This document shows positions 1 through 64,000 of a stretch of 64,000 nt of DNA, one piece after another. A model generated the notes under the pieces. The model was not told the origin of the DNA. It saw only the letters and a list, made by a program, of their open reading frames with translations, and searched no databases. Within the stretch, counting starts at the first letter, position 1, and the number at the start of each line of letters is the position of its first letter. The position numbers and the translations under genes were made by a program. The DNA comes from Leuctra nigra (lineage: Eukaryota > Arthropoda > Insecta > Plecoptera > Leuctridae): assembly GCA_934045905.1 (NCBI GenBank), contig OW203770.1, positions 3,286,001 through 3,350,000 of the forward strand, read 5' to 3'.

Positions 1-1067
1 TATTAAAAAATGTTATCTTTAAAATTACAAAATTTCCAAAATATCGCCATCCATCTTGCGGTTTGTTGTCCAATATACAGGCACGATTTTATGCCCCCCC
101 CCCCCCCCCCTGTGTTATCCACAGGTAAAAGTATAAACCCTACTAAAAGTTAAAATACTGAAAAGTTAACCTTCAATCATGAATATAATATCATATGGTA
201 GTTGGCAAAGGGGCGAATATATTTTGCTAGTTGAATGCAATCTGGTTTCTTCAATCTTTCGTATGAATTAGCTACAGCCACTCATTCCTGTTACCTTAGA
301 CTGTTACGAAACAAACCTTGGAAACCCTTTAAAATGGTTACATTAATACTTTCTAATGTTCTCAACAACCATTCAGTTTTACAGCTAAATAAGCGAGAAG
401 TATTTAGTTTGAGAAAAGAAAGGTGAAAAATCTGAAGAAAACAATTGAATTTTGTTTCTTCTCAAAATTTCAGAAATAAGCCTCAGGGCCTTCAAGTGAA
501 ATTAGCACTATATTGACGAACTCTTCAAATGTGTCACAAATATGTGTGGTGAAAGAAACATTGTATCAATACATTCCTACATTAATACCTCAATCATCTG
601 CACACTATTTATAATTTAATATTAACACTATTATTATTTATTATTATTAGCTACAATAGTTTTGTATCCACATTTTGTACTTTAGTATTTAACTCTAGAT
701 TGTTAGTTACGTTTAAGAGAGAGTAGTTTTCTATTTTTTGACTTTTTTACATTATTATCTATATTTAGAGGCTTAAAATTAATGTTATTTATCAAGGTAT
801 CACATTTGTTACTAATTACCCTAGTATCATATTAGTTACTTCATAGTTTTTTAAAGTAATTTTAACAATAAATATTTCTTAATTTTTTGCTATGTCTTGA
901 CGTTTTTCGATTTAATTAAGATTCAAAACCCAATTGTATTTCAATACTTCATAATTTCAACACGAAATAAATGTTTATTATTATTTTGCATTCATTCTGT
1001 GTGTTTCTAAGATCAATGCATTCTCCTATACTTCACAATCTTCCTAGACCCTGCTGTATCATACTAA
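1..1067. other. AT-rich DNA without recognised gene
   Basis: No coding exon or known element was recognised. A pure C run of 17 bases lies at 94-110. Short open frames here have no composition or motif suggesting protein. Confidence 0.5.
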
Positions 1068-1068
1068 G

Positions 1069-1690
1069 CGTGCGCACGGGGGGGGGGGGGGGAGTCTTGC
1101 CCCCCTCCCCCCCCCCCCCCCACTAATGGGTCAACCTCAACTAAAATTTATAAAATGTAGTCCTTATAGTGTTAAAAATTTAGTTTTTAAAGGGTTAAAA
1201 CAAAAAATCTCCCTGCGGGGCAGACTGTTGAGTTGCTCAAATCACAGGAATCAAGTCGGCTGGTCAAAAACACATAATTTTGGAAAACAATGCCTAATAA
1301 AGTACACTCGACAATTCATAAAACGGTATTTGAACGAAACAGATTGACTGCTGGTCAGGTTCATTGACAATCAATCCTTGTTATTATGAATGAAATCAGA
1401 GCTCACCTACTAGAGCTAGATGACGAGTTAGTATAGACTTCATCAAATGATGCCATCACATTTTTTTCAGACAATCCATTTCTTTCAAATACTCTTTTAT
1501 GAATGGTCGAGAGTACCTTCCAAAAACACGATTTTTTCATGAATTTCCAGGTTTTCCCCCCAAAAAATTATTTTTAATATGCCTCAAAACTGCTCTAATA
1601 AGTATGTATGACCTTCAGAGAAAATTTTCTAGCATCAGAAAATTAGTATTTGATACCATAGGGTCATTCAACAGAAATAATAATGACAAG
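1069..1690 (-). mobile_element. Partial hAT-like MITE, same family as 39491-40220, interrupted
   Basis: The left end GTGCGCACGGGGGGG and the following bases match the reverse complement of the complete element at 39491-40220. The match covers 1069-1299, stops, and resumes at about 1500-1650 with the segment around CCTTCCAAAAACACGATTTT. The break is filled by another repeat (1300-1480). The far terminus is missing, so the copy is truncated as well as interrupted. Confidence 0.6.
1300..1480 (-). repeat. Interspersed repeat nested in a MITE
   Basis: This stretch (frame around AAACGGTATTTGAACGAAAC) matches, in reverse orientation, 41068-41235, including the shared AATCAGAGCTCAC and GATGACGAGTTAG blocks. 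It sits inside the MITE copy at 1069-1690, so it is the younger insertion. No coding content; the superfamily is not clear. Confidence 0.5.
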
Positions 1691-2040
1691 CACAAATCTA
1701 AAATTTTAATTATTTGAATACTTAATATTTTAATATTCTATATTAGAAGAAATCTATCAAACTTTGTAAATTAATTCCTTGAGAACTGTTCGTCCCACAA
1801 CAAAAACCATAGAACATTTGTGTTCAGCAACATCTCTACTTTCATCAAATAACTATTATTCTGAAATCCAATCTTCCCGAGACTTTATAAGTCTTGTGCT
1901 CGGTGGCAATGCGTTGGCCCGGCTCCAGGACATGTAGTTATTCCTAGATCATGCGCACTTGTATATCTGCACGCTGTTTGCATGGGTCTGACGTCACTGC
2001 CAGAACACGGGGATATCTCAGCGATCCCAGCCCGGGCTGG
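1691..2040 (+). promoter_or_regulatory. Region upstream of the first-exon array, possible TATA box
   Basis: No repeat was recognised between the nested MITE and the exon array. A TATAAG at 1886-1891 lies about 180 bp before the first array ATG, and TGACGTCA occurs near 1990. This could be the original promoter of the protease gene, but the motif alone is weak evidence and no initiator was identified. Confidence 0.2.
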
Positions 2041-5000
2041 CAGACAGAGTTGTGTAAGTGAGCCGGCAAGATGTACACACTACTTGTCATCTCTCTCCTG
2101 GCAGTTGCTGACGTCACAGCCAACAGTGAGTATCATTACACCTTGTTCAGACAGAGTTGACTGAGTGAGCCGGCAAGATGTACACACTACTTAGTACTTG
2201 TCATCTCTCTCCTGGCAGTTGCTGACGTCACAGCCAACAGTGAGTATCATTACACCTTGTTCAGACAGAGTTGACTGAGTGAGCCGGCAAGATGTACACA
2301 CTACTTGTCATCTCTCTCCTGGCAGTTGCTGACGTCACAGCCAACAGTGAGTATCATTACACCTTGTTCAGACAGAGTTAACTGAGTGAGCCGGCAAGAT
2401 GTACACACTACTTGTCATCTCTCTCCTGGCAGTTGCTGACGTCACAGCCAACAGTGAGTATCATTACACCTTGTTCAGACAGAGTTGACTGAGTGAGCCG
2501 GCAAGATGTACACACTACTTGTCATCTCTCTCCTGGCAGTTGCTGACGTCACAGCCAACAGTGAGTATCATGACACCTTGTTCAGACAGAGTTGACTGAG
2601 TGAGCCGGCAAGATGTACACACTACTTGTCATCTCTCTCCTGGCAGTTGCTGACGTCACAGCCAACAGTGAGTATCATTACACCTTGTTCAGACAGAGTT
2701 GACTGAGTGAGCCGGCAAGATGTACACACTACTTGTCATCTCTCTCCTGGCAGTTGCTGACGTCACAGCCAACAGTGAGTATCATTACACCTTGTTCAGA
2801 CAGAGTTGACTGAGTGAGCCGGCAAGATGTACACACTACTTGTCATCTCTCTCCTGGCAGTTGCTGACGTCACAGCCAACAGTGAGTATCATTACACCTT
2901 GTTCAGACAGAGTTGACTGAGTGAGCCGGCAAGATGTACACACTACTTGTCATCTCTCTCCTGGCAGTTGCTGACGTCACAGCCAACAGTGAGTATCATG
3001 ACACCTTGTTCAGACAGAGTTGACTGAGTGAGCCGGCAAGATGTACACACTACTTGTCATCTCTCTCCTGGCAGTTGCTGACGTCACAGCCAACAGTGAG
3101 TATCATGACACCTTGTTCAGACAGAGTCGGCAAGATGTACACACTACTTGTCATCTCTCTCCTGGCAGTTGCTGACGTCACAGCCAACAGTGAGTATCAT
3201 TACACCTTGTTCAGACAGAGTTGACTGAGTGAGCCTGCAAGATGTACACACTACTTGTCATCTCTCTCCTGGCAGTTGCTGACGTCACAGCCAACAGTGA
3301 GTATCATTACACCTTGTTCAGACAGAGTTGACTGAGTGAGCCGGCAAGATGTACACACTACTTGTCATCTCTCTCCTGGCAGTTGCTGACGTCACAGCCA
3401 ACAGTGAGTAACATTACACCTTGTTCAGACAGAGTTGACTGAGTGAGCCGGCAAGATGTACACACTACTTGTCATCTCTCTCCTGGCAGTTGCTGACGTC
3501 ACAGCCAACAGTGAGTATCATGACACCTTGTCCAGACAGAGTTGACTGAGTGAGCCGGCAAGATGTACACACTACTTGTCATCTCTCTCCTGGCAGTTGC
3601 TGACGTCACAGCCAACAGTGAGTATCATTACACCTTGTTCAGACAGAGTTGACTGAGTGAGCCGGCAAGATGTACACACTACTTGTCATCTCTCTCCTGG
3701 CAGTTGCTGACGTCACAGCCAACAGTGAGTATCATGACACCTTGTTCAGACAGAGTTGACTGAGTGAGCCGGCAAGATGTACACACTACTTGTCATCTCT
3801 CTCCTGGCAGTTGCTGACGTCACAGCCAACAGTGAGTATCATTACACCTTGTTCAGACAGAGTTGACTGAGTGAGCCGGCAAGATGTACACACTACTTGT
3901 CATCTCTCTCCTGGCAGTTGCTGACGTCACAGCCAACAGTGAGTATCATTACACCTTGTTCAGACAGAGTTGACTGAGTGAGCCGGCAAGATGTACACAC
4001 TACTTGTCATCTCTCTCCTGGCAGTTGCTGACGTCACAGCCAACAGTGAGTATCATTACACCTTGTTCAGACAGAGTTGACTGAGTGAGCCGGCAAGATG
4101 TACACACTACTTGTCATCTCTCTCCTGGCAGTTGCTGACGTCACAGCCAACAGTGAGTATCATTACACCTTGTTCAGACAGAGTTGACTGAGTGAGCCGG
4201 CAAGATGTACACACTACTTGTCATCTCTCTCCTGGCAGTTGCTGACGTCACAGCCAACAGTGAGTATCATTACACCTTGTTCAGACAGAGTTGACTGAGT
4301 GAGCCGGCAAGATGTACACACTACTTGTCATCTCTCTCCTGGCAGTTGCTGACGTCACAGCCAACAGTGAGTATCATTACACCTTGTTCAGACAGAGTTG
4401 ACTGAGTGAGCCGGCAAGATGTACACACTACTTGTCATCTCTCTCCTGGCAGTTGCTGACGTCACAGCCAACAGTGAGTATCATTACACCTTGTTCAGAC
4501 AGAGTTGACTGAGTGAGCCGGCAAGATGTACACACTACTTGTCATCTCTCTCCTGGCAGTTGCTGACGTCACAGCCAACAGTGAGTATCATTACACCTTG
4601 TTCAGACAGAGTTGACTGAGTGAGCCGGCAAGATGTACACACTACTTGTCATCTCTCTCCTGGCAGTTGCTGACGTCACAGCCAACAGTGAGTATCATGA
4701 CACCTTGTTCAGACAGAGTTGACTGAGTGAGCCGGCAAGATGTACACACTACTTGTCATCTCTCTCCTGGCAGTTGCTGACGTCACAGCCAACAGTGGGT
4801 ATCATGACACCTTGTTCAGACAGAGTCGGCAAGATGTACACACTACTTGTCATCTCTCTCCTGGCAGTTGCTGACGTCACAGCCAACAGTGAGTATCATT
4901 ACACCTTGTTCAGACAGAGTTGACTGAGTGAGCCTGCAAGATGTACACACTACTTGTCATCTCTCTCCTGGCAGTTGCTGACGTCACAGCCAACAGTGAG

Positions 5001-6413
5001 TATCATTACACCTTGTTCAGACAGAGTTGACTGAGTGAGCCGGCAAGATGTACACACTACTTGTCATCTCTCTCCTGGCAGTTGCTGACGTCACAGCCAA
5101 CAGTGAGTAACATTACACCTTGTTCAGACAGAGTTGACTGAGTGAGCCGGCAAGATGTACACACTACTTGTCATCTCTCTCCTGGCAGTTGCTGACGTCA
5201 CAGCCAACAGTGAGTATCATGACACCTTGTCCAGACAGAGTTGACTGAGTGAGCCGGCAAGATGTACACACTACTTGTCATCTCTCTCCTGGCAGTTGCT
5301 GACGTCACAGCCAACAGTGAGTATCATTACACCTTGTTCAGACAGAGTTGACTGAGTGAGCCGGCAAGATGTACACACTACTTGTCATCTCTCTCCTGGC
5401 AGTTGCTGACGTCACAGCCAACAGTGAGTATCATGACACCTTGTTCAGACAGAGTTGACTGAGTGAGCCGGCAAGATGTACACACTACTTGTCATCTCTC
5501 TCCTGGCAGTTGCTGACGTCACAGCCAACAGTGAGTATCATTACACCTTGTTCAGACAGAGTTGACTGAGTGAGCCGGCAAGATGTACACACTACTTGTC
5601 ATCTCTCTCCTGGCAGTTGCTGACGTCACAGCCAACAGTGAGTATCATTACACCTTGTTCAGACAGAGTTGACTGAGTGAGCCGGCAAGATGTACACACT
5701 ACTTGTCATCTCTCTCCTGGCAGTTGCTGACGTCACAGCCAACAGTGAGTATCATTACACCTTGTTCAGACAGAGTTGACTGAGTGAGCCGGCAAGATGT
5801 ACACACTACTTGTCATCTCTCTCCTGGCAGTTGCTGACGTCACAGCCAACAGTGAGTATCATTACACCTTGTTCAGACAGAGTTGACTGAGTGAGCCGGC
5901 AAGATGTACACACTACTTGTCATCTCTCTCCTGGCAGTTGCTGACGTCACAGCCAACAGTGAGTATCATTACACCTTGTTCAGACAGAGTTGACTGAGTG
6001 AGCCGGCAAGATGTACACACTACTTGTCATCTCTCTCCTGGCAGTTGCTGACGTCACAGCCAACAGTGAGTATCATGACACCTTGTTCAGACAGAGTTGA
6101 CTGAGTGAGCCGGCAAGATGTACACACTACTTGTCATCTCTCTCCTGGCAGTTGCTGACGTCACAGCCAACAGTGAGTATCATTACACCTTGTTCAGACA
6201 GAGTTGACTGAGTGAGCCGGCAAGATGTACACACTACTTGTCATCTCTCTCCTGGCAGTTGCTGACGTCACAGCCAACAGTGAGTATCATTACACCTTGT
6301 TCAGACAGAGTTGACTGAGTGAGCCGGCAAGATGTACACACTACTTGTCATCTCTCTCCTGGCAGTTGCTGACGTCACAGCCAACAGTGAGTATCATGAC
6401 ACCTTGTTCAGAT
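2041..6413 (+). repeat. Array of 41 tandem copies of a 107-bp signal-peptide first exon
   Basis: The unit is 107 bp, counted from the donor GTGAGTATCA to the next. The first donor is at 2126 and the last at 6387. The distance equals 40 units after allowing one 7-bp insertion (second unit) and two 13-bp deletions (near 3122 and 4821), giving 41 units. Each contains GGCAAG-ATG followed by a frame reading MYTLLVISLLAVADVTAN, with a hydrophobic core typical of a secretory signal peptide. It ends in phase 1 at AACA|GTGAGT, a consensus 5' splice site. Units are nearly identical; variants are TTACACC/TGACACC, GAGCCG/GAGCCT and TTCAGA/TCCAGA. Downstream on the same strand are protease exons whose introns are also phase 1, so the unit is best read as the duplicated first exon of a secreted protease. 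Confidence 0.85.
2071..2125 (+). CDS. First copy of the signal-peptide exon (exon 1 of a secreted protein)
   Basis: The ATG at 2071 opens an 18-codon frame (MYTLLVISLLAVADVTAN plus one base). A Met, a short polar stretch and a Leu/Val/Ile core followed by small residues fit a signal peptide for the secretory pathway. The exon ends at 2125 before GTGAGT. The same exon recurs 40 more times up to 6386. Phase 1 at its end matches phase-1 starts at 9019, 10539, 11278 and 15405, so it can be spliced in frame to a protease exon. Which copy is used, and to which exon it joins, cannot be read from the genome. Confidence 0.55.
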
Positions 6414-6475
6414 AGACGAGTTGACAGCTAGGAGGGAACCTTCCCAGCATTCGCCTCTCGACTGTGTCAAACTGA
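6414..6475 (-). repeat. SINE fragment (second tRNA-headed family)
   Basis: The phrase GGAACCTTCCCAGCATTCGCCTCTCG-like, read in blocks, matches the body of SINEs at 34419-34640 and 48050-48150. Only a short piece remains at the end of the exon array. Confidence 0.4.
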
Positions 6476-7119
6476 AATCAGCTGCTGCAAGCGCGAGCGT
6501 TTTCCCGCTTGTTGCAGGCACTTTTTTTTGATACGATTGGAGACAAAATGGGTTGACGAAATGATTTGAAATTTTAATCATGATTAGATAAAAGACAAAC
6601 TTACGGTTATCCCTTTGTATATTTGTAATTTTTGCTTTGTTAGTAAATCGTTGATTTTTAGGGAAAAAATTTATATTTCTTGTCTCCCTGGGTGCCGTAT
6701 GAATTTTATTTTAAAGATGTGCCAAGTGACAACTCTTCACGCTAAATAAAAAAGACGGATTCAGCTCCGAAACTCCTAAATTTTGCACTTTACATATATT
6801 AATTTTAACACGTTGATGGTAAAATTCATTCAAAACGGAGCTGGAATTCGCATTTTTTTTGTTTTGCGTGTAAGTAATTGTCTTTTCACATTATGATTAA
6901 AATTTGAGATTAATTGGTTGACGGGTTTGGTCTCAAATCGTATCGGAAATTTCATAGTTCTGCGCGGTTTGTTGAATAACCGGCGCCGAAGCAAAATGAA
7001 AAAGTGATACTAATACAATCAGACTGATCATGTGAACATCCTATCAAAGTTACACCCACTTATGAAATAATTATTCTCCCTCAATTTTCTATAACAGCCG
7101 AGCGCTTGCACCACCTTAA
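6476..7119. mobile_element. TTAAGGTG-type MITE with a nested small MITE
   Basis: Shares GCTGCAAGCGCGAGCG, the internal block AAGACAAACTTA...GTTATCCC and the end GAGCGCTTGCACCACCTTAA with the complete copy at 48252-48787. The right TTAA is present; the left one is degraded. It is longer than the family because of an insertion at about 6738-6871 with its own inverted ends (CACGC..., CAGCTCCG / CGGAGCTG, ...GCGTG). Confidence 0.6.
6738..6871. mobile_element. Small palindromic MITE nested in a larger MITE
   Basis: About 130 bp. Inverted ends CACGCTAAA / TTTTGCGTG and inner inverted pairs around CAGCTCCGAAACTCC and AAACGGAGCTG. It interrupts sequence that is continuous in the sister copies of the host MITE. 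Confidence 0.5.
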
Positions 7120-7984
7120 TTAAACACGGGGGCGTACTTCAGTTTTCGCCCTCTTCCCCTCCTCCCCTCCCCCGCAGGATATTTGTATGGAACCCCTAAT
7201 ATTTCAATTGCCTACCGAAGAAGTTAAATATATAATAAAATGTTTACGACACTTTTTCATTTATTGTAAAACTAATTTCGTGCTGTGGTTTTCAGTAGTG
7301 CAGACAAATGTAGAAGGTAAAATATTATAACATCCGGTCCGATTTGGGTTTGGGCCTCACAATAATACGCGAATTTATATGAAACTTAAATATAGAATTT
7401 AGTACTAACGTGCTTCAAACGCTAATTTGGCCGATTTGATAATCTTAATTGTATAATTTACTAATAATTTAATTACTGTCGATTATCAATGTTTTTGATT
7501 TTATGGTATTCATTCAATTAAAATATTCGGGCCCCCTATCCCCCCCCCCCCCCCCCCCCCCCCAAGTCTGCGTTTGAACAACGTCCCTCTTGGTAGTCGG
7601 CTATACTCCACAGTTAACATCGGGGATTATACTATCTCATCAATATCATAACTTTTGTACACTCGCGGTCACATGAATTGCTTGATAAATTCTAAGCGAT
7701 TTCCCGAAACTTGATTGAGCAGACGAAAACACCGAGGTAAAGTCAGATCTCGAGCCTGTAGGGTTGGAGGGTTTGATTTAAAAACCAACCCCCTCATACA
7801 TTATGCCTTCATTCAACAATATTGACTGTAATTCCAGCTCCAACTAAGCCGTTTAAATCAATATTTCGAATCGTGAGTGTACTATTCAAATAAGAAAAAG
7901 CGTGATAAAACGTACAATGTGTGTAAAAACTCGTTGAAGAGCTGAGGAAAAGGGACATTTTGACTTTGACAGAAGTTTTGGCAC
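7120..7984. other. Unassigned DNA, possible 21-nt microexon
   Basis: No recognised element. A C run lies near 7541-7563. A 21-bp open segment at 7296-7316 is bounded by TGGTTTTCAG and GTAAAA, with phase 1 at both ends. It would fit the phase of the protease gene but is too short to supply the missing N-terminal protease exon. Confidence 0.25.
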
Positions 7985-8520
7985 ATATCTTGTATTAATG
8001 AGACTGTGTTTCTACGGGTCTTATGCCACTTTCTCTGTTTGTTTTTTGTTTGTTTTTTGTCCATCGCATATTGGAAGCACCGATTGACCAATCAAACTGG
8101 AATTTTGAACATACACTAATATCATTCTAGAATAGGCTGTTATTGTTTTTGAGCAATATTCAAAACAAAAAGTTGATTATTTTGATTAGGACCCTTGCCG
8201 CGCGGCACCCTGCTGAGTGACCCAAGTCGCATCGTCGCATCCTGTCCACCCCACCCCTCCACTAATGACCAGCCAGCCCCCAACCATTAAGAGAAAGGTT
8301 GTTTTTCCTACATTCAAATGAGAGAGGGGTCAATAATTTGCAAACTTTTTGAAGTAGGTAATTCGATTATGATATTTCTTGAATTTCGGTTAATCTTTGC
8401 CAGAGTTAATATATTTGTTAAAAATATTACAATTTATTTCAATCTGCATTAGTATATTAGAGGTATAGCGCGTATCGGTGCTCGCTTATCAATGCGTTAC
8501 AATGAGCGTTTTCCTAGTAT
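7985..8520 (-). repeat. Interspersed repeat of the CTAGGAAAACGCTC family
   Basis: Reverse-strand copy. The family head (on the minus strand ACTAGGAAAACGCTC...) is at about 8465-8520, and the tail zone with TGCCACTTTCTCTG and a T/G-rich run is near 8020-8065. GC-richer DNA at about 8190-8290 is not found in sister copies and is probably an insertion. Confidence 0.5.
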
Positions 8521-9018
8521 TACTAGGTCGACTAAACTGCGCTACTAATTATTTTTCACATTGTTCGTTAATCAAGTGGTAGAAAAGTTTTGACGATTAG
8601 TGAATATTATCAGCGATGTTCGCAGTTCGAATAGCGAGACAGAAGCTGTTTTTCGCGAGCTCTATTTTTAAATCTGTGCAGACTCAGCGAGGGTCCAAGT
8701 CATTCTATTTCTGGAAGTGTGGAAGTTGATCTCTTGTTGTTCATTCCACGCGTTTTACTTTCTGTGAAACAAAGCAAATGTAATGACCGAGGCGTCGTGT
8801 GAATTCTTTATTGAATAAAACACATAAATACATTTGGACATTGTTCAAATAATTTACGCGATTAGAAATTAATTGCCTGTCGGTTGACAATTAGTTCAAT
8901 TGATATTTGTTAGTTAATTGAATCATATTTTTAAGAATGGGCATTAGTCCCCCCAGCTCTTCCCACAGACAGTCTGATGAATTGGACGTTGTTCAAGATC
9001 TTTTTTGTTTTGTTTCAG

Positions 9019-11507
9019 CCGCACATTGTGTCGCAGATAACTCGCAACCGCAAACGCTGAGACTAAATATCACGGATTTCAAGGTCACGCTATCGAAGTT
9101 CAACTCCGCCTGGGATTGGGAAGATTACCATATCCAGAGGATCAACGTCGCTCAGATAACCATCCATCCCTATTACAGAGGACATGTAAGGTCATTCGAG
9201 TATGACATTGCGGTCATGAGACTGGCCAGTGCGGTCGCCATCACTGACTCGGTGGAGGTCGCTTTAATAGACTTCCATAACAGTCTGACGGATGTTCAAG
9301 AGACGAACGGAAGCCGTGGTTGGGTGAGTAAAAGTCTTAAACTACAACAGTAGGAAAACGAAGAACTGGAATACCGCAAACGACCTGTGGATTGGACTTT
9401 TATTGAAAAGCAGTATTTTGCAAGCCCCTTTGTAAGCTCAACCCAAGAGAAGGTTCAGCATAACAATGGGTTATGGTGCCACGCAGGTGAAGGACGGCAA
9501 AATAAAATAACCCTTTTCCAATGCACACATCGGGTGCTTAATTGACCAAATAATTGATAGTATCAGGGGTACAGGAGTTAAGTGGGGGAGACGTTCAAGT
9601 GATGACGCAAAATGTAGAGAAGAAGAATGAAGTAAGTGAAGAGCAGAAAGGAAATTATGCGAAATTATAGGCATCAGTTCCATTTGAAGTCGAATCTTTG
9701 TTCTTTTTAACACATTGTAAGAAGCTGATGTAAAAAGAATATCAAACGATTAATCACAAATCAGTCTCTAAAAATTTACAAAAACTATATACCTACTGTT
9801 TTAAAATGAGACATTCTTTTAAATTAAAAAAAAAAAATGTTTAATCCCAATTTCCTAACGCCACTTATTGTACAATATGTTGAAGTATGTCCACGAATAC
9901 ATAATTGACACATAAACTCTTCCTTCACAAGGTTGCCGGATGGGGACGGACTGAGGACGAAATGCGGAGCCAGTTCTTAAGGTCTATCGAGCTGCCCTAC
10001 GTCGACCCCATCTACTGCTACGACTCGCTGACCTCCGACCTGCGCCGCTTCGTCACTAACGACAAGTTCTGCGCAGGCTTCGTCAACAGGAGCCGCAGCG
10101 TTTGCGAGGGAGATTCGGGAGGCGGGCTGATGTTCCTGCATCGTCTGAGCAACAAGTACTACCTGCGGGGCGTGGTCAGCGTCGCCTTCAAACCGCCCGG
10201 ACATCCAGCCAGTGTAATATGCTACGACCAGCACTACACGGCGTTCACCAGAGTCAACGACCAGAAGACTCTGAACTGGCTCAAGACGCTGCTCCCGACT
10301 CGTGAGTAACATTCATGCACTAAACCAATACGAAATCAACAGTGCGAATAGTAGGTACAGTACCATCTTTACCGGTCACATTAATACACGACATGTAAGG
10401 AGAGAGTAACTCAGTGTAGAAATATTATTTTCTTCCGGCGCTGTGAAGCGATAATGTTTGTGCTGTGTGACCTTCTTAGTACTGATATTCCCACTTCTCT
10501 GAGCACTTGAGTGAGTTTGTTTTGACCTCTGCTTGCAGTGTCCACGCGACTGACTACGCATGCGCCTGCCACGTCTACTCCCGCGCCTGCGCTCTGCCCG
10601 GCATTCCCCAGCTCCGACTCACAACATGTCACTGCATGTCGCCTGAACAACCAGGCAGTGAGCTGCGCAGAGCCCGCGCGCATCAACACTGTGGTTGTCA
10701 TCAGCTGTCGTCATGGTTACGTGTCCAATGACTCAGAAACAAGTTGGACAGCGAAGTGTACGCGAAGAGGAGACTGGACACGGCCAAAACATTATTGCCT
10801 ACCGACTCAAGGTAAAGTAGAAGTCAGAAGTCAATAATGGTTTAGTCACTTCAACTGCGAGTAGTCAAGGGTGTTCATAGATTTAGAATGAAGAATTACT
10901 GGATTAATTATCCAGTGATAACTCTAAGTTTGTTTTTTATCTAATCATATTTAAAATTTAAAATAATTTCGTCAACCATTTCGTCTCCAATCGATTCCAA
11001 AAATGTGCCTGCAACAAGCGCCAAATCGCACCACTTTAACAGCTGAGAATAGTACGTCAAGAAATCGAGTGCGTCAATCATATCATCTCTAGATTGTGAT
11101 TCGTTCTTTTAGATAATATGCAATGTTACTGAAATTGCTAATAAATACTAACAAAATATGCACCATTCGTTTAAAACAGAATTGCCATAAGCTCCTCTAT
11201 GAATACAGTGACGTCCCTTCTAAATGGTGTTGTATGTCGCGCATGCGCAGTTCTTGATGGTTGTTATGTGTGTTAAGGTCCAGTGAGATGTGCCGCCATC
11301 TTGGAGGATGCTGGAACGAGTTCGTTAACCTGCACATCTGGCGGTGTTCTTGTCAACTGTGCTCAACCAATGGCTGTCGGCACAACATCTGCGTTAACAT
11401 GCAACAAGGAACATCACATAGCAGGAAGCAACGCCACTGTTCAGGCAGCCACTTGTTATCGAGACGGCACTTGGAGCAGCCTGTTGCAGTGTGTGTCAGG
11501 TAACTAA
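9019..11507 (+). CDS. Secreted chymotrypsin-fold serine protease with two CCP domains (5' part not found)
   Basis: Four exons: 9019-9323, 9932-10301, 10539-10811 and 11278-11499 (or running to a stop at 11505-11507). Every junction has AG/GT sites and keeps frame. The first exon gives AAHC (catalytic His) and DIAVM (catalytic Asp, codon at 9204). The second gives VAGWGR and CEGDSGGG (catalytic Ser, codon at 10115), so the triad is complete. The residue six before the Ser is Ser, not Asp, so trypsin specificity is not predicted. A Ser/Thr/Pro-rich linker leads into two CCP modules. The order protease-then-CCP differs from insect ModSP, where CCP precedes the protease, but the C-terminal YTAFTRV style is similar. 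The exon with the activation site and first barrel strands, expected between 6387 and 9019, was not found. It is therefore partial or damaged, or its exon 2 lies elsewhere. Confidence 0.8.
9324..9931 (+). other. Intron of the protease gene, phase 0
   Basis: GTGAGT donor and TTCCTTCACAAG acceptor. It splits the protease domain just before VAGWGR. The homologous intron occurs at 17379-18168 in the next gene, with the same phase. No other element seen inside. Confidence 0.7.
10539..10811 (+). CDS. CCP (Sushi) exon 1 with Ser/Thr/Pro linker
   Basis: A phase 1-1 exon between TGCTTGCAG and GTAAAG. It begins with a mucin-like linker (TTHAPATSTPAPA), then CPAFP, CRLNN, SCAEP, SCRHGY, KCTRRGDWTRP and HYC. 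This is the CCP pattern of paired cysteines, a GY turn and a GxW before the last Cys. Six cysteines are present, two more than the minimal four. It is likely a protein- or surface-recognition module attached to the protease. Confidence 0.7.
10915..11046. mobile_element. Fragment of TTAAGGTG-type MITE in an intron
   Basis: Matches the right-hand third of the family (GATAACTCTAAGTTTG, TTTCGTCTCCAATCG, CTGCAACAAGCGC, then a TTAA-like CTTTAA). It lies in the intron between the two CCP exons. Confidence 0.5.
11278..11507 (+). CDS. CCP (Sushi) exon 2, possibly terminal
   Basis: Acceptor TGTGTTAAG at 11277. The frame gives VRCAAI, LTCTSGG, VNCAQP, LTCNKEH, ATCYRDGTW and LLQCVSG: again Cys pairs, DGTW and a closing Cys. 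A GTAACT donor follows 11499 in phase 1. If it is not used, translation stops at 11505-11507 after CVSGN. Phase also permits splicing to 15405, so a single protease-CCP-CCP-protease-homolog protein cannot be excluded. Confidence 0.65.
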
Positions 11508-12310
11508 CTATTACTTCTATCCATTCGAGAATATAGGGAACACGACTGCACTCTAGTGGTTATTGTAGGATAACAGGGGCTCATATTGATAAAAATGTTT
11601 GCTTTAGTTGTTTGTAATGGCTACAAAAGAATATGTATAACTAAATTTAAATTCCAATTCTTTCTCCTTTTTCACTGTAGCTTGTAAACGCGAACTGTAA
11701 AAATAAATAAGTGAATCTGTAGACTGACAGCAGCCATCTTGCCAGAAGTGGCTCCATCTTGTATCGCTTATTTGCGGGAATACTAAAGTAGAAATGAACA
11801 ATTTCACAAACCGCAGTTGTCGAAATCTTTAACAAGATCGTTGAGCAGGTTTTTAAAGCGCGGCGTTTTCCATGCTAAATTATTTCAAAGAATTATACGT
11901 CATGACAAGCCGTTTGTTAACAGAGATTTGGGAAACAAGTTTTGATTTAAAAATGATTTTCCGTATCATTCATATTTGATAAGTAGAGGTCGGTGAAGAC
12001 AAATACCAATAATAATATTATTTTTAATTTTGAAAAGTGGACAAGGAGTTCCACTTCTCAACAGACGGGTGGCTTCTCGGTATTCGCTCTGGTAGGTTTT
12101 TGTGAAGACTTCGGTTTTCACCTGAAGATGGCAGCGCCAACACTGCCGAAACGCAGTGTGATGTTTCAGGGACAACATCACAAAACCCTGCTAGAGAATG
12201 ACGATAGCTCTCAGACCCTCAGTCAGCTCAGTTCCACTTCTCTTGGTCTAAAATGTGTTTTACTGCGAAGTCGTGTTGAAGTGACCTTGAGCTCTCCTAG
12301 TGCGTGAGCA
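11508..12310. other. Unassigned intergenic or intronic DNA
   Basis: No exon or element recognised between the last CCP exon and the pentanucleotide repeat. Confidence 0.4.
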
Positions 12311-12468
12311 AGCCAAGTCAAGTCAAGTCAAGTCAAGTCAAGTCAAGTCAAGTCAAGTCAAGTCAAGTCAAGTCAAGTCAAGTCAAGCCAAGTCAAGTCA
12401 AGTCAAGTCAAGTCAAGTCAAGTCAAGTCAAGTCAAGTCAAGTCAAGTCAAGTCAAGTCAAGTCAAGT
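12311..12468. repeat. (AAGTC)n microsatellite
   Basis: About 31 nearly perfect copies of a 5-bp unit, with one AAGCC variant. Any open frame across it reads only low-complexity SQVKS repeats and is not a gene. Confidence 0.95.
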
Positions 12469-13187
12469 GGCTCCTCATCAAGACAATGGAATAATTCCAT
12501 GTCAAATCAACCGAAAAGTGGACAAAATATTCACAAACTTCCACAAATTTGATGAAACTCTATGAGGGTTTCTAGGCTTCATACCAATACTTTGCACTGT
12601 GAAAAATGCATTGTTAAATTTAGTACTAAAGTATCTTTAGCGCAGCTGCACATGTGGTAAAAGTAACACTACATTAATAGTACATTGAATACAGTTGGCA
12701 CGGCAGAGAGATGTAATATATAGATACACTAACCTAACACTATGGCAGAGGTATTCTCACTCCACCAATACACGTGAAGCCTTCTCTGCATCAGATCATT
12801 GGCAGATGTTATCTACAGTCAGCGCATATATCAGCTACTAGTGGTAACAATATGAACTAACTAATATGAACTAATATAAACTATTACATTTACCCATTGA
12901 GCCGTCGTTGCATTTTCTGTTGCCAATTACAAGCTTTGGCACGATTTTCGAACGAATTGAGAGTTGGTCCAATTACCTTTCAGGAAAAATTGAATTTATA
13001 ACATTTTAAAATAAATGTCACAATTTGCATGACTGCACGACAGGCTGCATGACAGGCAGAGCAAAAAGTGGCACACAAGTTCAGGGCCATTCCATCAGTC
13101 TTTACTCCACCCCAAAGGCAAAGACCACTACCAATTTAAAAATAAACTATTAACTTCATGCCATCTCCCCCCTTACTGAAGATGACA
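12469..13187. other. AT-rich DNA without recognised feature
   Basis: No exon, repeat family or structured element identified. Confidence 0.4.
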
Positions 13188-14712
13188 TCCCCATAAAAAA
13201 CACTTCGTGTAAAAATAACAGCCAAGCCAAGTCTCTTCAACTAAAAAAAAATATGAAATCTAAAAATTCTGCACTGAAAAGTAGTGATATCAAAAAATGA
13301 GCCAAGTAAAAACTTTATTTGAAAATCAAAAAATACTTGGCGCATCGTGTATATAAATAGCTTGGAAGTATATGCCAATTATAAAATATACATCAAATAT
13401 ACATACATATACATAGTATACCTATAATGCCCTAAAAAAACGATGCGCCAAGTATTTTTTGATTTTCAAATAAAGTTTTTACTTGGCTCATTTTTTGATA
13501 TCACTACTTTTCAGTGCAGAATTTTTAGATTTCATATTTTTTTTTTAGTTGAAGAGACTTGGCTTGGCTGTTATTTTTACACAAAGTGTTTTTTATGGGG
13601 ATTTCACTCCTTTTTTTAGTTTATTCTTACAACTTGTGACAATCGAATCAACAATTACTAAATCCTTTTAAAAAATCACCCTTTACAATTTGGTTATTCT
13701 CATGAAGAATAGCAAAGGTTTCATTCCAATCGGTCAACCCAGTTCCGTGATATGGCAACACTTCGGGTTTCAAAATGGCTGCTGAACTTTCTGCACTGCC
13801 ACATAGAATTTATAACTATCAATGATGTGCATCATTTTAAGCATTCTGAATATGTATTTATTGTATAGGTGGGGATTACAATAATTTATAAATTTGAATG
13901 ACTTCATTTCCGGTCTCATAAATAGGAAAATTCTAGTTTGACTGCTCCCATTCCATAGAGATGGCCTTCAAAATCGTTTGGCGCTAGTTTCATATCGATC
14001 TGTCAACCAGTTTTCGAGATATGGGGTTTCTTCCGGTTTCAAAATGGCTGCTGAAATCACTGACCCCTTGTATTATAATTTAAACATGATTACATTTTAT
14101 TATAAGCTGTCTCTAATAGTATATTTATTGCATCAAAATGTAAATATGTGAGATTTTAAAAATGTGTCACGTCATTTCCGGTTTCGGTATGCGAAACTGC
14201 AAATATTATTGATGATAATACATAAAGTTGACCGTCTTAATTGTTTGGCGCTGGTTTCGTTCAAATCTATTTAGCCGTTATTGAGATATGATGTCACTTC
14301 CGGTTTCAAAATGGCGGCTTCCGGTTGTTTTAATAACAAGTCAAATGAGATATCAAAAGTACATACGTTACATAAATATCAAAATAATCGAATCAAATTT
14401 GTTGCCGAAATGCCAATCGATGTATTTCAAATTTCATGACGTCATTTCCGGTTTCGTTAACATAAATTTTAGTCTGTTGCTATTGATAATCCATATAGTT
14501 GACCGTCCGAATCGTTTGGCGCTATTTTAGTTCCAATCGGTCCAGCCGTTGTTGAGATATGATGTCACTTCCGGTTTAAAAATGGCGGCACAAAAAAAGT
14601 CACGGCGGCAAGGGCAAATCAGACGCCAAAAGTGCACACGTGGTAAAATTTTGAGATCGATCGATTCAGCCGTTTAGGCTGTGGCCTGTTTACCGGATTT
14701 GAATTCCAGGAG

Positions 14713-14755
<43 letters not shown>

Positions 14756-15027
14756 AGATTAAAACCGCCCTAAAACACGGTTTTCACGGCCCTCTAGCTC
14801 GCAAAGGCCGTAACCTATTGTTCCCAAATTTGGTATATGTTGTAGGGTGGGCCATAGCTCGAAATTAAGATATTTCGCAACAATGTGAGATTTCTCAATT
14901 TTGAGATCCAGTAGGCCGAAAATGCCACTTTGATGCTTACAGTAAAAGTGGGTTTGCTCCAGCCTTTATATGAGAGTGTGCGCGCGCCGTACGACTTGGC
15001 TGGCGCGGAGCGACCGCTCCACTAGAT
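13188..15027 (+). mobile_element. Composite foldback/hairpin-end element, copy A
   Basis: Begins TCCCCATAAAAAACAC. Two inverted arms (about 13188-13342 and 13440-13608), each carrying GATGCGCCAAG, GATATCACTA and GAGACTTGGCT blocks, flank a 95-bp spacer. Then come several diverged units with CACTTCCGGTTT and AAAATGGCGGC, an (ACT)n tract at 14712-14755, and a conserved 260-bp tail. The tail ends in the hairpin GGAGCGACCGCTCC plus ACTAG (CTAG 15022-15025). No open frame for a transposase, so non-autonomous. Confidence 0.75.
14712..14755. repeat. (ACT)n microsatellite
   Basis: About 14-15 perfect ACT units within composite element copy A; absent from sister copies. Confidence 0.9.
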
Positions 15028-15077
15028 TTGTTTTGCTTTCGTCTTCTTTCGTCTTACAAGTGAGACAGTACAGACCC

Positions 15078-15129
15078 ATGTGGACTTGGTTGCTCCTTGG
15101 AATAGCCTGTCCACAAGAAGGAACAGCCG
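15078..15129 (+). other. Signal-peptide exon of the protease homolog gene
   Basis: ATG to GCCG|GTAAAC, 52 nt, ending in phase 1 like the array units at 2071-6386. It starts only 50 bp after the hairpin end of composite element A, so the promoter probably lies in or just after that element. It is single-copy here, unlike the array exon. Confidence 0.6.
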
Positions 15130-18100
15130 GTAAACTCAAGTAGGCAGTGAAATCATCATTGTTTTAGAGTACGTATGTCATTGTTGAAATCAGTTTCTTC
15201 ATTGTTGTCTAAAGGAAAGTTGGTGGAATTTAAAGTAAAGTTACACTGTAATTATTATAATTAAACTATTAAAACAATAAATATTAGTCAAGATAATGTA
15301 GAATTCTTCGTTCTTCGTATTCTTCGAATTCTCCGGCCCAGCATTCAATCAGTGAAAACACATTTCATTTCAATGCATTCACACATCCTGTCTTGTTGTT
15401 TTAGAGTGTGGAAGGAGAGAGGCCAGGCAGGTGACTGTTGCTGGCGAGACTGTGACGTCAGACCAGCCCTGGCGCATCAACATCTACAGGAGATATAGTC
15501 CTACAGGCAGTTGGGGTTACTGGACTACAGGAACTCTGATCTCACCAACACACGTGGTCACCTGTAAGTACACAGCAACACGATAACACACACTAGAACA
15601 AGATTATCATTCAATGCCAATGATGTCACAGAATATCTGGAATATTTTCACTCTCAAGGTCGGAGTTAACATTTAATTAGGTAGTCTTATTATAGGATAT
15701 TTGTCTGTATTATTGCACACTAGCTGAGTCCAATTCTCTGATCGCCTGTTAATCTAGCAAATTAAAATACATAATTCTAGAATATACTTAGGGCCGGTCT
15801 CTCTATGCCTTGCTAACTTTTAAACAGTCAATTAGGACGATATTGGCATGGCAACAACCAATGACATTCCTAGAATGACCACTAACTAACTGTTAAGAGC
15901 TAATTGAGACTTAAGCAGAGTATTGAAAGACCGGGCCATAATATTTTATTGATACCATCAATTAGACCAACGTTTATTTATTTAACAAACCGATTAAGGG
16001 CCGGTCTTTCTATGCCTTGCTAACTTTTAAACAGTCAATTAGGACGATATTGGCATGGCAACAACCAATGACAATCCTCGAATGACCAATAAAAACCTAA
16101 CCAATGGTTTAGCAGACTATTGAAATACCGGCCCTAAGAGGTAGCTGTTTAATTACAATTTATTTCCAATATTTTGACTATTTCTGCTTTAAACAAAGAT
16201 TCGAATGCAGTTTTATATGCGTTATTCAACACTAGGTAAAGTCCAATCCACACTCGCAACATCTGGCTGATCAACTTGGTTCTGCGCATGCGCAGTGTAA
16301 CATTGTCTTGAGCAAAGTAACACTGCGCATGAGCAGAACCAAGTTGATCAGCCACAAGTTGCGAGTGTAGAGTTCGTTCACGTTTAGAATATCAAGGTCG
16401 TGTAGATACTGCTGTAGTCAAATGAACAATTGTACTCCTACACATGTAAATATCAATATAATAATATTTTAATACGACTGTAGATAAAAATAAATCAATA
16501 TTATTGAATGTTTTTAACATTTTCTACTATTAAAAATGGTGTATTTCACTTAATTTGTGCAATTTCAATAACACAAAGAAGAAAGTCTTGCCATTGACAG
16601 GGCAGTGTTCAAGTGACTGACCAATGAACGACGTGATCAACTAAAACGTCAGAAATATTCTTATCGTAAACATGCGTGAACGAACTTTATATTACATTGT
16701 TGAAATGACAGAGCTAACTAGATAATTAAAATGCGGTTTAATATTAGGAATAATTCTGTGTTCCAACTGGCCAACAAGAATAATACAAGTCATAGTCATA
16801 GAATGAAGAGAGAAATAGAAGTTGCTGTTTCTACACGACTTGGTTTTGATATCAAGGTCTATAGATCAGCTGCAAACACAGCGTCATGTTATTTGCAGGT
16901 TTCTTGTGTTTTACTTCTTCAACAAGCTCGTCTTCTGATAACAAATAATCTGATGTAATTGCAACTTGAAATAATATGAAATGACATTGATGTGATGGAT
17001 CACAATAATGTCTGGAACATGAAACCACTGCAAGAAATGTCGCCTGTTAGTGTTCACCATGCAGTGACGTCATCAAGGACATGTTTGTTTGTTTCAGATG
17101 CAAATTGGGTTACAGACAGCAACGGCATTGCGCGCGCAGCATCTGACTTTATACTCGTGGCTGGCGGACATCTGTATGACTATGACGTCACTGAGCCAGA
17201 CACGCAGGAGAGGAACGTGACGTCATTGCATCGTCACGAGCAGTTCGATAGGGACAGCAGAGTCCACGACATCGCAGTGCTTGTTGCGCATGCGCCGTTC
17301 ACATTCACACGGGCAGTGAGCAGCGCATGCGTGGACTGGACCGGTCTCCTGCAGCCAACACCAAGCCAACGTGTCCTTGTGAGTACAACAGCGCATGCGC
17401 ATGTCTGGAGAAGAAGAGAACAGTTAATTGAGCGAGCGTCACAACTCTTATGACACTTTCTCTGTGTGTGCTTTTTGTTTGTTTGGTTTGGTTTTTTGCC
17501 TGCACTGCCCAGGTCAAACCGCACAACCAATCTATCTGAAACTTTGCACACATACTAACGTAATCTAAGCGGTATCTGGGATCGTTTTTGAACGGGATCC
17601 TGTGATTGGTTCAAATTTTTAATTAATTAACTCTCGATTAGTTGATCCGATCAAATTGAAATTTTTGCAAAATCATTGCAACCAACATTGTCCCCAATCT
17701 TACAAAGTTTCAGCCAAATCCTCTTATTTGTTAAAATTTAACAATTTTATTGTTTTTTTTTACATTCAACTAGAACCGTTTGACCGATCAACTTAAAACT
17801 TTACATGGTCATTGGGGCCAACAGCTTAGTTTTTTTCTTCTTCAAATTTTCAGACTAATTATGTCGTTATTTTAAAAATATATTGCCATTTTAAGGGCAT
17901 TTTATTCTTTAATTCTGAAATATTTGCAAATATACTTATGCCAATAATTTCAACCTATTATATCAGTGCTATCTGATAGAGCAGAAACCTGCAAACGCAT
18001 ATCAAATCGCATACAATGCGAAGGCTCGCTCATCAACGCGTTACACAGAGCGTTTTCCTAGTATTTCAATTCTTATTTAAATACATCATGTAAATGCACG

Positions 18101-18495
18101 GCGCCTTGGTCGCCTGCCAGTGACTGTGTTGTTTCCACTACAGAGTGTGTGTTGTGTTTGTGTTGCAGACTTATGGTTATGGAGGCGGCGTGTTTCTCAC
18201 TCAGCCAGCCGCCATATTATCTCATGAGCAGTGTAGGACAGAGGCCGGGGAGGAGAGACGTCGCTACGTATCATCAGACGACATCTGCGCCAAGACAACT
18301 GACAACAACACTTGCTGGGACGTCTACGGCGCAGGACTGTTGATGGAGCGTGGCGATAGGTTCTATCTGCTCGGTGTGGGGAGAGCTCAACTGGCTTACA
18401 CTGACACTGATGGTTGTTGGAGGAATAGACTGTATTCATACACATCTCTGACGTCACATAGCAGCTGGCTGAGGCGACTCATTGACAAGCCATGA
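15078..18495 (+). CDS. Secreted serine protease homolog, catalytically dead (4 exons, 272 aa)
   Basis: Exons 15078-15129, 15405-15563, 17098-17378 and 18169-18495 join in frame into 272 codons plus TGA, with consensus AG/GT at every border. Exon 1 encodes a signal peptide (MWTWLLLGIACPQEGTA). Exon 2 starts ECGRRE and carries VTVAGE in place of IVGG, and DQPW. Across the next junction the His motif TAAHC is replaced by TYANW, so the catalytic His is Asn. DIAV keeps the Asp. In the last exon GDSGG is replaced by DVYGAG, so the Ser is Tyr. It is therefore a non-catalytic S1 homolog, a class known as cofactors or regulators of protease cascades in arthropods. That role is inferred. It lies 3.6 kb after the catalytic paralog, same strand, with the same phase-0 intron before TYGYG/VAGWG. 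Confidence 0.8.
15791..15937. mobile_element. GGGCCGGT MITE, copy 1
   Basis: About 147 bp with inverted ends GGGCCGGTC and GACCGGGCC. Its left half is nearly identical to the copy 60 bp downstream. It lies in an intron of the protease homolog. The target duplication is unclear. Confidence 0.55.
15998..16134. mobile_element. GGGCCGGT MITE, copy 2, with TAA duplication
   Basis: 137 bp, ends GGGCCGGTCTTTC / GAAATACCGGCCC, flanked by TAA at 15995-15997 and 16135-16137. A 3-bp TWA duplication is the habit of PIF/Harbinger elements. Confidence 0.65.
16250..16368. mobile_element. Short palindromic MITE (ACACTCGCAAC family)
   Basis: Arms ACACTCGCAAC...TGGCTGATCAACTTGG and their inverse flank a small centre with GCGCATGCGCAG. 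A related copy is at 31399-31503. It directly abuts the TA-flanked MITE at 16370. Confidence 0.6.
16370..16687. mobile_element. TA-flanked MITE (AGTTCGTTCACG ends), copy 1
   Basis: 318 bp with inverted ends AGTTCGTTCACG / CGTGAACGAACT and flanking TA dinucleotides, as in Tc1/mariner elements. In inverted order it matches 49142-49455, including CAGGGCAGTGTTCAAGTGAC. Confidence 0.7.
17427..18062 (-). repeat. CTAGGAAAACGCTC-family repeat in an intron
   Basis: The minus-strand head is at 18062 and the tail GACGCTCGCTCAA near 17427-17440. It contains TTTGCACACATACTAACGTA and the TGACCTGGGCAGTGC block of the family. It lies between exons 3 and 4 of the protease homolog, apparently without harming splice sites. 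Confidence 0.65.
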
Positions 18496-20067
18496 GCCAG
18501 TCAGTATTAAACAGCAACAACCTGCTGTGTGACGTCACTCTCACATCGCAGTGATTCACTTGTTAATTGTTTTAAGTTTAATAGTTTATATTAGAAAGGT
18601 TGACACCTGTTGCATAACTGTCATATTCAATTCTTACAACATTAAGCTATTTGTGTAAACTCAACCCTCTATCTGGTTAAATTTGTCTTATATTTCATTT
18701 ATTTTTATAATTATTCGATTGATTTTCTACAATAACGCATTTTTTTCAATACAACAACTTGGTACAACATAAATTATACAATATTATTTTTGAAGAATCT
18801 ATGTTAAAAATTAATTTGGCTTGTGAATGATTTGAAGTACAAAATGACATGAACATTTATTAATGTTTAATGCTTAGTATCAATAGAATATTAATATTTA
18901 TGTGCAAATATTTGCCATGTTCAAGATTGATTGCGAAAATTATTATATTTGTGTGTAGGTATTATCGCACATGGAATTATTATTTATGCATGAATGAAAT
19001 GGTATTGGAAGCAATGAAACACTCTGAGTTTCTGTCAATAAATAATGTTGTGTTATTTCATCTGCTTCATCCTCCATCACTATTGATGTATCCCAGTCAG
19101 ATATGAAGTCTATCTACCTCCATTATAGCATCGTCCCCCCAGTTCAAAAGACTGCACCATCTGCAAAAATGTGTTGTTAAGAAAAGGCGTTTTTATGTTT
19201 CAAAACCACCTAACAAATCAGAATAATTGTTAAATGGTGTCATTGTTATGTAATTAGTCGCATTAGATATAGATACGCATTACGTAGGTTAAAATAATTT
19301 TATTATTATAATTGGCAATTTTAATTAAAAACTCTGGTAAAATCTTTCTTAATTACAGCGTAATTGCAGATAGTGCAATATTGACTTACATTCTTCTCCA
19401 GTTTTATTTATTAAAAATGTATCGATGGTAAAATCTAGAAGCAATTCTGCGTTATTCGGAAATAGCGATGAATTGTATTTAGTTTGGACGCCAGGTTTAC
19501 AACACCCTCTGAAAATTGTAAATAAATTACAGATGATGCAGTGTTAAACTATTTAATAGTTGAACATTTCCTTTTAGCAGTACTACGTTATATGGTCTAT
19601 TGGATGACCAAATTATGAATATCAGATTTTGCATCGTTGGATATAGACAAGTCAAAACAAAGAAATTTATTTACAAAATATATACATATTTTTTTGAGAT
19701 AGTGGTCTTGAACTGGAGGGGGGAAATTCATATATCTATTTTATAAATTAGCAACAATGAAACAACAATAAAACAAGCTCTAATGATAAGTCCTGTATCT
19801 TCCTCCTCTATAAAGGAAGATCTCCATTCACGCAGTTATTGTGGTAATTTGTGGGTTTTGTTGAGTTGAAGCTCTTCATATTATTCTGTGATAATTCGAT
19901 CATCTTCATTCTACTTACTTTTGTACCTCGTACATTTGTCCTGTATTTCCTATGTTGTGTTCACAATGAGCATTGACGTTGTGAGTATTTTGTATTTGTC
20001 ATATCTATAGTGTTCCACAGATGAGCCCACGTGGCTTGTGGTGTTTTCTCTGTTTATATTATAACCA
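18496..20067. other. 3' flank of the protease homolog, no gene
   Basis: ATTAAA at about 18507 could be the poly(A) signal of the protease homolog; AATAAA also occurs near 19037. Otherwise AT-rich with no recognised element. Confidence 0.35.
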
Positions 20068-20220
20068 TAAAAAAAACCTCGGTTTAAAAAGGCAGCCAAG
20101 TATCTTCAACTAAGACAGATATGAAAGAAATCTAAAATTCAGCACTGAAAAGTAGTGAAATCATAAAATTAGCCAAGTCAAAACTGTTTAAAAATCAAAA
20201 AAATTACTTTGCGCCTTGTT
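20068..20220 (+). mobile_element. Solo left arm of the composite element
   Basis: Matches only the left inverted arm (CAGCCAAG, TCTTCAACTAA, GCACTGAAAAGTAGTGA, AGCCAAGTCAAAAC, TTGCGCC). The rest is absent. Confidence 0.5.
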
Positions 20221-20384
20221 TGCACATAATAAGGCTCCATCACATGGGATATGAATATTTCAGATGTCAAAACAAAATATCTGATCTTACTCGTCGTTTA
20301 TATTTATCTTTTAACTAAGCTCTGAATCTCACTACTTTAGACTCCCTGGCAGTTCGATGTTTGCCTCCATGATGTCTGATGATG

Positions 20385-20525
20385 ATGGTAACATACTAAT
20401 AGGCCACACCGCCTCCTTCCCACCGTCCATCTTCACCTATTCTTCATCATCATCATAATCATCCATCCTGTGCTATTAGCGTAGTTGCAGAACAGAGCGA
20501 CGTTAAACACGGTACAGAGATATCA
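20385..20525 (+). repeat. SINE body, second family
   Basis: CGCCTCCTTCCCACCGTC, repeated CATCAT runs and GTTGCAGAAC..GCGACGTTAAACAC match 44940-45047. The tRNA-like head is missing. Confidence 0.55.
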
Positions 20526-20938
20526 CCTGTTGCTTCATCGAGAGCCACGCGTTTCTGTACTCCCTGTGTATATTTGGAAAATCTCTAATTTTATTATTTT
20601 TCAATTACTTCTGGTTTTAGGTTCTAAAATGCTGAACTAAAAATTTAAAAGGAAAAATAATACATTTTTTTAATCAAATTTTAATGTAAAAAAAAAATTA
20701 TTTTTTTAACAATGATATCTCATATAATTTCTTCTTACCTCTATGATATAACATTTTTGACTCAGGACTTTAACGACTCCAATTCTGTCGCCATGTGAAA
20801 ACGATATTGTAGAACACCTTATGTACAAGTCATATTTTAGTAAAAGTCCGAAGCAGTTCGGAAAGCAACACTTCACTTTAGTTAGTTATCATTGTATTGA
20901 GTCTGTTGCTTTTCATTCACTGCATGTGTTGCCTCCAG

Positions 20939-23900
20939 GCACACAGCTGACTAATGGTTGCGACCTGTATTGTACACAGAATCAGGTACGCGTGGATGTC
21001 AAACCCTCGGTAATGTTACCTCATTCTCTTCTGCTCGCTTGTATGTTTTGTTTATTGGACTGCGACTGTTAATTCATTATCAATCACTTGTTGATTAGCT
21101 CTATTGGTAAAACATTTTAAGTAGTGAAACTCTATTTCCCTTTTGCACACTTGTAGCTTATATATTATAAACAATTAAAAAACCACTCAGACCCAAGCTG
21201 GCTAATCACCCCCCTCCCTGCTATGATGTTTTCAAAATGGCGGCTACATTAAATCCCAGCTCCAGAACGAAGGCTCGTAGAGTGATAAAGTATTTCATAA
21301 TTCATATATTATTTGCACGAACTTTTTGTTTTATATCAGCAATGCAGAACTATTAAATTTTCCACCGAGGACGGACATTACGTTGGCACGTTGATGGGTC
21401 AGATTATAACTTTATTAAGGTAATTCGATGTATTTTTGTAATGTGAGTGATTTCTCTTCGTACTAATGACATCTCCGGAGCCTTCTGCGTGCCATCAAAA
21501 TGGTAGCATAGAACAATGAGATGACTATATTCTTGCTATAATCAGTAAGAAAGCAAAGCAGTTGTTGAAATTTTGAGCTTCAACGCTAAAACCTCAATAA
21601 AGAAAGATGGTAACTGGCGGCATATCTACCTATAATTCCAATAGTAGCCTCCCAGGTCGTTTTTTAGAATTTCAACAATTTAAAAGTGATTTTGGGACTC
21701 TAAAATTAACAAAATCAATGGAATAACCTTCCAATTGTTGGCCTACAGGCATTTTTTTCAATTTAAATTATTTCGATACCAGATCTTTATTTAAATTAGG
21801 GATGGAGCAAACTTGGATTTTTATATTGACTTTCGATATCATTTATGTATCGATATATCGATATATTATTGAAATATTGAAATATCGAAATATCGATATA
21901 TTGAAATATCGAAATATCGATATATTGAAATATCGATATAATGGAAATAATATTGGAATGGAAATATTGGTATATCGCAAGAATGTTCCTAAAACTGCTA
22001 GGAATTTTAAAAGAAAATGTAAAAAGGAATAACACAGCCGTTTATTTATTTTTTTATTTTATTCATTATACCCGCAGATTTATACAAATAAATATGGGTA
22101 ACGTCATCATTACAGCAATAATATTAATAATAATAATGATAATAATATACAAAAAGACAAGTAACAGAATAATACTTCCACAATTCCAAAATATAGGGTA
22201 ACTAGCCAGATAAGAAAGAAAATGTGAATAAACTGAGAAATTGTCCTAAAATCTGATAAACGCTGCACTGCAAATATGAATTATTTTGCCATAGTAGGTA
22301 TAAACTTCAATGAAGAACATAATTGTATCATGCGGTAAGGCTTCAATATATCGATATTTCAATATTTCGATATTTCAATATTTCAATATATCGATATACA
22401 ATATATTCAGGTATCGATATTTCGATATTTTTTTGATATCGATATTTTCTCCATCCCTAATTTAAATTATAAAGAGTCATTCATGAACCACCCAGGAGCC
22501 GCAGATTGCCGACCCCTGCTTTATAATAAACATAATCATTATGTTATAGTGAATCTTTCATTTCATTTCAAATTGTAGTTTAGTATTGAATTTGACTAAT
22601 AGTGGAGTCAAGATGTCTTATATAATGGCAAATTAGTGCGTTTATGATACCTTTTGTGAAAATTTGTACCCTTACTAATTCGAGTATGAGGAATCCAAAA
22701 ATCAATGGCACCAACCTGAGAATTTAATACTCTCTGCGTAATTAGCATAAGTAGCATAATTAATAAACATGGATAAAATAATATATTATTTTATAATATG
22801 GTATTTATGGGTATCCATCGAAAGCTCGTCATGTCTACAATCCATATAAATCATAAAAAATTAATTTTTTTCATTCACATAATAATTAACCGCATAATTA
22901 ATTATTTTATAAAAATCGCCATTCAACAAAAAGCTTAAATGACCCCCTCAGATTTTGATAAAACTTGGTAGGATTGGTCACAAGCCCAAAGTAAAACATA
23001 CGTATTTTTTGGTTTGTCCATTTATTGAGTACTTTTGGATTTCCAGGCCCTCAAAAATCGAAAAATCGAATTTGATGAAAATTTTGTGTTTAGTTCCTAA
23101 TTAGCATAATTAATTATTAATTGATTGGTCACAATCCCAAATTAAAACATACGTGTTTTTTGGTTTGTCCATTTATTGAGTACTTTTGGATTTCCAGGCC
23201 CTCAAAAATCGAAAAATCGAATTTTGATCAAAATTTTGTGTTAAGTTCCTAATTAGCATAATTAATTATAATTAATTATCTATCTATAACTAATTAGCAT
23301 AATTAATTTTATTAATTATGCTAATTAGGAACTTAACACAAAATTTTGATAAAAATTCGATTTTTCGATTTTTGAGGGTCTGGAAATCCAAAAGTACTCA
23401 ATAAATGGACAAACCAAAAAATACGTATGGTTTTCTTTGGGCTTGTGACCAATCCTACCAAGTTTTTTCAAAATCGGAGAGGGTCATTTTAAGCTTTTTG
23501 CTGAATAACGATTTTTAAAAAATAACTAATTACACGATTAATTATTATGTGAATGAAAAAATTGAAATTTTTATGATTTATATGGATTGTTGACATGACG
23601 AGCTTTTGATGGATACACATAAAGACCATATTATAAAATTTTATATTATTTTATCTATGTTTATTAATTATGCTAATTATGCTAATTACGCAGAAAGTAT
23701 TAATTTCTCAGGTTGGTGCCATTGATTTTTGGATTCCTCATACTCGATTTAGTAAGGGTACCAATTTTCACGAAGGGTATCACAAATGCACTACTTTTAG
23801 ACATCTTTACTCCACTATAAGTATTTGTGACATCTTCTTAGTTTTACTTTTGTTCTATATCACTGCAGGTATAGAAATTTATGTAGTCACAATATACAAG

Positions 23901-24503
23901 AATGCAATGTAAGAAATAGATTCATTTGATATCATTGTTCATTGTCAATAAAACATTCTTTATTTCTGTTTGAAAACAAAATCACGACAAAATCGGGCTG
24001 AGTAGTGAGCGTGGCCTTGAAGAGTTTTTAATCGATTTTTATCAATATTTTTAATCAATGTAATTGTTAACAAAATAAGGCTTTGTCCGAGTATTCAGAA
24101 CAGTTCAATGAAAATAATTCCATAGCTTCTAATGGTTTATTAGAATTACTTTGTCCTACAGACGTTTAGTGCCCGAAAATTAGTAAAATTATGGCACTAA
24201 ACATCTGTTGGACAAAATAAAACTAATAACTTATTCCAAACTATGAAATTATTTTCATTGAACTGTTCTGAATACTCGTACAAAGCCCTATTTTGTTAAC
24301 AAATACATTGGTAAAAGATATTGATAAAAATCGATTAAAAAACTCTTCAAGGCCACGCTCACTACTCAGCTCTCTTAAGAGAATCGATATATGTCAATCC
24401 ATTTTCTTTCTTCACAGTACCAATATGTAACATGTTTGTGTGTTGCAGTGGGCTACAAGTGAAGTTGGCATCGACGTTACGTTTTCCGATCGAGCTCATG
24501 TGA
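20939..24503 (+). CDS. Candidate small Cys-rich spliced gene (weak)
   Basis: Three segments have good acceptors and compatible phases. 20939-20985 (after TTGCCTCCAG) reads TQLTNGCDLYCTQNQ. 21340-21419 (after TTTTATATCAG, before GTAATT) reads QCRTIKFSTEDGHYVGT and on. 24449-24503 (after TGTGTTGCAG) ends in a stop if phase 2 is kept. The first two give closely spaced cysteines (C-x3-C-x4-C), as in small secreted proteins. No start exon with a signal peptide was found, and a large palindrome and a MITE lie in between. It could be chance or a decayed gene; I do not assign a function. Confidence 0.22.
21797..22459. mobile_element. hAT-like MITE with ATATCGA-rich arms
   Basis: 663 bp, ends TAGGGATGGAG / CTCCATCCCTA, flanked by a perfect 8-bp duplication ATTTAAAT (21789-21796, 22460-22467). 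Both subterminal regions are built from TATCGATA/GAAATATCGA repeats in inverted arrangement. No transposase frame. Confidence 0.8.
22599..23819. repeat. 1.2-kb palindromic foldback element
   Basis: Long inverted arms, for example TAGTGGAGTCAAGATGTC near 22600 against GACATCTTTACTCCACTA at 23819, and AATCCAAAAATCAATGGCACC against its inverse near 23720. The left arm holds a direct duplication of about 145 bp (22976-23110 and 23121-23270) that the right arm has once. The centre is made of TAATTAGCATAATTAA repeats. Confidence 0.7.
23994..24378. mobile_element. Palindromic MITE GCTGAGTAGTGAG, copy 1
   Basis: Nearly self-complementary over its whole length. Arms read GCTGAGTAGTGAGCGTGGCC and the inverse, with the centre at TTTAGTGCC / GGCACTAAA. 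TTAA remains on the right side (24375-24378). Confidence 0.65.
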
Positions 24504-24546
24504 AATCAAAGTGGGCGTGGGTGCTGCGATTTACAAATGTTTTAAA

Positions 24547-24937
24547 TTAAGACGGCTGAGTAGTGAGTTTGACGTTGAAGAGTATTTTAAACGATTTTTA
24601 TCAATATTTTTTACCAATGTAATTGTTAACAAAATAGGGCTTTGTACGAGTATTCAGAACAGTTCAATGAAAGTAATTTCATAGCTTGTAATAAGTGATT
24701 AGTTTTATTTTGTCCAACAGATGTTTAGTGCCATAATTTTACTAATTTTCGGGCACTAAACGTCTGTAGGACAAAGTATATCTAATAAACCATTACAAGC
24801 TATGGAATTATTTTCATTGAACTGTTCTGAATACTCGTACAAAGCCTTATTTTGTTAACTATTACATTGGTAAAAGATATTGATAAATATCGATTAAAAA
24901 ACTCTTCAAGGTCAAACTCACTACCCAGCCGTCTTAA
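24547..24937. mobile_element. Palindromic MITE GCTGAGTAGTGAG, copy 2, TTAA-flanked
   Basis: TTAAGACGGCTGAGTAGTGAG at the left and the inverse ending CAGCCGTCTTAA at the right. TTAA lies on both sides (24547-24550 and 24934-24937), the target duplication of piggyBac-type elements. Its right TTAA is also the left TTAA of the next MITE. Confidence 0.7.
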
Positions 24938-25408
24938 GGTGGTGCAAGCGCGAGAGATTTTGACGCGTTTTGCAGGCACTTTTTGTTCCGTGTAAATCGG
25001 GCTCAAACTTAGAATTATCCCTTGGTACATTTTTAATTTTTTGTTTCGTTAATTAGTAATAATTAGTGGATTTTTGGTGAAAAATTAGCCATTTTCAATT
25101 TTCTTGGGTTTCCGGGTGCCGTAGAAAATAACATGTCAAAAATGTGCGAAGTGATAAGTTTGTCTTTTATCTAATCATGATTAAAATTTGAGATCAAATA
25201 GTTAACGGGTTTGGTCTCCAATCGTATCGGAAATTTCATAGTTTTTAGCGTTTTATTTGAATAACCGGCGGCTAATTAACAATGCAAGAAGCAAAAACTA
25301 AAATGTGCTACTAATATACATTCAGACTGATCATGTGAACATCCCATCAAAGTCACACCCACTTTTGAAACAATTTTTCCCTTTCAATTTTCTAAAACGG
25401 CCGAGCGG
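24934..25408. mobile_element. TTAAGGTG-type MITE abutting the previous one
   Basis: Starts TTAAGGTGGTGCAAGCGCGAG and has the family's internal blocks (GGTTTGGTCTCCAATCG, CATGTGAACATCC). The right terminus CGGCCGAGCG is present but the final TTAA is lost. Confidence 0.65.
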
Positions 25409-25654
25409 AGGAATAAAGATGTACTGTCAGTGTCCGAGTGATTGATATGAATCTTCAATACAATGTTAACGATATGATCTATTGTTCATAGTCACACATC
25501 ACACAATCTTTAACTCGTAGAAAAATCGCACTTCCAGTTCCTATCGTTTTCCAGTGATTACAATCCAGTCTGAAATAATCCTCATCAGAGTTGATAGCAG
25601 ATGACTTCCACAAATGTAAGAAAATGTAAAACAGCGATATTCCCATAGCGGCGT

Positions 25655-25808
25655 CACCACGGTTATGACATTTTCTTTGATTTTTTTGCCTGCACTGCCC
25701 AGGTCAAACCGCACAACCAATCGACCTGAAATTATGCACACATACTAACGTAATTTATGCGGTCTTTGGGATCGTTTTTAAAAGGGATCCTGTGATTGAT
25801 TCAAATTT
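25655..25808 (-). repeat. Tail fragment of the CTAGGAAAACGCTC family
   Basis: Matches 17455-17610 (TGCACTGCCCAGGTCAAACC, GCACACATACTAACGTAAT, GGGATCCTGTGATTG). Truncated where composite copy B begins. Confidence 0.55.
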
Positions 25809-25811
25809 AAA

Positions 25812-27098
25812 AAAAATAAAAAACACTCCGTGTAAAAATACCAGCCAAGTCTCTTCAACTAAAAAAAAATTATTAAATCTAAAAATTCTGCACTGAAACG
25901 TAGTGATATCAAAAAATTAGCCAAGTCAAAACTTTATTTGAAAATTAAAAAATACTTGGCGCATCGTGTATATAAATGGCTTAGAAGTATAGGCTAGATA
26001 TAAATACATATACTTAGAGTATACCTACAATGCCCTAAAAAAACGATGCGCCAAGTATTTTTTAATTTTCAAATAAAGTTTTGACTTGGCTAATTTTTAG
26101 ATATCACTACGTTTCAGTGCAGAATTTTTAGATTTAATAATTTTTTTTTAGTTGAGACTTGGCTGGTATTTTTACACGGAGTGTTTTTTATGGGGAATCA
26201 CTTATTTTTTTAGTTTATTTACACAACTTGTAAAACTTATTGGGGCAACAATGACTAATTCCTTTAAAAAAATACGCCATTTCCGAATTAGTTACTAAGA
26301 AAAATATTGTTTGGAGCTAAATATAAACTTAAAGTGATGAGCCATGAATAATTGCGAAAGCATCGTTCCAATAGGTCCAGCCGTTTTCGAGATATGGCAT
26401 CACTTCCGGTTTTCAAAATGGCGTCTGAAAGCTCTTACACATTGTATCAATATGTATATAAATACTAATATTTCATTATAAGCCTTCTGAATATGTAGTT
26501 GGTTTTTATATAAAGGGGAAGTGAATTTAGGCAGATTTCGCTAAACTATGACGTCATTTCCGGTTTCAGTAATTAGAAAACTTTAATTTCACTGTAGTTA
26601 TTTCATATAGAGGACCGTCTGAATCGATTAGCGCAAATTTCGTTCCGATCGGTTTAGCCGTTTTTGAGATATGACGTCACTTCCGGTTTCAAAATGGCGG
26701 CACAAAAAATTCATAAGGGCAAGGTATCATCAGGCAGACGAGCTGTATATGTGGTGAAAATTTCAGATCAATCGGCCCAGCCGTTTAGGCTGTGGCGGAG
26801 ACCGCGGAATTTATTGGAAGATGAATCATCTGAAAGCCGTACAATTTCACGGTTTTCACGGCCCTCTAGCTCGCAAAGGGCGTAACCTATTGCTCCCAAA
26901 TTTGGTATATGTTGTAGGGTGGGCCATAGCTCTAAATTAAAATATTTCGCAACAATGTGAGATTTCCCATTTTTAAGATCCAGTAGGCCGAAAATGCCAC
27001 TTTGATGCTTACAGTAAAAGTGGGTTTGTTCCAGCCTTTATATGAGAGTGTGCGCGCGCCCTACGACTTGGCTGGCGTGGAGCGACCGCTCCACTAGA
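25812..27098 (+). mobile_element. Composite foldback/hairpin-end element, copy B
   Basis: Inverted arms at about 25820-25968 and 26043-26200, spacer, three CACTTCCGG/ATGGCGGC units, conserved tail, hairpin GGAGCGACCGCTCC and CTAG at 27094-27097. About 1.3 kb, shorter than copy A because it has fewer subrepeats and no (ACT)n. Confidence 0.75.
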
Positions 27099-27099
27099 T

Positions 27100-27868
27100 A
27101 TCTTTCGATAGGTTAGTCCGATTAATTAATATTGTAAATCAAAATTAGACAACCCCATTTGAAAAAATTTATTTTAAACTATTACCTACACTCGGAAAAT
27201 AAGAGTTTGGAATTATATTAAGAAAATAAATGTCAAAGACAAGACTTTTAAAATCAACAAGAGTGGACCATTCTTGCATGCACATGCCCAAATTAGGCGG
27301 CGCCATCCTTAAGCTATTATGGTGAGATTCTGGTGAGAGCAAATGTCAATGAACAAGCCCATTGCGCATGCCCCCTCTGAACTCCACGCTGGAATTAATG
27401 CTGCATGGCTTCTTATCGACGAAGAATCCTCTGCGATGATCGATGTGTTCAAGGAAGCCAGTTTAATCGTCCACAAGACCTGTCAGTCGAATAAATAACA
27501 AGCCAAGTGGACGAATCAAAAAGACCCCTTTGCATCAGCAACAAGCCTGTAGGCGGGTCAATCTCCGATAGATTGGGTAAGACACAAGATATACACGGAT
27601 AGTCAAATATCTTACGTGGTAAGTTCTTTTACTTCCGCTTTAAGCTTCCAGCTTGTTCCTTAAGCATGGCCTCCATCCATCTTTTCCTCGGTTTTCCCAC
27701 ATTTCTATTCCCAACACGCCTTCCTTCTTTTGCTCTCCTCACCATTATCATTCCATTGCATAGCGTATCGCAGTTAACTTTTGTATGACACTATATTTAT
27801 ACGTATTGCATAAAAACTTTACTCAACTAGCACAACTCTCTATTTATTTTGTTGTGGAAATAAAATAA
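27100..27868. other. Unassigned DNA
   Basis: No exon or element recognised. Confidence 0.35.
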
Positions 27869-28065
27869 AAATATGAGAATGTAGGTTTCTTTGGAAAACT
27901 TCCATAAAGTCAGGATGATATGAAGGGATGTGTGTTGTGAAAAATATCCGACCGAACCGGGGCTCGAACCCGGGGCTCGAACCCGGGACCTGGGAACCCG
28001 TGAGAGGTCCCGGGTTAGAGCCCCGGTTCGGTCGGATATTTTTCATAACACACATCCTTTCAAAT
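27869..28065. repeat. Two truncated tRNA-SINE copies head to head
   Basis: A minus-strand SINE body (GAATGTAGGTTTC to GAAAAATATCC) runs into a tRNA 3' half (CCGAACCGGGGCTCGAACCC). A plus-strand 3' half and body (CGGTTCGGTCGGATATTTTTC) follows. The heads are cut short and meet in a GC-rich centre with a small duplication of GGCTCGAACCCGGG. The result is a strong hairpin. Confidence 0.6.
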
Positions 28066-28209
28066 AAAAATATTATTATAAACACATCATATTTCACAAT
28101 TTATTATCTTCAGCCATATGAGTAGTTTGAACAGTACCTCTGCTACGTGGATGTTTATCGACTTCCCAGTCTAGATCCGTAGTGTTCTGCATGAACAGGA
28201 CCACCTCGA

Positions 28210-28345
28210 GTAGGACGTGACTGCTCGCCATGCACTATACGGTCTTGACAAGAGAGTAGGTCATGACTGCTCGCCATGCACTACGTCCTTGACAAGAGAG
28301 TAGGATATGACTGCTCGCCATGCACTACGGTCTTGACGAGGGAGA
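28210..28345. repeat. Three-copy minisatellite, about 55 bp
   Basis: GACTGCTCGCCATGCACTA followed by a CTTGACAAGAGAGTAGG variant, three times in a row. Confidence 0.75.
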
Positions 28346-28519
28346 GGCTGTGTATTGCGCATCACCTCATCCTGTGGGATTGGCCCACTCGGTCCCGAAA
28401 TAATGTGTGTGTACCTACTTCACAATTCAGTCCGTGTGCGTCGGCGCAGTGCGTCATCTTCTTTTCTTTTCAAGCAAATCACTGAATCACGACAAACGGA
28501 GAAAATCGCAGGGTTCAGT

Positions 28520-29600
28520 CGCAATTGCCTCTCCAGAACCGAGGATAACCAATTCGAACCAAAATCGACCTAGTATTTACTTTTTACCACAGAGCACCAA
28601 AGTGGGTGCTCTAAAGGTGGATTCACACGGCCGTTCCAAACTTCGAGTTTGAAACTCAAGTTTGCCGAAGTTCCGAATCACCGCTCCAAAAACCTTCGTG
28701 TGAACTATGAAAAGATTCGAACTGTGAGGATTGAGTTTCAAACTTTTATAGTTCACACGGGAGTTTTTGGAACGGTGATTCGGAACTTCGGCAAACTTGA
28801 GTTTCAAACTCGAAGTTTGGAACGGCCGTGTGAATCCACCTTAACAGATGGCTGTATAACATGCCAGACAAAATTGCACAGCTTCAGTGACAAAAGTATC
28901 GCAATTTTCTCTCCAAAACCGAGTACAACCAATTCGAACCAAAATCAACATTAGTAATTATTTCCTACCACAGAGCACCAAAGTGGGTACTCCAACAGGT
29001 GGCAGTATAACATGTCAGATTAAAAGGCACTTCTTCAGTCATCTAAGGTCTCTCCAAAACAAGGATTAACAATTCCAACCAAAATCATCTAGTACGTATT
29101 TCCTACCACAGAGCACCAAAGTGGGTACCCCAACAGGTGGCAGTATAACTTGTCAGATAAAATGGCACTTCTTCAGTCATCTAAGTGCAATTTTCTCTCC
29201 AAAACCAAGGATAAACAATTCCAACCAATATCATCTAGTACGTATTTCCTACCACAGAGCACCAAAGTGGGTACCCCAACAGGTGGCAGCATAACTTGTC
29301 AGATAAAAATACACTTCTTCAGAAATATAAGTGCATTTGTCTCTTTAAAACCAAGGATAAACAATTCCAACCAATATCATCTAGTACTTATTTCCTACCA
29401 CAGAGCACCAAAGTGGGTACTCCAAGAGGTGGTAGTTTAACATGTCAGATAAAATCGTAAGCTTCAGTCACAAAAGTATCGCAACTGCTTCAATACCAAG
29501 AATAATATTAATAAAATGTTGAACAAAAATCAACATAGTATATTTTATTTCCTCCCACAGAGCACCAAAGGCAAAGTGGGTACCCAAACAGGTGGTTAAT
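28520..29600. repeat. Six-copy tandem repeat, about 146 bp unit
   Basis: The anchor ACCACAGAGCACCAAAGTGG recurs near 28585, 28966, 29104, 29250, 29396 and 29552 (spacings 138-155 except the first). The first interval is enlarged by the MITE at 28615. Units share TCTCTCCAAAACC and CATCTAGTA. No consistent reading frame. Confidence 0.8.
28615..28841. mobile_element. Palindromic Harbinger-like MITE inside the tandem array
   Basis: 227 bp, ends AGGTGGATTCACACGGCCG and the exact inverse, flanked by TAA (28612-28614, 28842-28844). Removing it and one TAA restores the sequence seen in neighbouring units (CTCYAACAGRTGG), which confirms the insertion borders. Confidence 0.8.
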
Positions 29601-29616
29601 ATAAAATTCGTGTAAA

Positions 29617-29695
29617 CTAGGAAAACGCTCTGTGTAACGCGTTGATAAGCGAGCACCGACACGCGCAACATCGCCAATCGAGCACGATCCTTTCA
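29617..29695 (+). repeat. Head of a CTAGGAAAACGCTC-family repeat
   Basis: CTAGGAAAACGCTCTGTG, AACGCGTTGATAAGCGAGCA and ACACGCGCAACATCGC. The matching tail is at 30725-31050, so this copy may be split by about 1 kb of other DNA. Confidence 0.6.
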
Positions 29696-30304
29696 ATCAA
29701 AGATACCTAACTATACATCGTTACTGATTTTTATCGCAACTTTCCATAAACGTTCTGGAAACATTTAATATCAGGTCAATGTACAATGAATTTGATAGGT
29801 ACTTCTCCATCAATCTCTGTGAACAGATATTCAAAACACCTAAAGTAGAAATAAGTATGTAATATTTTTACTGATTGGACTGGAATAATGTGTAAAATAT
29901 GAGTTTTTACATGTACTGTCTAGTCAAAACGTTGCTTCTAACATAACTGTGAAAGACGATCAATATTTAAAAAAAACACTATGAAGGCATACTATTACAT
30001 AATATACATCCCAAATGAATTGTATTATATTCCACACAGTCAACAAGAATATGTTTTTCATTGAAACTCAGAATAGCTATCTATTGGCGTTTAAAACCTG
30101 GTTAGGTAGCAGCACTTGTCCTGTGTAGGATAGACAAGGTGTATAGAAGTAGTGTTTAGTGTTTGCGGGTTAGAGCAGCCTGCATTGACGATTTATGAAC
30201 TTATTTCAGATTTATCAAAACAATATAATACAAGTCTTACCAGAGTAAAATAAGTTATCTGCTTTGAAATGTTCCCCACACACTAACATCATAGAATAAT
30301 GAAG

Positions 30305-30667
30305 CTAACATGCATTTTGGAAACCCTCTTGCCAATCTTCAAAGCAGATTGCAGATGATTGTTTCTCCCGCACAGCGTCCTTCGGGAATACATGAAAGGA
30401 GAGTCCATCTGCAGCTGTTGATTCTTTGTTTGAACATTGAGGAACACTACAGTATCGATTTGCTGCTTTTAGTTTGCTTTTAATTGGTAAATTCACCGGT
30501 TGAACATCCATTGACAGATGTAAACAAATGAAAAACAAATGATTTTCCACTACATTGGCTAGTTGGCGAAGCAGCCACCACATGTCGACTCCTTTGATTT
30601 TAAACGCGAATACACTTTGGTACATAATTAATAAAACAATCCAGAAAGCGGTGGAATTTCCTGACAC
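30305..30667 (-). pseudogene. THAP-domain relic
   Basis: A 120-codon open frame whose second half (about residues 70-103, 30359-30460) reads RYCSVPQCSN, then GLSFHVFPKD and VREKQ. This is the opening of a THAP zinc finger: C-x4-C with the FHxFPKD block. The later C-x2-H part and conserved Trp/Pro are missing, because a stop follows soon after. THAP domains bind DNA in P-element-like transposases and host regulators. The surrounding sequence is repeat-rich, so a broken transposase-derived exon is most likely. A real exon of a larger gene continuing outside is possible. Confidence 0.5.
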
Positions 30668-30724
30668 ATTCCATCAATTCTAACAGTTCCAAACATGGAA
30701 AATGTCATTAAGTGCATAAGTTAT

Positions 30725-31050
30725 CTATTGATTGGGCTGAAAATTTGTAAAATAATAGAAAATAGTAGTCTGAATGTCCATGCAAAATATGAACTTAATC
30801 GGAACATTTTGATTTTCGACCAATCGGGAGATATTTTTATTTTTGAACCAATCAAATGACAGCTCCCAAAAACTATACACGATTAAGTTAGAATGATTTA
30901 AGTATGTGTGCAAAATTTCTGCTTGATCGGAAAAAAATTGTGACCTGTGGCGTCGGGCCAAACACAAAAAAAACACACACACAAAAAAAAAAAAACAACA
31001 GAGAAAGTGTCCAAAAGTGCAGAATGGAGACGCTCGCTACGCTCGCTCAA
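30725..31050 (+). repeat. Tail of a CTAGGAAAACGCTC-family repeat
   Basis: Contains TGTGTGCAAAATTTC, GATCGG, an A/C-rich run, AGAGAAAGTGTCC and the terminal GAGACGCTCGCTACGCTCGCT motif. Confidence 0.6.
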
Positions 31051-31398
31051 TTAATTATTCACGTTGACACCACATGTACACTGACCAAAGTAAAAACGGT
31101 ATTTGATGACATCATCCGATGAAGTCAATTGATTGTCGAAGACACCACCAACAAATCGGCCAAGTGCACCTGATTACTATCAATTCCTGGGGAACCTTGC
31201 GTTGAGAATGCCAGTGAAGTCAAAATTATGTCACTAACAGAGCAGTCTCGTAGAAGTTGCACTCCCAGCCATCCAGTTGCTCTGATTCTTGACGGACGGA
31301 TCCATCCATTGTCTTCGAAATATCCCAGTCAGTTCGTTGCGATTCCCGATTTCTCTTCACTGTGCTTCATTGATTTAGCTGTAACCAAGATCATGTCC

Positions 31399-31503
31399 AC
31401 ACTAGCAACTTCTGGTTGACCAACGTGGTTCTGCTCGTGCGCAGTGCCACTTCGGTGACGATGTTGTGCAGAACCAAGTTGTTCAGCCAGAAGTTGCTAG
31501 TGT
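31399..31503. mobile_element. Short palindromic MITE (ACACTAGCAAC family)
   Basis: Arms ACACTAGCAACTTCTGGTTG and AGCCAGAAGTTGCTAGTGT flank a GCGCAGTG centre; related to 16250-16368. Confidence 0.6.
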
Positions 31504-31659
31504 ACGCCCAGACTGAAGCAATAGTCGTCTACATACTGCCTACATCCTATCTGCATCCCGAGTACGTCCCCACTCACATCTTACCCTCTACAGTGACATT
31601 CAGAAGTTGTTTCCCAGATCCCCGTATGTGAGCACGTGGTTGTGGAAAACATCTCCTGA

Positions 31660-31880
31660 CTGTGACTGTACATACCGTTATGCGTAACGTCATGTGGTGT
31701 CCGGTAGAAGATCCGTGACGTCATCAACGAGTGACGTCATCAGCGAGTGACGTCATCAGCGAGTGACGTCATGAGCGAGTGACGTCATCTCCTTGTCCTG
31801 GAACAACAGATAACATTATAAATACAAGTGTCGTTTTGCTTCGACATCCTGATGTGTCTCTTTAATACTTGCAGGGACTT
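31660..31880. repeat. Diverged duplicate of 37310-37490 with 16-bp minisatellite
   Basis: CCTGGAACAACAGATAACAT and AATACAAG.GTCGTT are shared with 37390-37430. Between 31717 and 31788 lie four and a half units of GACGTCATCAGCGAGT, each with a GTGACGTCAT core. On the minus strand CTGTTGTTCCAG resembles a splice acceptor, but all frames after it are closed by the 16-bp repeat. Confidence 0.55.
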
Positions 31881-32354
31881 TAAAATATACAACATTAAAA
31901 ACGGTTTGCATTCTGTTATACGGTGTAAAAAAGGATCCATTGAAAACACGGAGTACTGAACGCAGTGGTGTACGCCAATCAAGAGATGTAACGTAAATAC
32001 TGAACTCAGGGGTAATTCTGAACAACAAATAGTTTGTTTCTTTCAATAAGCTATTACTTCTAAAATACTCTACATATGAAGGTGGAAAAAATATGACAAT
32101 TCGTATAAAAGATCAGTGTATTGGGTAACATTTGGAGAAAGTACTTTTTGAAAAAAGAAATAATTTGTGAAAACCTGAAGCTAGCAAATATAATGGACTA
32201 AAATCTTTCAGATCGGCAGCTATAACTTCTTTCTCAAAACTTATTTTGTGTCTGTTAAATTGTTGCTCCATCTATTGGGGAAATATGCAAAGCTTCAAAT
32301 ATTGAATAAGTGAAAGTGTAAATGTCTGACAAGCGAGCCAGTTCGATATGGATA

Positions 32355-33238
32355 TTTACTAGGAAAACGCTCTGTGTAACGCGTTGATGAGCGAGCACGG
32401 ATACGCGCAACACCTCGAACCGAAATTCTGTAATTTCGTCACAGACTTGTATAAAAATATCCAAAAACTCCTTAAATATTGGCCCAAATAACTATGCAAA
32501 GTTTTAAGTTGATCGATTGATCAACTTTATGATTGAACGGTTCCGTGTTAATTTTCAAAAATCACAAAATCTCCTTCAAAAAATATATACATGGGACCAC
32601 TCATATGATATAAGTGTGTGTACACAATATCAAATCGAGTGTTGAACGGTCATTATCAGTTTCATATTATGCGTTTGAAAGTTTCTACTCTAACTACCTT
32701 GCCTTGAACTGAAGATTCGAAGTCGCCGTGAATTTGACAGCCAACACGCAAAATGTCCCTAAAATGACAAAAACTTTTGAAAATAACGACAGATTAGACT
32801 GAAAATTGGCAAAAATACCTTAAATGTTGGTACCAATGACCATGCGAAGTTTTTAGTTGGTCGGTCAATCGGTTCTAGTTTAAATGTCAAAAATCACAGG
32901 AAAAATGGTTTCAAATTTGAACCAATGGGAGGATTTGGCTGAAAATTTTTATGATTGGGTACAATGTTGGTTGCAATGACTTTGCTAAATTTCAAATTGA
33001 TTGAACCAACCAATCGAAAGATAATTTTTCTAAAACTTGAACCAATCACAGGAGCCCGTTCAAAAACGATCCCAGGGACCGCATAGATTACGTTAACATA
33101 TGTGCAAAGTTTCAGATCGATTGAATTTGCGGTTTTACCTGGGCTGTGCGGACAAAAAAACAAAAAAACAAAAAAACAAAAAAACACACAGAGAAAGTGC
33201 CATAAGAGTACCGTGGTGACGCTCGCTACGCTCGCTCA
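32355..33238 (+). repeat. CTAGGAAAACGCTC-family repeat, near complete
   Basis: Head CTAGGAAAACGCTCTGTG at 32358. The body has repeated variants of GATTGATCAACTT / AACCAATC motifs. Tail with a (CAAAAAA)n run, AGAGAAAGTGCC and GACGCTCGCTACGCTCGCTC at 33219-33238. About 880 bp, no coding frame. Confidence 0.7.
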
Positions 33239-33370
33239 AAAAGCGTTTTAAATTTCAGTTTATAAGTCGGGACCGGAAATGACGCTAAAACGGTAAATTA
33301 TGATAAATTTAACAGTGGGAAAATTCTATTTACGGTTTGGTTGTATTTTTTTTGTAGGGGGGGGGGGGGG

Positions 33371-34387
33371 CAGGCGCGTAGGAACTTTATTTTGACAGGG
33401 GGGGGGGTCAAAATCATGGGGGATCGATGGATGTCAGGAAAAGGTAGTTCACTGCTACAAGGGGTCTGGGGGACTTACACCCAGTTAGCCCCGCAGGGCC
33501 TTTTTTGAATTTTTGATACAAAATAATCGAATTTTAAGCTATTCTTCTCAAAGAAATGTAAAATGTGTGATATGCAATATTCTGTGGGAACTTAAGAAAA
33601 CTTGTTTTTATAGAATTCCCAATGGCCCAGCAGGGCATTTTTTTACATCTTGATAAAAAAAATCGAATTCGACACTTTTTGGCATCTTTTTTAAAGAAAT
33701 TTAAAATGTGTGTCCTATCCAATATTCTTGGGGATACAAGAGACAAAATAAAATTTTGTTATTTGACAAAATCCTAAATGGCCCCGCAGGGAAATACTTG
33801 AATTCTAGTGAAAGAGAATCGATATGAATTGATTTTGGAATCGACCTTTGAAAAAGGTTGCAAGAGCAACAGCAATAAGCAATCAATAAGAAAAATTAGT
33901 ATATGCTTTGGAATCTATTAGTTTACGTGTAATTATTTAATTTGATTCATGTGGATGATCATGTTGGACAAATGACTAATGAGTTATTGTCTCATTGGAT
34001 AATACCTCTGTTGAATTAGTTTTGCAAAACTTGAGAAAATTTTGAGAATTTAACCTCATAATGGAGCAAATCTGTGCATTCTGTGCAACACTTAATCAAC
34101 ATTTGTGAATATCTGGATGTATTTGGATGTATTTGGTATCTGGATTTGGTGAATTCCCTTGTCGTCTCGTATCAATTGATACGGCATCACTGCCACGTTA
34201 AATAGATAGCACTCCAGTGTGCAGTGAGCCCATATCACGTGAAACGAGACGACAAGGGAATTTAGAATAGCCCTCCAGGGTCTCTAGCAGGGGGGGTCAG
34301 GATCTCTGGCAGGGGGGGGGGGGGTCAGGCTCAAGACAGAGAGGGGGGGAGGGGTCCCCCCTTTTCCCCCCTATTCCTACGCGCCTG
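33371..34387. mobile_element. CAGGCGCGTAGGAA-ended MITE
   Basis: Inverted ends CAGGCGCGTAGGAA and TTCCTACGCGCCTG, each next to long G/C runs. Three internal blocks share GCCCCGCAGGG followed by T-runs, as in the element at 39491. Contains the smaller nested element at 34151. Flanks are G-runs, so the duplication is unreadable. Confidence 0.65.
34151..34262. mobile_element. Small nested inverted-repeat element
   Basis: GAATTCCCTTGTCGTCTCGT and its inverse ACGAGACGACAAGGGAATT bound 112 bp inside the larger MITE. Confidence 0.6.
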
Positions 34388-34418
34388 AGGGGGGGAGAGG
34401 AGATTTAAAACAACCATT

Positions 34419-34640
34419 ATTAGCGTGACTCTTAGGCTGTTCGCCAGATGAATGATGATTGGGAGAATGAAGAATAGGTAATGATGGACGGTGGGAAGGA
34501 GGCGGTAAGTGGGGAACCTTCTCATCATTTGCCTCTCGAATGAGGGAAACCCCGATAAACCTCAGTCAGGAAGGCCGCCAGTGGGAATCGAACCCGGGAC
34601 ATCCTGCCTGTGCCAACTTGCCCGCTAAACTACTGGTTAT
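34419..34640 (-). repeat. tRNA-headed SINE, second family
   Basis: Read on the minus strand: a tRNA-like head with the B-box GGTTCGATTCC (GTCCCGGGTTCGATTCC), then CGCCTTCCTGAC, GAACCTTCTC, CGCCTCCTTCCCACCGTC and a CATTCATC-rich end. Body shared with 20385-20525 and 44793-45047. Confidence 0.65.
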
Positions 34641-34899
34641 GTCAATCATGTTCTAGATAAGTAGAAATGTTGTTGAAACTAACCAGATGGTCCTATGGTG
34701 ACGTCACGAAGCCGATGCCCGACGCAAGCGCTGTAATGACGCACGGAGAATCTGGGAACGCAATAAAAGTCAAAACTTATTTTGGACATCCCTGTCAAGT
34801 ACATATTTTAAATATCAAGTAGCTAGTTAAAATTATCTTAAATAGACTCCATTTACTTTAAAAAAAATCAATCCATTATCTCAAACTGATCAAAAGATA

Positions 34900-35702
34900 C
34901 TAGGAAAACGCTCAGTGTAACGCGTTGATGAGCGAGCACGGGTACGTGCAAATTCTCGAACCGGAAATGCGTACACAACGCACAGAAAACATATACATCC
35001 ATATTGAATTGATTATGATATCAACTTAAAAGTGTATGCTTTTCATCGAAACTTTAAAATAGCATCTAAGCACCTGGTTCATAAAGCAAATCAGAATCAA
35101 TTTTCAATTGGCACTGGAAAACATTCATTTCGATACTTCATTACTGACAGATATTAAAAATGTAAATAACTTCATACGTTCTTAACTGATTGGGATGAAA
35201 TTTTGTAAAATAAGATACAATCTTAATGATCTACAGTCTTAATGATCATGCAAAATATGAGTTTGATCAGAATTGTCGAAGACCGTTTTAATTTTTCAGC
35301 CTATCAGGAGATATTTATTTAAATTTTAACCAATGAATGGATTTCAAAAAAAATATGGTATGCAAACAGAGAAGGTTGGTTTTACATGTGTACAACATTT
35401 CAGCTCGATCAAAGAAAAACTCTGACCTGTATATCCAAAATATGAGTTTGATCAGATTTATCGAAGACCAGTTTCATTTTTCAACCTACCATCAGGAGAT
35501 GTTTATTTAAATTTTAACCAATCAATTTTTTTCAAACAAATTAGGGGTCAGCAAACAGAAAAGGTTGTCTCCACATGTGTGCAAAATTTCAGCTCGATCG
35601 AAGAAAAACTCTGACCTGTATAGCGTCAGTAAACGGAAAAAACAAAAACAAAAACAAAACAGAGGTCCGTGCCAAAAGAGCCAAAAGGAGACGCTCGCTC
35701 AA
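34900..35702 (+). repeat. CTAGGAAAACGCTC-family repeat
   Basis: Head at 34901, tail ending GAGACGCTCGCTCAA at 35702. Two direct copies of an approx. 160-bp body segment (TTTCAGCTCGATC.AAGAAAA near 35398 and 35587) lie inside. Confidence 0.65.
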
Positions 35703-35930
35703 TAATATATTTCATACTTCAATCGAACTCCCCTTGAGTTATAAAAATACTTTGGGTTTCTATAGGGTTAAAACAATTGTACCAAATTTGATAAAAATCG
35801 AAGGGGTTCAAGAAAATTGTTCGCTCGATATGACGCGAAATGACAACTGAAGGTCTATTCTGGAACGTTTTCCCAATTCCATTCTAATGGAATCCGGTCA
35901 CGGCCATAAGGATTAACATTGAATGGAATC

Positions 35931-36556
35931 GAATAGACCAAAACATAAACTAAACGCGCATGCCCAATCCGCCATTTTCTCTTCCAGCTTTGTGTGACAT
36001 TCAGTCAAGGCACTTATATGTCAATCGTATAACGATAGTTCAGTAAAAGTTATAATTACATCGCGAAATAACAGAAATTGATGTTTACCTCAGTGTCAAC
36101 ATTCAAATACAATCGGCATATTTCATTTCAGTACACATTCATTCAAATTCTTGTGAAAACTAGATGTCTATTCGCCAAAATCACCATTTGACAAACGCAT
36201 TTGTATTTATCACGGTCTTCTGAACCTATTCTGTATGAGCTCTGAATCGGAAAAGGTTCAGAAGACCGTGATAAAAACAAATGCGTTTGTCAAACGGTTA
36301 TTTTGGTGAATAGACATCTAGTTTTCACAAGAATGTGTATGAATATGTGCTGAAATATACCGATTGTATTTGAATGTTGACACTGAGGTAAGCATCAATT
36401 TCTGTTATTTCGCGATGTAATTATAACTTTTACTAACTCATTAAGATTGACATTTAAGTGACTTGGAACATGCGCACTTAAGAGTGGTCACACATAGTGA
36501 CACGCCCTTTTTTAGTTCACTTTGAGGGCGCCACTAGTTTATGTTTTGGTCTATTC
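35931..36556. mobile_element. 630-bp foldback element
   Basis: Arms begin GAATAGACCAAAACATAAAC and end with the inverse at 36537-36556. The inner arms stay complementary up to GGTTCAGAAGACCGTGAT around 36250. The right arm carries a short stretch (GACACGCCC) not in the left. Confidence 0.7.
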
Positions 36557-36833
36557 TAAGAATTGGGAATTTAAAAGTTCTAGATTAGGGCCCTGAACGC
36601 TACGAACGGCTATTCTTATGCACGACGCCCACACATTGGCAATGTGGATGAGGTTTAAGCAATGACTCACTCTGGAATGAAGCTGGTGAACTCCGTCCAT
36701 CTCTCAGCTTCCATGCAGTACCAGATGGCGGTGGCGTCTTGCATCTTTATCGGTCCATAACCAGAGCCCCTCATTCTACACTCACACTAAGTGGTGTTTA
36801 AGTGAGGCTTAACACCACGTCCTGAGCATATCT

Positions 36834-37250
36834 AGACCATGAAGATCTCTAAGGGCTCTTGACCGTGTTCCTAGACCATGAAGATCTCTAAAGTGAAACT
36901 TAAGGGAAGCTTAAGATCACGGGCATTTCGCCCTGTTCAGTCACAATCACAAGTTGTTTACTTAATCCCTGTGTGTGAACACAAGAGGCCTGGAACACAA
37001 TATATGAATGTGACTGTACATCTAGACCATTAAGATCTCTAAGGGCTCTTGGCCCTGTGCCTAGACCATTAAGATCTCTAAGGGTATTTACCCTGTTTCT
37101 AGACCATGAAGATCTCTAAAGTGATACTTAAGTGAAGCTTAAGATCACGGACATTTCGCCCAGTACAGTCACATCAGATGTTCTTTACTTAATCCATGTG
37201 AGTCAACACAGGGGCCTGGAGCACAATATATGAATGTGACTGTATATCTA
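36834..37250. repeat. Direct duplication, about 200 bp
   Basis: CTAGACCATGAAGATCTCTA...CTTAAGATCACGG.CATTTCGCCC...ATATATGAATGTGACTGTA occurs twice in a row (36834-37020, 37021-37250). CTAGACCAT.AAGATCTCTA itself recurs within each. Confidence 0.75.
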
Positions 37251-37309
37251 GACCATAAAGATCTCTAAAGGGCTCTTGGCCCTGTGCCTGGAATGATCCC
37301 TAAGTGGTT

Positions 37310-37490
37310 CTTACGTCATGGTTATGGACACGACGTCTCGCGGCGTCCAGGGGAAGAGGCGTCGATCCGTGACGTCATCACCATGACCTGGAACAACAGA
37401 GAACATCATGAATACAAGCGTCGTTGTGCCGACAACCTGTTGAGTCACAACACCTGCTCAGGGATTTCAAAAGTATCATGTTGCAGTTAC
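37310..37490. repeat. Diverged duplicate of 31660-31880
   Basis: Shares CCTGGAACAACAGA, GAATACAAGCGTCGTT and GATCCGTGACGTCATCA with the upstream copy. On the minus strand CTGTTGTTCCAG precedes a short open frame ending TAA. It could be one of several copied terminal exons, but there is no protein evidence. Confidence 0.45.
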
Positions 37491-37610
37491 AATGTACCAT
37501 TGTTTATTTGTATAATTTACTGTTATATGTACACCAGCAAGATGCGGTCAACTTAATTCATATGGTTTGTGGTCAACATACAATATCTCTCGGCTGCGCT
37601 GCGTGTTTAT

Positions 37611-38204
37611 AGTGCAGTCCATAAACCCAACAATAGTGCAAATAGTGATAGAAACATGAACATTTCAGTACTTACAAATTTGACCATGAGAAATCCAAAA
37701 ATGTATGGCCCTCAGCTGAATTCCTGCAACTTTAGGAGTTATAAACTAATTAAATTAAACAACTTAATGTCAAATGACAAAAGAAGTTTGCGACTTTTTG
37801 GAAATTTTAAAATTGAATATTATATATAATTGTTATTTACAATATAAACCGTCAATTGTTTCATACAAATTTGATTAATTCATTCTTCAATTAAATAATT
37901 AATAAATTAAAATCAATCTCCAAATCCTTAATTTGGTCTTTCATTCAAAATCTAGAAGGCCTGATTGAATCAAGGTACTTATATTATGTGTTTGAATTAC
38001 TTGAAAACAGCATGTTATTTGACAATTTTACTAAAAAGTATGACTTCATTTCTTAATTACTCCAAAAGTTGCAGGAATTCAGCTTGGGGCCATAAATTTT
38101 TGAATTTCTCATGGTCGAATTAGTAAGTACACACATTTTCGTGGTTCTATCACTATTTGCACTATTGACCCCTAAATTGAGGTTTATGGACTGCAGTATT
38201 ACAG
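37611..38204. repeat. 600-bp palindromic foldback element
   Basis: AGTGCAGTCCATAAACC near 37613 pairs with GGTTTATGGACTGCAGT at 38200. CATGAGAAATCCAAAAATGT and GAATTCCTGCAACTTT pair with inverse partners on the right. Related in layout to 22599-23819. Confidence 0.65.
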
Positions 38205-38693
38205 CTTCTATATCGTCAGTCCTCGTAGCTTGGGTTCATTTGCAACAGGTGGTCTAGAGAGTTTGTGAATTGTACTCACAAGTTGGAGTTCCCGCTAGAC
38301 GGCGCGACGGTCGCCACGTGGAGGATGACGTCACCACGCCAAGTCCAGGAGTCGAACCCCGGTCTCCTGGACGCATGCGCTGTGAGGACGCACCGAGGAC
38401 CTGGGAACTCAATTAGACGGAAAATCAGAACTGAACGCTGAGACAAGCGAACTTGACGACACTTGGCAACAGCTCCCTGCCTGAAACCTAACCCGAGAAT
38501 CCTAGCACACTGTTGCCAAGTCTCGTCAACGCTGAGTGAGCTGGAGACGGGCGCATGGGAGATGCTGCGACGAGGTCCTAATGTCTCTGCTCCATCAGCA
38601 TGGCAACGCAGCACTAGCTACTAACATGGGACGCGTTCAGCGCCTCCTACCGTTGCTGCGTCCCTGATACGGCGTCTCGAAGTTAATCCACTG

Positions 38694-38830
38694 CGATGAC
38701 GCAATCCATCAGGCGATGACGTCATCCATGGGGCGATGACGCAATCCAAGAGCCGATGACGTCATCCATCAGGCGATGACGCAATCCATCGGGCAGTGAC
38801 GTCATCCATGGGGCGATGACGCAACACACT
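38694..38830. repeat. GATGACGYMATCCAT minisatellite
   Basis: Six to seven units of about 22 bp, alternating GATGACGCAATCC and GATGACGTCATCC. The second form contains the CRE-like TGACGTCA. Confidence 0.75.
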
Positions 38831-38931
38831 TTGAATTGACTCTCTACTTGTGTAGAGTGGCTCACAGAAGCTAACACTTGGGCATGACGTCTTAGTAGTC
38901 CGTGATGACGTAATACCCGTTGAATTTAACC

Positions 38932-39288
38932 TCAACTTGTGCCGAGTCGCTCACTGAATGTAACTTGACTGTTCAACGCAAGGCGCGCGCATGCGTGCAG
39001 CGAGCATCGCGACGAATACGACGTCCACGACGCCGGCGTTGACGGCCACGACGGAGGCAACGGAAGCGACGGCATGTGTCCCTGGAACAATTAAAACAAA
39101 ATGAATTCTGGAGTGAAAGTCTTTTCAAAACGTAACACGTATGGGGCGAATAGGAAGTCTGAATATGAGATATAATTAATGATTCACTTACCATGTTGAA
39201 GATGCTGGATGCACGACCCCTGGCCCGCCCCAACCACCCTCCATAGCGAGCCAGATGTGACGTCACAGATGCACGAGTACAGCGACCT
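38932..39288 (-). CDS. Candidate two-exon minus-strand gene fragment (weak)
   Basis: On the minus strand, 39192-39288 follows CACTTGTCTACAG and ends at ATG|GTAAGT. 39081 starts after TTTTAATTGTTCCAG and an in-frame stop lies at 38932-38934. Joined in the open frame it gives about 82 residues rich in Arg, Ser and Pro, with few cysteines and no recognised domain. Another frame stays open too, so coding is unproven. Splice signals are the only support. Confidence 0.22.
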
Positions 39289-39490
39289 CTGTAGACAAGT
39301 GAAACAAGAAGATGACAAGTCATTCAGATTTAGAGCAGCAATCATTAGTGGAAACAACAATGTTTTAATCAAAACATTGAACGAGTATTTAACAAACAAA
39401 ACAATATTAAGCTTCTCGCTTCAATATTCACGAAGAATGCGTGTATCTTGGCGTATATCTTGGATTGTATCTATTTGCGTGTATCTTGGC

Positions 39491-40220
39491 CATAGGCGTG
39501 CGCAGGAGAAATCATTAGGGGGGGCCAACATGGGCGCCGTCAGGATTAATGACAGGGGGTGTATAGAAGAAGGAAAAAAATTGCCACGGGTTAAGGGGGG
39601 TGTTGGGGGCGCTTCCCCCATCTTGCCCCGCAGGGCGTTTTTTGTTTTTTTGACACTTTGAAATCAATTTTGAGACATTCTGAGAAGCATTTTCTTAAAA
39701 TTTTTGTTTAAATTTTACACACCTTTTCACTACAATAAGGTGAGGGGGCCCCAAAACCTGGCATGGCTGAGCGTTTTTAGTATTTTGGGCACTTCAAAAT
39801 GAATTTGAAACGTTTTAAGGTGCTTTTTGTTCCCAAAACATTTTTTTCACGACATAAAATATAAATTGATATGAAAGGGTTTTCAGGGGCGAAGCCCCCG
39901 AGAAAATATTTTTAAAGGTCATACATATTAGAGCAATTTTGAGTCATATTAAAAATACATTTTTAGGGGGGAAACCAAGAAATTCATGAAAAATCGTGTT
40001 TTTGGAAGGTACCTTGTAGGCATTGTTTTCCAAAATGTTGTGTTTTTGATCAACCCAGTACTTGAGTCCAGTGATTTGAGCAACTCCAGTCTGCCCCACA
40101 GGGATTTTTTTTGTTTAAACCCATTTAAAACAAAATTTTGACACTATGAGGACCACATTTTATCATTTTTTAGTTGAGGCTGACCCATTGAGGCTCGGCC
40201 CCCCCGTGCGCACGCCTATG
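39491..40220. mobile_element. hAT-like MITE, complete
   Basis: 730 bp with inverted ends CATAGGCGTGCGCA / TGCGCACGCCTATG and a perfect 8-bp duplication ATCTTGGC (39483-39490, 40221-40228). Internal GCCCCGCAGGG and GGGGCGAAGCCCCCG blocks. No transposase. Partial copy at 1069-1690. Confidence 0.85.
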
Positions 40221-40683
40221 ATCTTGGCAAACTAATAAGTGATAAATCAGCCTCGCCAGCCGGCTGCACTAGTTCGTGTCAGTTGGCCAAATCAACTGTA
40301 GGTAAAAATGGCCAAAGGTTCGGTTCGGAGGTTCGGTCAAATATTTGAAGTTCGGTTCGGTTAAAAAATATGAGTTTCGCCCAACTCTAGTAGCATTGTG
40401 AAATTACATGGACGTTGCCATCAAAGTTTTGAAATGAAATAACTGGCTCGTTACCCAAAAAAGTAATTTCGCACTGTACTTTCGTTTCGTTGCGTCCCAA
40501 GTCTGGATAATATATGTATACCAATTGGGACGGAATCAACGTAATGTGTCAAAGACTTGCCCTCAAAAACATAGAAAAGTCAGGCAGAAAAACACAGTAT
40601 TATCGAAAGGAAATTTACCGAAAACGCAACGTACACCCAACAACAGTTATACGACGGTCACCAAAAGAACAACCGAAAGAAGC

Positions 40684-41068
40684 GGGTTGGCTGGGTAGTG
40701 AGTTTGACCTTGAAGAGTTTCTAATCGATTTTTATCAATATTTTTTACAAATGTAATTGTTAACAAAATAAGGCTTTGTACGAGTATTCGGAACAGTTCA
40801 ATGAAAATAATCCCATAACTTGTAATGGTTTATTAGATTTATTTTGTCCACAGACGTTTAGTGCCAGAAAATTATAGTAAATTTATGGCACTAAACATCT
40901 GTTGGACACAAAAAACTTATTCCAAACTATAAAATTATTTTCATTGAACTGTTCTGAATACTCGTTCAAAGCCCTATTTTGTTAACAATTACATTGGTAA
41001 AAGATATTGATTGATAAAAATCGATTAAAAAACTCTTCAAGGCCACGCTCACTACTCAGCCCTCTTAA
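40684..41068. mobile_element. Palindromic MITE GCTGAGTAGTGAG, copy 3
   Basis: Nearly self-complementary, related to 23994-24378 and 24547-24937. TTAA at 41065-41068; the left TTAA is absent. The repeat at 41068-41235 starts directly at its right end. Confidence 0.65.
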
Positions 41069-41235
41069 AACGATTTGATGGCGTCATCCGATGAAGTCCG
41101 TGCTAACTCGTCATCTAACTCTAGTTTGTGAGCTCTGATTTCATTGATAATAACAAGGATTTATTGTCAAGGAATCGGACCAGCAGCCAATCAGTTTCGT
41201 TCAAATACCGTTTTATGATTTGTTGAGTTAGTGAT
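41068..41235 (+). repeat. Interspersed repeat related to 1300-1480
   Basis: Matches the insertion at 1300-1480 in reverse orientation (GATGAAGTC, CTCGTCATCTA, GTGAGCTCTGATTTCATT, AAATACCGTTTTATGA). Confidence 0.5.
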
Positions 41236-41377
41236 CAGTTCATTTTTGCGTTGAGAAAACAATGTGAAATGTAACTGAACCGAAGCAAAAAACTAACATA
41301 TTTGTAAACCTTATCCGGTGTAAACGAGGCTACTTGGAAGCGAATGTTACCGTCCGTTAGGATCCGAAACTCTTTAT

Positions 41378-41691
41378 ACCCTGTTCACACTGAGAATTCG
41401 ATCATGATCCAGTTCAATTACAATCGAAATCAAAATGGAGGCAAGATTCAAGTTAAACTTTATAATGCTTGTTACATGCAACTAGCATGCATTTGTAAGT
41501 TTTCGTTTTTAAAATTCATGATTTCTTTTGTTTGACCTTGAGTTCGATGATCATGATTCAGATTTCGATCGCGTTCTTACAACTCAATCGAGATTTGGAT
41601 CATGATCGAGTTCGATTGAGTTCAGTTGACACACATTTTCGATTGCAATCGAGATTTTGGATCACGATCGAATCCTCAGTGTGAACAGGGT
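41378..41691. mobile_element. MITE with CCCTGTTCACACTGAG ends
   Basis: 314 bp. Ends ACCCTGTTCACACTGAG and the inverse CTCAGTGTGAACAGGGT. Arms rich in GATCATGATC / CGATTGCAATCGA. No clear target duplication. Confidence 0.65.
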
Positions 41692-42815
41692 GTTAGGACT
41701 TTCGACAACTGGGTTACTTTTCGATTATATAAAACATGGCTATGCTATTCAACTGATTAACACGTCGATGTAGGATTTAGTACTCATATTTGAGAGGGTC
41801 AGATATGCAGAACCTAGACATTTCACTTCGATTAGTTCGGAGAAAATTCGGAAAAACCACTCGCATTTCCTATACAAATATCAGGAGAAATAGTTTTCAA
41901 TCCAAAGTTAATTTTTCTCGCACTGCACTTTGTATTTAGAAGACAGCGAAGTAAAAACTGAATATTATCCCGTATATCTAACTCAAAAGTTATGGAGATG
42001 GCAGACTCGGATCTAGCCTACTCATTTCTATGCTGTTCAGCAAGCCTTGATCAACGAACATTTTACACAAAGCGCGTTTAAAACTATGGCATTTTAAACT
42101 GATTTATAGATTTATATTTGTAACTTACGATTTATTGCGTCCATCTGGAGTATTATTCGATGTTAAACACGGGAAAGATTCAGTTAGATTTGACCGAGGA
42201 AAATCACATCACGACATGTTAACTGTTGGAACTCAACGGGTCAACTGACTCATCACGGCAGGTCCTAAATTCTCTGAATCCCCCCACTCTTGGGGGAATG
42301 GGAAGTTTTCATTACCATATATGATCAGAGAAGTTGACATTTTCACGGCGCTGAAGTCACAGAAGGCGAAGAGAAAAGTGATCGGAACGCGGCTAGTTCC
42401 CACACTATGACGTCATGAATTCGATGTTCTTGTTTTGAATAGGTAAGTCTCCTTACATTGTTTCATTGTAAATTTGTAAATAGACACAAGTAATGACACA
42501 TCAATAGAAAAAGATCACATTTTCATTCATAAAATACTAAATTTAAATTTGACGTAACATTTTGGCGGTAAAACCAATGTGTGATGTGTGACCGCCTTGT
42601 GATGTCATTTCCAAGTCCACAGCAATGTGTTACCATGGTGAATATATCACGTGACTTTAATTCTCTACATCCGACCAAACAAAAATTACCTATGAGTACA
42701 TTCCTTACATTGTTCATGTCGAGTTTTCCAATACGAATTAATATAAAGAAAATTCACTGCATACTGGAGCTTATCAATATTTTCAGTCAATATTAGTTGA
42801 TTTTGCCGTGATTTA
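41692..42815. other. Unassigned DNA
   Basis: No exon or family recognised. Confidence 0.35.
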
Positions 42816-43281
42816 TTAAGGTGATACTAGCGTTCGGCCGTTTTAGAAAATTGAGAGAGAAAAATTGTTTCATAAGTGAGTGTAACTTTTACAGGATGTT
42901 CACATGATCAGTCTGATGGTTTATTAGTAGCCCTTTTTAATGTTTGCTTATTGCATCGTTAATTAGATTATTATTGCATCACATTATCATTGAAATGTGA
43001 AAGATAAACTTAGGGTTATCCCTTGGCACATTTTTGAAATTTAATTTTATACGGCGCCCAGGGAGACGAGAAAATAGCTAATTTTTCACCAAAAATCCAC
43101 TAATTATTAATAATTAACGAAACAAAAAATTTAAAATGTACCAAGTGATAACCCTAAGTTTGTCTTTTATCTAATCACGATTAAAATTTCAAATAATTTT
43201 TTCTACCCATTTCGTCTCCAATCGTATCGCAAAAAGTGTCTACAAAAAGCAGCAAAATCGCTCGCGCTTGCAGCACCTTAA
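42816..43281. mobile_element. TTAAGGTG-type MITE, complete
   Basis: TTAAGGTGATACTAGCG at the left, TTGCAGCACCTTAA at the right. Inner inverted pairs GGGTTATCCCTTGG / CAAGTGATAACCCTAAG. TTAA on both sides. Confidence 0.75.
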
Positions 43282-43410
43282 TATAAAAAAAAATCTTTTT
43301 CCTTCATTTATACCTGATCAGGTTCTTAGCCGTGCGGGCATTTAGTCTATTACCGTGATTATTCAGGGATTATTTACGGAATTTCGGGTAGATCATGCTT
43401 AGTTCTTTGT

Positions 43411-43460
43411 ACATCCGTGCTCGCTTATCGACGCGTTACACTGAGCGTTGTCCTAGTATG
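43411..43460 (-). repeat. Head fragment of CTAGGAAAACGCTC family
   Basis: CCGTGCTCGCTTATCGACGC and CACTGAGCGTTGTCCTAGT: the family head on the minus strand only. Confidence 0.5.
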
Positions 43461-43754
43461 ACATAAATTCACACAATTTAATTTACTACGATTTTTTTGA
43501 TTGAAGAAAACTTATGAATATTCACAAACGAGAAATGGGAAATAGAATACACATAAAAAGACTCCAATTCTTGGGACAATTATTTACGTAAAGAGGCCTT
43601 ATTCATGCCAAAAGAGAGGGACTAATACACACAAAAGGCTCAATCTTTTGCAATGTTTATGCTTAAAAAGACCAAAAGTCCTGACTCTTAAGTTGATTTT
43701 GTGATCTTGAACCATAGAGATTCATATCTTGAACGTTGCAAAATGCATAATGGG

Positions 43755-44223
43755 TAGACGAATTGGGTAGACTAAATTATTTGAAATTTTAATCGTGATT
43801 AGATAAAAGACAAACTTAAGGTTATTCCTTGGTACATATTTAATTTTTTGTTTCGTTATTTATAATAATTAATGGATTTTTGGTGAAAAACTAACTATTT
43901 TCTTATCTCCCTGGGCGCCGTAAAAATTAAATTTCAAAAATGTGCCAAGCGATAACCCTAAGTTTGTCTTTCATCTAATCATGATTAAAATTTAAGGTCA
44001 ATTGGTTAACGGGTTTGGTCTCCAATCGTATCTCAAATTTCTTAGTTTTGCGCTGTTTTGTTGAATAACCGGCGCCTAATTAACGATGCAATAAGCAAAC
44101 ATGAAAAGTGCTACTAATATCCAATCAGACTGATTATGTAAACATCCTGTACAGTTACACTCACTTATGAAACAATTTTTCTCTCTCAATTTTTTAAAAC
44201 GGCCGAGCGCTAGTATCACCTTA
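43755..44223. mobile_element. TTAAGGTG-type MITE, left end lost
   Basis: Contains all internal blocks of the family from GGTAGACTAAATTATTTG to GAGCGCTAGTATCACCTTAA at 44204-44223. The first bases are replaced by unrelated sequence. Confidence 0.65.
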
Positions 44224-44424
44224 ACAGAGTTATGAGTATACGCCGAGATTTAAGAGTCGATAGGACTCGCAGAAAATTTCGATTCCGATGTAAAAAAAAT
44301 CTTAGAAATGCATGAATATGCATTAGCTCTGGGTTGTACGTGACATTTGTGACATTTAATCGTGTGTTGCATGTTGCATATACTGCTGTGAAGTAAGTTA
44401 TTTTAATTCAAATATTGAAAACCA

Positions 44425-44765
44425 CAAAAAACCATAAAAAGGCGGCCCCTACTTTTTTCTTAACGGCTTGACCGATTGTTTTCAAAATTTAACAGCATAG
44501 AGATAAAGAGTAAATCTGTGCCTGTAGTGATCCAAAAAAATAATAAAAATGTTTTTTCTCGTTTTGAGGAAGTGCTAACATGGGCAATATATTAGTCTTT
44601 TTGGCACCACTGCCCTGAAAATTCTAAACAAAAAATAACACTTTTGGCCCACTAGAGGCACAGATTTATTATTTATCTATAACCTGTGAAAATTTGAAGA
44701 CAATCGGTAAAGCCGTTTAGAAAAAAGTAGTGGCCGCCTTTTTGTGCTTCATAAAACATGGATTT
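44425..44765. mobile_element. Foldback element (AAAGGCGGCC arms)
   Basis: CCATAAAAAGGCGGCC.CTAC...GCTTGACCGATTGT and, inverted, ACAATCGGTAAAGCCGT...GTAGTGGCCGCCTTTTT. Arms about 100 bp around a unique centre. Confidence 0.6.
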
Positions 44766-44792
44766 CATCAAGTATCGTAGACTCTTAATACA

Positions 44793-45047
44793 TAGCGCGT
44801 TGTCTCAGGCAACATTGCTGAGGACTTTCACTGCGGAGGTCCCGGGTTCGAATCCTGACGAATGTTTTTAAAACACTAGAGCAAATGTTGGGAAGGTTTC
44901 CTATTGATCAGCCACGAACGCCTCCTTCCCACCGTCTATACGCTATCTTTACCTAATCCTCATCATCATCATCCTCTTCAAATCATCGACATCAATCATC
45001 CATTCAATTAGCCTAGTTGCAGAACGGTGCGACGTTAAACACTAATA
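44793..45047 (+). repeat. tRNA-headed SINE, second family
   Basis: Head includes GAGGTCCCGGGTTCGAATCC (B-box). The body has CGCCTCCTTCCCACCGTC, (ATC)n-rich tracts and GTTGCAGAACGGTGCGACGT. Same family as 34419-34640. Confidence 0.65.
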
Positions 45048-45059
45048 CAAATTATATTG

Positions 45060-45205
45060 AGAATGTAGGTTTCTGTGGAAAACTTCCATGGAGTCAGGAT
45101 GATACGAAGGGATGTGCGTTGTGAAAAATATCCGACCGAACCGGGGCTCGAACCCGGGACCTCTCACTTGCCGGGCGAGAGCTCTACCAACTGAGCTACC
45201 CGATC
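45060..45205 (-). repeat. tRNA-headed SINE, first family
   Basis: The minus strand starts with a 72-nt tRNA-like head (45134-45205) identical to that at 52626-52697 except at its 5' edge. The body runs to GAAACCTACATTC at 45060. Two SINE families therefore lie head-to-tail neighbours here. Confidence 0.7.
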
Positions 45206-45215
45206 GGACGGACGG

Positions 45216-46061
45216 ACATTTGACACAACGCACTGAACAAATTATATTTGTTTTATTAATAAACGTATAAATCAGTCAATCATTACATTAATCATTTAAT
45301 CATCAATGTGGCGGAAGGAAAAAAACAAATGACAGCGTTTATATTTCTTATTTTGTTGTTCTCACTTTGACCTTCAACTGCAGTTGTTATTGAATAAACT
45401 TCCATAAAATGTATTGACTTTGTATGAATAACAGAAAAGCAATATCATAGGTTTGCGCTTATACTTGAAGGAGGCTAGGTTATTGAAAAAGTGGGGGTTT
45501 CAAAATTAAATTGCAAATAAACCTTTAATAAACCTTAAATAAACCTTGTGTCATGAAGTTTTAAAACTCTTAAAAAATAAGTAGGTATTACATTTTATAA
45601 TATTTTTATAATGTCCGAGAGGTAAAATAATTGTATTCGATAATTCAAATAGCCAACAAAATATCCCACTAGATTTAATTGTTAATCACAAATTACAATT
45701 TTACTGTAGCAACTAAAAATGTTGTCAACTTATGGCGTTTTCCATTGGCCGCACTAGCTCTGCACTAAGTTTGTCATTTGCATTGAGTTCTGTATGGTGA
45801 CGTCATTTCAGTGCAGCCCCAGTGCATGGCAGTGGAACACGCCATTATAGATCTATTGGAAGTTGATGATCAACTGTATTGAAAATTACTTCAATGCAAT
45901 TCAAAACTCGACACACAATATCAGTTTTAAAAAAAGGTAAAACCCACCGAAAAATATCACCGGGCATTTCGTTTTTGAATCATTTGCAATATTCTTTTGT
46001 TTTCCTTATACCTACGTTTATAATTTGGTTATTATGGATATAGTATAGGAGCAAATGTAAT
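45216..46061. other. AT-rich DNA without recognised feature
   Basis: No exon or repeat recognised. Confidence 0.35.
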
Positions 46062-46686
46062 TCCGCTTGATTGGAGTGCCGAAATTGATTTTTTCATAAT
46101 TATCGATTGTTTACATCATTCTTAATATTACCTGATATTCCTTTAATTTTGTTGGTGGCATCTTGAAAAATATGACGGATAACGAGCGGAAAACGTAAAT
46201 TTTACAAATTATTTAATTGTTGATAGAGGAAAGGTGGAAAAATTATGAAATAAATCACTAAAACTAACTCAAATATGGAGATTTAAAAAAATTGTAAAAA
46301 TTGTAAAAGTTTTTTAAAAATGTTGTTAAAAATTTGTTAAAAATTGTAATTCCACATATTTTAGCCTAAGTTCACTCGTTTCGTAATAAATTGAGAGCAA
46401 AAAAACACAGAAACGTGATTGATAAATTCCAACAATGAAAAAATAAAATTCGTTCACGGCGTATTTATTTTCAAGTCCCCATATTTTAGTTAGTTTTAAG
46501 TGAATTATTTCATATTTTTTCAACCTTTCCTCTACCAACAATTAAATAATTTGTAAAATTTACGTTTTCCGACATATTTTCCAAGACGGCCACCAACAAA
46601 ATTGAAGGCACGTCAGGTAATATTAGGAATGTTGTAAACAATCGATAATTAAGAAAAAATCAATTTCGGCACTTCAATCGAGCGGA
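46062..46686. mobile_element. 625-bp foldback element
   Basis: Arms from TTCCGCTTGATTGGAGTGCC to the inverse at 46686, paired through TTATCGATTGTTTACA, GTTGGTGGC and AAATTTACAAATTATTTAAT. A central AT-rich loop has several TTGTTAAAAATT units. Confidence 0.65.
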
Positions 46687-46802
46687 AAGCATTTTTTTCT
46701 ACACTTGAACCTACACTATAATACCACTTTGTGTTCTTGTTATTGTGTGAATAAAATATTTTCAAATTGAATTGAATTGAAACTATCCCGTAAGGTAAAG
46801 AG

Positions 46803-46825
46803 AATGCGGGGGGGGGGGGGGGGAC
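46803..46825. repeat. Poly-G run
   Basis: A run of about 15 G following GAATGCG; similar runs occur next to several elements in the window. Confidence 0.7.
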
Positions 46826-46875
46826 GTCGACATTGTTTGTGTACTTCCATGAGAGTCCTGGGGACCGCTATGGAA

Positions 46876-47190
46876 ACTGACGGATTGTGTCTAATTTTCC
46901 CAAAATACCTAAGTCTCCCCAAGGCTCATTATTTACTCCACTGTTATGCAACTTTGGGAGGTATTTTTGAAACCCGTTATCTCGCAATGCTATTTTCACA
47001 TATTCACATATTTCGTGAAAAAATACGAATAAAAAACTTTTTTGTTTGAAGTATTTCTTGAAATTTTTCAATAGTATTACGAGAAAATGGGTATCAAAGC
47101 TACCTCTTAAAGTTGCATAACAGTGGAGTAAATAATGAGCCTTGGGGAGACTTAGGCATTTTGGGAAAATTTGACACAATCCGTGAGTTT
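46876..47190. mobile_element. Inverted-repeat element, about 315 bp
   Basis: ACGGATTGTGTCTAATTTTC...AGTCTCCCCAAGGCTCATTA near 46880 pairs with inverse sequence at 47130-47180. The inner arms pair through GTTATGCAACTTT and ACGTATTC-like blocks. Confidence 0.6.
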
Positions 47191-47325
47191 TAATCCATAG
47201 CGGTTCTACTTATTGACTTACTTGTATCGAACTGTGTTTCCCGAAAATTCTGATTAAGACTTGATCGAAGATGCTAGAGAGACAAGTCAAGTCACATGAC
47301 AGCTGTTGATGCCATTACTTAGTTA

Positions 47326-47821
47326 CAGTGTTGAGTAGTAACATGATACAAAGTAACATGTTAACTTTTTCGAGTAAAAGTAACTGTAACATGTTACTTT
47401 GAAAATAAAGTATTTGTATTCCTAACATGTTACTTATTTTGAGTAACTTAACCGATTGTAACATGTTACAAATTTATTTTGTTTCCATAGAATATTCAAG
47501 TAGGTAAACACCTAAAACTCAATTTCAGAAGGTTAAAAAACACTAAATATTTTGAAAATGCCTCTTGGAAGGCAATTTTGTTGTCATTTTAACTTTTTTT
47601 CGGTTAATTTCATATTTATTTGTGTATTATTTATGACGTACAGGTTCAAAGATTTTTGAAAAGTAACTGTGAAAGTAACTGCTGACTTTATGCAAGTAAC
47701 TGTAACTGTATCGGTGTTACTTTTAAAATTAAGTAACTTTAACTGTAACACTGTTAGAATTTTGGACAAGTAACTGTAACTGTAACACTGATACATTTTA
47801 AAAGTAACTTTGCCAACACTG
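47326..47821. mobile_element. MITE with CAGTGTTG ends and GTAACTGTAAC repeats
   Basis: Ends CAGTGTTG / CAACACTG, with many GTAACATGTTAC and AAGTAACTGTAAC repeats inside. The ends resemble hAT termini; a matching 8-bp duplication is not evident. Confidence 0.55.
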
Positions 47822-48049
47822 CAGTTAGTTATTAATCTCCAGAATCCCCTCTGCATTACACAATGACTCGTGTCAGGACATGAAAGCGGGTTGTTTCGCG
47901 CTGGCCAATGACCAGGTACCTAACATTCCACATGTTGCATCAGTGACGTCACAGCAATGTCCCGATGAGCATTGCGCACTAAGGGCGGGTTTCCAGTAGA
48001 TTAGCACGACAACATAGACCTTATGGTGAAATACGCTACCAGTAAAACT

Positions 48050-48150
48050 AATTGAATGGCGGCGCATGAATGATGATGATGAAGATATAGGCAAGGATGG
48101 AAAGTGGGGAACCTTCCCAGGATTTGCCTCTCGACTGACGTAACCCACGT
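48050..48150 (-). repeat. SINE body fragment, second family
   Basis: GAATGATGATGATGAAGATA and GGGGAACCTTCCCAGGATTT match the minus-strand SINE at 34419-34640. Confidence 0.45.
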
Positions 48151-48251
48151 GACTGTCTTTCGGTTTTCTTTTCACTTTTTCCGAAAATTTATTTTAACTT
48201 CATTAATTGACAGAAATATTTATGTTAATTTATCATTTTTATGACTGGTAG

Positions 48252-48787
48252 TTAAGGTGATACTAGCGCTCGGCCGTTTTAGAAAATTGAGAGAGAAAAA
48301 TTGTTTCATAAGTGGGTGTAACTTTGACAGTATGTTCACATGATCAGTCTGATTGGATATTAGGAGCACTTTTTCATTTTTGCTTATTGCGTCGTTAATT
48401 AGGCGCTGATTATTCAACAAAACCGCGCAAAACGATGCAATTTGTGATACGATTGGAGACCAAACCCGTAAACCAATTGATATCAAATTTTAATCATGAT
48501 TAGATGAAAGACAAACTTAGGGTTATCCCTTGGCACATTTTTGAAATTTAATTTTATACGGCGCCCAGTGAGACGAGAAAATAGCTAATTTTTCACCAAA
48601 AATCCACTAATTATTACTAATTAACGAAACAAAAAATTTAAAATGTACCAAGGGATAACCCTAAGTTTGTCTTTTATCTAATAACGATTAAAATTACAAG
48701 TAATTTGGTCTACCATTTCGTCTCCAATCGTAACGCAAAAAGTGTCTACAAAAAGCAGCAAAATCGCTCGCGCTTGCAGCACCTTAA
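48252..48787. mobile_element. TTAAGGTG-type MITE, best complete copy
   Basis: 536 bp including TTAA at both sides. Ends TTAAGGTGATACTAGCGCTC and GCGCTTGCAGCACCTTAA; inner inverted pair ACTTAGGGTTATCCCTTGG / CCAAGGGATAACCCTAAGT. TTAA duplication suggests mobilisation by a piggyBac-type transposase, none of which is in the window. Confidence 0.8.
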
Positions 48788-48889
48788 AGAGCTTTTTTTC
48801 TCTATATGTATTCCTGTATCTACAAACATTATTATTTATTATTAACTCTGTATGACAATGTGAATAAAACATTTTATAAAAAAAAATCG

Positions 48890-48970
48890 TGGCTGTCTCA
48901 GTCATTAAGCACGACAACTGGGTTCGAACCCGGGCAGACAGAACTTTACGATTGAGCCAACTTGCTCCGT
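48890..48970 (-). repeat. tRNA-like fragment
   Basis: On the minus strand CCCGGGTTCGAACCCAG is a B-box-like segment with a plausible T-arm. The D-arm side and acceptor do not fold convincingly, so it is a SINE head or decayed tRNA. Confidence 0.35.
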
Positions 48971-49141
48971 AGGAACATTGTGTTTAAAATTTAAATACAG
49001 CTATAAGTAGAAACAAATAAAATATCTCGGACAATGTTAAAAGGTTTCACGAAGATAATGTACTGGCTACAATGATTTAATAGAAACTACTACTATTGGA
49101 ACAATACCTTGGCACAATATTTCATCAGGTAAAGTTCGTTC

Positions 49142-49455
49142 ACGATAAGAATATCACTGACGTTTTAGTCGATCACGTCGTTCATTGGTCAGTCACTTGA
49201 ACACTGCCCTGTCAATGGCAAGACTTTCTTCTTTGTATTATTGAAATTGTATAAATTATGTCAAATACACAATTTTTAATAGTAGTAAATATTATAAAAA
49301 TTCAATAAAATTGATTTATTTTTATCTACAGCCGTATTATACACATTTTTTGATTATTATATTGATATTTACATGTTTAGGTATACGATCACTTGACTAC
49401 GGTAGTACACGCCGCCATTACGGGACGGCTTGCTGTTCTAATCGTGAATGAACTT
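49142..49455. mobile_element. TA-flanked MITE (AAGTTCGTTCACG ends), copy 2
   Basis: 314 bp, ends AAGTTCGTTCACG / CGTGAATGAACTT, TA at 49140-49141 and 49456-49457. Same family as 16370-16687. Confidence 0.7.
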
Positions 49456-49689
49456 TAGTTTTTATTAAATGTAAGAACGTAAACAGCAATGTGATTCAAA
49501 TGATCGATTAAAATCTTAGTCCATTCAGCTGCTATTTTGGTTTCTCATCCCACATTCACTAGCTAAAAGTTCGACTCAAAACTTGATCAAAACATGAACG
49601 CAAAACTCTAAATGGAGCCTTTTATGTATATCAGTTCCCTTTCATTAGACCAACGAGTTAGCAAACGATTGAACCTCGAAAATAGTCCC

Positions 49690-50119
49690 CCCGACGGCTG
49701 CCACCTTAGCGCGGTGGTGGGGTTTGTGTTGGCCAATGATCCATTGCAGCTACGCCGGCGAGCATATGCTCATGTGTAAGGGTTACCCATGCCGTACAGA
49801 TCAGTGGTGAGGCCCAGACCAAGAGCAGCCAGGGTCGGCCTAACCATGCCCTCCCTTGAATTTGCGGTCCCCTCGGGCCGGCCTCCCCCCTCGAGATGGT
49901 GATCCGCCTGAAATCGGGTTCCGCCGGCCCGAATCCTCACACCCCCCGGTCCGTCCCCATTCCGGCCTGGCCTTCCCACCAGTGCTGGACTCCCCCGGAT
50001 CGGGCCCGTTAGCTTCCCTTGCCCACCAATTATGTTCAACAAAGTTAAATGTAACAATTAATGTGCGCAATATAACCTCGTCGTTGACGCGCCATTAAAC
50101 CAAACTAATCTAATCTAAT
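49690..50119 (+). mobile_element. 5'-truncated LINE-like 3' end
   Basis: A GC-rich block in AT-rich DNA, with strong compositional contrast. It ends CGCCATTAAACCAAAC followed by (TAATC)n, like the 3' ends of several insect non-LTR retrotransposons. The short open frames are Pro/Gly/Arg-rich and lack reverse-transcriptase motifs, so only 3' sequence remains. Confidence 0.45.
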
Positions 50120-51718
50120 CGAAAATAGTATTAAATACTTCCTACGCCTCTCTTCTATCAGATATTGTCGCTATCATCAGCACGTTATATTTGAATATCT
50201 CTGCACTGGAAATTGTTTTAGAAGTACTAACAGTTGAATTAATATCCGTTAGCAGCTGTGTATCGAATGATTCTTCATGTAAAATGGCTATACGCACTGC
50301 ACTGAACTGCTCACAAGAAAGGCAAGACCGCTACTGAACATGTAAACAAGCCGTCAGCTGGCTGCTTAGGGGCGGTTTTGCTAAGGTCATGTCCTACTAG
50401 GTAATTAACCCCGCAGATAAATACAAGCTGGACAGATCTCTGCACGTATTCGAACTCTATTCCGCGTGGGGTCAGGGGGGGTCAATTAGTTGACTAGGAA
50501 CTACTTTTATTGAATTTGTGGTTGAATCGAGCGATGATGAATTAATTTTGACATCCTTTTGAAGTTATTTATGCGATATTATGGTGATGATATAAAAACT
50601 ATTTTATACCTACGATTTAAATAACATAGGTTTTCAGACGACCTGATTTTGCTTTTTTGAATATTTCTGGCCGACTTCGTAAAGGGGAAATAAATTGATG
50701 GTGACAAAAACTCTGTTACTTATTTCAACAATTAGAACTCTGATATTAAAGTGTAGGATACATGTTTTGTTCTGACTACATCTGCAGGAAAGTGAATCAT
50801 ATTAACAATATGCTCTACGTCAAATTAAAATCGATATTTTGTACTAAGGGTTTTCACGACTTCTATTCGCCAGTACAGCTGCAGGGCTCACGGGAAAGAT
50901 TTTTTAAAACTTGATCAAGTTCCATCAACCATATAATATCTACTTCACTTTAGGCACCGAGTGTTGACTCTTTTGTTTCTGAAAATGAGAAACAGCGCGA
51001 TGGGTGACAAAAATTAGCAACTCGTGACGGCCTTTTCATGCCCTTAGCTGCAGCAGTTATAGTAAACATAACTAATATTACCTATAATGTTACCTATAGG
51101 TAATTAGATACATTCTTACAATAATACGCCACATGATATTTCGCTGTGCAAAATGTATGAAGTGTTATAAATTCCGCTGAATCTGATAAAATTATTAGTT
51201 TGCTTCTCTCTTTTACCATTTCTGAGCTATTTTGAGTTATCTGTTGATTTTTATCGGTTGCTATGGCCACAACCAATGAGAGATTATAAAATTGCTAATT
51301 CTTCGCCGTACAGTTTTGCCGATTTCCCTCACTATGACATTTTTAAATAGATCTTTCACATTTAAAAATATTTTAACAGGGGTGACCAAACCAGATTTTG
51401 ACTTTATTTACCCCCACCCCCTAAAGAGAGGCCACTTTTCAAAATTTGAAAAAAATATATGATAACGGCAATAAATAGTACTAAAAGATCGCGCAAGTCG
51501 CATTCTAGGCCTACTTCTACTTTAAGCACAGTAAACAAAAGTTTGAGGTAATGTTGAGAAATGTGCACTATTTTCCTGTGTGATGGGACTTGTATTTTTC
51601 ACTAACGACGGAATGCGATACTTGGATTCCTCTTTATAACATAAATATTCGATATTTGTTGTTAATTGTCCCTCCGATCTGATATATTACCCTATTGAAG
51701 CAAAAATGCAAGAACTAG
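50120..51718. other. Unassigned DNA
   Basis: Mostly AT-rich. A GGGGTGACCAAACCAG segment near 51379 recurs near 52830. No exon recognised. Confidence 0.35.
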
Positions 51719-51930
51719 GGGTGCATACCGATTTATAATCAGGTCGCCCAGTTTCCCTATCCTTTTAACATTGTGACGTAACACCTGGTCGTGACCTTGA
51801 GTCGAATCGTGGTCGAATGAATGAAAGGGTGCATACCCTTTTTGAATCAGGTCGCCCAGTTTCCCTATCCTTTTAACATTGTGACGTAAGCACCTGAGCG
51901 TGACCTTGAGTCGAATTTAGTCGAATGAAT
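51719..51930. repeat. Two-copy tandem duplication, about 108 bp
   Basis: GGGTGCATACC...CAGGTCGCCCAGTTTCCCTA...GTGACCTTGAGTCGAAT occurs twice in a row with few differences. Confidence 0.8.
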
Positions 51931-52131
51931 GGAAATACAGGCATCCATGTTGGATCAGAACGTCTAACCTCTTGAGCTTGGGCATTATGGGCACGGTTTC
52001 AGTTCGTTTCCTGACGCGGCAAGTTTGATTTAACCCGTAAATCCTATGGTGACGTCAATGCCCAACCAGCTCTTATTTTGAACCTCACCCTAGATCGCAG
52101 TTCTTCTTCTTCTTACATAATTGATTTTCGA

Positions 52132-52395
52132 ATCTAGTGGAGCGGTCGCTCCACTAGTAAATGCCTATATAAACTGAGGAGCAGACCAACTACTTTTACT
52201 GTAAGCAACAACATGGCATTTGCGGCCTACTGGATCTCAACAATGGAAAATCTCTTATTGTTGTGAAATGTCTTAATTTTGAGCTATGGCCCACCCCACC
52301 ACATATACATCACGCGACAACAACCAGTCATGCCGTTTACGACCTAGAGGGCAGTGAAAATCGTGAAATTACACCGCTTTCTTCTTCTTATACAG
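52132..52395 (-). mobile_element. Solo hairpin end of the composite element
   Basis: A minus-strand copy of the conserved tail only (ACAGTAAAAGTAGTTGGTCT, GTAGGCCGCAAATGCCATG, GGTGGGGTGGGCCATAGCTC). It begins with the 24-nt palindrome CTAGTGGAGCG-GT-CGCTCCACTAG at 52134-52157. Here the palindrome is complete, unlike in the longer copies. Confidence 0.65.
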
Positions 52396-52414
52396 ATGAT
52401 GATGATAATGATGA

Positions 52415-52560
52415 GCATATATCTAGCATATAGTGAGCTATGCTCACTATGCTAGCATAGTGAGCATTGCTCACTATATGCTAGTTATATGCTAGTATGC
52501 TGTATGCTAGTATGCTAGTATGATAGTATGCTAGTGTGTATGCAGTATAGTATGCTAGTA
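52415..52560. repeat. TATGCTAG simple repeat
   Basis: Irregular TATGCTAG, CTAGTATG and GAGCATAGTGAGC units, including inverted pairs. No gene. Confidence 0.75.
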
Positions 52561-52625
52561 GTTATGGTTCGCTCCTCGGAGATCTCTAACCCTTATCAGT
52601 CGCTGTGTCTTATGTCCGTCCGTCC

Positions 52626-52697
52626 GACCGGGTAGCTCAGTTGGTAGAGCTCTCGCCCGGCAAGTGAGAGGTCCCGGGTTCGAGCCCCGGTTCGGTC
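52626..52697 (+). tRNA. tRNA-Ala(GGC)-like SINE head, probably not a functional tRNA
   Basis: Folds as a 72-nt cloverleaf: 7-bp acceptor with two G-U pairs, D-arm GCTC/GAGC, anticodon stem CTCGC/GTGAG, T-arm CCGGG/CCCGG with TTCGAGC. The loop CCGGCAA would place GGC as anticodon. Position 33 is C instead of the universal T, and the same sequence heads the SINE at 45060-45205 and parts of 27869-28065. I therefore call it a SINE head rather than a tRNA gene. Confidence 0.5.
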
Positions 52698-52989
52698 GAA
52701 GTACTTATTATTGCAATGTTGTATTTGCAGTCAGTAGGTAAATTAATACTTCACAGCATTGGACTGTATAACGTTTCAGAGTATTTGTCAACTTATGCAA
52801 ATATTGAATAATAGTACATCCAAGACAGGGGTGACCAAACCAAAGTTTGACGTCTTTACCCCTCACCGCCAACCAACAAGAGACCGCTTTCAAAATGATA
52901 AAATAATGTATGTTACTCGTAATTAATATGAACATAAGCTCAGCAAGTTTGGTAACAGGCCTTTAGGCCTTTAATAGATTATGAGTAAT

Positions 52990-53240
52990 TGAGAAAAGTT
53001 CGTTATCATGTTGAATTCTTTGTTAATTTTTCAATAAATTAGGTCTGCGGCTCGTGCGCTTTCAGCAGGAATCATTCTTAATTATAAACGATTTTACATA
53101 GAATATATCTGTATAACTCTAACAGATAATGTAAAATCGTTTATAATTAAGATTGATTGAAAGAGAATAATTAAAAGCGTACAAAAACGCAGGACTTTAT
53201 TGAAAAATTAACCAACTTCTATAAATATAACGTTTCTCAA
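52990..53240. mobile_element. Inverted-repeat element
   Basis: Inner arms TTAATTATAAACGATTTTAC / GTAAAATCGTTTATAATTAA at about 53085-53150. Outer arms GTTAATTTTTCAATAAA near 53030 and TTTATTGAAAAATTAAC near 53200. Confidence 0.6.
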
Positions 53241-53270
53241 CTTGAAGGTAGTACCATCGTGTATAAATAA

Positions 53271-55388
53271 CCCAGAAAAAAACACTCCGTGTAAAAAAGG
53301 CAGCCAAGTCTCTTTACTTAAAAAAAAATCAACACCGAAAAGGAGTGATATCAAAAAAGGAGCCAAGTCAATGACATTTCCAAATATTTAATCGTATCTT
53401 TGAAATAAAAGTATAAACACCGAGAAATACTTTACAAAAGGACTTGGCGCATCGTTTTTTTAAAGACATCATTCTATCCTAAAAGTGGAAAGATTATTAA
53501 CAAGTAGGTACATATTCCTCTTTTTATTTGAGCCAGTATCTATGAATCAAGCTACTTTTGGTAATGGCTATTTTATAATTTTGTAATGGCGATAGAAGAA
53601 AGATGTCATGCTGTAATAGAAGTAATAATAAGGGAGGTAGAATTAAATAACAAGGAAGTGGGCTCATATATATTCTTATAGCACTGTTAATATGGTGATA
53701 TTAGAAGGATATCTTTTCATAATTTGATCATGACTGAAGGAAATCATGAAAAGTTGTCAAATAATTACTAACTATTTATAGAACACTATTATATTATGGC
53801 AGTAAATTATTATGGTATATATTATACCATTATATGGTATATATTATTATGGTTTTAATAGTTGTTCAATGTGACTTCACTGTGTACTTTGTGAAATGTA
53901 TTGTTATAAAATGTGGATTAATAGAAATGTATTTCATTGTGAGAAGGTATAACGCATGAGACTTAATTATGTTGACCACGAAACAATAATATGAAGATAA
54001 CTATTGTATATTTATTACAAATATAGGCAACAAGTTTCATCGCGTACATATTCAAATAGAAAATATTTTACAGTAGGTATGTAGGTATAATATGTAATTG
54101 AAAGTTGTGTCCCTATTATTCTAAAATTTCTAAATTACGGTTGTATATAAATGGCATATGCTTATGAATAGAAAAATGTCTTTAAAAAAACGATGCGCCA
54201 AGTCCTTTTGTAAAGTATTTCTCGGTGTTTATACTTTTATTTCAAAGATACGATTAAATATTTGGAAATGTCATTGACTTGGCTCCTTTTTTGATATCAC
54301 TCCTTTTCGGTGTTGATTTTTTTTTAAGTAAAGAGACTTGGCTGCCTTTTTTACACGGAGTGTTTTTTTCTGGGATATCACTTCTTTTGTTAGTTTATTC
54401 ATACAGCTTGTAGCACATGTCCGAGCAAGGACTAATTTCTTTAAAAAAATACGCCTCAACCGATTAGGATAGGTACTAAGAAATTACAATCGGTCCAGCC
54501 GTTTTCGATATATTATAACGCCCCTTCCGGTTTTGAAATGGCGGCCGAAATTAATGTCGTCTTGAATTCATAATTATTAGTCCTACAAAATTGCATAATT
54601 TGATTGCAATCGGTACAGCCGTTTACGATATATTATAACGTCCCTTCCGGTTTTGAAATGGCGGCCGAAAATAATGTCGTCTTGAATTCATAATTATTAG
54701 TCATACTATTTCCAAAATTTGGTTGCAATCGGTACAGCCGCTTTCGATAATGACGTCACTTCGGTTTTAACAATGGCGGCCGAAAATAATGTCGTCTTTA
54801 ATTCATAATTATTAGTCCTACACATTTCCAAAATTTGGTTGCAATTGGTACAGCCGTTTTCGATATATGACGTCACTTCCGGTTTTGACAATGGCGGCCG
54901 AAAATAATGTCGTCTTTAGTTCATAATTATATTAGTCCGACATAATTCTAAAATTTGGTTGCAATCGGTACATCCGTTTTCGATATATGACGTCACTTCC
55001 GGTTTTAACAATGGCGGCCGAAATTAATGTCGTATTGAATTCATAATTATAAGTCCTACACAATTCCAAAATTTAGTTGCAATCGGTACAGCCGTTTTCG
55101 TTATATGACGTCACTTCCGGTTTTAGAAAATGGCGGCCGAGAGCACTGCAACCTTGAATTTATAATTATTTACAATGTATGTTTACTAAATATCTATTTA
55201 AAAGTATAAAGTGGTGAATTTAGTGTCCTTTAGAATATTAATGACGTCATTTAGCATTTTTATGACGTCATTTCCGGTATAGGTAATAAGAAAACAATTT
55301 AGTTTTATCTAGTTGATACTTCATGAATGACCTTCTGAATTCAATAGCGCTAATTTCCGTCAAATCGCTCATGCCGTTTTCAATATAT
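53271..55388 (+). mobile_element. Composite foldback/hairpin-end element C, 5' part
   Basis: Inverted arms at about 53274-53465 and 54183-54375 (ACACTCCGTGTAAAAA, GGAGCCAAGTCA, GACTTGGCGCATCG) flank a 700-bp spacer unlike that of copies A and B. Six units of 116-120 bp follow (54480-55140), each with TCGGTACAGCCG, CACTTCCGGTTTT and AATGGCGGCCG. The element is cut at 55388 by the retrotransposon and resumes at 60768. Confidence 0.75.
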
Positions 55389-55785
55389 TGTAACATGTAA
55401 ACTGAGGGAGGGCGGCCGCCCGAGGTCAACCGGTCATACAACCCCTCACGCGCTCGAGCAGGGGCTCGAGAGTTGTTGACCGGCCAGCGACGGAACTGGT
55501 TGTGTTGTGTGTTGTTAGAGAGACGTTTCTAGAAGCCGACGCAGGAAACTGATTTTTGTACAGAGAAAGAGTGTTGATCATTATTATTTGTCGGACTGTC
55601 TTACGACGACTTGTGCTGTGGGATTAAGAGTTATTAAAAGTATTGTTCAAGTGTGATTGTGTTCAAGGTGTTTTGTTTACGAGCTTCGTGCTTCCTCGTA
55701 CCCCAGAAGCACGTGGCGCCCATCCCCGTCCGCCAGCGTTCCCCCACCCACCCCATTCCACCGTTAAGAAGGGGCAAACGTTATA
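55389..55785 (+). repeat. 5' LTR
   Basis: Starts TGTAAC and ends GTTATA (imperfect inverted termini), 397 bp. Includes a GC-rich inverted segment CGCTCGAGCAGGGGCTCGAG near 55450. It holds the promoter of the element, but no TATA box could be pinned down. Confidence 0.9.
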
Positions 55786-55787
55786 AC

Positions 55788-55806
55788 TGGCGCCCGACGT
55801 GGGACC
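55788..55806 (+). other. Primer-binding site
   Basis: TGGCGCCCGACGTGGGACC begins two bases after the LTR. It is complementary to a tRNA 3' end of the CGGGCGCCA type, closest to a lysine tRNA as I know those families. The exact isoacceptor is an inference. Confidence 0.75.
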
Positions 55807-55818
55807 GAAATTTTGAAA

Positions 55819-57126
55819 ATGGATTACACACGACTGACGCGTGACGAGATCGAGTATGAGTTGAAGATACGCGGACTAGGCGAGGGACTGACCACCGTTG
55901 CCGAAATGAAAACCGTCCTCGCCCAGGCCCTCAAGACCGAGAAGGAGGGGAAGAGCACCTGCCCGCAAGAAACCACTCTGGATCCGGAAGAGGAGCTTGA
56001 AACGTGCAAGATGAAAATAGCGGACCTGAATACAGCGATTACCAACTACAGCGGTTCGTCCAAGGCGGATTCGGAGTACAAACGAATAGAAACACGTTTG
56101 GGACACATCTTGCGCCGGCTCGGAAGGGTGAGTGCACTCATCGCGGACGTGTGTACAAGACGAACGGAGCTGATACAGGAAGCAGCCAAGTGCGGGGACA
56201 AGCTTAAGGAAAAACTGCTTTCAGACCCGTTAGCTATATTGGCGGCCAATAAAACTTTGTCAGATGCCTTGGCTAAGTTAGCAACCGGCGAGACCAGTGC
56301 CAGGAAAAAGTATGTTCCAGCCAGAGACTGGGGAGTTACCTTTACGGGGGACGGCCGTGGGTTGAGTGTAAGCGCCTTCCTGGAACGCATCGAAGAATTA
56401 TGTGAGTCCAGACTACGATCGAAGGAAGACTTACTAGTGGAAGCAATGGATTTATTCGACGGCTCAGCATTAGTATGGTACCGATCCATTAGGCGGCAGC
56501 TCGGCTCCTGGGAAGACCTCACGCAAAAACTACGAGAAGAGTTCCTATCACCCGACTATGACGAGGAGTTACTCGACGAAATTAAGAAGCGAACTCAAGG
56601 ACCGGAGGAAACCATTGGAATCTACGTCGCCTTCATGAGTAACTACATGGCGCGGCTGCAGACACCTTTGGCCGAATCCGTCCAGCTAAGTATAATTCGG
56701 AAAAACTTAGACCCGTTTTATGTGGACAGGTTAAGTTTGCAGCAGATCGAGTCCGTGGCCGACCTTCTTAGCCTGGGACGGAAGCTGGAGTACAGCCGGC
56801 AACGGGTACGCAAATTTCAGCATCCCGTGCAGCAGAAGGATTCTATCGAACCTGACCTGGCCTACCATGGACGCCGAAGACTGCCAGATCGTCCAGGCCC
56901 GAACGTCGGTGCGGTACAGGAAGAGAATCTAGCGGACGTCTCCACAGCGACCTCGAGAGGCAGCAGAGGGCCATGTTGGAACTGTCAAGGTACCGACCAC
57001 ACCTATCGCGATTGTTTGGCAAAAAGGTCAGTGTTCTGTTATGGTTGTGGTGCAGCAAACGTTTTGAAGCCAAATTGTATCCCTTGCCGTGAACGTGCGG
57101 GAAAAGCAGCAGCGGGTCGAGTGTAG
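55819..57126 (+). CDS. gag: Gag polyprotein of the Ty3/gypsy element (435 aa)
   Basis: Structural protein that coats element RNA into cytoplasmic particles. I start it at ATG 55819, just after the primer-binding site; an earlier TTG has no support. The N-terminal half is acidic and helical. A capsid-like retrotransposon gag region follows (around AFLERIEELCESR and DLFDGSALVWYRS). Near the C-terminus is a CCHC zinc knuckle, CWNCQGTDHTYRDC (about residues 386-399). A second knuckle-like CYGCGAANVLKPNC has Val where the His should be. The frame ends TAG at 57124-57126, 18 nt past a slippery heptamer that moves ribosomes to pol. Confidence 0.9.
   Translation: MDYTRLTRDEIEYELKIRGLGEGLTTVAEMKTVLAQALKTEKEGKSTCPQETTLDPEEELETCKMKIADLNTAITNYSGSSKADSEYKRIETRLGHILRRLGRVSALIADVCTRRTELIQEAAKCGDKLKEKLLSDPLAILAANKTLSDALAKLATGETSARKKYVPARDWGVTFTGDGRGLSVSAFLERIEELCESRLRSKEDLLVEAMDLFDGSALVWYRSIRRQLGSWEDLTQKLREEFLSPDYDEELLDEIKKRTQGPEETIGIYVAFMSNYMARLQTPLAESVQLSIIRKNLDPFYVDRLSLQQIESVADLLSLGRKLEYSRQRVRKFQHPVQQKDSIEPDLAYHGRRRLPDRPGPNVGAVQEENLADVSTATSRGSRGPCWNCQGTDHTYRDCLAKRSVFCYGCGAANVLKPNCIPCRERAGKAAAGRV
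57099..57105 (+). promoter_or_regulatory. -1 ribosomal frameshift site G GGA AAA
   Basis: GGGAAAA lies in the gag reading register as G-GGA-AAA, the canonical X-XXY-YYZ form. The pol frame opens at 57093 (after a TGA at 57090) and gag stops at 57126, so slippage must occur in this 34-nt overlap, and this is the only such heptamer I see there. Downstream GCAGCAG and CTCCTGC could pair as part of a stimulatory stem. Confidence 0.8.
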
Positions 57127-60100
57127 GGCGGACTCCTCCTGCAAAGCTGATATGTTCGCCTCCTAACGAAGAGTGGTGTGACTGGTTAGACGTGGTAGCC
57201 AATCATAGTCTTCGAGCCAAGCTGGACCATATCCTGGCATCGGCAGGGAATGATAGTCGGCCTAGCCTGAAGGTACACGTGTTGGGGATAGCAATGCAGG
57301 GTCTTCTGGATTCCGGAGCATCAAGAACGATTCTTGGTCGGGGCGGCTGGGAGAAGATCAAAGCACTTCATCCTCCTCTTCGGAAAATGGAAGCAGGTAT
57401 GGTGCGCGTTGCTGATGGACGTTCTTGTCAAGTGTTAGGAGAGGCTGATCTGCCGATTGAATTAGATGGGAGAGTAAAAGTTTTACCAATTTTGGTAGTC
57501 CCATTACTGGAGCGTGCCTTATACTTAGGGATCGACTTTTGGAAGACAATGAGGTTTGTCCCCGATGTAGCGCAGGGTACCTGGACCTTTAGTGATAGTG
57601 GAGAAATACCCCGGGTAGCCGAGTGTACTCAAATCAAGGACAGACTCTCACCCAAGGAAAGAATTCAGTTGGAGAAGATGGTGACAGATTTGATGGCTCT
57701 CCCACAGGATAAGCTAGGGGTAACAGGTTTAGTGCATCATAAGATCGATACAGGAGATGCGGCTCCCATCAAACAACGGTACTACCCTTATTCACCGGTC
57801 ATACAGAAGCAGATTAATAAGGAACTCGACGAAATGTTAAGGGACGGAGTAGTCGAACCTTCAACCAGTGCATGGAGTTCACCTATTATGCTAGTAGAGA
57901 AACCAGATTCCAAGGCCTTTAGGGTATGCATAGACTTCAGAAGAGTGAATGCAGTGACCAAACGTGACGCATATCCTTTGCCGTACGTGTCAGCTATCTT
58001 GGACCGGTTAAGGAATGCAACGTACATGTCCTCCCTAGACCTGAAAACGGCGTATTGGCAAGTGCCCCTGGAAGAAGAGAGCAAGGAAAAGACGGCATTT
58101 GCAGTGGCGGGCCGGGGTCTTTTCCAATTCCGGCGGATGCCCTTCGGGTTGCATAATTCTCCAGCAACGTGGCAACGTTTAATAGACCGAGTATTAGGCC
58201 CAGAACTAGATCCCCACGTATTTGTGTATCTAGATGACGTGATAATTGTTACTCCTACTTTTGAAGCACACTTCGAGGTTCTACAGAAGGTGTTGCAGAA
58301 GTTGAAGGCGGCGGGCCTGACATTAAATAAGGACAAATGTCAATTTGGCCGTTCAGAGTTGAAGTACCTTGGGTACATGGTTGATGAGGGGGGTTTACGC
58401 GTGAACACTGAAAAGGTTACGGCGATGATTAACTACCCGACGCCCAAGAATGTTACTGAAGTTAGACGTTTCATTGGACTGGCAAGTTGGTACCGACGTT
58501 TCGTACCAGATTTCGCCACGAAAATGGTACCACTGAATGAGTTGACTAAAGGGGTGCGAAAGGGCCAAAGAAATCCGCCCTGGAAGTGGGAGGAAAAGCA
58601 TGATCTGGCTTTTCGACAAATCAAGAGCCATTTAGTAGAAGCTCCCCTCCTCACCTGTCCCGACTTCAACCGGCCATTTCTGATACAAACTGACGCTTCA
58701 GAAGTGGGTCTGGGAGCAGTTATCTCACAAGAGTTTGAAGATGGAGAAAAGGTCATTGCGTATGCCAGCCGGTCATTGACAAAGAGTGAACGGGTCTACA
58801 CCACCACGGAATTGGAGTGCTTAGCGGTGGTCTGGGCAGTGGAGAAATTTAGACCGTATGTGGAAGGCTCTCCATTCACAGTCATCACGGACCATCATTC
58901 CTTAATCTGGCTACATAACCTCAAAGACCCGAGAGGACGGCTCGCTCGTTGGGCGATAAGGCTGCAACAGTACTCGTTCGAAATTCTGCATAGACCCGGG
59001 AGGAACCATGCTGTACCGGATGCCTTGTCGAGATCCGTGGGACTTCTGGAGTCTATTGAAATCACCAAGGACGACCATGATGACTGGTATACGGCCCAAC
59101 TCAAGAAAGTAATGGATTATCCTCAAAATTATCCGAACTGGAAGGCTGAAGATGATAAGTTGTGGAAGCGTTTACTACGAAGAAAAAAACAGTTCCTACT
59201 AACTCCAGAAGACGAAGGCTGGAGGATGGTAGTTCCGAGATCACTGCGGAAAAGTCTTCTAGTAGAATACCATGATCAGCCGACAGCCGGGCATCTGGGA
59301 ACCTTTAAGACTATCAAGAGGATATCCGAAACGTACTACTGGCCAGGCATGGCCGCCGACATCAGTCGTTATGTCCAGAAGTGCAAGGTCTGCCAATCCC
59401 TCAAGCCTGTGCAACAACTACCAGCGGGGTTGATGGGAAGCCAACGGGAAGTCACCAATCCTTGGCAAATGATCTCCACAGATCTGATGGGCCCTTTCCC
59501 GGTTTCCTCTAAACAAAACCGGTTCCTGTTAGTGATTGCCGACTGTTTCACCAAATATACCTTACTCTTCCCGTTACGAACTGCAACTGCAGAGAAGATA
59601 GCCCAAATCATGGAGCATGAAGTGTTTCTCGTGTATGGAGCTCCCCAATATGTGATCTGCGACAACGGAACTCAGTACACCAGTAAACAGTTTGTGGATA
59701 AAGTTACCGGCTATGGGGGGAAAATCCTTTACAACCCAAATTACCACCCGCAAGCGAACCCGACAGAGAGAATCAATCGCGTCCTGAAGACGATGATAGC
59801 GTCGTACGTGAAGGATAACCATCGGAGTTGGGACAAGAATTTACCACAGTTGAGGCACGCCATCTGTACGGCGACACACGAAGCGACGGGTTTCACACCC
59901 GCTTTTCTCAACTTTGGCCGAGAACTCTTCTTGTCCGGGACGTCGTACCGCAAGTTGGAAGAAGATGGTTACGCTCCGAGGATGGGTCCACGTGAACCTC
60001 GGGCCAAGCTATTAAAGGAACTTCCCGCACTCTACGCCGAGGTTACTGATAGACTCCAAAGAGCCCACGAGAAGAACAGCCGGATCTACAACCTCCGTCG

Positions 60101-60338
60101 CCGTCCACTGCAATTTCAACCAGGAGATGTTGTTTGGAGAAAGACTTTTCCCCAATCAGATGCCGCGCGCTACTTCACGGCGAAGTTAGCACCGAAGTAT
60201 ACGCGGTGCTTCATCCACAAGCGGGTGTCCAACCTAGTCTACGAGCTGCGGGAGGAAGATGGGCGAGTACTTCCAACCAGGTGGCACGTACAAGATCTCA
60301 AGCCGGATGCGACGCCCGAAGCAGAAGATAATTTATAA
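57105..60338 (+). CDS. pol: Pol polyprotein: protease, reverse transcriptase, RNase H, integrase
   Basis: Made as Gag-Pol by -1 frameshift; no good ATG is needed and none lies near the start. Numbering from the GTG at 57192 (1048 codons): aspartic protease DSGA at 40-43. Reverse transcriptase has LDL at 282-284 and YLDD at 346-349. RNase H has TDAS at 500-503 and TDHHS at 566-570. The integrase zinc domain uses H694, H701, C731 and C734. The integrase core has D764, D824 and E859, 34 residues between the last two. The order PR-RT-RH-IN is that of Metaviridae. No stops or frameshifts interrupt it, so it appears intact. It ends TAA at 60336, 32 bp before the 3' LTR, leaving no room for an envelope gene. 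Confidence 0.95.
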   Translation, partial: SSSGSSVGRTPPAKLICSPPNEEWCDWLDVVANHSLRAKLDHILASAGNDSRPSLKVHVLGIAMQGLLDSGASRTILGRGGWEKIKALHPPLRKMEAGMVRVADGRSCQVLGEADLPIELDGRVKVLPILVVPLLERALYLGIDFWKTMRFVPDVAQGTWTFSDSGEIPRVAECTQIKDRLSPKERIQLEKMVTDLMALPQDKLGVTGLVHHKIDTGDAAPIKQRYYPYSPVIQKQINKELDEMLRDGVVEPSTSAWSSPIMLVEKPDSKAFRVCIDFRRVNAVTKRDAYPLPYVSAILDRLRNATYMSSLDLKTAYWQVPLEEESKEKTAFAVAGRGLFQFRRMPFGLHNSPATWQRLIDRVLGPELDPHVFVYLDDVIIVTPTFEAHFEVLQKVLQKLKAAGLTLNKDKCQFGRSELKYLGYMVDEGGLRVNTEKVTAMINYPTPKNVTEVRRFIGLASWYRRFVPDFATKMVPLNELTKGVRKGQRNPPWKWEEKHDLAFRQIKSHLVEAPLLTCPDFNRPFLIQTDASEVGLGAVISQEFEDGEKVIAYASRSLTKSERVYTTTELECLAVVWAVEKFRPYVEGSPFTVITDHHSLIWLHNLKDPRGRLARWAIRLQQYSFEILHRPGRNHAVPDALSRSVGLLESIEITKDDHDDWYTAQLKKVMDYPQNYPNWKAEDDKLWKRLLRRKKQFLLTPEDEGWRMVVPRSLRKSLLVEYHDQPTAGHLGTFKTIKRISETYYWPGMAADISRYVQKCKVCQSLKPVQQLPAGLMGSQREVTNPWQMISTDLMGPFPVSSKQNRFLLVIADCFTKYTLLFPLRTATAEKIAQIMEHEVFLVYGAPQYVICDNGTQYTSKQFVDKVTGYGGKILYNPNYHPQANPTERINRVLKTMIASYVKDNHRSWDKNLPQLRHAICTATHEATGFTPAFLNFGRELFLSGTSYRKLEEDGYAPRMGPREPRAKLLKELPALYAEVTDRLQRAHEKNSRIYNLRRRPLQFQPGDVVWRKTFPQSDAARYFTAKLAPKYTRCFIHKRVSNLVYELREEDGRVLPTRWHVQDLKPDATPEAEDNL

Positions 60339-60349
60339 AATAAATTCTT

Positions 60350-60370
60350 AAAAGAGGAAAAGGTGGAGTT
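60350..60370 (+). other. Polypurine tract
   Basis: AAAAGAGGAAAAGGTGGAG followed by TT and the LTR; it primes plus-strand synthesis in this class of elements. Confidence 0.8.
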
Positions 60371-60767
60371 TGTAACATGTAAACTGAGGGAGGGCGGCCG
60401 CCCGAGGTCAACCGGTCATACAACCCCTCACGCGCTCGAGCAGGGGCTCGAGAGTTGTTGACCGGCCAGCGACGGAACTGGTTGTGTTGTGTGTTGTTAG
60501 AGAGACGTTTCTAGAAGCCGACGCAGGCAACTGATTTTTGTACAGAGAAAGAGTGTTGATCATTATTATTTGTCGGACTGTCTTACGACGACTTGTGCTG
60601 TGGGATTAAGAGTTATTAAAAGTATTGTTCAAGTGTGATTGTGTTCAAGGTGTTTTGTTTACGAGCTTCGTGCTTCCTCGTACCCCAGAAGCACGTGGCG
60701 CCCATCCCCGTCCGCCAGCGTTCCCCCACCCACCCCATTCCACCGTTAAGAAGGGGCAAACGTTATA
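60371..60767 (+). repeat. 3' LTR
   Basis: 397 bp, identical to the 5' LTR apart from one visible substitution. ATATGACG of the interrupted host repeat follows. Confidence 0.9.
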
Positions 60768-61644
60768 ATATGACGTCACTTCCGGTTTCATTTAGTGGTT
60801 CCTGCCGCCATTTCCGGTACCGTTAATTTGTATATTCATTTATCCCAATTGATTTTTCAAATAGATTGCAGAATGAATATACAGGAGCTAGTTCAGTGGC
60901 AATCGGTACAGGCGTTTTCGATGTATGACGTCACTTCCGGTTTCAGGAATGGCGGCCGAGAACACTGTGTATTGAAATTATAATTTTGTATTGTCTTTGT
61001 TACAATGTAAGATAATGATATGTGTATTTAAAGTATAATTTGATGAAATAAGCTAAATATTGCAAATTTATGACGCCACTTCCGGTTTAGAATATAAGAA
61101 AATTATATTTTTAAGTAACATACTTCATATAGATGACCATCTCAACCGAATGGCGCTAATTTCGTTCTAATCGGTCCAGCCGTTTTTCATATATGACGTC
61201 ACTTCCGGTTTAAAAATGGCGGCACAAAAAATCACAAGAGGCAAGGTATCATCAGACGCCAAAAGTGCATATGTGGTAAAAATTTCAGGTTGATCGGTTC
61301 AGCTGTTTAGGCTGTGGCGGTGATAGCAACGTTTCCTGATATCATCATCAGAATCAGAAAGTGATGTAATTTCACTGTTTTCTCGGTCCTCTAGCGCGCA
61401 AATGGCATAACCTATTGTTCCCAAATTTGGTATATGTAGTGGGGTGGGCCATAGCTCGAAATTAAGATATTTCGCAACAATGTGAGATTTACCAATTTTG
61501 AGATCCAGTAGGCCGAAAATGCCATGTTGTTGCTTACAGTAAAAGTAGTTGGTCTGCTCCTCAGTTTATATAGGCATTTACGGTATGTTGAGATACTGTG
61601 AGTGTACGGTACGACTTGGCTGTGTGGAGCGACCGCTCCACTAG
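60768..61644 (+). mobile_element. Composite element C, 3' part after the retrotransposon
   Basis: Continues the GACGTCACTTCCGG subrepeats, then the conserved tail (CAAATTTGGTATATGTAGTG, GGGTGGGCCATAGCTCG, GATCCAGTAGGCCGAAAATG) and the hairpin with CTAG at 61641-61644. Confidence 0.75.
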
Positions 61645-61645
61645 A

Positions 61646-62759
61646 TATAGATGCCAAAAATCAAATGTAAATTTAAATATAAATAATATACCTTAATGTT
61701 CTAAAAAAACGATGCGCCAAGTATATTTCGGTTTTTAAAATCATGTTTTGACTTGGCCCATTTTTTGATATCACTACTTTTCAGAGCTGAATTTTTTAGA
61801 TTTCCTATATTTTTTTATAGGTGAAGAGACTTGGCTGGTATTTTTACACGGAGTGTTTTTGATGGGGATATCACTCCTTTTTTTTTTAGATGATTTTCAC
61901 ACTTGTAACACAAATCGGAGCAACAATGACTAATTACTTAAAAAAATTAAGCAATTTCCTATTTGGTTACTAAGAAAACATGCGTTTGGTACTAAATAAT
62001 GCTTAAAATGATATTCCATGAGGAATAGCGAAAGCTTCGTTCCAATCGGTCCAGCCGTTTTCGAGATATGGCATCACTTCCGGTTAACAAAATGGCGACT
62101 GAAATCTATGCCACCAAGAATTTATTTATATAAATGTTTTGGATCATTATAAGACTTCTGGATATGTACTTATTGAAGTAAGAGGTGATTAAAGTCTGAT
62201 TTTTCATTTTTATGACGTCATTTCCGGTTTTGGTAATAGTAAATGTATATTTCGACTATTGATATTTCACATACAGGACCGTCTGAATCGATTGGCGCAA
62301 ATTTCGTTCCGATTGGTCTAGCCGTTCTCGAGATATGACGTCACTTCCGGTTTCAAAATGGCGGCACAAAAAATTTGTAAGGGCAAGGTATCTTCAGGCA
62401 GACAAGCTGTATATGTGGTGAAAATTTCGGGTAAATCGACCCAGCCGTTTAGGCTGTGGCGGAGACCGCGTAATTTATTGGAAGATGATGATTTCACTGT
62501 TTTCACGGTCCTCTAGCTCGCAAACGGCATCACTTATTGTTCCCAAATTTGGTATATATGGTGGGGTGGGCCATTGCTCGAAATTAAGATATTTCGCAAC
62601 AATGTGAGATTTTCCAATTTTGAGATCCAGTAGGCCGAAAATGCCACTTTGATGCTTACAGTAAAAGTGGATTGCTCCAGCCTTTAGGATTGAATGGTAT
62701 GTTTCGTGAGAGTGTGCGCGCCGTACGACTTGGCTGGCGTGGAGCGACCGCTCCACTAG
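61646..62759 (+). mobile_element. Composite foldback/hairpin-end element D, left arm missing
   Basis: Follows element C directly. It starts within the spacer, keeps only the right arm (ACGATGCGCCAAGTATATTT to ACACGGAGTGTTTTTGATGG), then three CACTTCCGG/ATGGCG units, tail and hairpin. CTAG at 62756-62759. Without its left arm it cannot fold back, yet the 3' end is intact. Confidence 0.7.
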
Positions 62760-62883
62760 ATCAGAGATTTGTATGAATTACGGGGAATTCTAAGCACCAT
62801 GGCTGGAGCAGTGGGACCACTTTAACCTCACTGTTGGAATAAGGTAACAAAAAATATAAAATAAAAGCAATAAAACAAACACA

Positions 62884-63288
62884 TTAAGAGGCAAACGGAA
62901 GCGAACGGGAATCGCAAGGTTTGTCAAAGCGTTTTTTTTAAATTGTGTCTTCCCACTTAATAATTTAAAAAAATCAGATAGTAACCACCCATTACAGCCT
63001 AATAAACTAAATAATGCCGCACACTGGAGTTCATTATGACCTCTGGTACGACCTTAAAGTGTTAAATACGATTATTTTCGATTATCTAATTAAAAATATC
63101 GTATTTAACACTTTGAGGTCGCACCTGATGTCATAATGAACTCCTGTTTGCGCCATTATTTAGTCTATTTGGCTGTAATGGGTCGTTACTATCTGATTTT
63201 TTAAAATTATTATGTGAAAAGACAAAATTTCAAAAAAAAACGCTATGACGAACCGTGCGATTTCCATTCGCTTCCGTTTGCCTCTTAA
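62884..63288. mobile_element. TTAA-flanked palindromic MITE (GAGGCAAACGG ends)
   Basis: 405 bp, TTAAGAGGCAAACGGAAGCG at the left and the inverse CGCTTCCGTTTGCCTCTTAA at the right, with arms paired almost to the centre (GTGTTAAATACGAT / ATCGTATTTAACAC analogues). TTAA duplication points to piggyBac-type mobilisation. Confidence 0.75.
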
Positions 63289-63397
63289 TGGGTGAAGCAA
63301 GTTGGCTCAGGTTCTTGACTTGACTCCGAGGTATCTAGTTCAATGCTCGCAGATGTTCTTATCGTCGTGCCGTCAGTCATGTGCAAATAGTTCTTTC

Positions 63398-63665
63398 AAG
63401 CTGCTACAAGCGTGGGTGATTTTGCCGCGTGTTGCAAGCACTTTTTTGGATACGATTGGAGACAAAATGGCTTGACGAAATCATTTGTAATATTAATATT
63501 TTGTAGATAAAAGACAAACTTAGGGTTACCTAATACTTGGACATTTTATTTTTTTTGTTGCTTTGTTAATTAGTAATAATTAGTTGACTTTTGGAGAATA
63601 TTGTACATTTTCTTGTCTCGCTGGGTGACGTTTGAAAATTAATGTAAAAATGTTTCAAATAAAAA
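63398..63665. mobile_element. TTAAGGTG-type MITE, left part
   Basis: AAGCTGCTACAAGCGTGGGT, GATACGATTGGAGACAAAAT and AAAGACAAACTTAGGGTTA match the family. The right half is replaced by unrelated AT-rich DNA. Confidence 0.55.
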
Positions 63666-63926
63666 AAAAAACATTTCAAAACGTTTGCAAACATGTGTTG
63701 AAGGTGCCATCTTGCAGTGACATTTATGAGCTTTCAGAATTTACCCTCAGTTATTACAAAATATTGCCACAAAGTCTTGAAAAAAGCATTTGAAATATCG
63801 CTTTGTATGGAAGAGAGATCCAAGATTCAACATAAAACTTCGTTTATCTCAGTTTCATTCGAAAGTGACTCATAGCGTTCTTTCCATGTACACTTCAAAT
63901 CTATAAATGGGACTATTGATATACAA

Positions 63927-64000
63927 CTAGGAAAACGCTCTGAATAACGCGTTGATGAGCGAGCACGGATACGTGCAACACCTCGAACCGAAATCTTGTA
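63927..64000 (+). repeat. Head of a CTAGGAAAACGCTC-family repeat, runs off the window
   Basis: CTAGGAAAACGCTCTGAATA, GCGTTGATGAGCGAGCACGG and CAACACCTCGAACCGAAAT, as at 32358. Confidence 0.6.

Follow-up and report, generated by a model that had tools for sequence, protein, structure and literature searches.

A probable minisatellite built from the signal-peptide first exon of a serine protease gene in the stonefly Leuctra nigra

Multiplied first exons in known systems

The nearest precedent in the literature that we searched is the PEP1 gene of Arabis alpina, in which exon 1 is tandemly duplicated together with part of intron 1 and both copies splice to a shared exon 2; the duplication comprises two copies, with ~2-kb segments lying 6.3 kb apart that include part of the promoter and are both transcribed (PMC3527215). 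The array described here, located on contig C9 of the Leuctra nigra genome, resembles PEP1 in that a first exon is duplicated in tandem along with part of intron 1, but differs in the number and size of its copies (41, and 29 at a second locus, of 107 bp), in the position of a TATA-like block outside of the repeated unit, and in being known from the genome sequence alone. In barley, some lines carry more than one copy of HvFT1 exon 1, as counted by qPCR; exon 3 is multiplied as well, as is the promoter in part of the lines. The likeness to our locus lies in the multiplied first exon, whereas HvFT1 is not an array of short units (PMC4047512). Alternative 5′ exons that stand in tandem and connect to common downstream exons are also present in the variable-first-exon clusters of Pcdh and UGT1 (PMC1885805) and in the 5′ cassettes of chelicerate Dscam (PMC4835542). 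The exons of such clusters encode different protein parts, whereas the copies found here are near-identical and would encode the same signal peptide, 40 of the 41 units in the window specifying the same 18 residues.

Exonic and intronic minisatellites repeat part of an exon or part of an intron. They are made of short, near-identical tandem units, as is our array (an example being MUC2, PMC2065792), whereas the unit at our locus spans the leader, the start codon, a whole coding exon and the splice donor. In the open-licence literature, covered mostly at abstract level, no entire coding first exon was seen to be repeated in tandem by the dozen with near-identical copies, which is weak evidence of absence. 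The array is regarded here as new both as a form of exon duplication and as a form of VNTR, namely a minisatellite built from a true first exon.

The repeated unit, its two arrays and its single-copy counterpart

The window analysed corresponds to 64,000 nucleotides (C9:3286001-3350000) and all positions below refer to it, unless a contig is given. Tandem Repeats Finder detected a 107-bp period at 2041-6416, with 41.1 copies, 97% matches and a score of 8346, and splitting at the unit start resolved 41 head-to-tail units at 2041-6408 on the plus strand. These are the head-to-tail, near-identical short units typical of minisatellites, and 21 of the 41 are identical to the consensus, which bears out the sequence-only reading of a 107-bp unit repeated 41 times with almost no divergence. 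The consensus unit is composed of a 30-bp leader, 55 bp of coding sequence (18 codons plus one base, hence a phase-1 donor, as that reading had proposed) and 22 bp of intron 1, which open with the splice donor. In unit 1, the coding part (MYTLLVISLLAVADVTAN, phase 1) covers 2071-2125 and is followed by a GTGAGT donor at 2126. The same reading had placed a complete package of ATG, signal peptide and donor in every unit; this holds for 40 of the 41, which keep the exact MYTLLVISLLAVADVTAN frame and a GTGAGT donor (GTGGGT in unit 26 only), and fails for the 114-bp unit 2 (2148-2261, plus strand), whose signal-peptide frame is broken by a 7-bp insertion. Two further units, 11 and 27, are reduced to 94 bp by the absence of 13 bp of leader. 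The frame read through the array from unit 1 stops after 29 codons and the period is not a multiple of three, so that the array does not encode a repetitive protein.

Superimposed on this 107-bp periodicity is a higher-order duplication of 1,699 bp, in which units 10-25 (3011-4709) and units 26-41 (4710-6408), all on the plus strand, differ at only 2 positions. This block may have arisen by recent unequal exchange or by duplication during assembly. Since the last 16 units repeat the preceding 16 with two differences, the copy number requires long reads. A true array of ~25 units, to which the last 16 were added twice, for instance by the joining of two haplotypes, would explain the near identity of the blocks and the fact that the second one runs exactly to the end of the array. 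Such blocks are also produced by unequal exchange, a second array is assembled elsewhere with a different order of unit types, and no N is present within 94 kb around, and we consider an assembly artefact rather unlikely; it would in any case be compatible with the origin of the array from a first exon.

A search of the genome (144 contigs, 536 Mb) identified at least 71 matches to the unit, distributed over three loci: 41 in the window, 29 in a second array on C9 and one on contig C6. The second array and the C6 copy, like the 16-unit block duplication, had gone unremarked in the earlier reading of the window. The second array is inverted relative to the first one and lies 2.35 Mb away from it (C9:938824-941926, minus strand). 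It contains 29 full units, 24 of which keep the exact frame and donor, while five carry coding changes, including an ATG>ATA substitution that removes the start codon. The commonest unit is identical in both arrays, which differ in the order of their unit types, and the flanks of the second array match positions 1761-2040 and 6418-8818 of the window. The identity of these flanks is mosaic, reaching 98-100% across 7317-8816 and in parts of the promoter and being lower elsewhere (82-93% in places), a pattern that suggests recent copying or exchange between the two array loci. Given this mosaic, no special cause is required to explain why the two arrays share their commonest unit, and we rejected flank divergence as a proof of selection on the units.

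The C6 copy is 92% identical to the unit over 97 bp and corresponds to the first exon (MYTLFVNSLLAVAAVTAN) of a gene model of seven exons, with 560 open codons, a stop and consistent phases, in which it is followed by an N-terminal protease exon and by counterparts of the exons that we call SP1a, SP1b, SP2a, SP2b and SP2c in the window. The predicted C6 gene is of the insect modular serine protease kind, and this model provides the strongest argument for regarding the repeated unit as a real first exon. The proposal that the unit is exon 1 of a secreted protease is thus right as to its origin, since the C6 copy heads this modular serine protease model.

The C6 copy also bears on the resemblance of the array to a different class of repeats. 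Spliced-leader RNA genes form arrays of tandem ~100 bp units with a splice donor, as is the case here. In the 107-bp unit, no T-run typical of an Sm site was seen by eye, and, at the curated cut-off, Rfam matches nothing in the window except two tRNAs. Moreover, at C6 this sequence constitutes a phased first exon of the gene model, which also argues against an unrelated satellite resembling an exon by chance. A spliced-leader array is thereby largely refuted, and we consider both of these explanations extremely improbable.

The preservation of the coding package had been taken as something that an ordinary satellite would not achieve. In the window array alone, none of the six substitution positions is coding (P = 0.013), or none of nine when each of the three linked leader differences of unit 1 is counted on its own (P = 0.0015), a hint of constraint that the second array does not share, five of its coding positions being changed. 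When both arrays are pooled, 5 of the 13 variable positions are coding, for a coding share of 51% of the unit (P = 0.26); this count leaves out the leader haplotype (positions 13, 14 and 16), the indels (one of them coding, in unit 2) and the piece of flank split off as unit 30 of the second array, and the test assumes that positions changed independently, which may not be so. The units thus show no convincing constraint overall and selection on each unit was dropped as an explanation. A young repeat keeps whatever its founder contained, so that the preservation of the package calls for no selection, and the coding changes in 5 of the 29 units of the second array do not support the earlier argument.

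Promoter-like elements and the downstream protease gene

A candidate promoter and 5′ leader (1884-2040, plus strand), located outside of the repeated unit, is conserved at the second array and at C6. It opens with a TATA-like block (TTTATAAG, 1884-1891) that is directly followed by a run of identical bases; both lie ~150 bp before the array and are conserved at all three loci. The conservation of this block at the three loci, outside of the unit, favours a single upstream promoter. If transcription starts upstream of the array, unit 1 would most likely be the copy used. Between the start predicted from the TATA-like block and the ATG of unit 1, three other ATGs are present in the window and four in the counterpart at C6, which counts against an upstream start.

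A start within the units would bypass these ATGs. Each unit could in principle be an independent TATA-less core promoter and first exon, with an Inr-like TCAGAC at the unit start, transcription beginning at its A, and a DPE-like AGATGT at the right distance, overlapping the start codon; the copy number would then tune the expression of the same secreted product. The pair (Inr 5/6 and DPE 6/6, with the right spacing) is found in 36 of the 41 window units, in 22 of the 29 units of the second array (Inr 5 or 6 with DPE 6) and in the C6 copy (Inr 5, DPE 6), and Inr 5 with DPE 6 is attained by 74 of 3000 first-order random sequences as long as the unit. These matches were scored against consensus motifs and the pair was noticed only after looking; the same summed score is reached by 129 of 3000 random sequences, and six sites of equal quality are present in the window outside of the array. 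In addition, unit 1, which adjoins the TATA-like block, matches the Inr at just 4/6 positions, the upstream block is conserved at all three loci, and the 80 kb read around the second array contains no match to the seven window protease exons (E up to 1e-3) or to 120 protease homologues (E up to 1e-4). A promoter in every unit is unlikely in our opinion, and the dozens of alternative first exons and promoters proposed from the sequence-only reading are unproven, given that the conserved TATA-like block lies outside of the unit, although most units carry an Inr/DPE-like pair.

Downstream of the array, seven protease exons on the plus strand can be joined to unit 1 in a gene model with a single open frame of 663 codons, in which all phases agree. 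The first two encode protease domain 1 and match PF00089 above the cut-off: SP1a (9019-9323), with a phase-1 acceptor and the catalytic His and Asp motifs (AHC and DIAV), and SP1b (9932-10301), with the catalytic Ser motif GDSGG, so that the complete catalytic triad is present. They are followed by two Sushi/CCP exons, one at 10539-10811 that matches PF00084 above the cut-off and one at 11278-11499 that falls just below the curated value (E 0.0011, 19.7 bits versus 20.7). The last three exons encode a second protease-like domain: SP2a (15405-15563) has no Pfam match and was recovered by a profile built without it (E 1.9e-7); SP2b (17098-17378) matches PF00089 below the cut-off (19.9 bits versus 20.6) and has ANW in place of the catalytic AHC; and SP2c (18169-18495), which ends with the stop, has no Pfam match and matches a C6 exon at 68%. 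This second domain is degenerate.

The best database matches of the window protease are insect modular serine proteases and clotting factor C-like proteins (23-41% identity among the matches listed). Like the window gene, insect modular serine proteases and the Limulus clotting factor C-like proteins combine trypsin and sushi domains (PMC4085338), and several of the top matches present, by eye, two protease domains with sushi modules between them. Unlike these proteins, the window copy is devoid of the N-terminal part of protease domain 1, and no sushi exon counterpart was found at C6. No LDLa match was detected in the ten frames scanned in the window.

The N-terminal exon of SP1 that follows exon 1 at C6 measures 165 nt and is of phase 1-1. 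A profile search, with the same profile that recovers SP2a without having been trained on it, revealed nothing convincing for this exon between the array and 9019, and a profile including the C6 exon found it neither within 94 kb around the window nor within 80 kb around the second array. That profile does find the exon at C6, and so does an earlier one built without the C6 exon. A tblastn search with homologues (E up to 1e-4) agrees with the profile in not finding this exon in the window, and it is also missing from the first 60 selected matches listed in a further homologue search; a very diverged or split exon could escape both kinds of search. A hidden N-terminal exon between the array and 9019 was rejected, as the profile gave nothing convincing and the tblastn search showed none. 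The activation site and the N-terminal protease part are present at C6 and were not found for SP1 in the window, where the loss of a 165-nt exon preserves the reading frame.

The failure to find this exon around either array could mean that the downstream gene is a decaying copy yielding no useful product and that the array is functionally dead, as might the dN/dS ratios of 1.33 and 0.70 in two of the three SP2 exons (0.46 in the other one; window versus C6, Nei-Gojobori, pairwise, gapped codons excluded). The two SP1 exons have ratios of 0.18 and 0.24 (0.42 for all exons together), which indicate that protease domain 1 was constrained over a large part of the period since the two copies diverged, although pairwise ratios are silent on which copy was constrained, or until when. 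Furthermore, every window exon is open across the 663-codon model, which stays in frame without the missing exon. A dead array, which would also be compatible with an origin by tandem amplification of exon 1, is a real possibility that we do not favour.

Origin of the array and its significance

The C6 locus points to a likely seed for the unit duplication. Its exon 1 is flanked by a pair of short imperfect direct repeats, one in the leader (CAGATAGAGTTGA) and one in intron 1 (CAGATAGTGTTGA). They begin exactly 107 bp from each other, at the places where the arrays end on the left and on the right. In the window, the right-hand boundary repeat (CAGATAGACGAGTTGAC..., 6409-6429, plus strand), identified by alignment to the C6 intronic repeat, would be the remnant of the intronic direct repeat. 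A direct repeat with 12 matches in 13 positions was reached in 4 of 100 simulated sequences and is not rare per se; the argument for a seed is based on the location and spacing of the C6 repeats, which equal the ends and the period of the arrays, and not on the rarity of the match.

We consider it probable that the array arose as a minisatellite, by tandem amplification of an entire coding first exon, and that a single copy is used. Exon 1 would at first have been present once, as at C6, enclosed by the two short direct repeats with their 107-bp spacing. Replication with these repeats misaligned, or recombination between them, would then have duplicated the 107-bp segment containing the leader, the ATG, the signal peptide, the donor and the start of intron 1. 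The number of copies would have risen to 41 by additional slippage and unequal exchange, perhaps including a recent duplication of the 16-unit block. A segment with the promoter, the array and part of intron 1 also lies, inverted, 2.35 Mb away. The recent amplification, or homogenization, envisaged in the sequence-only reading fits this scenario. Transcription would have a single start, either before the array or at unit 1. Unit 1 would provide the start codon and the splice donor, whereas units 2-41 would lie inside intron 1 and be spliced out. The product would then have a single ordinary signal peptide, irrespective of the number of units. The arrays, the single copy with its flanking repeats, the phases and the block duplication can be read directly from the assembly; the order of events, the use of the promoter and the splicing are what we infer from them.

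In a different scenario, which we view as quite improbable, the array would be tuned by its copy number, dozens of interchangeable Inr-DPE first exons feeding one immune-type secreted protease whose expression would be scaled or buffered by the number of repeats. If this were true, unequal exchange could alter the number of repeats, which is 41 versus 29 units between the two arrays of a single assembly.

As a probable amplification of a coding exon, the L. nigra array is an extreme case of first-exon duplication, whose likely seed can still be seen in a single-copy paralogue elsewhere in the genome. It also carries a warning: a coding package that looks intact within a young repeat does not prove selection. 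Finally, with its dozens of identical start codons and splice donors, the array is a natural setting in which to test how a cell chooses among them, and how a coding exon can become a minisatellite.

CRE-like motif and other elements of the window

The CRE-like motif carried by each 107-bp unit of the first-exon array is not special in this region, since TGACGTCA occurs 78 times in the whole window, including 37 times outside the array, and several of these occurrences fall within other repeats. A retroelement, by our reading of the Ty3/Gypsy type, is also present in the window: its gag and pol frames lie at 55768–60338 and carry domains for reverse transcriptase, RNase H and integrase. Two matches to tRNA-Ala (GGC), at 45133–45205 on the minus strand and 52626–52698 on the plus strand, are possibly parts of tRNA-derived repeats.

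A second, inverted array on the same contig

A second array of 29 units, inverted relative to the first, is located at C9:938824–941926 (C9 being the contig that holds the window). The TATA-like, promoter-like block is present there as well, and no protease exons were found around this array in the 80 kb read. Inverted array copies on a single contig could mark an inversion breakpoint.

Exon composition of the window and C6 paralogues

The protease gene of C6, the contig with the single-copy exon 1, has a second exon of 165 nt (phase 1-1), for which no counterpart was found in the window copy (interval 7224–9019); the reading frame would survive its loss. A second signal-like start, MWTWLLLGIACPQEGTA followed by GTAAAC, lies at 15078–15129, downstream of a TATA-like stretch and in a phase that fits SP2a, an exon of the protease-like domain 2; the similar DNA of C6 lacks a GT donor at the matching place. 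Finally, no C6 counterpart was found for the two sushi exons of the window copy (10539–11499), so the window and C6 copies seem not to share the same set of domains.
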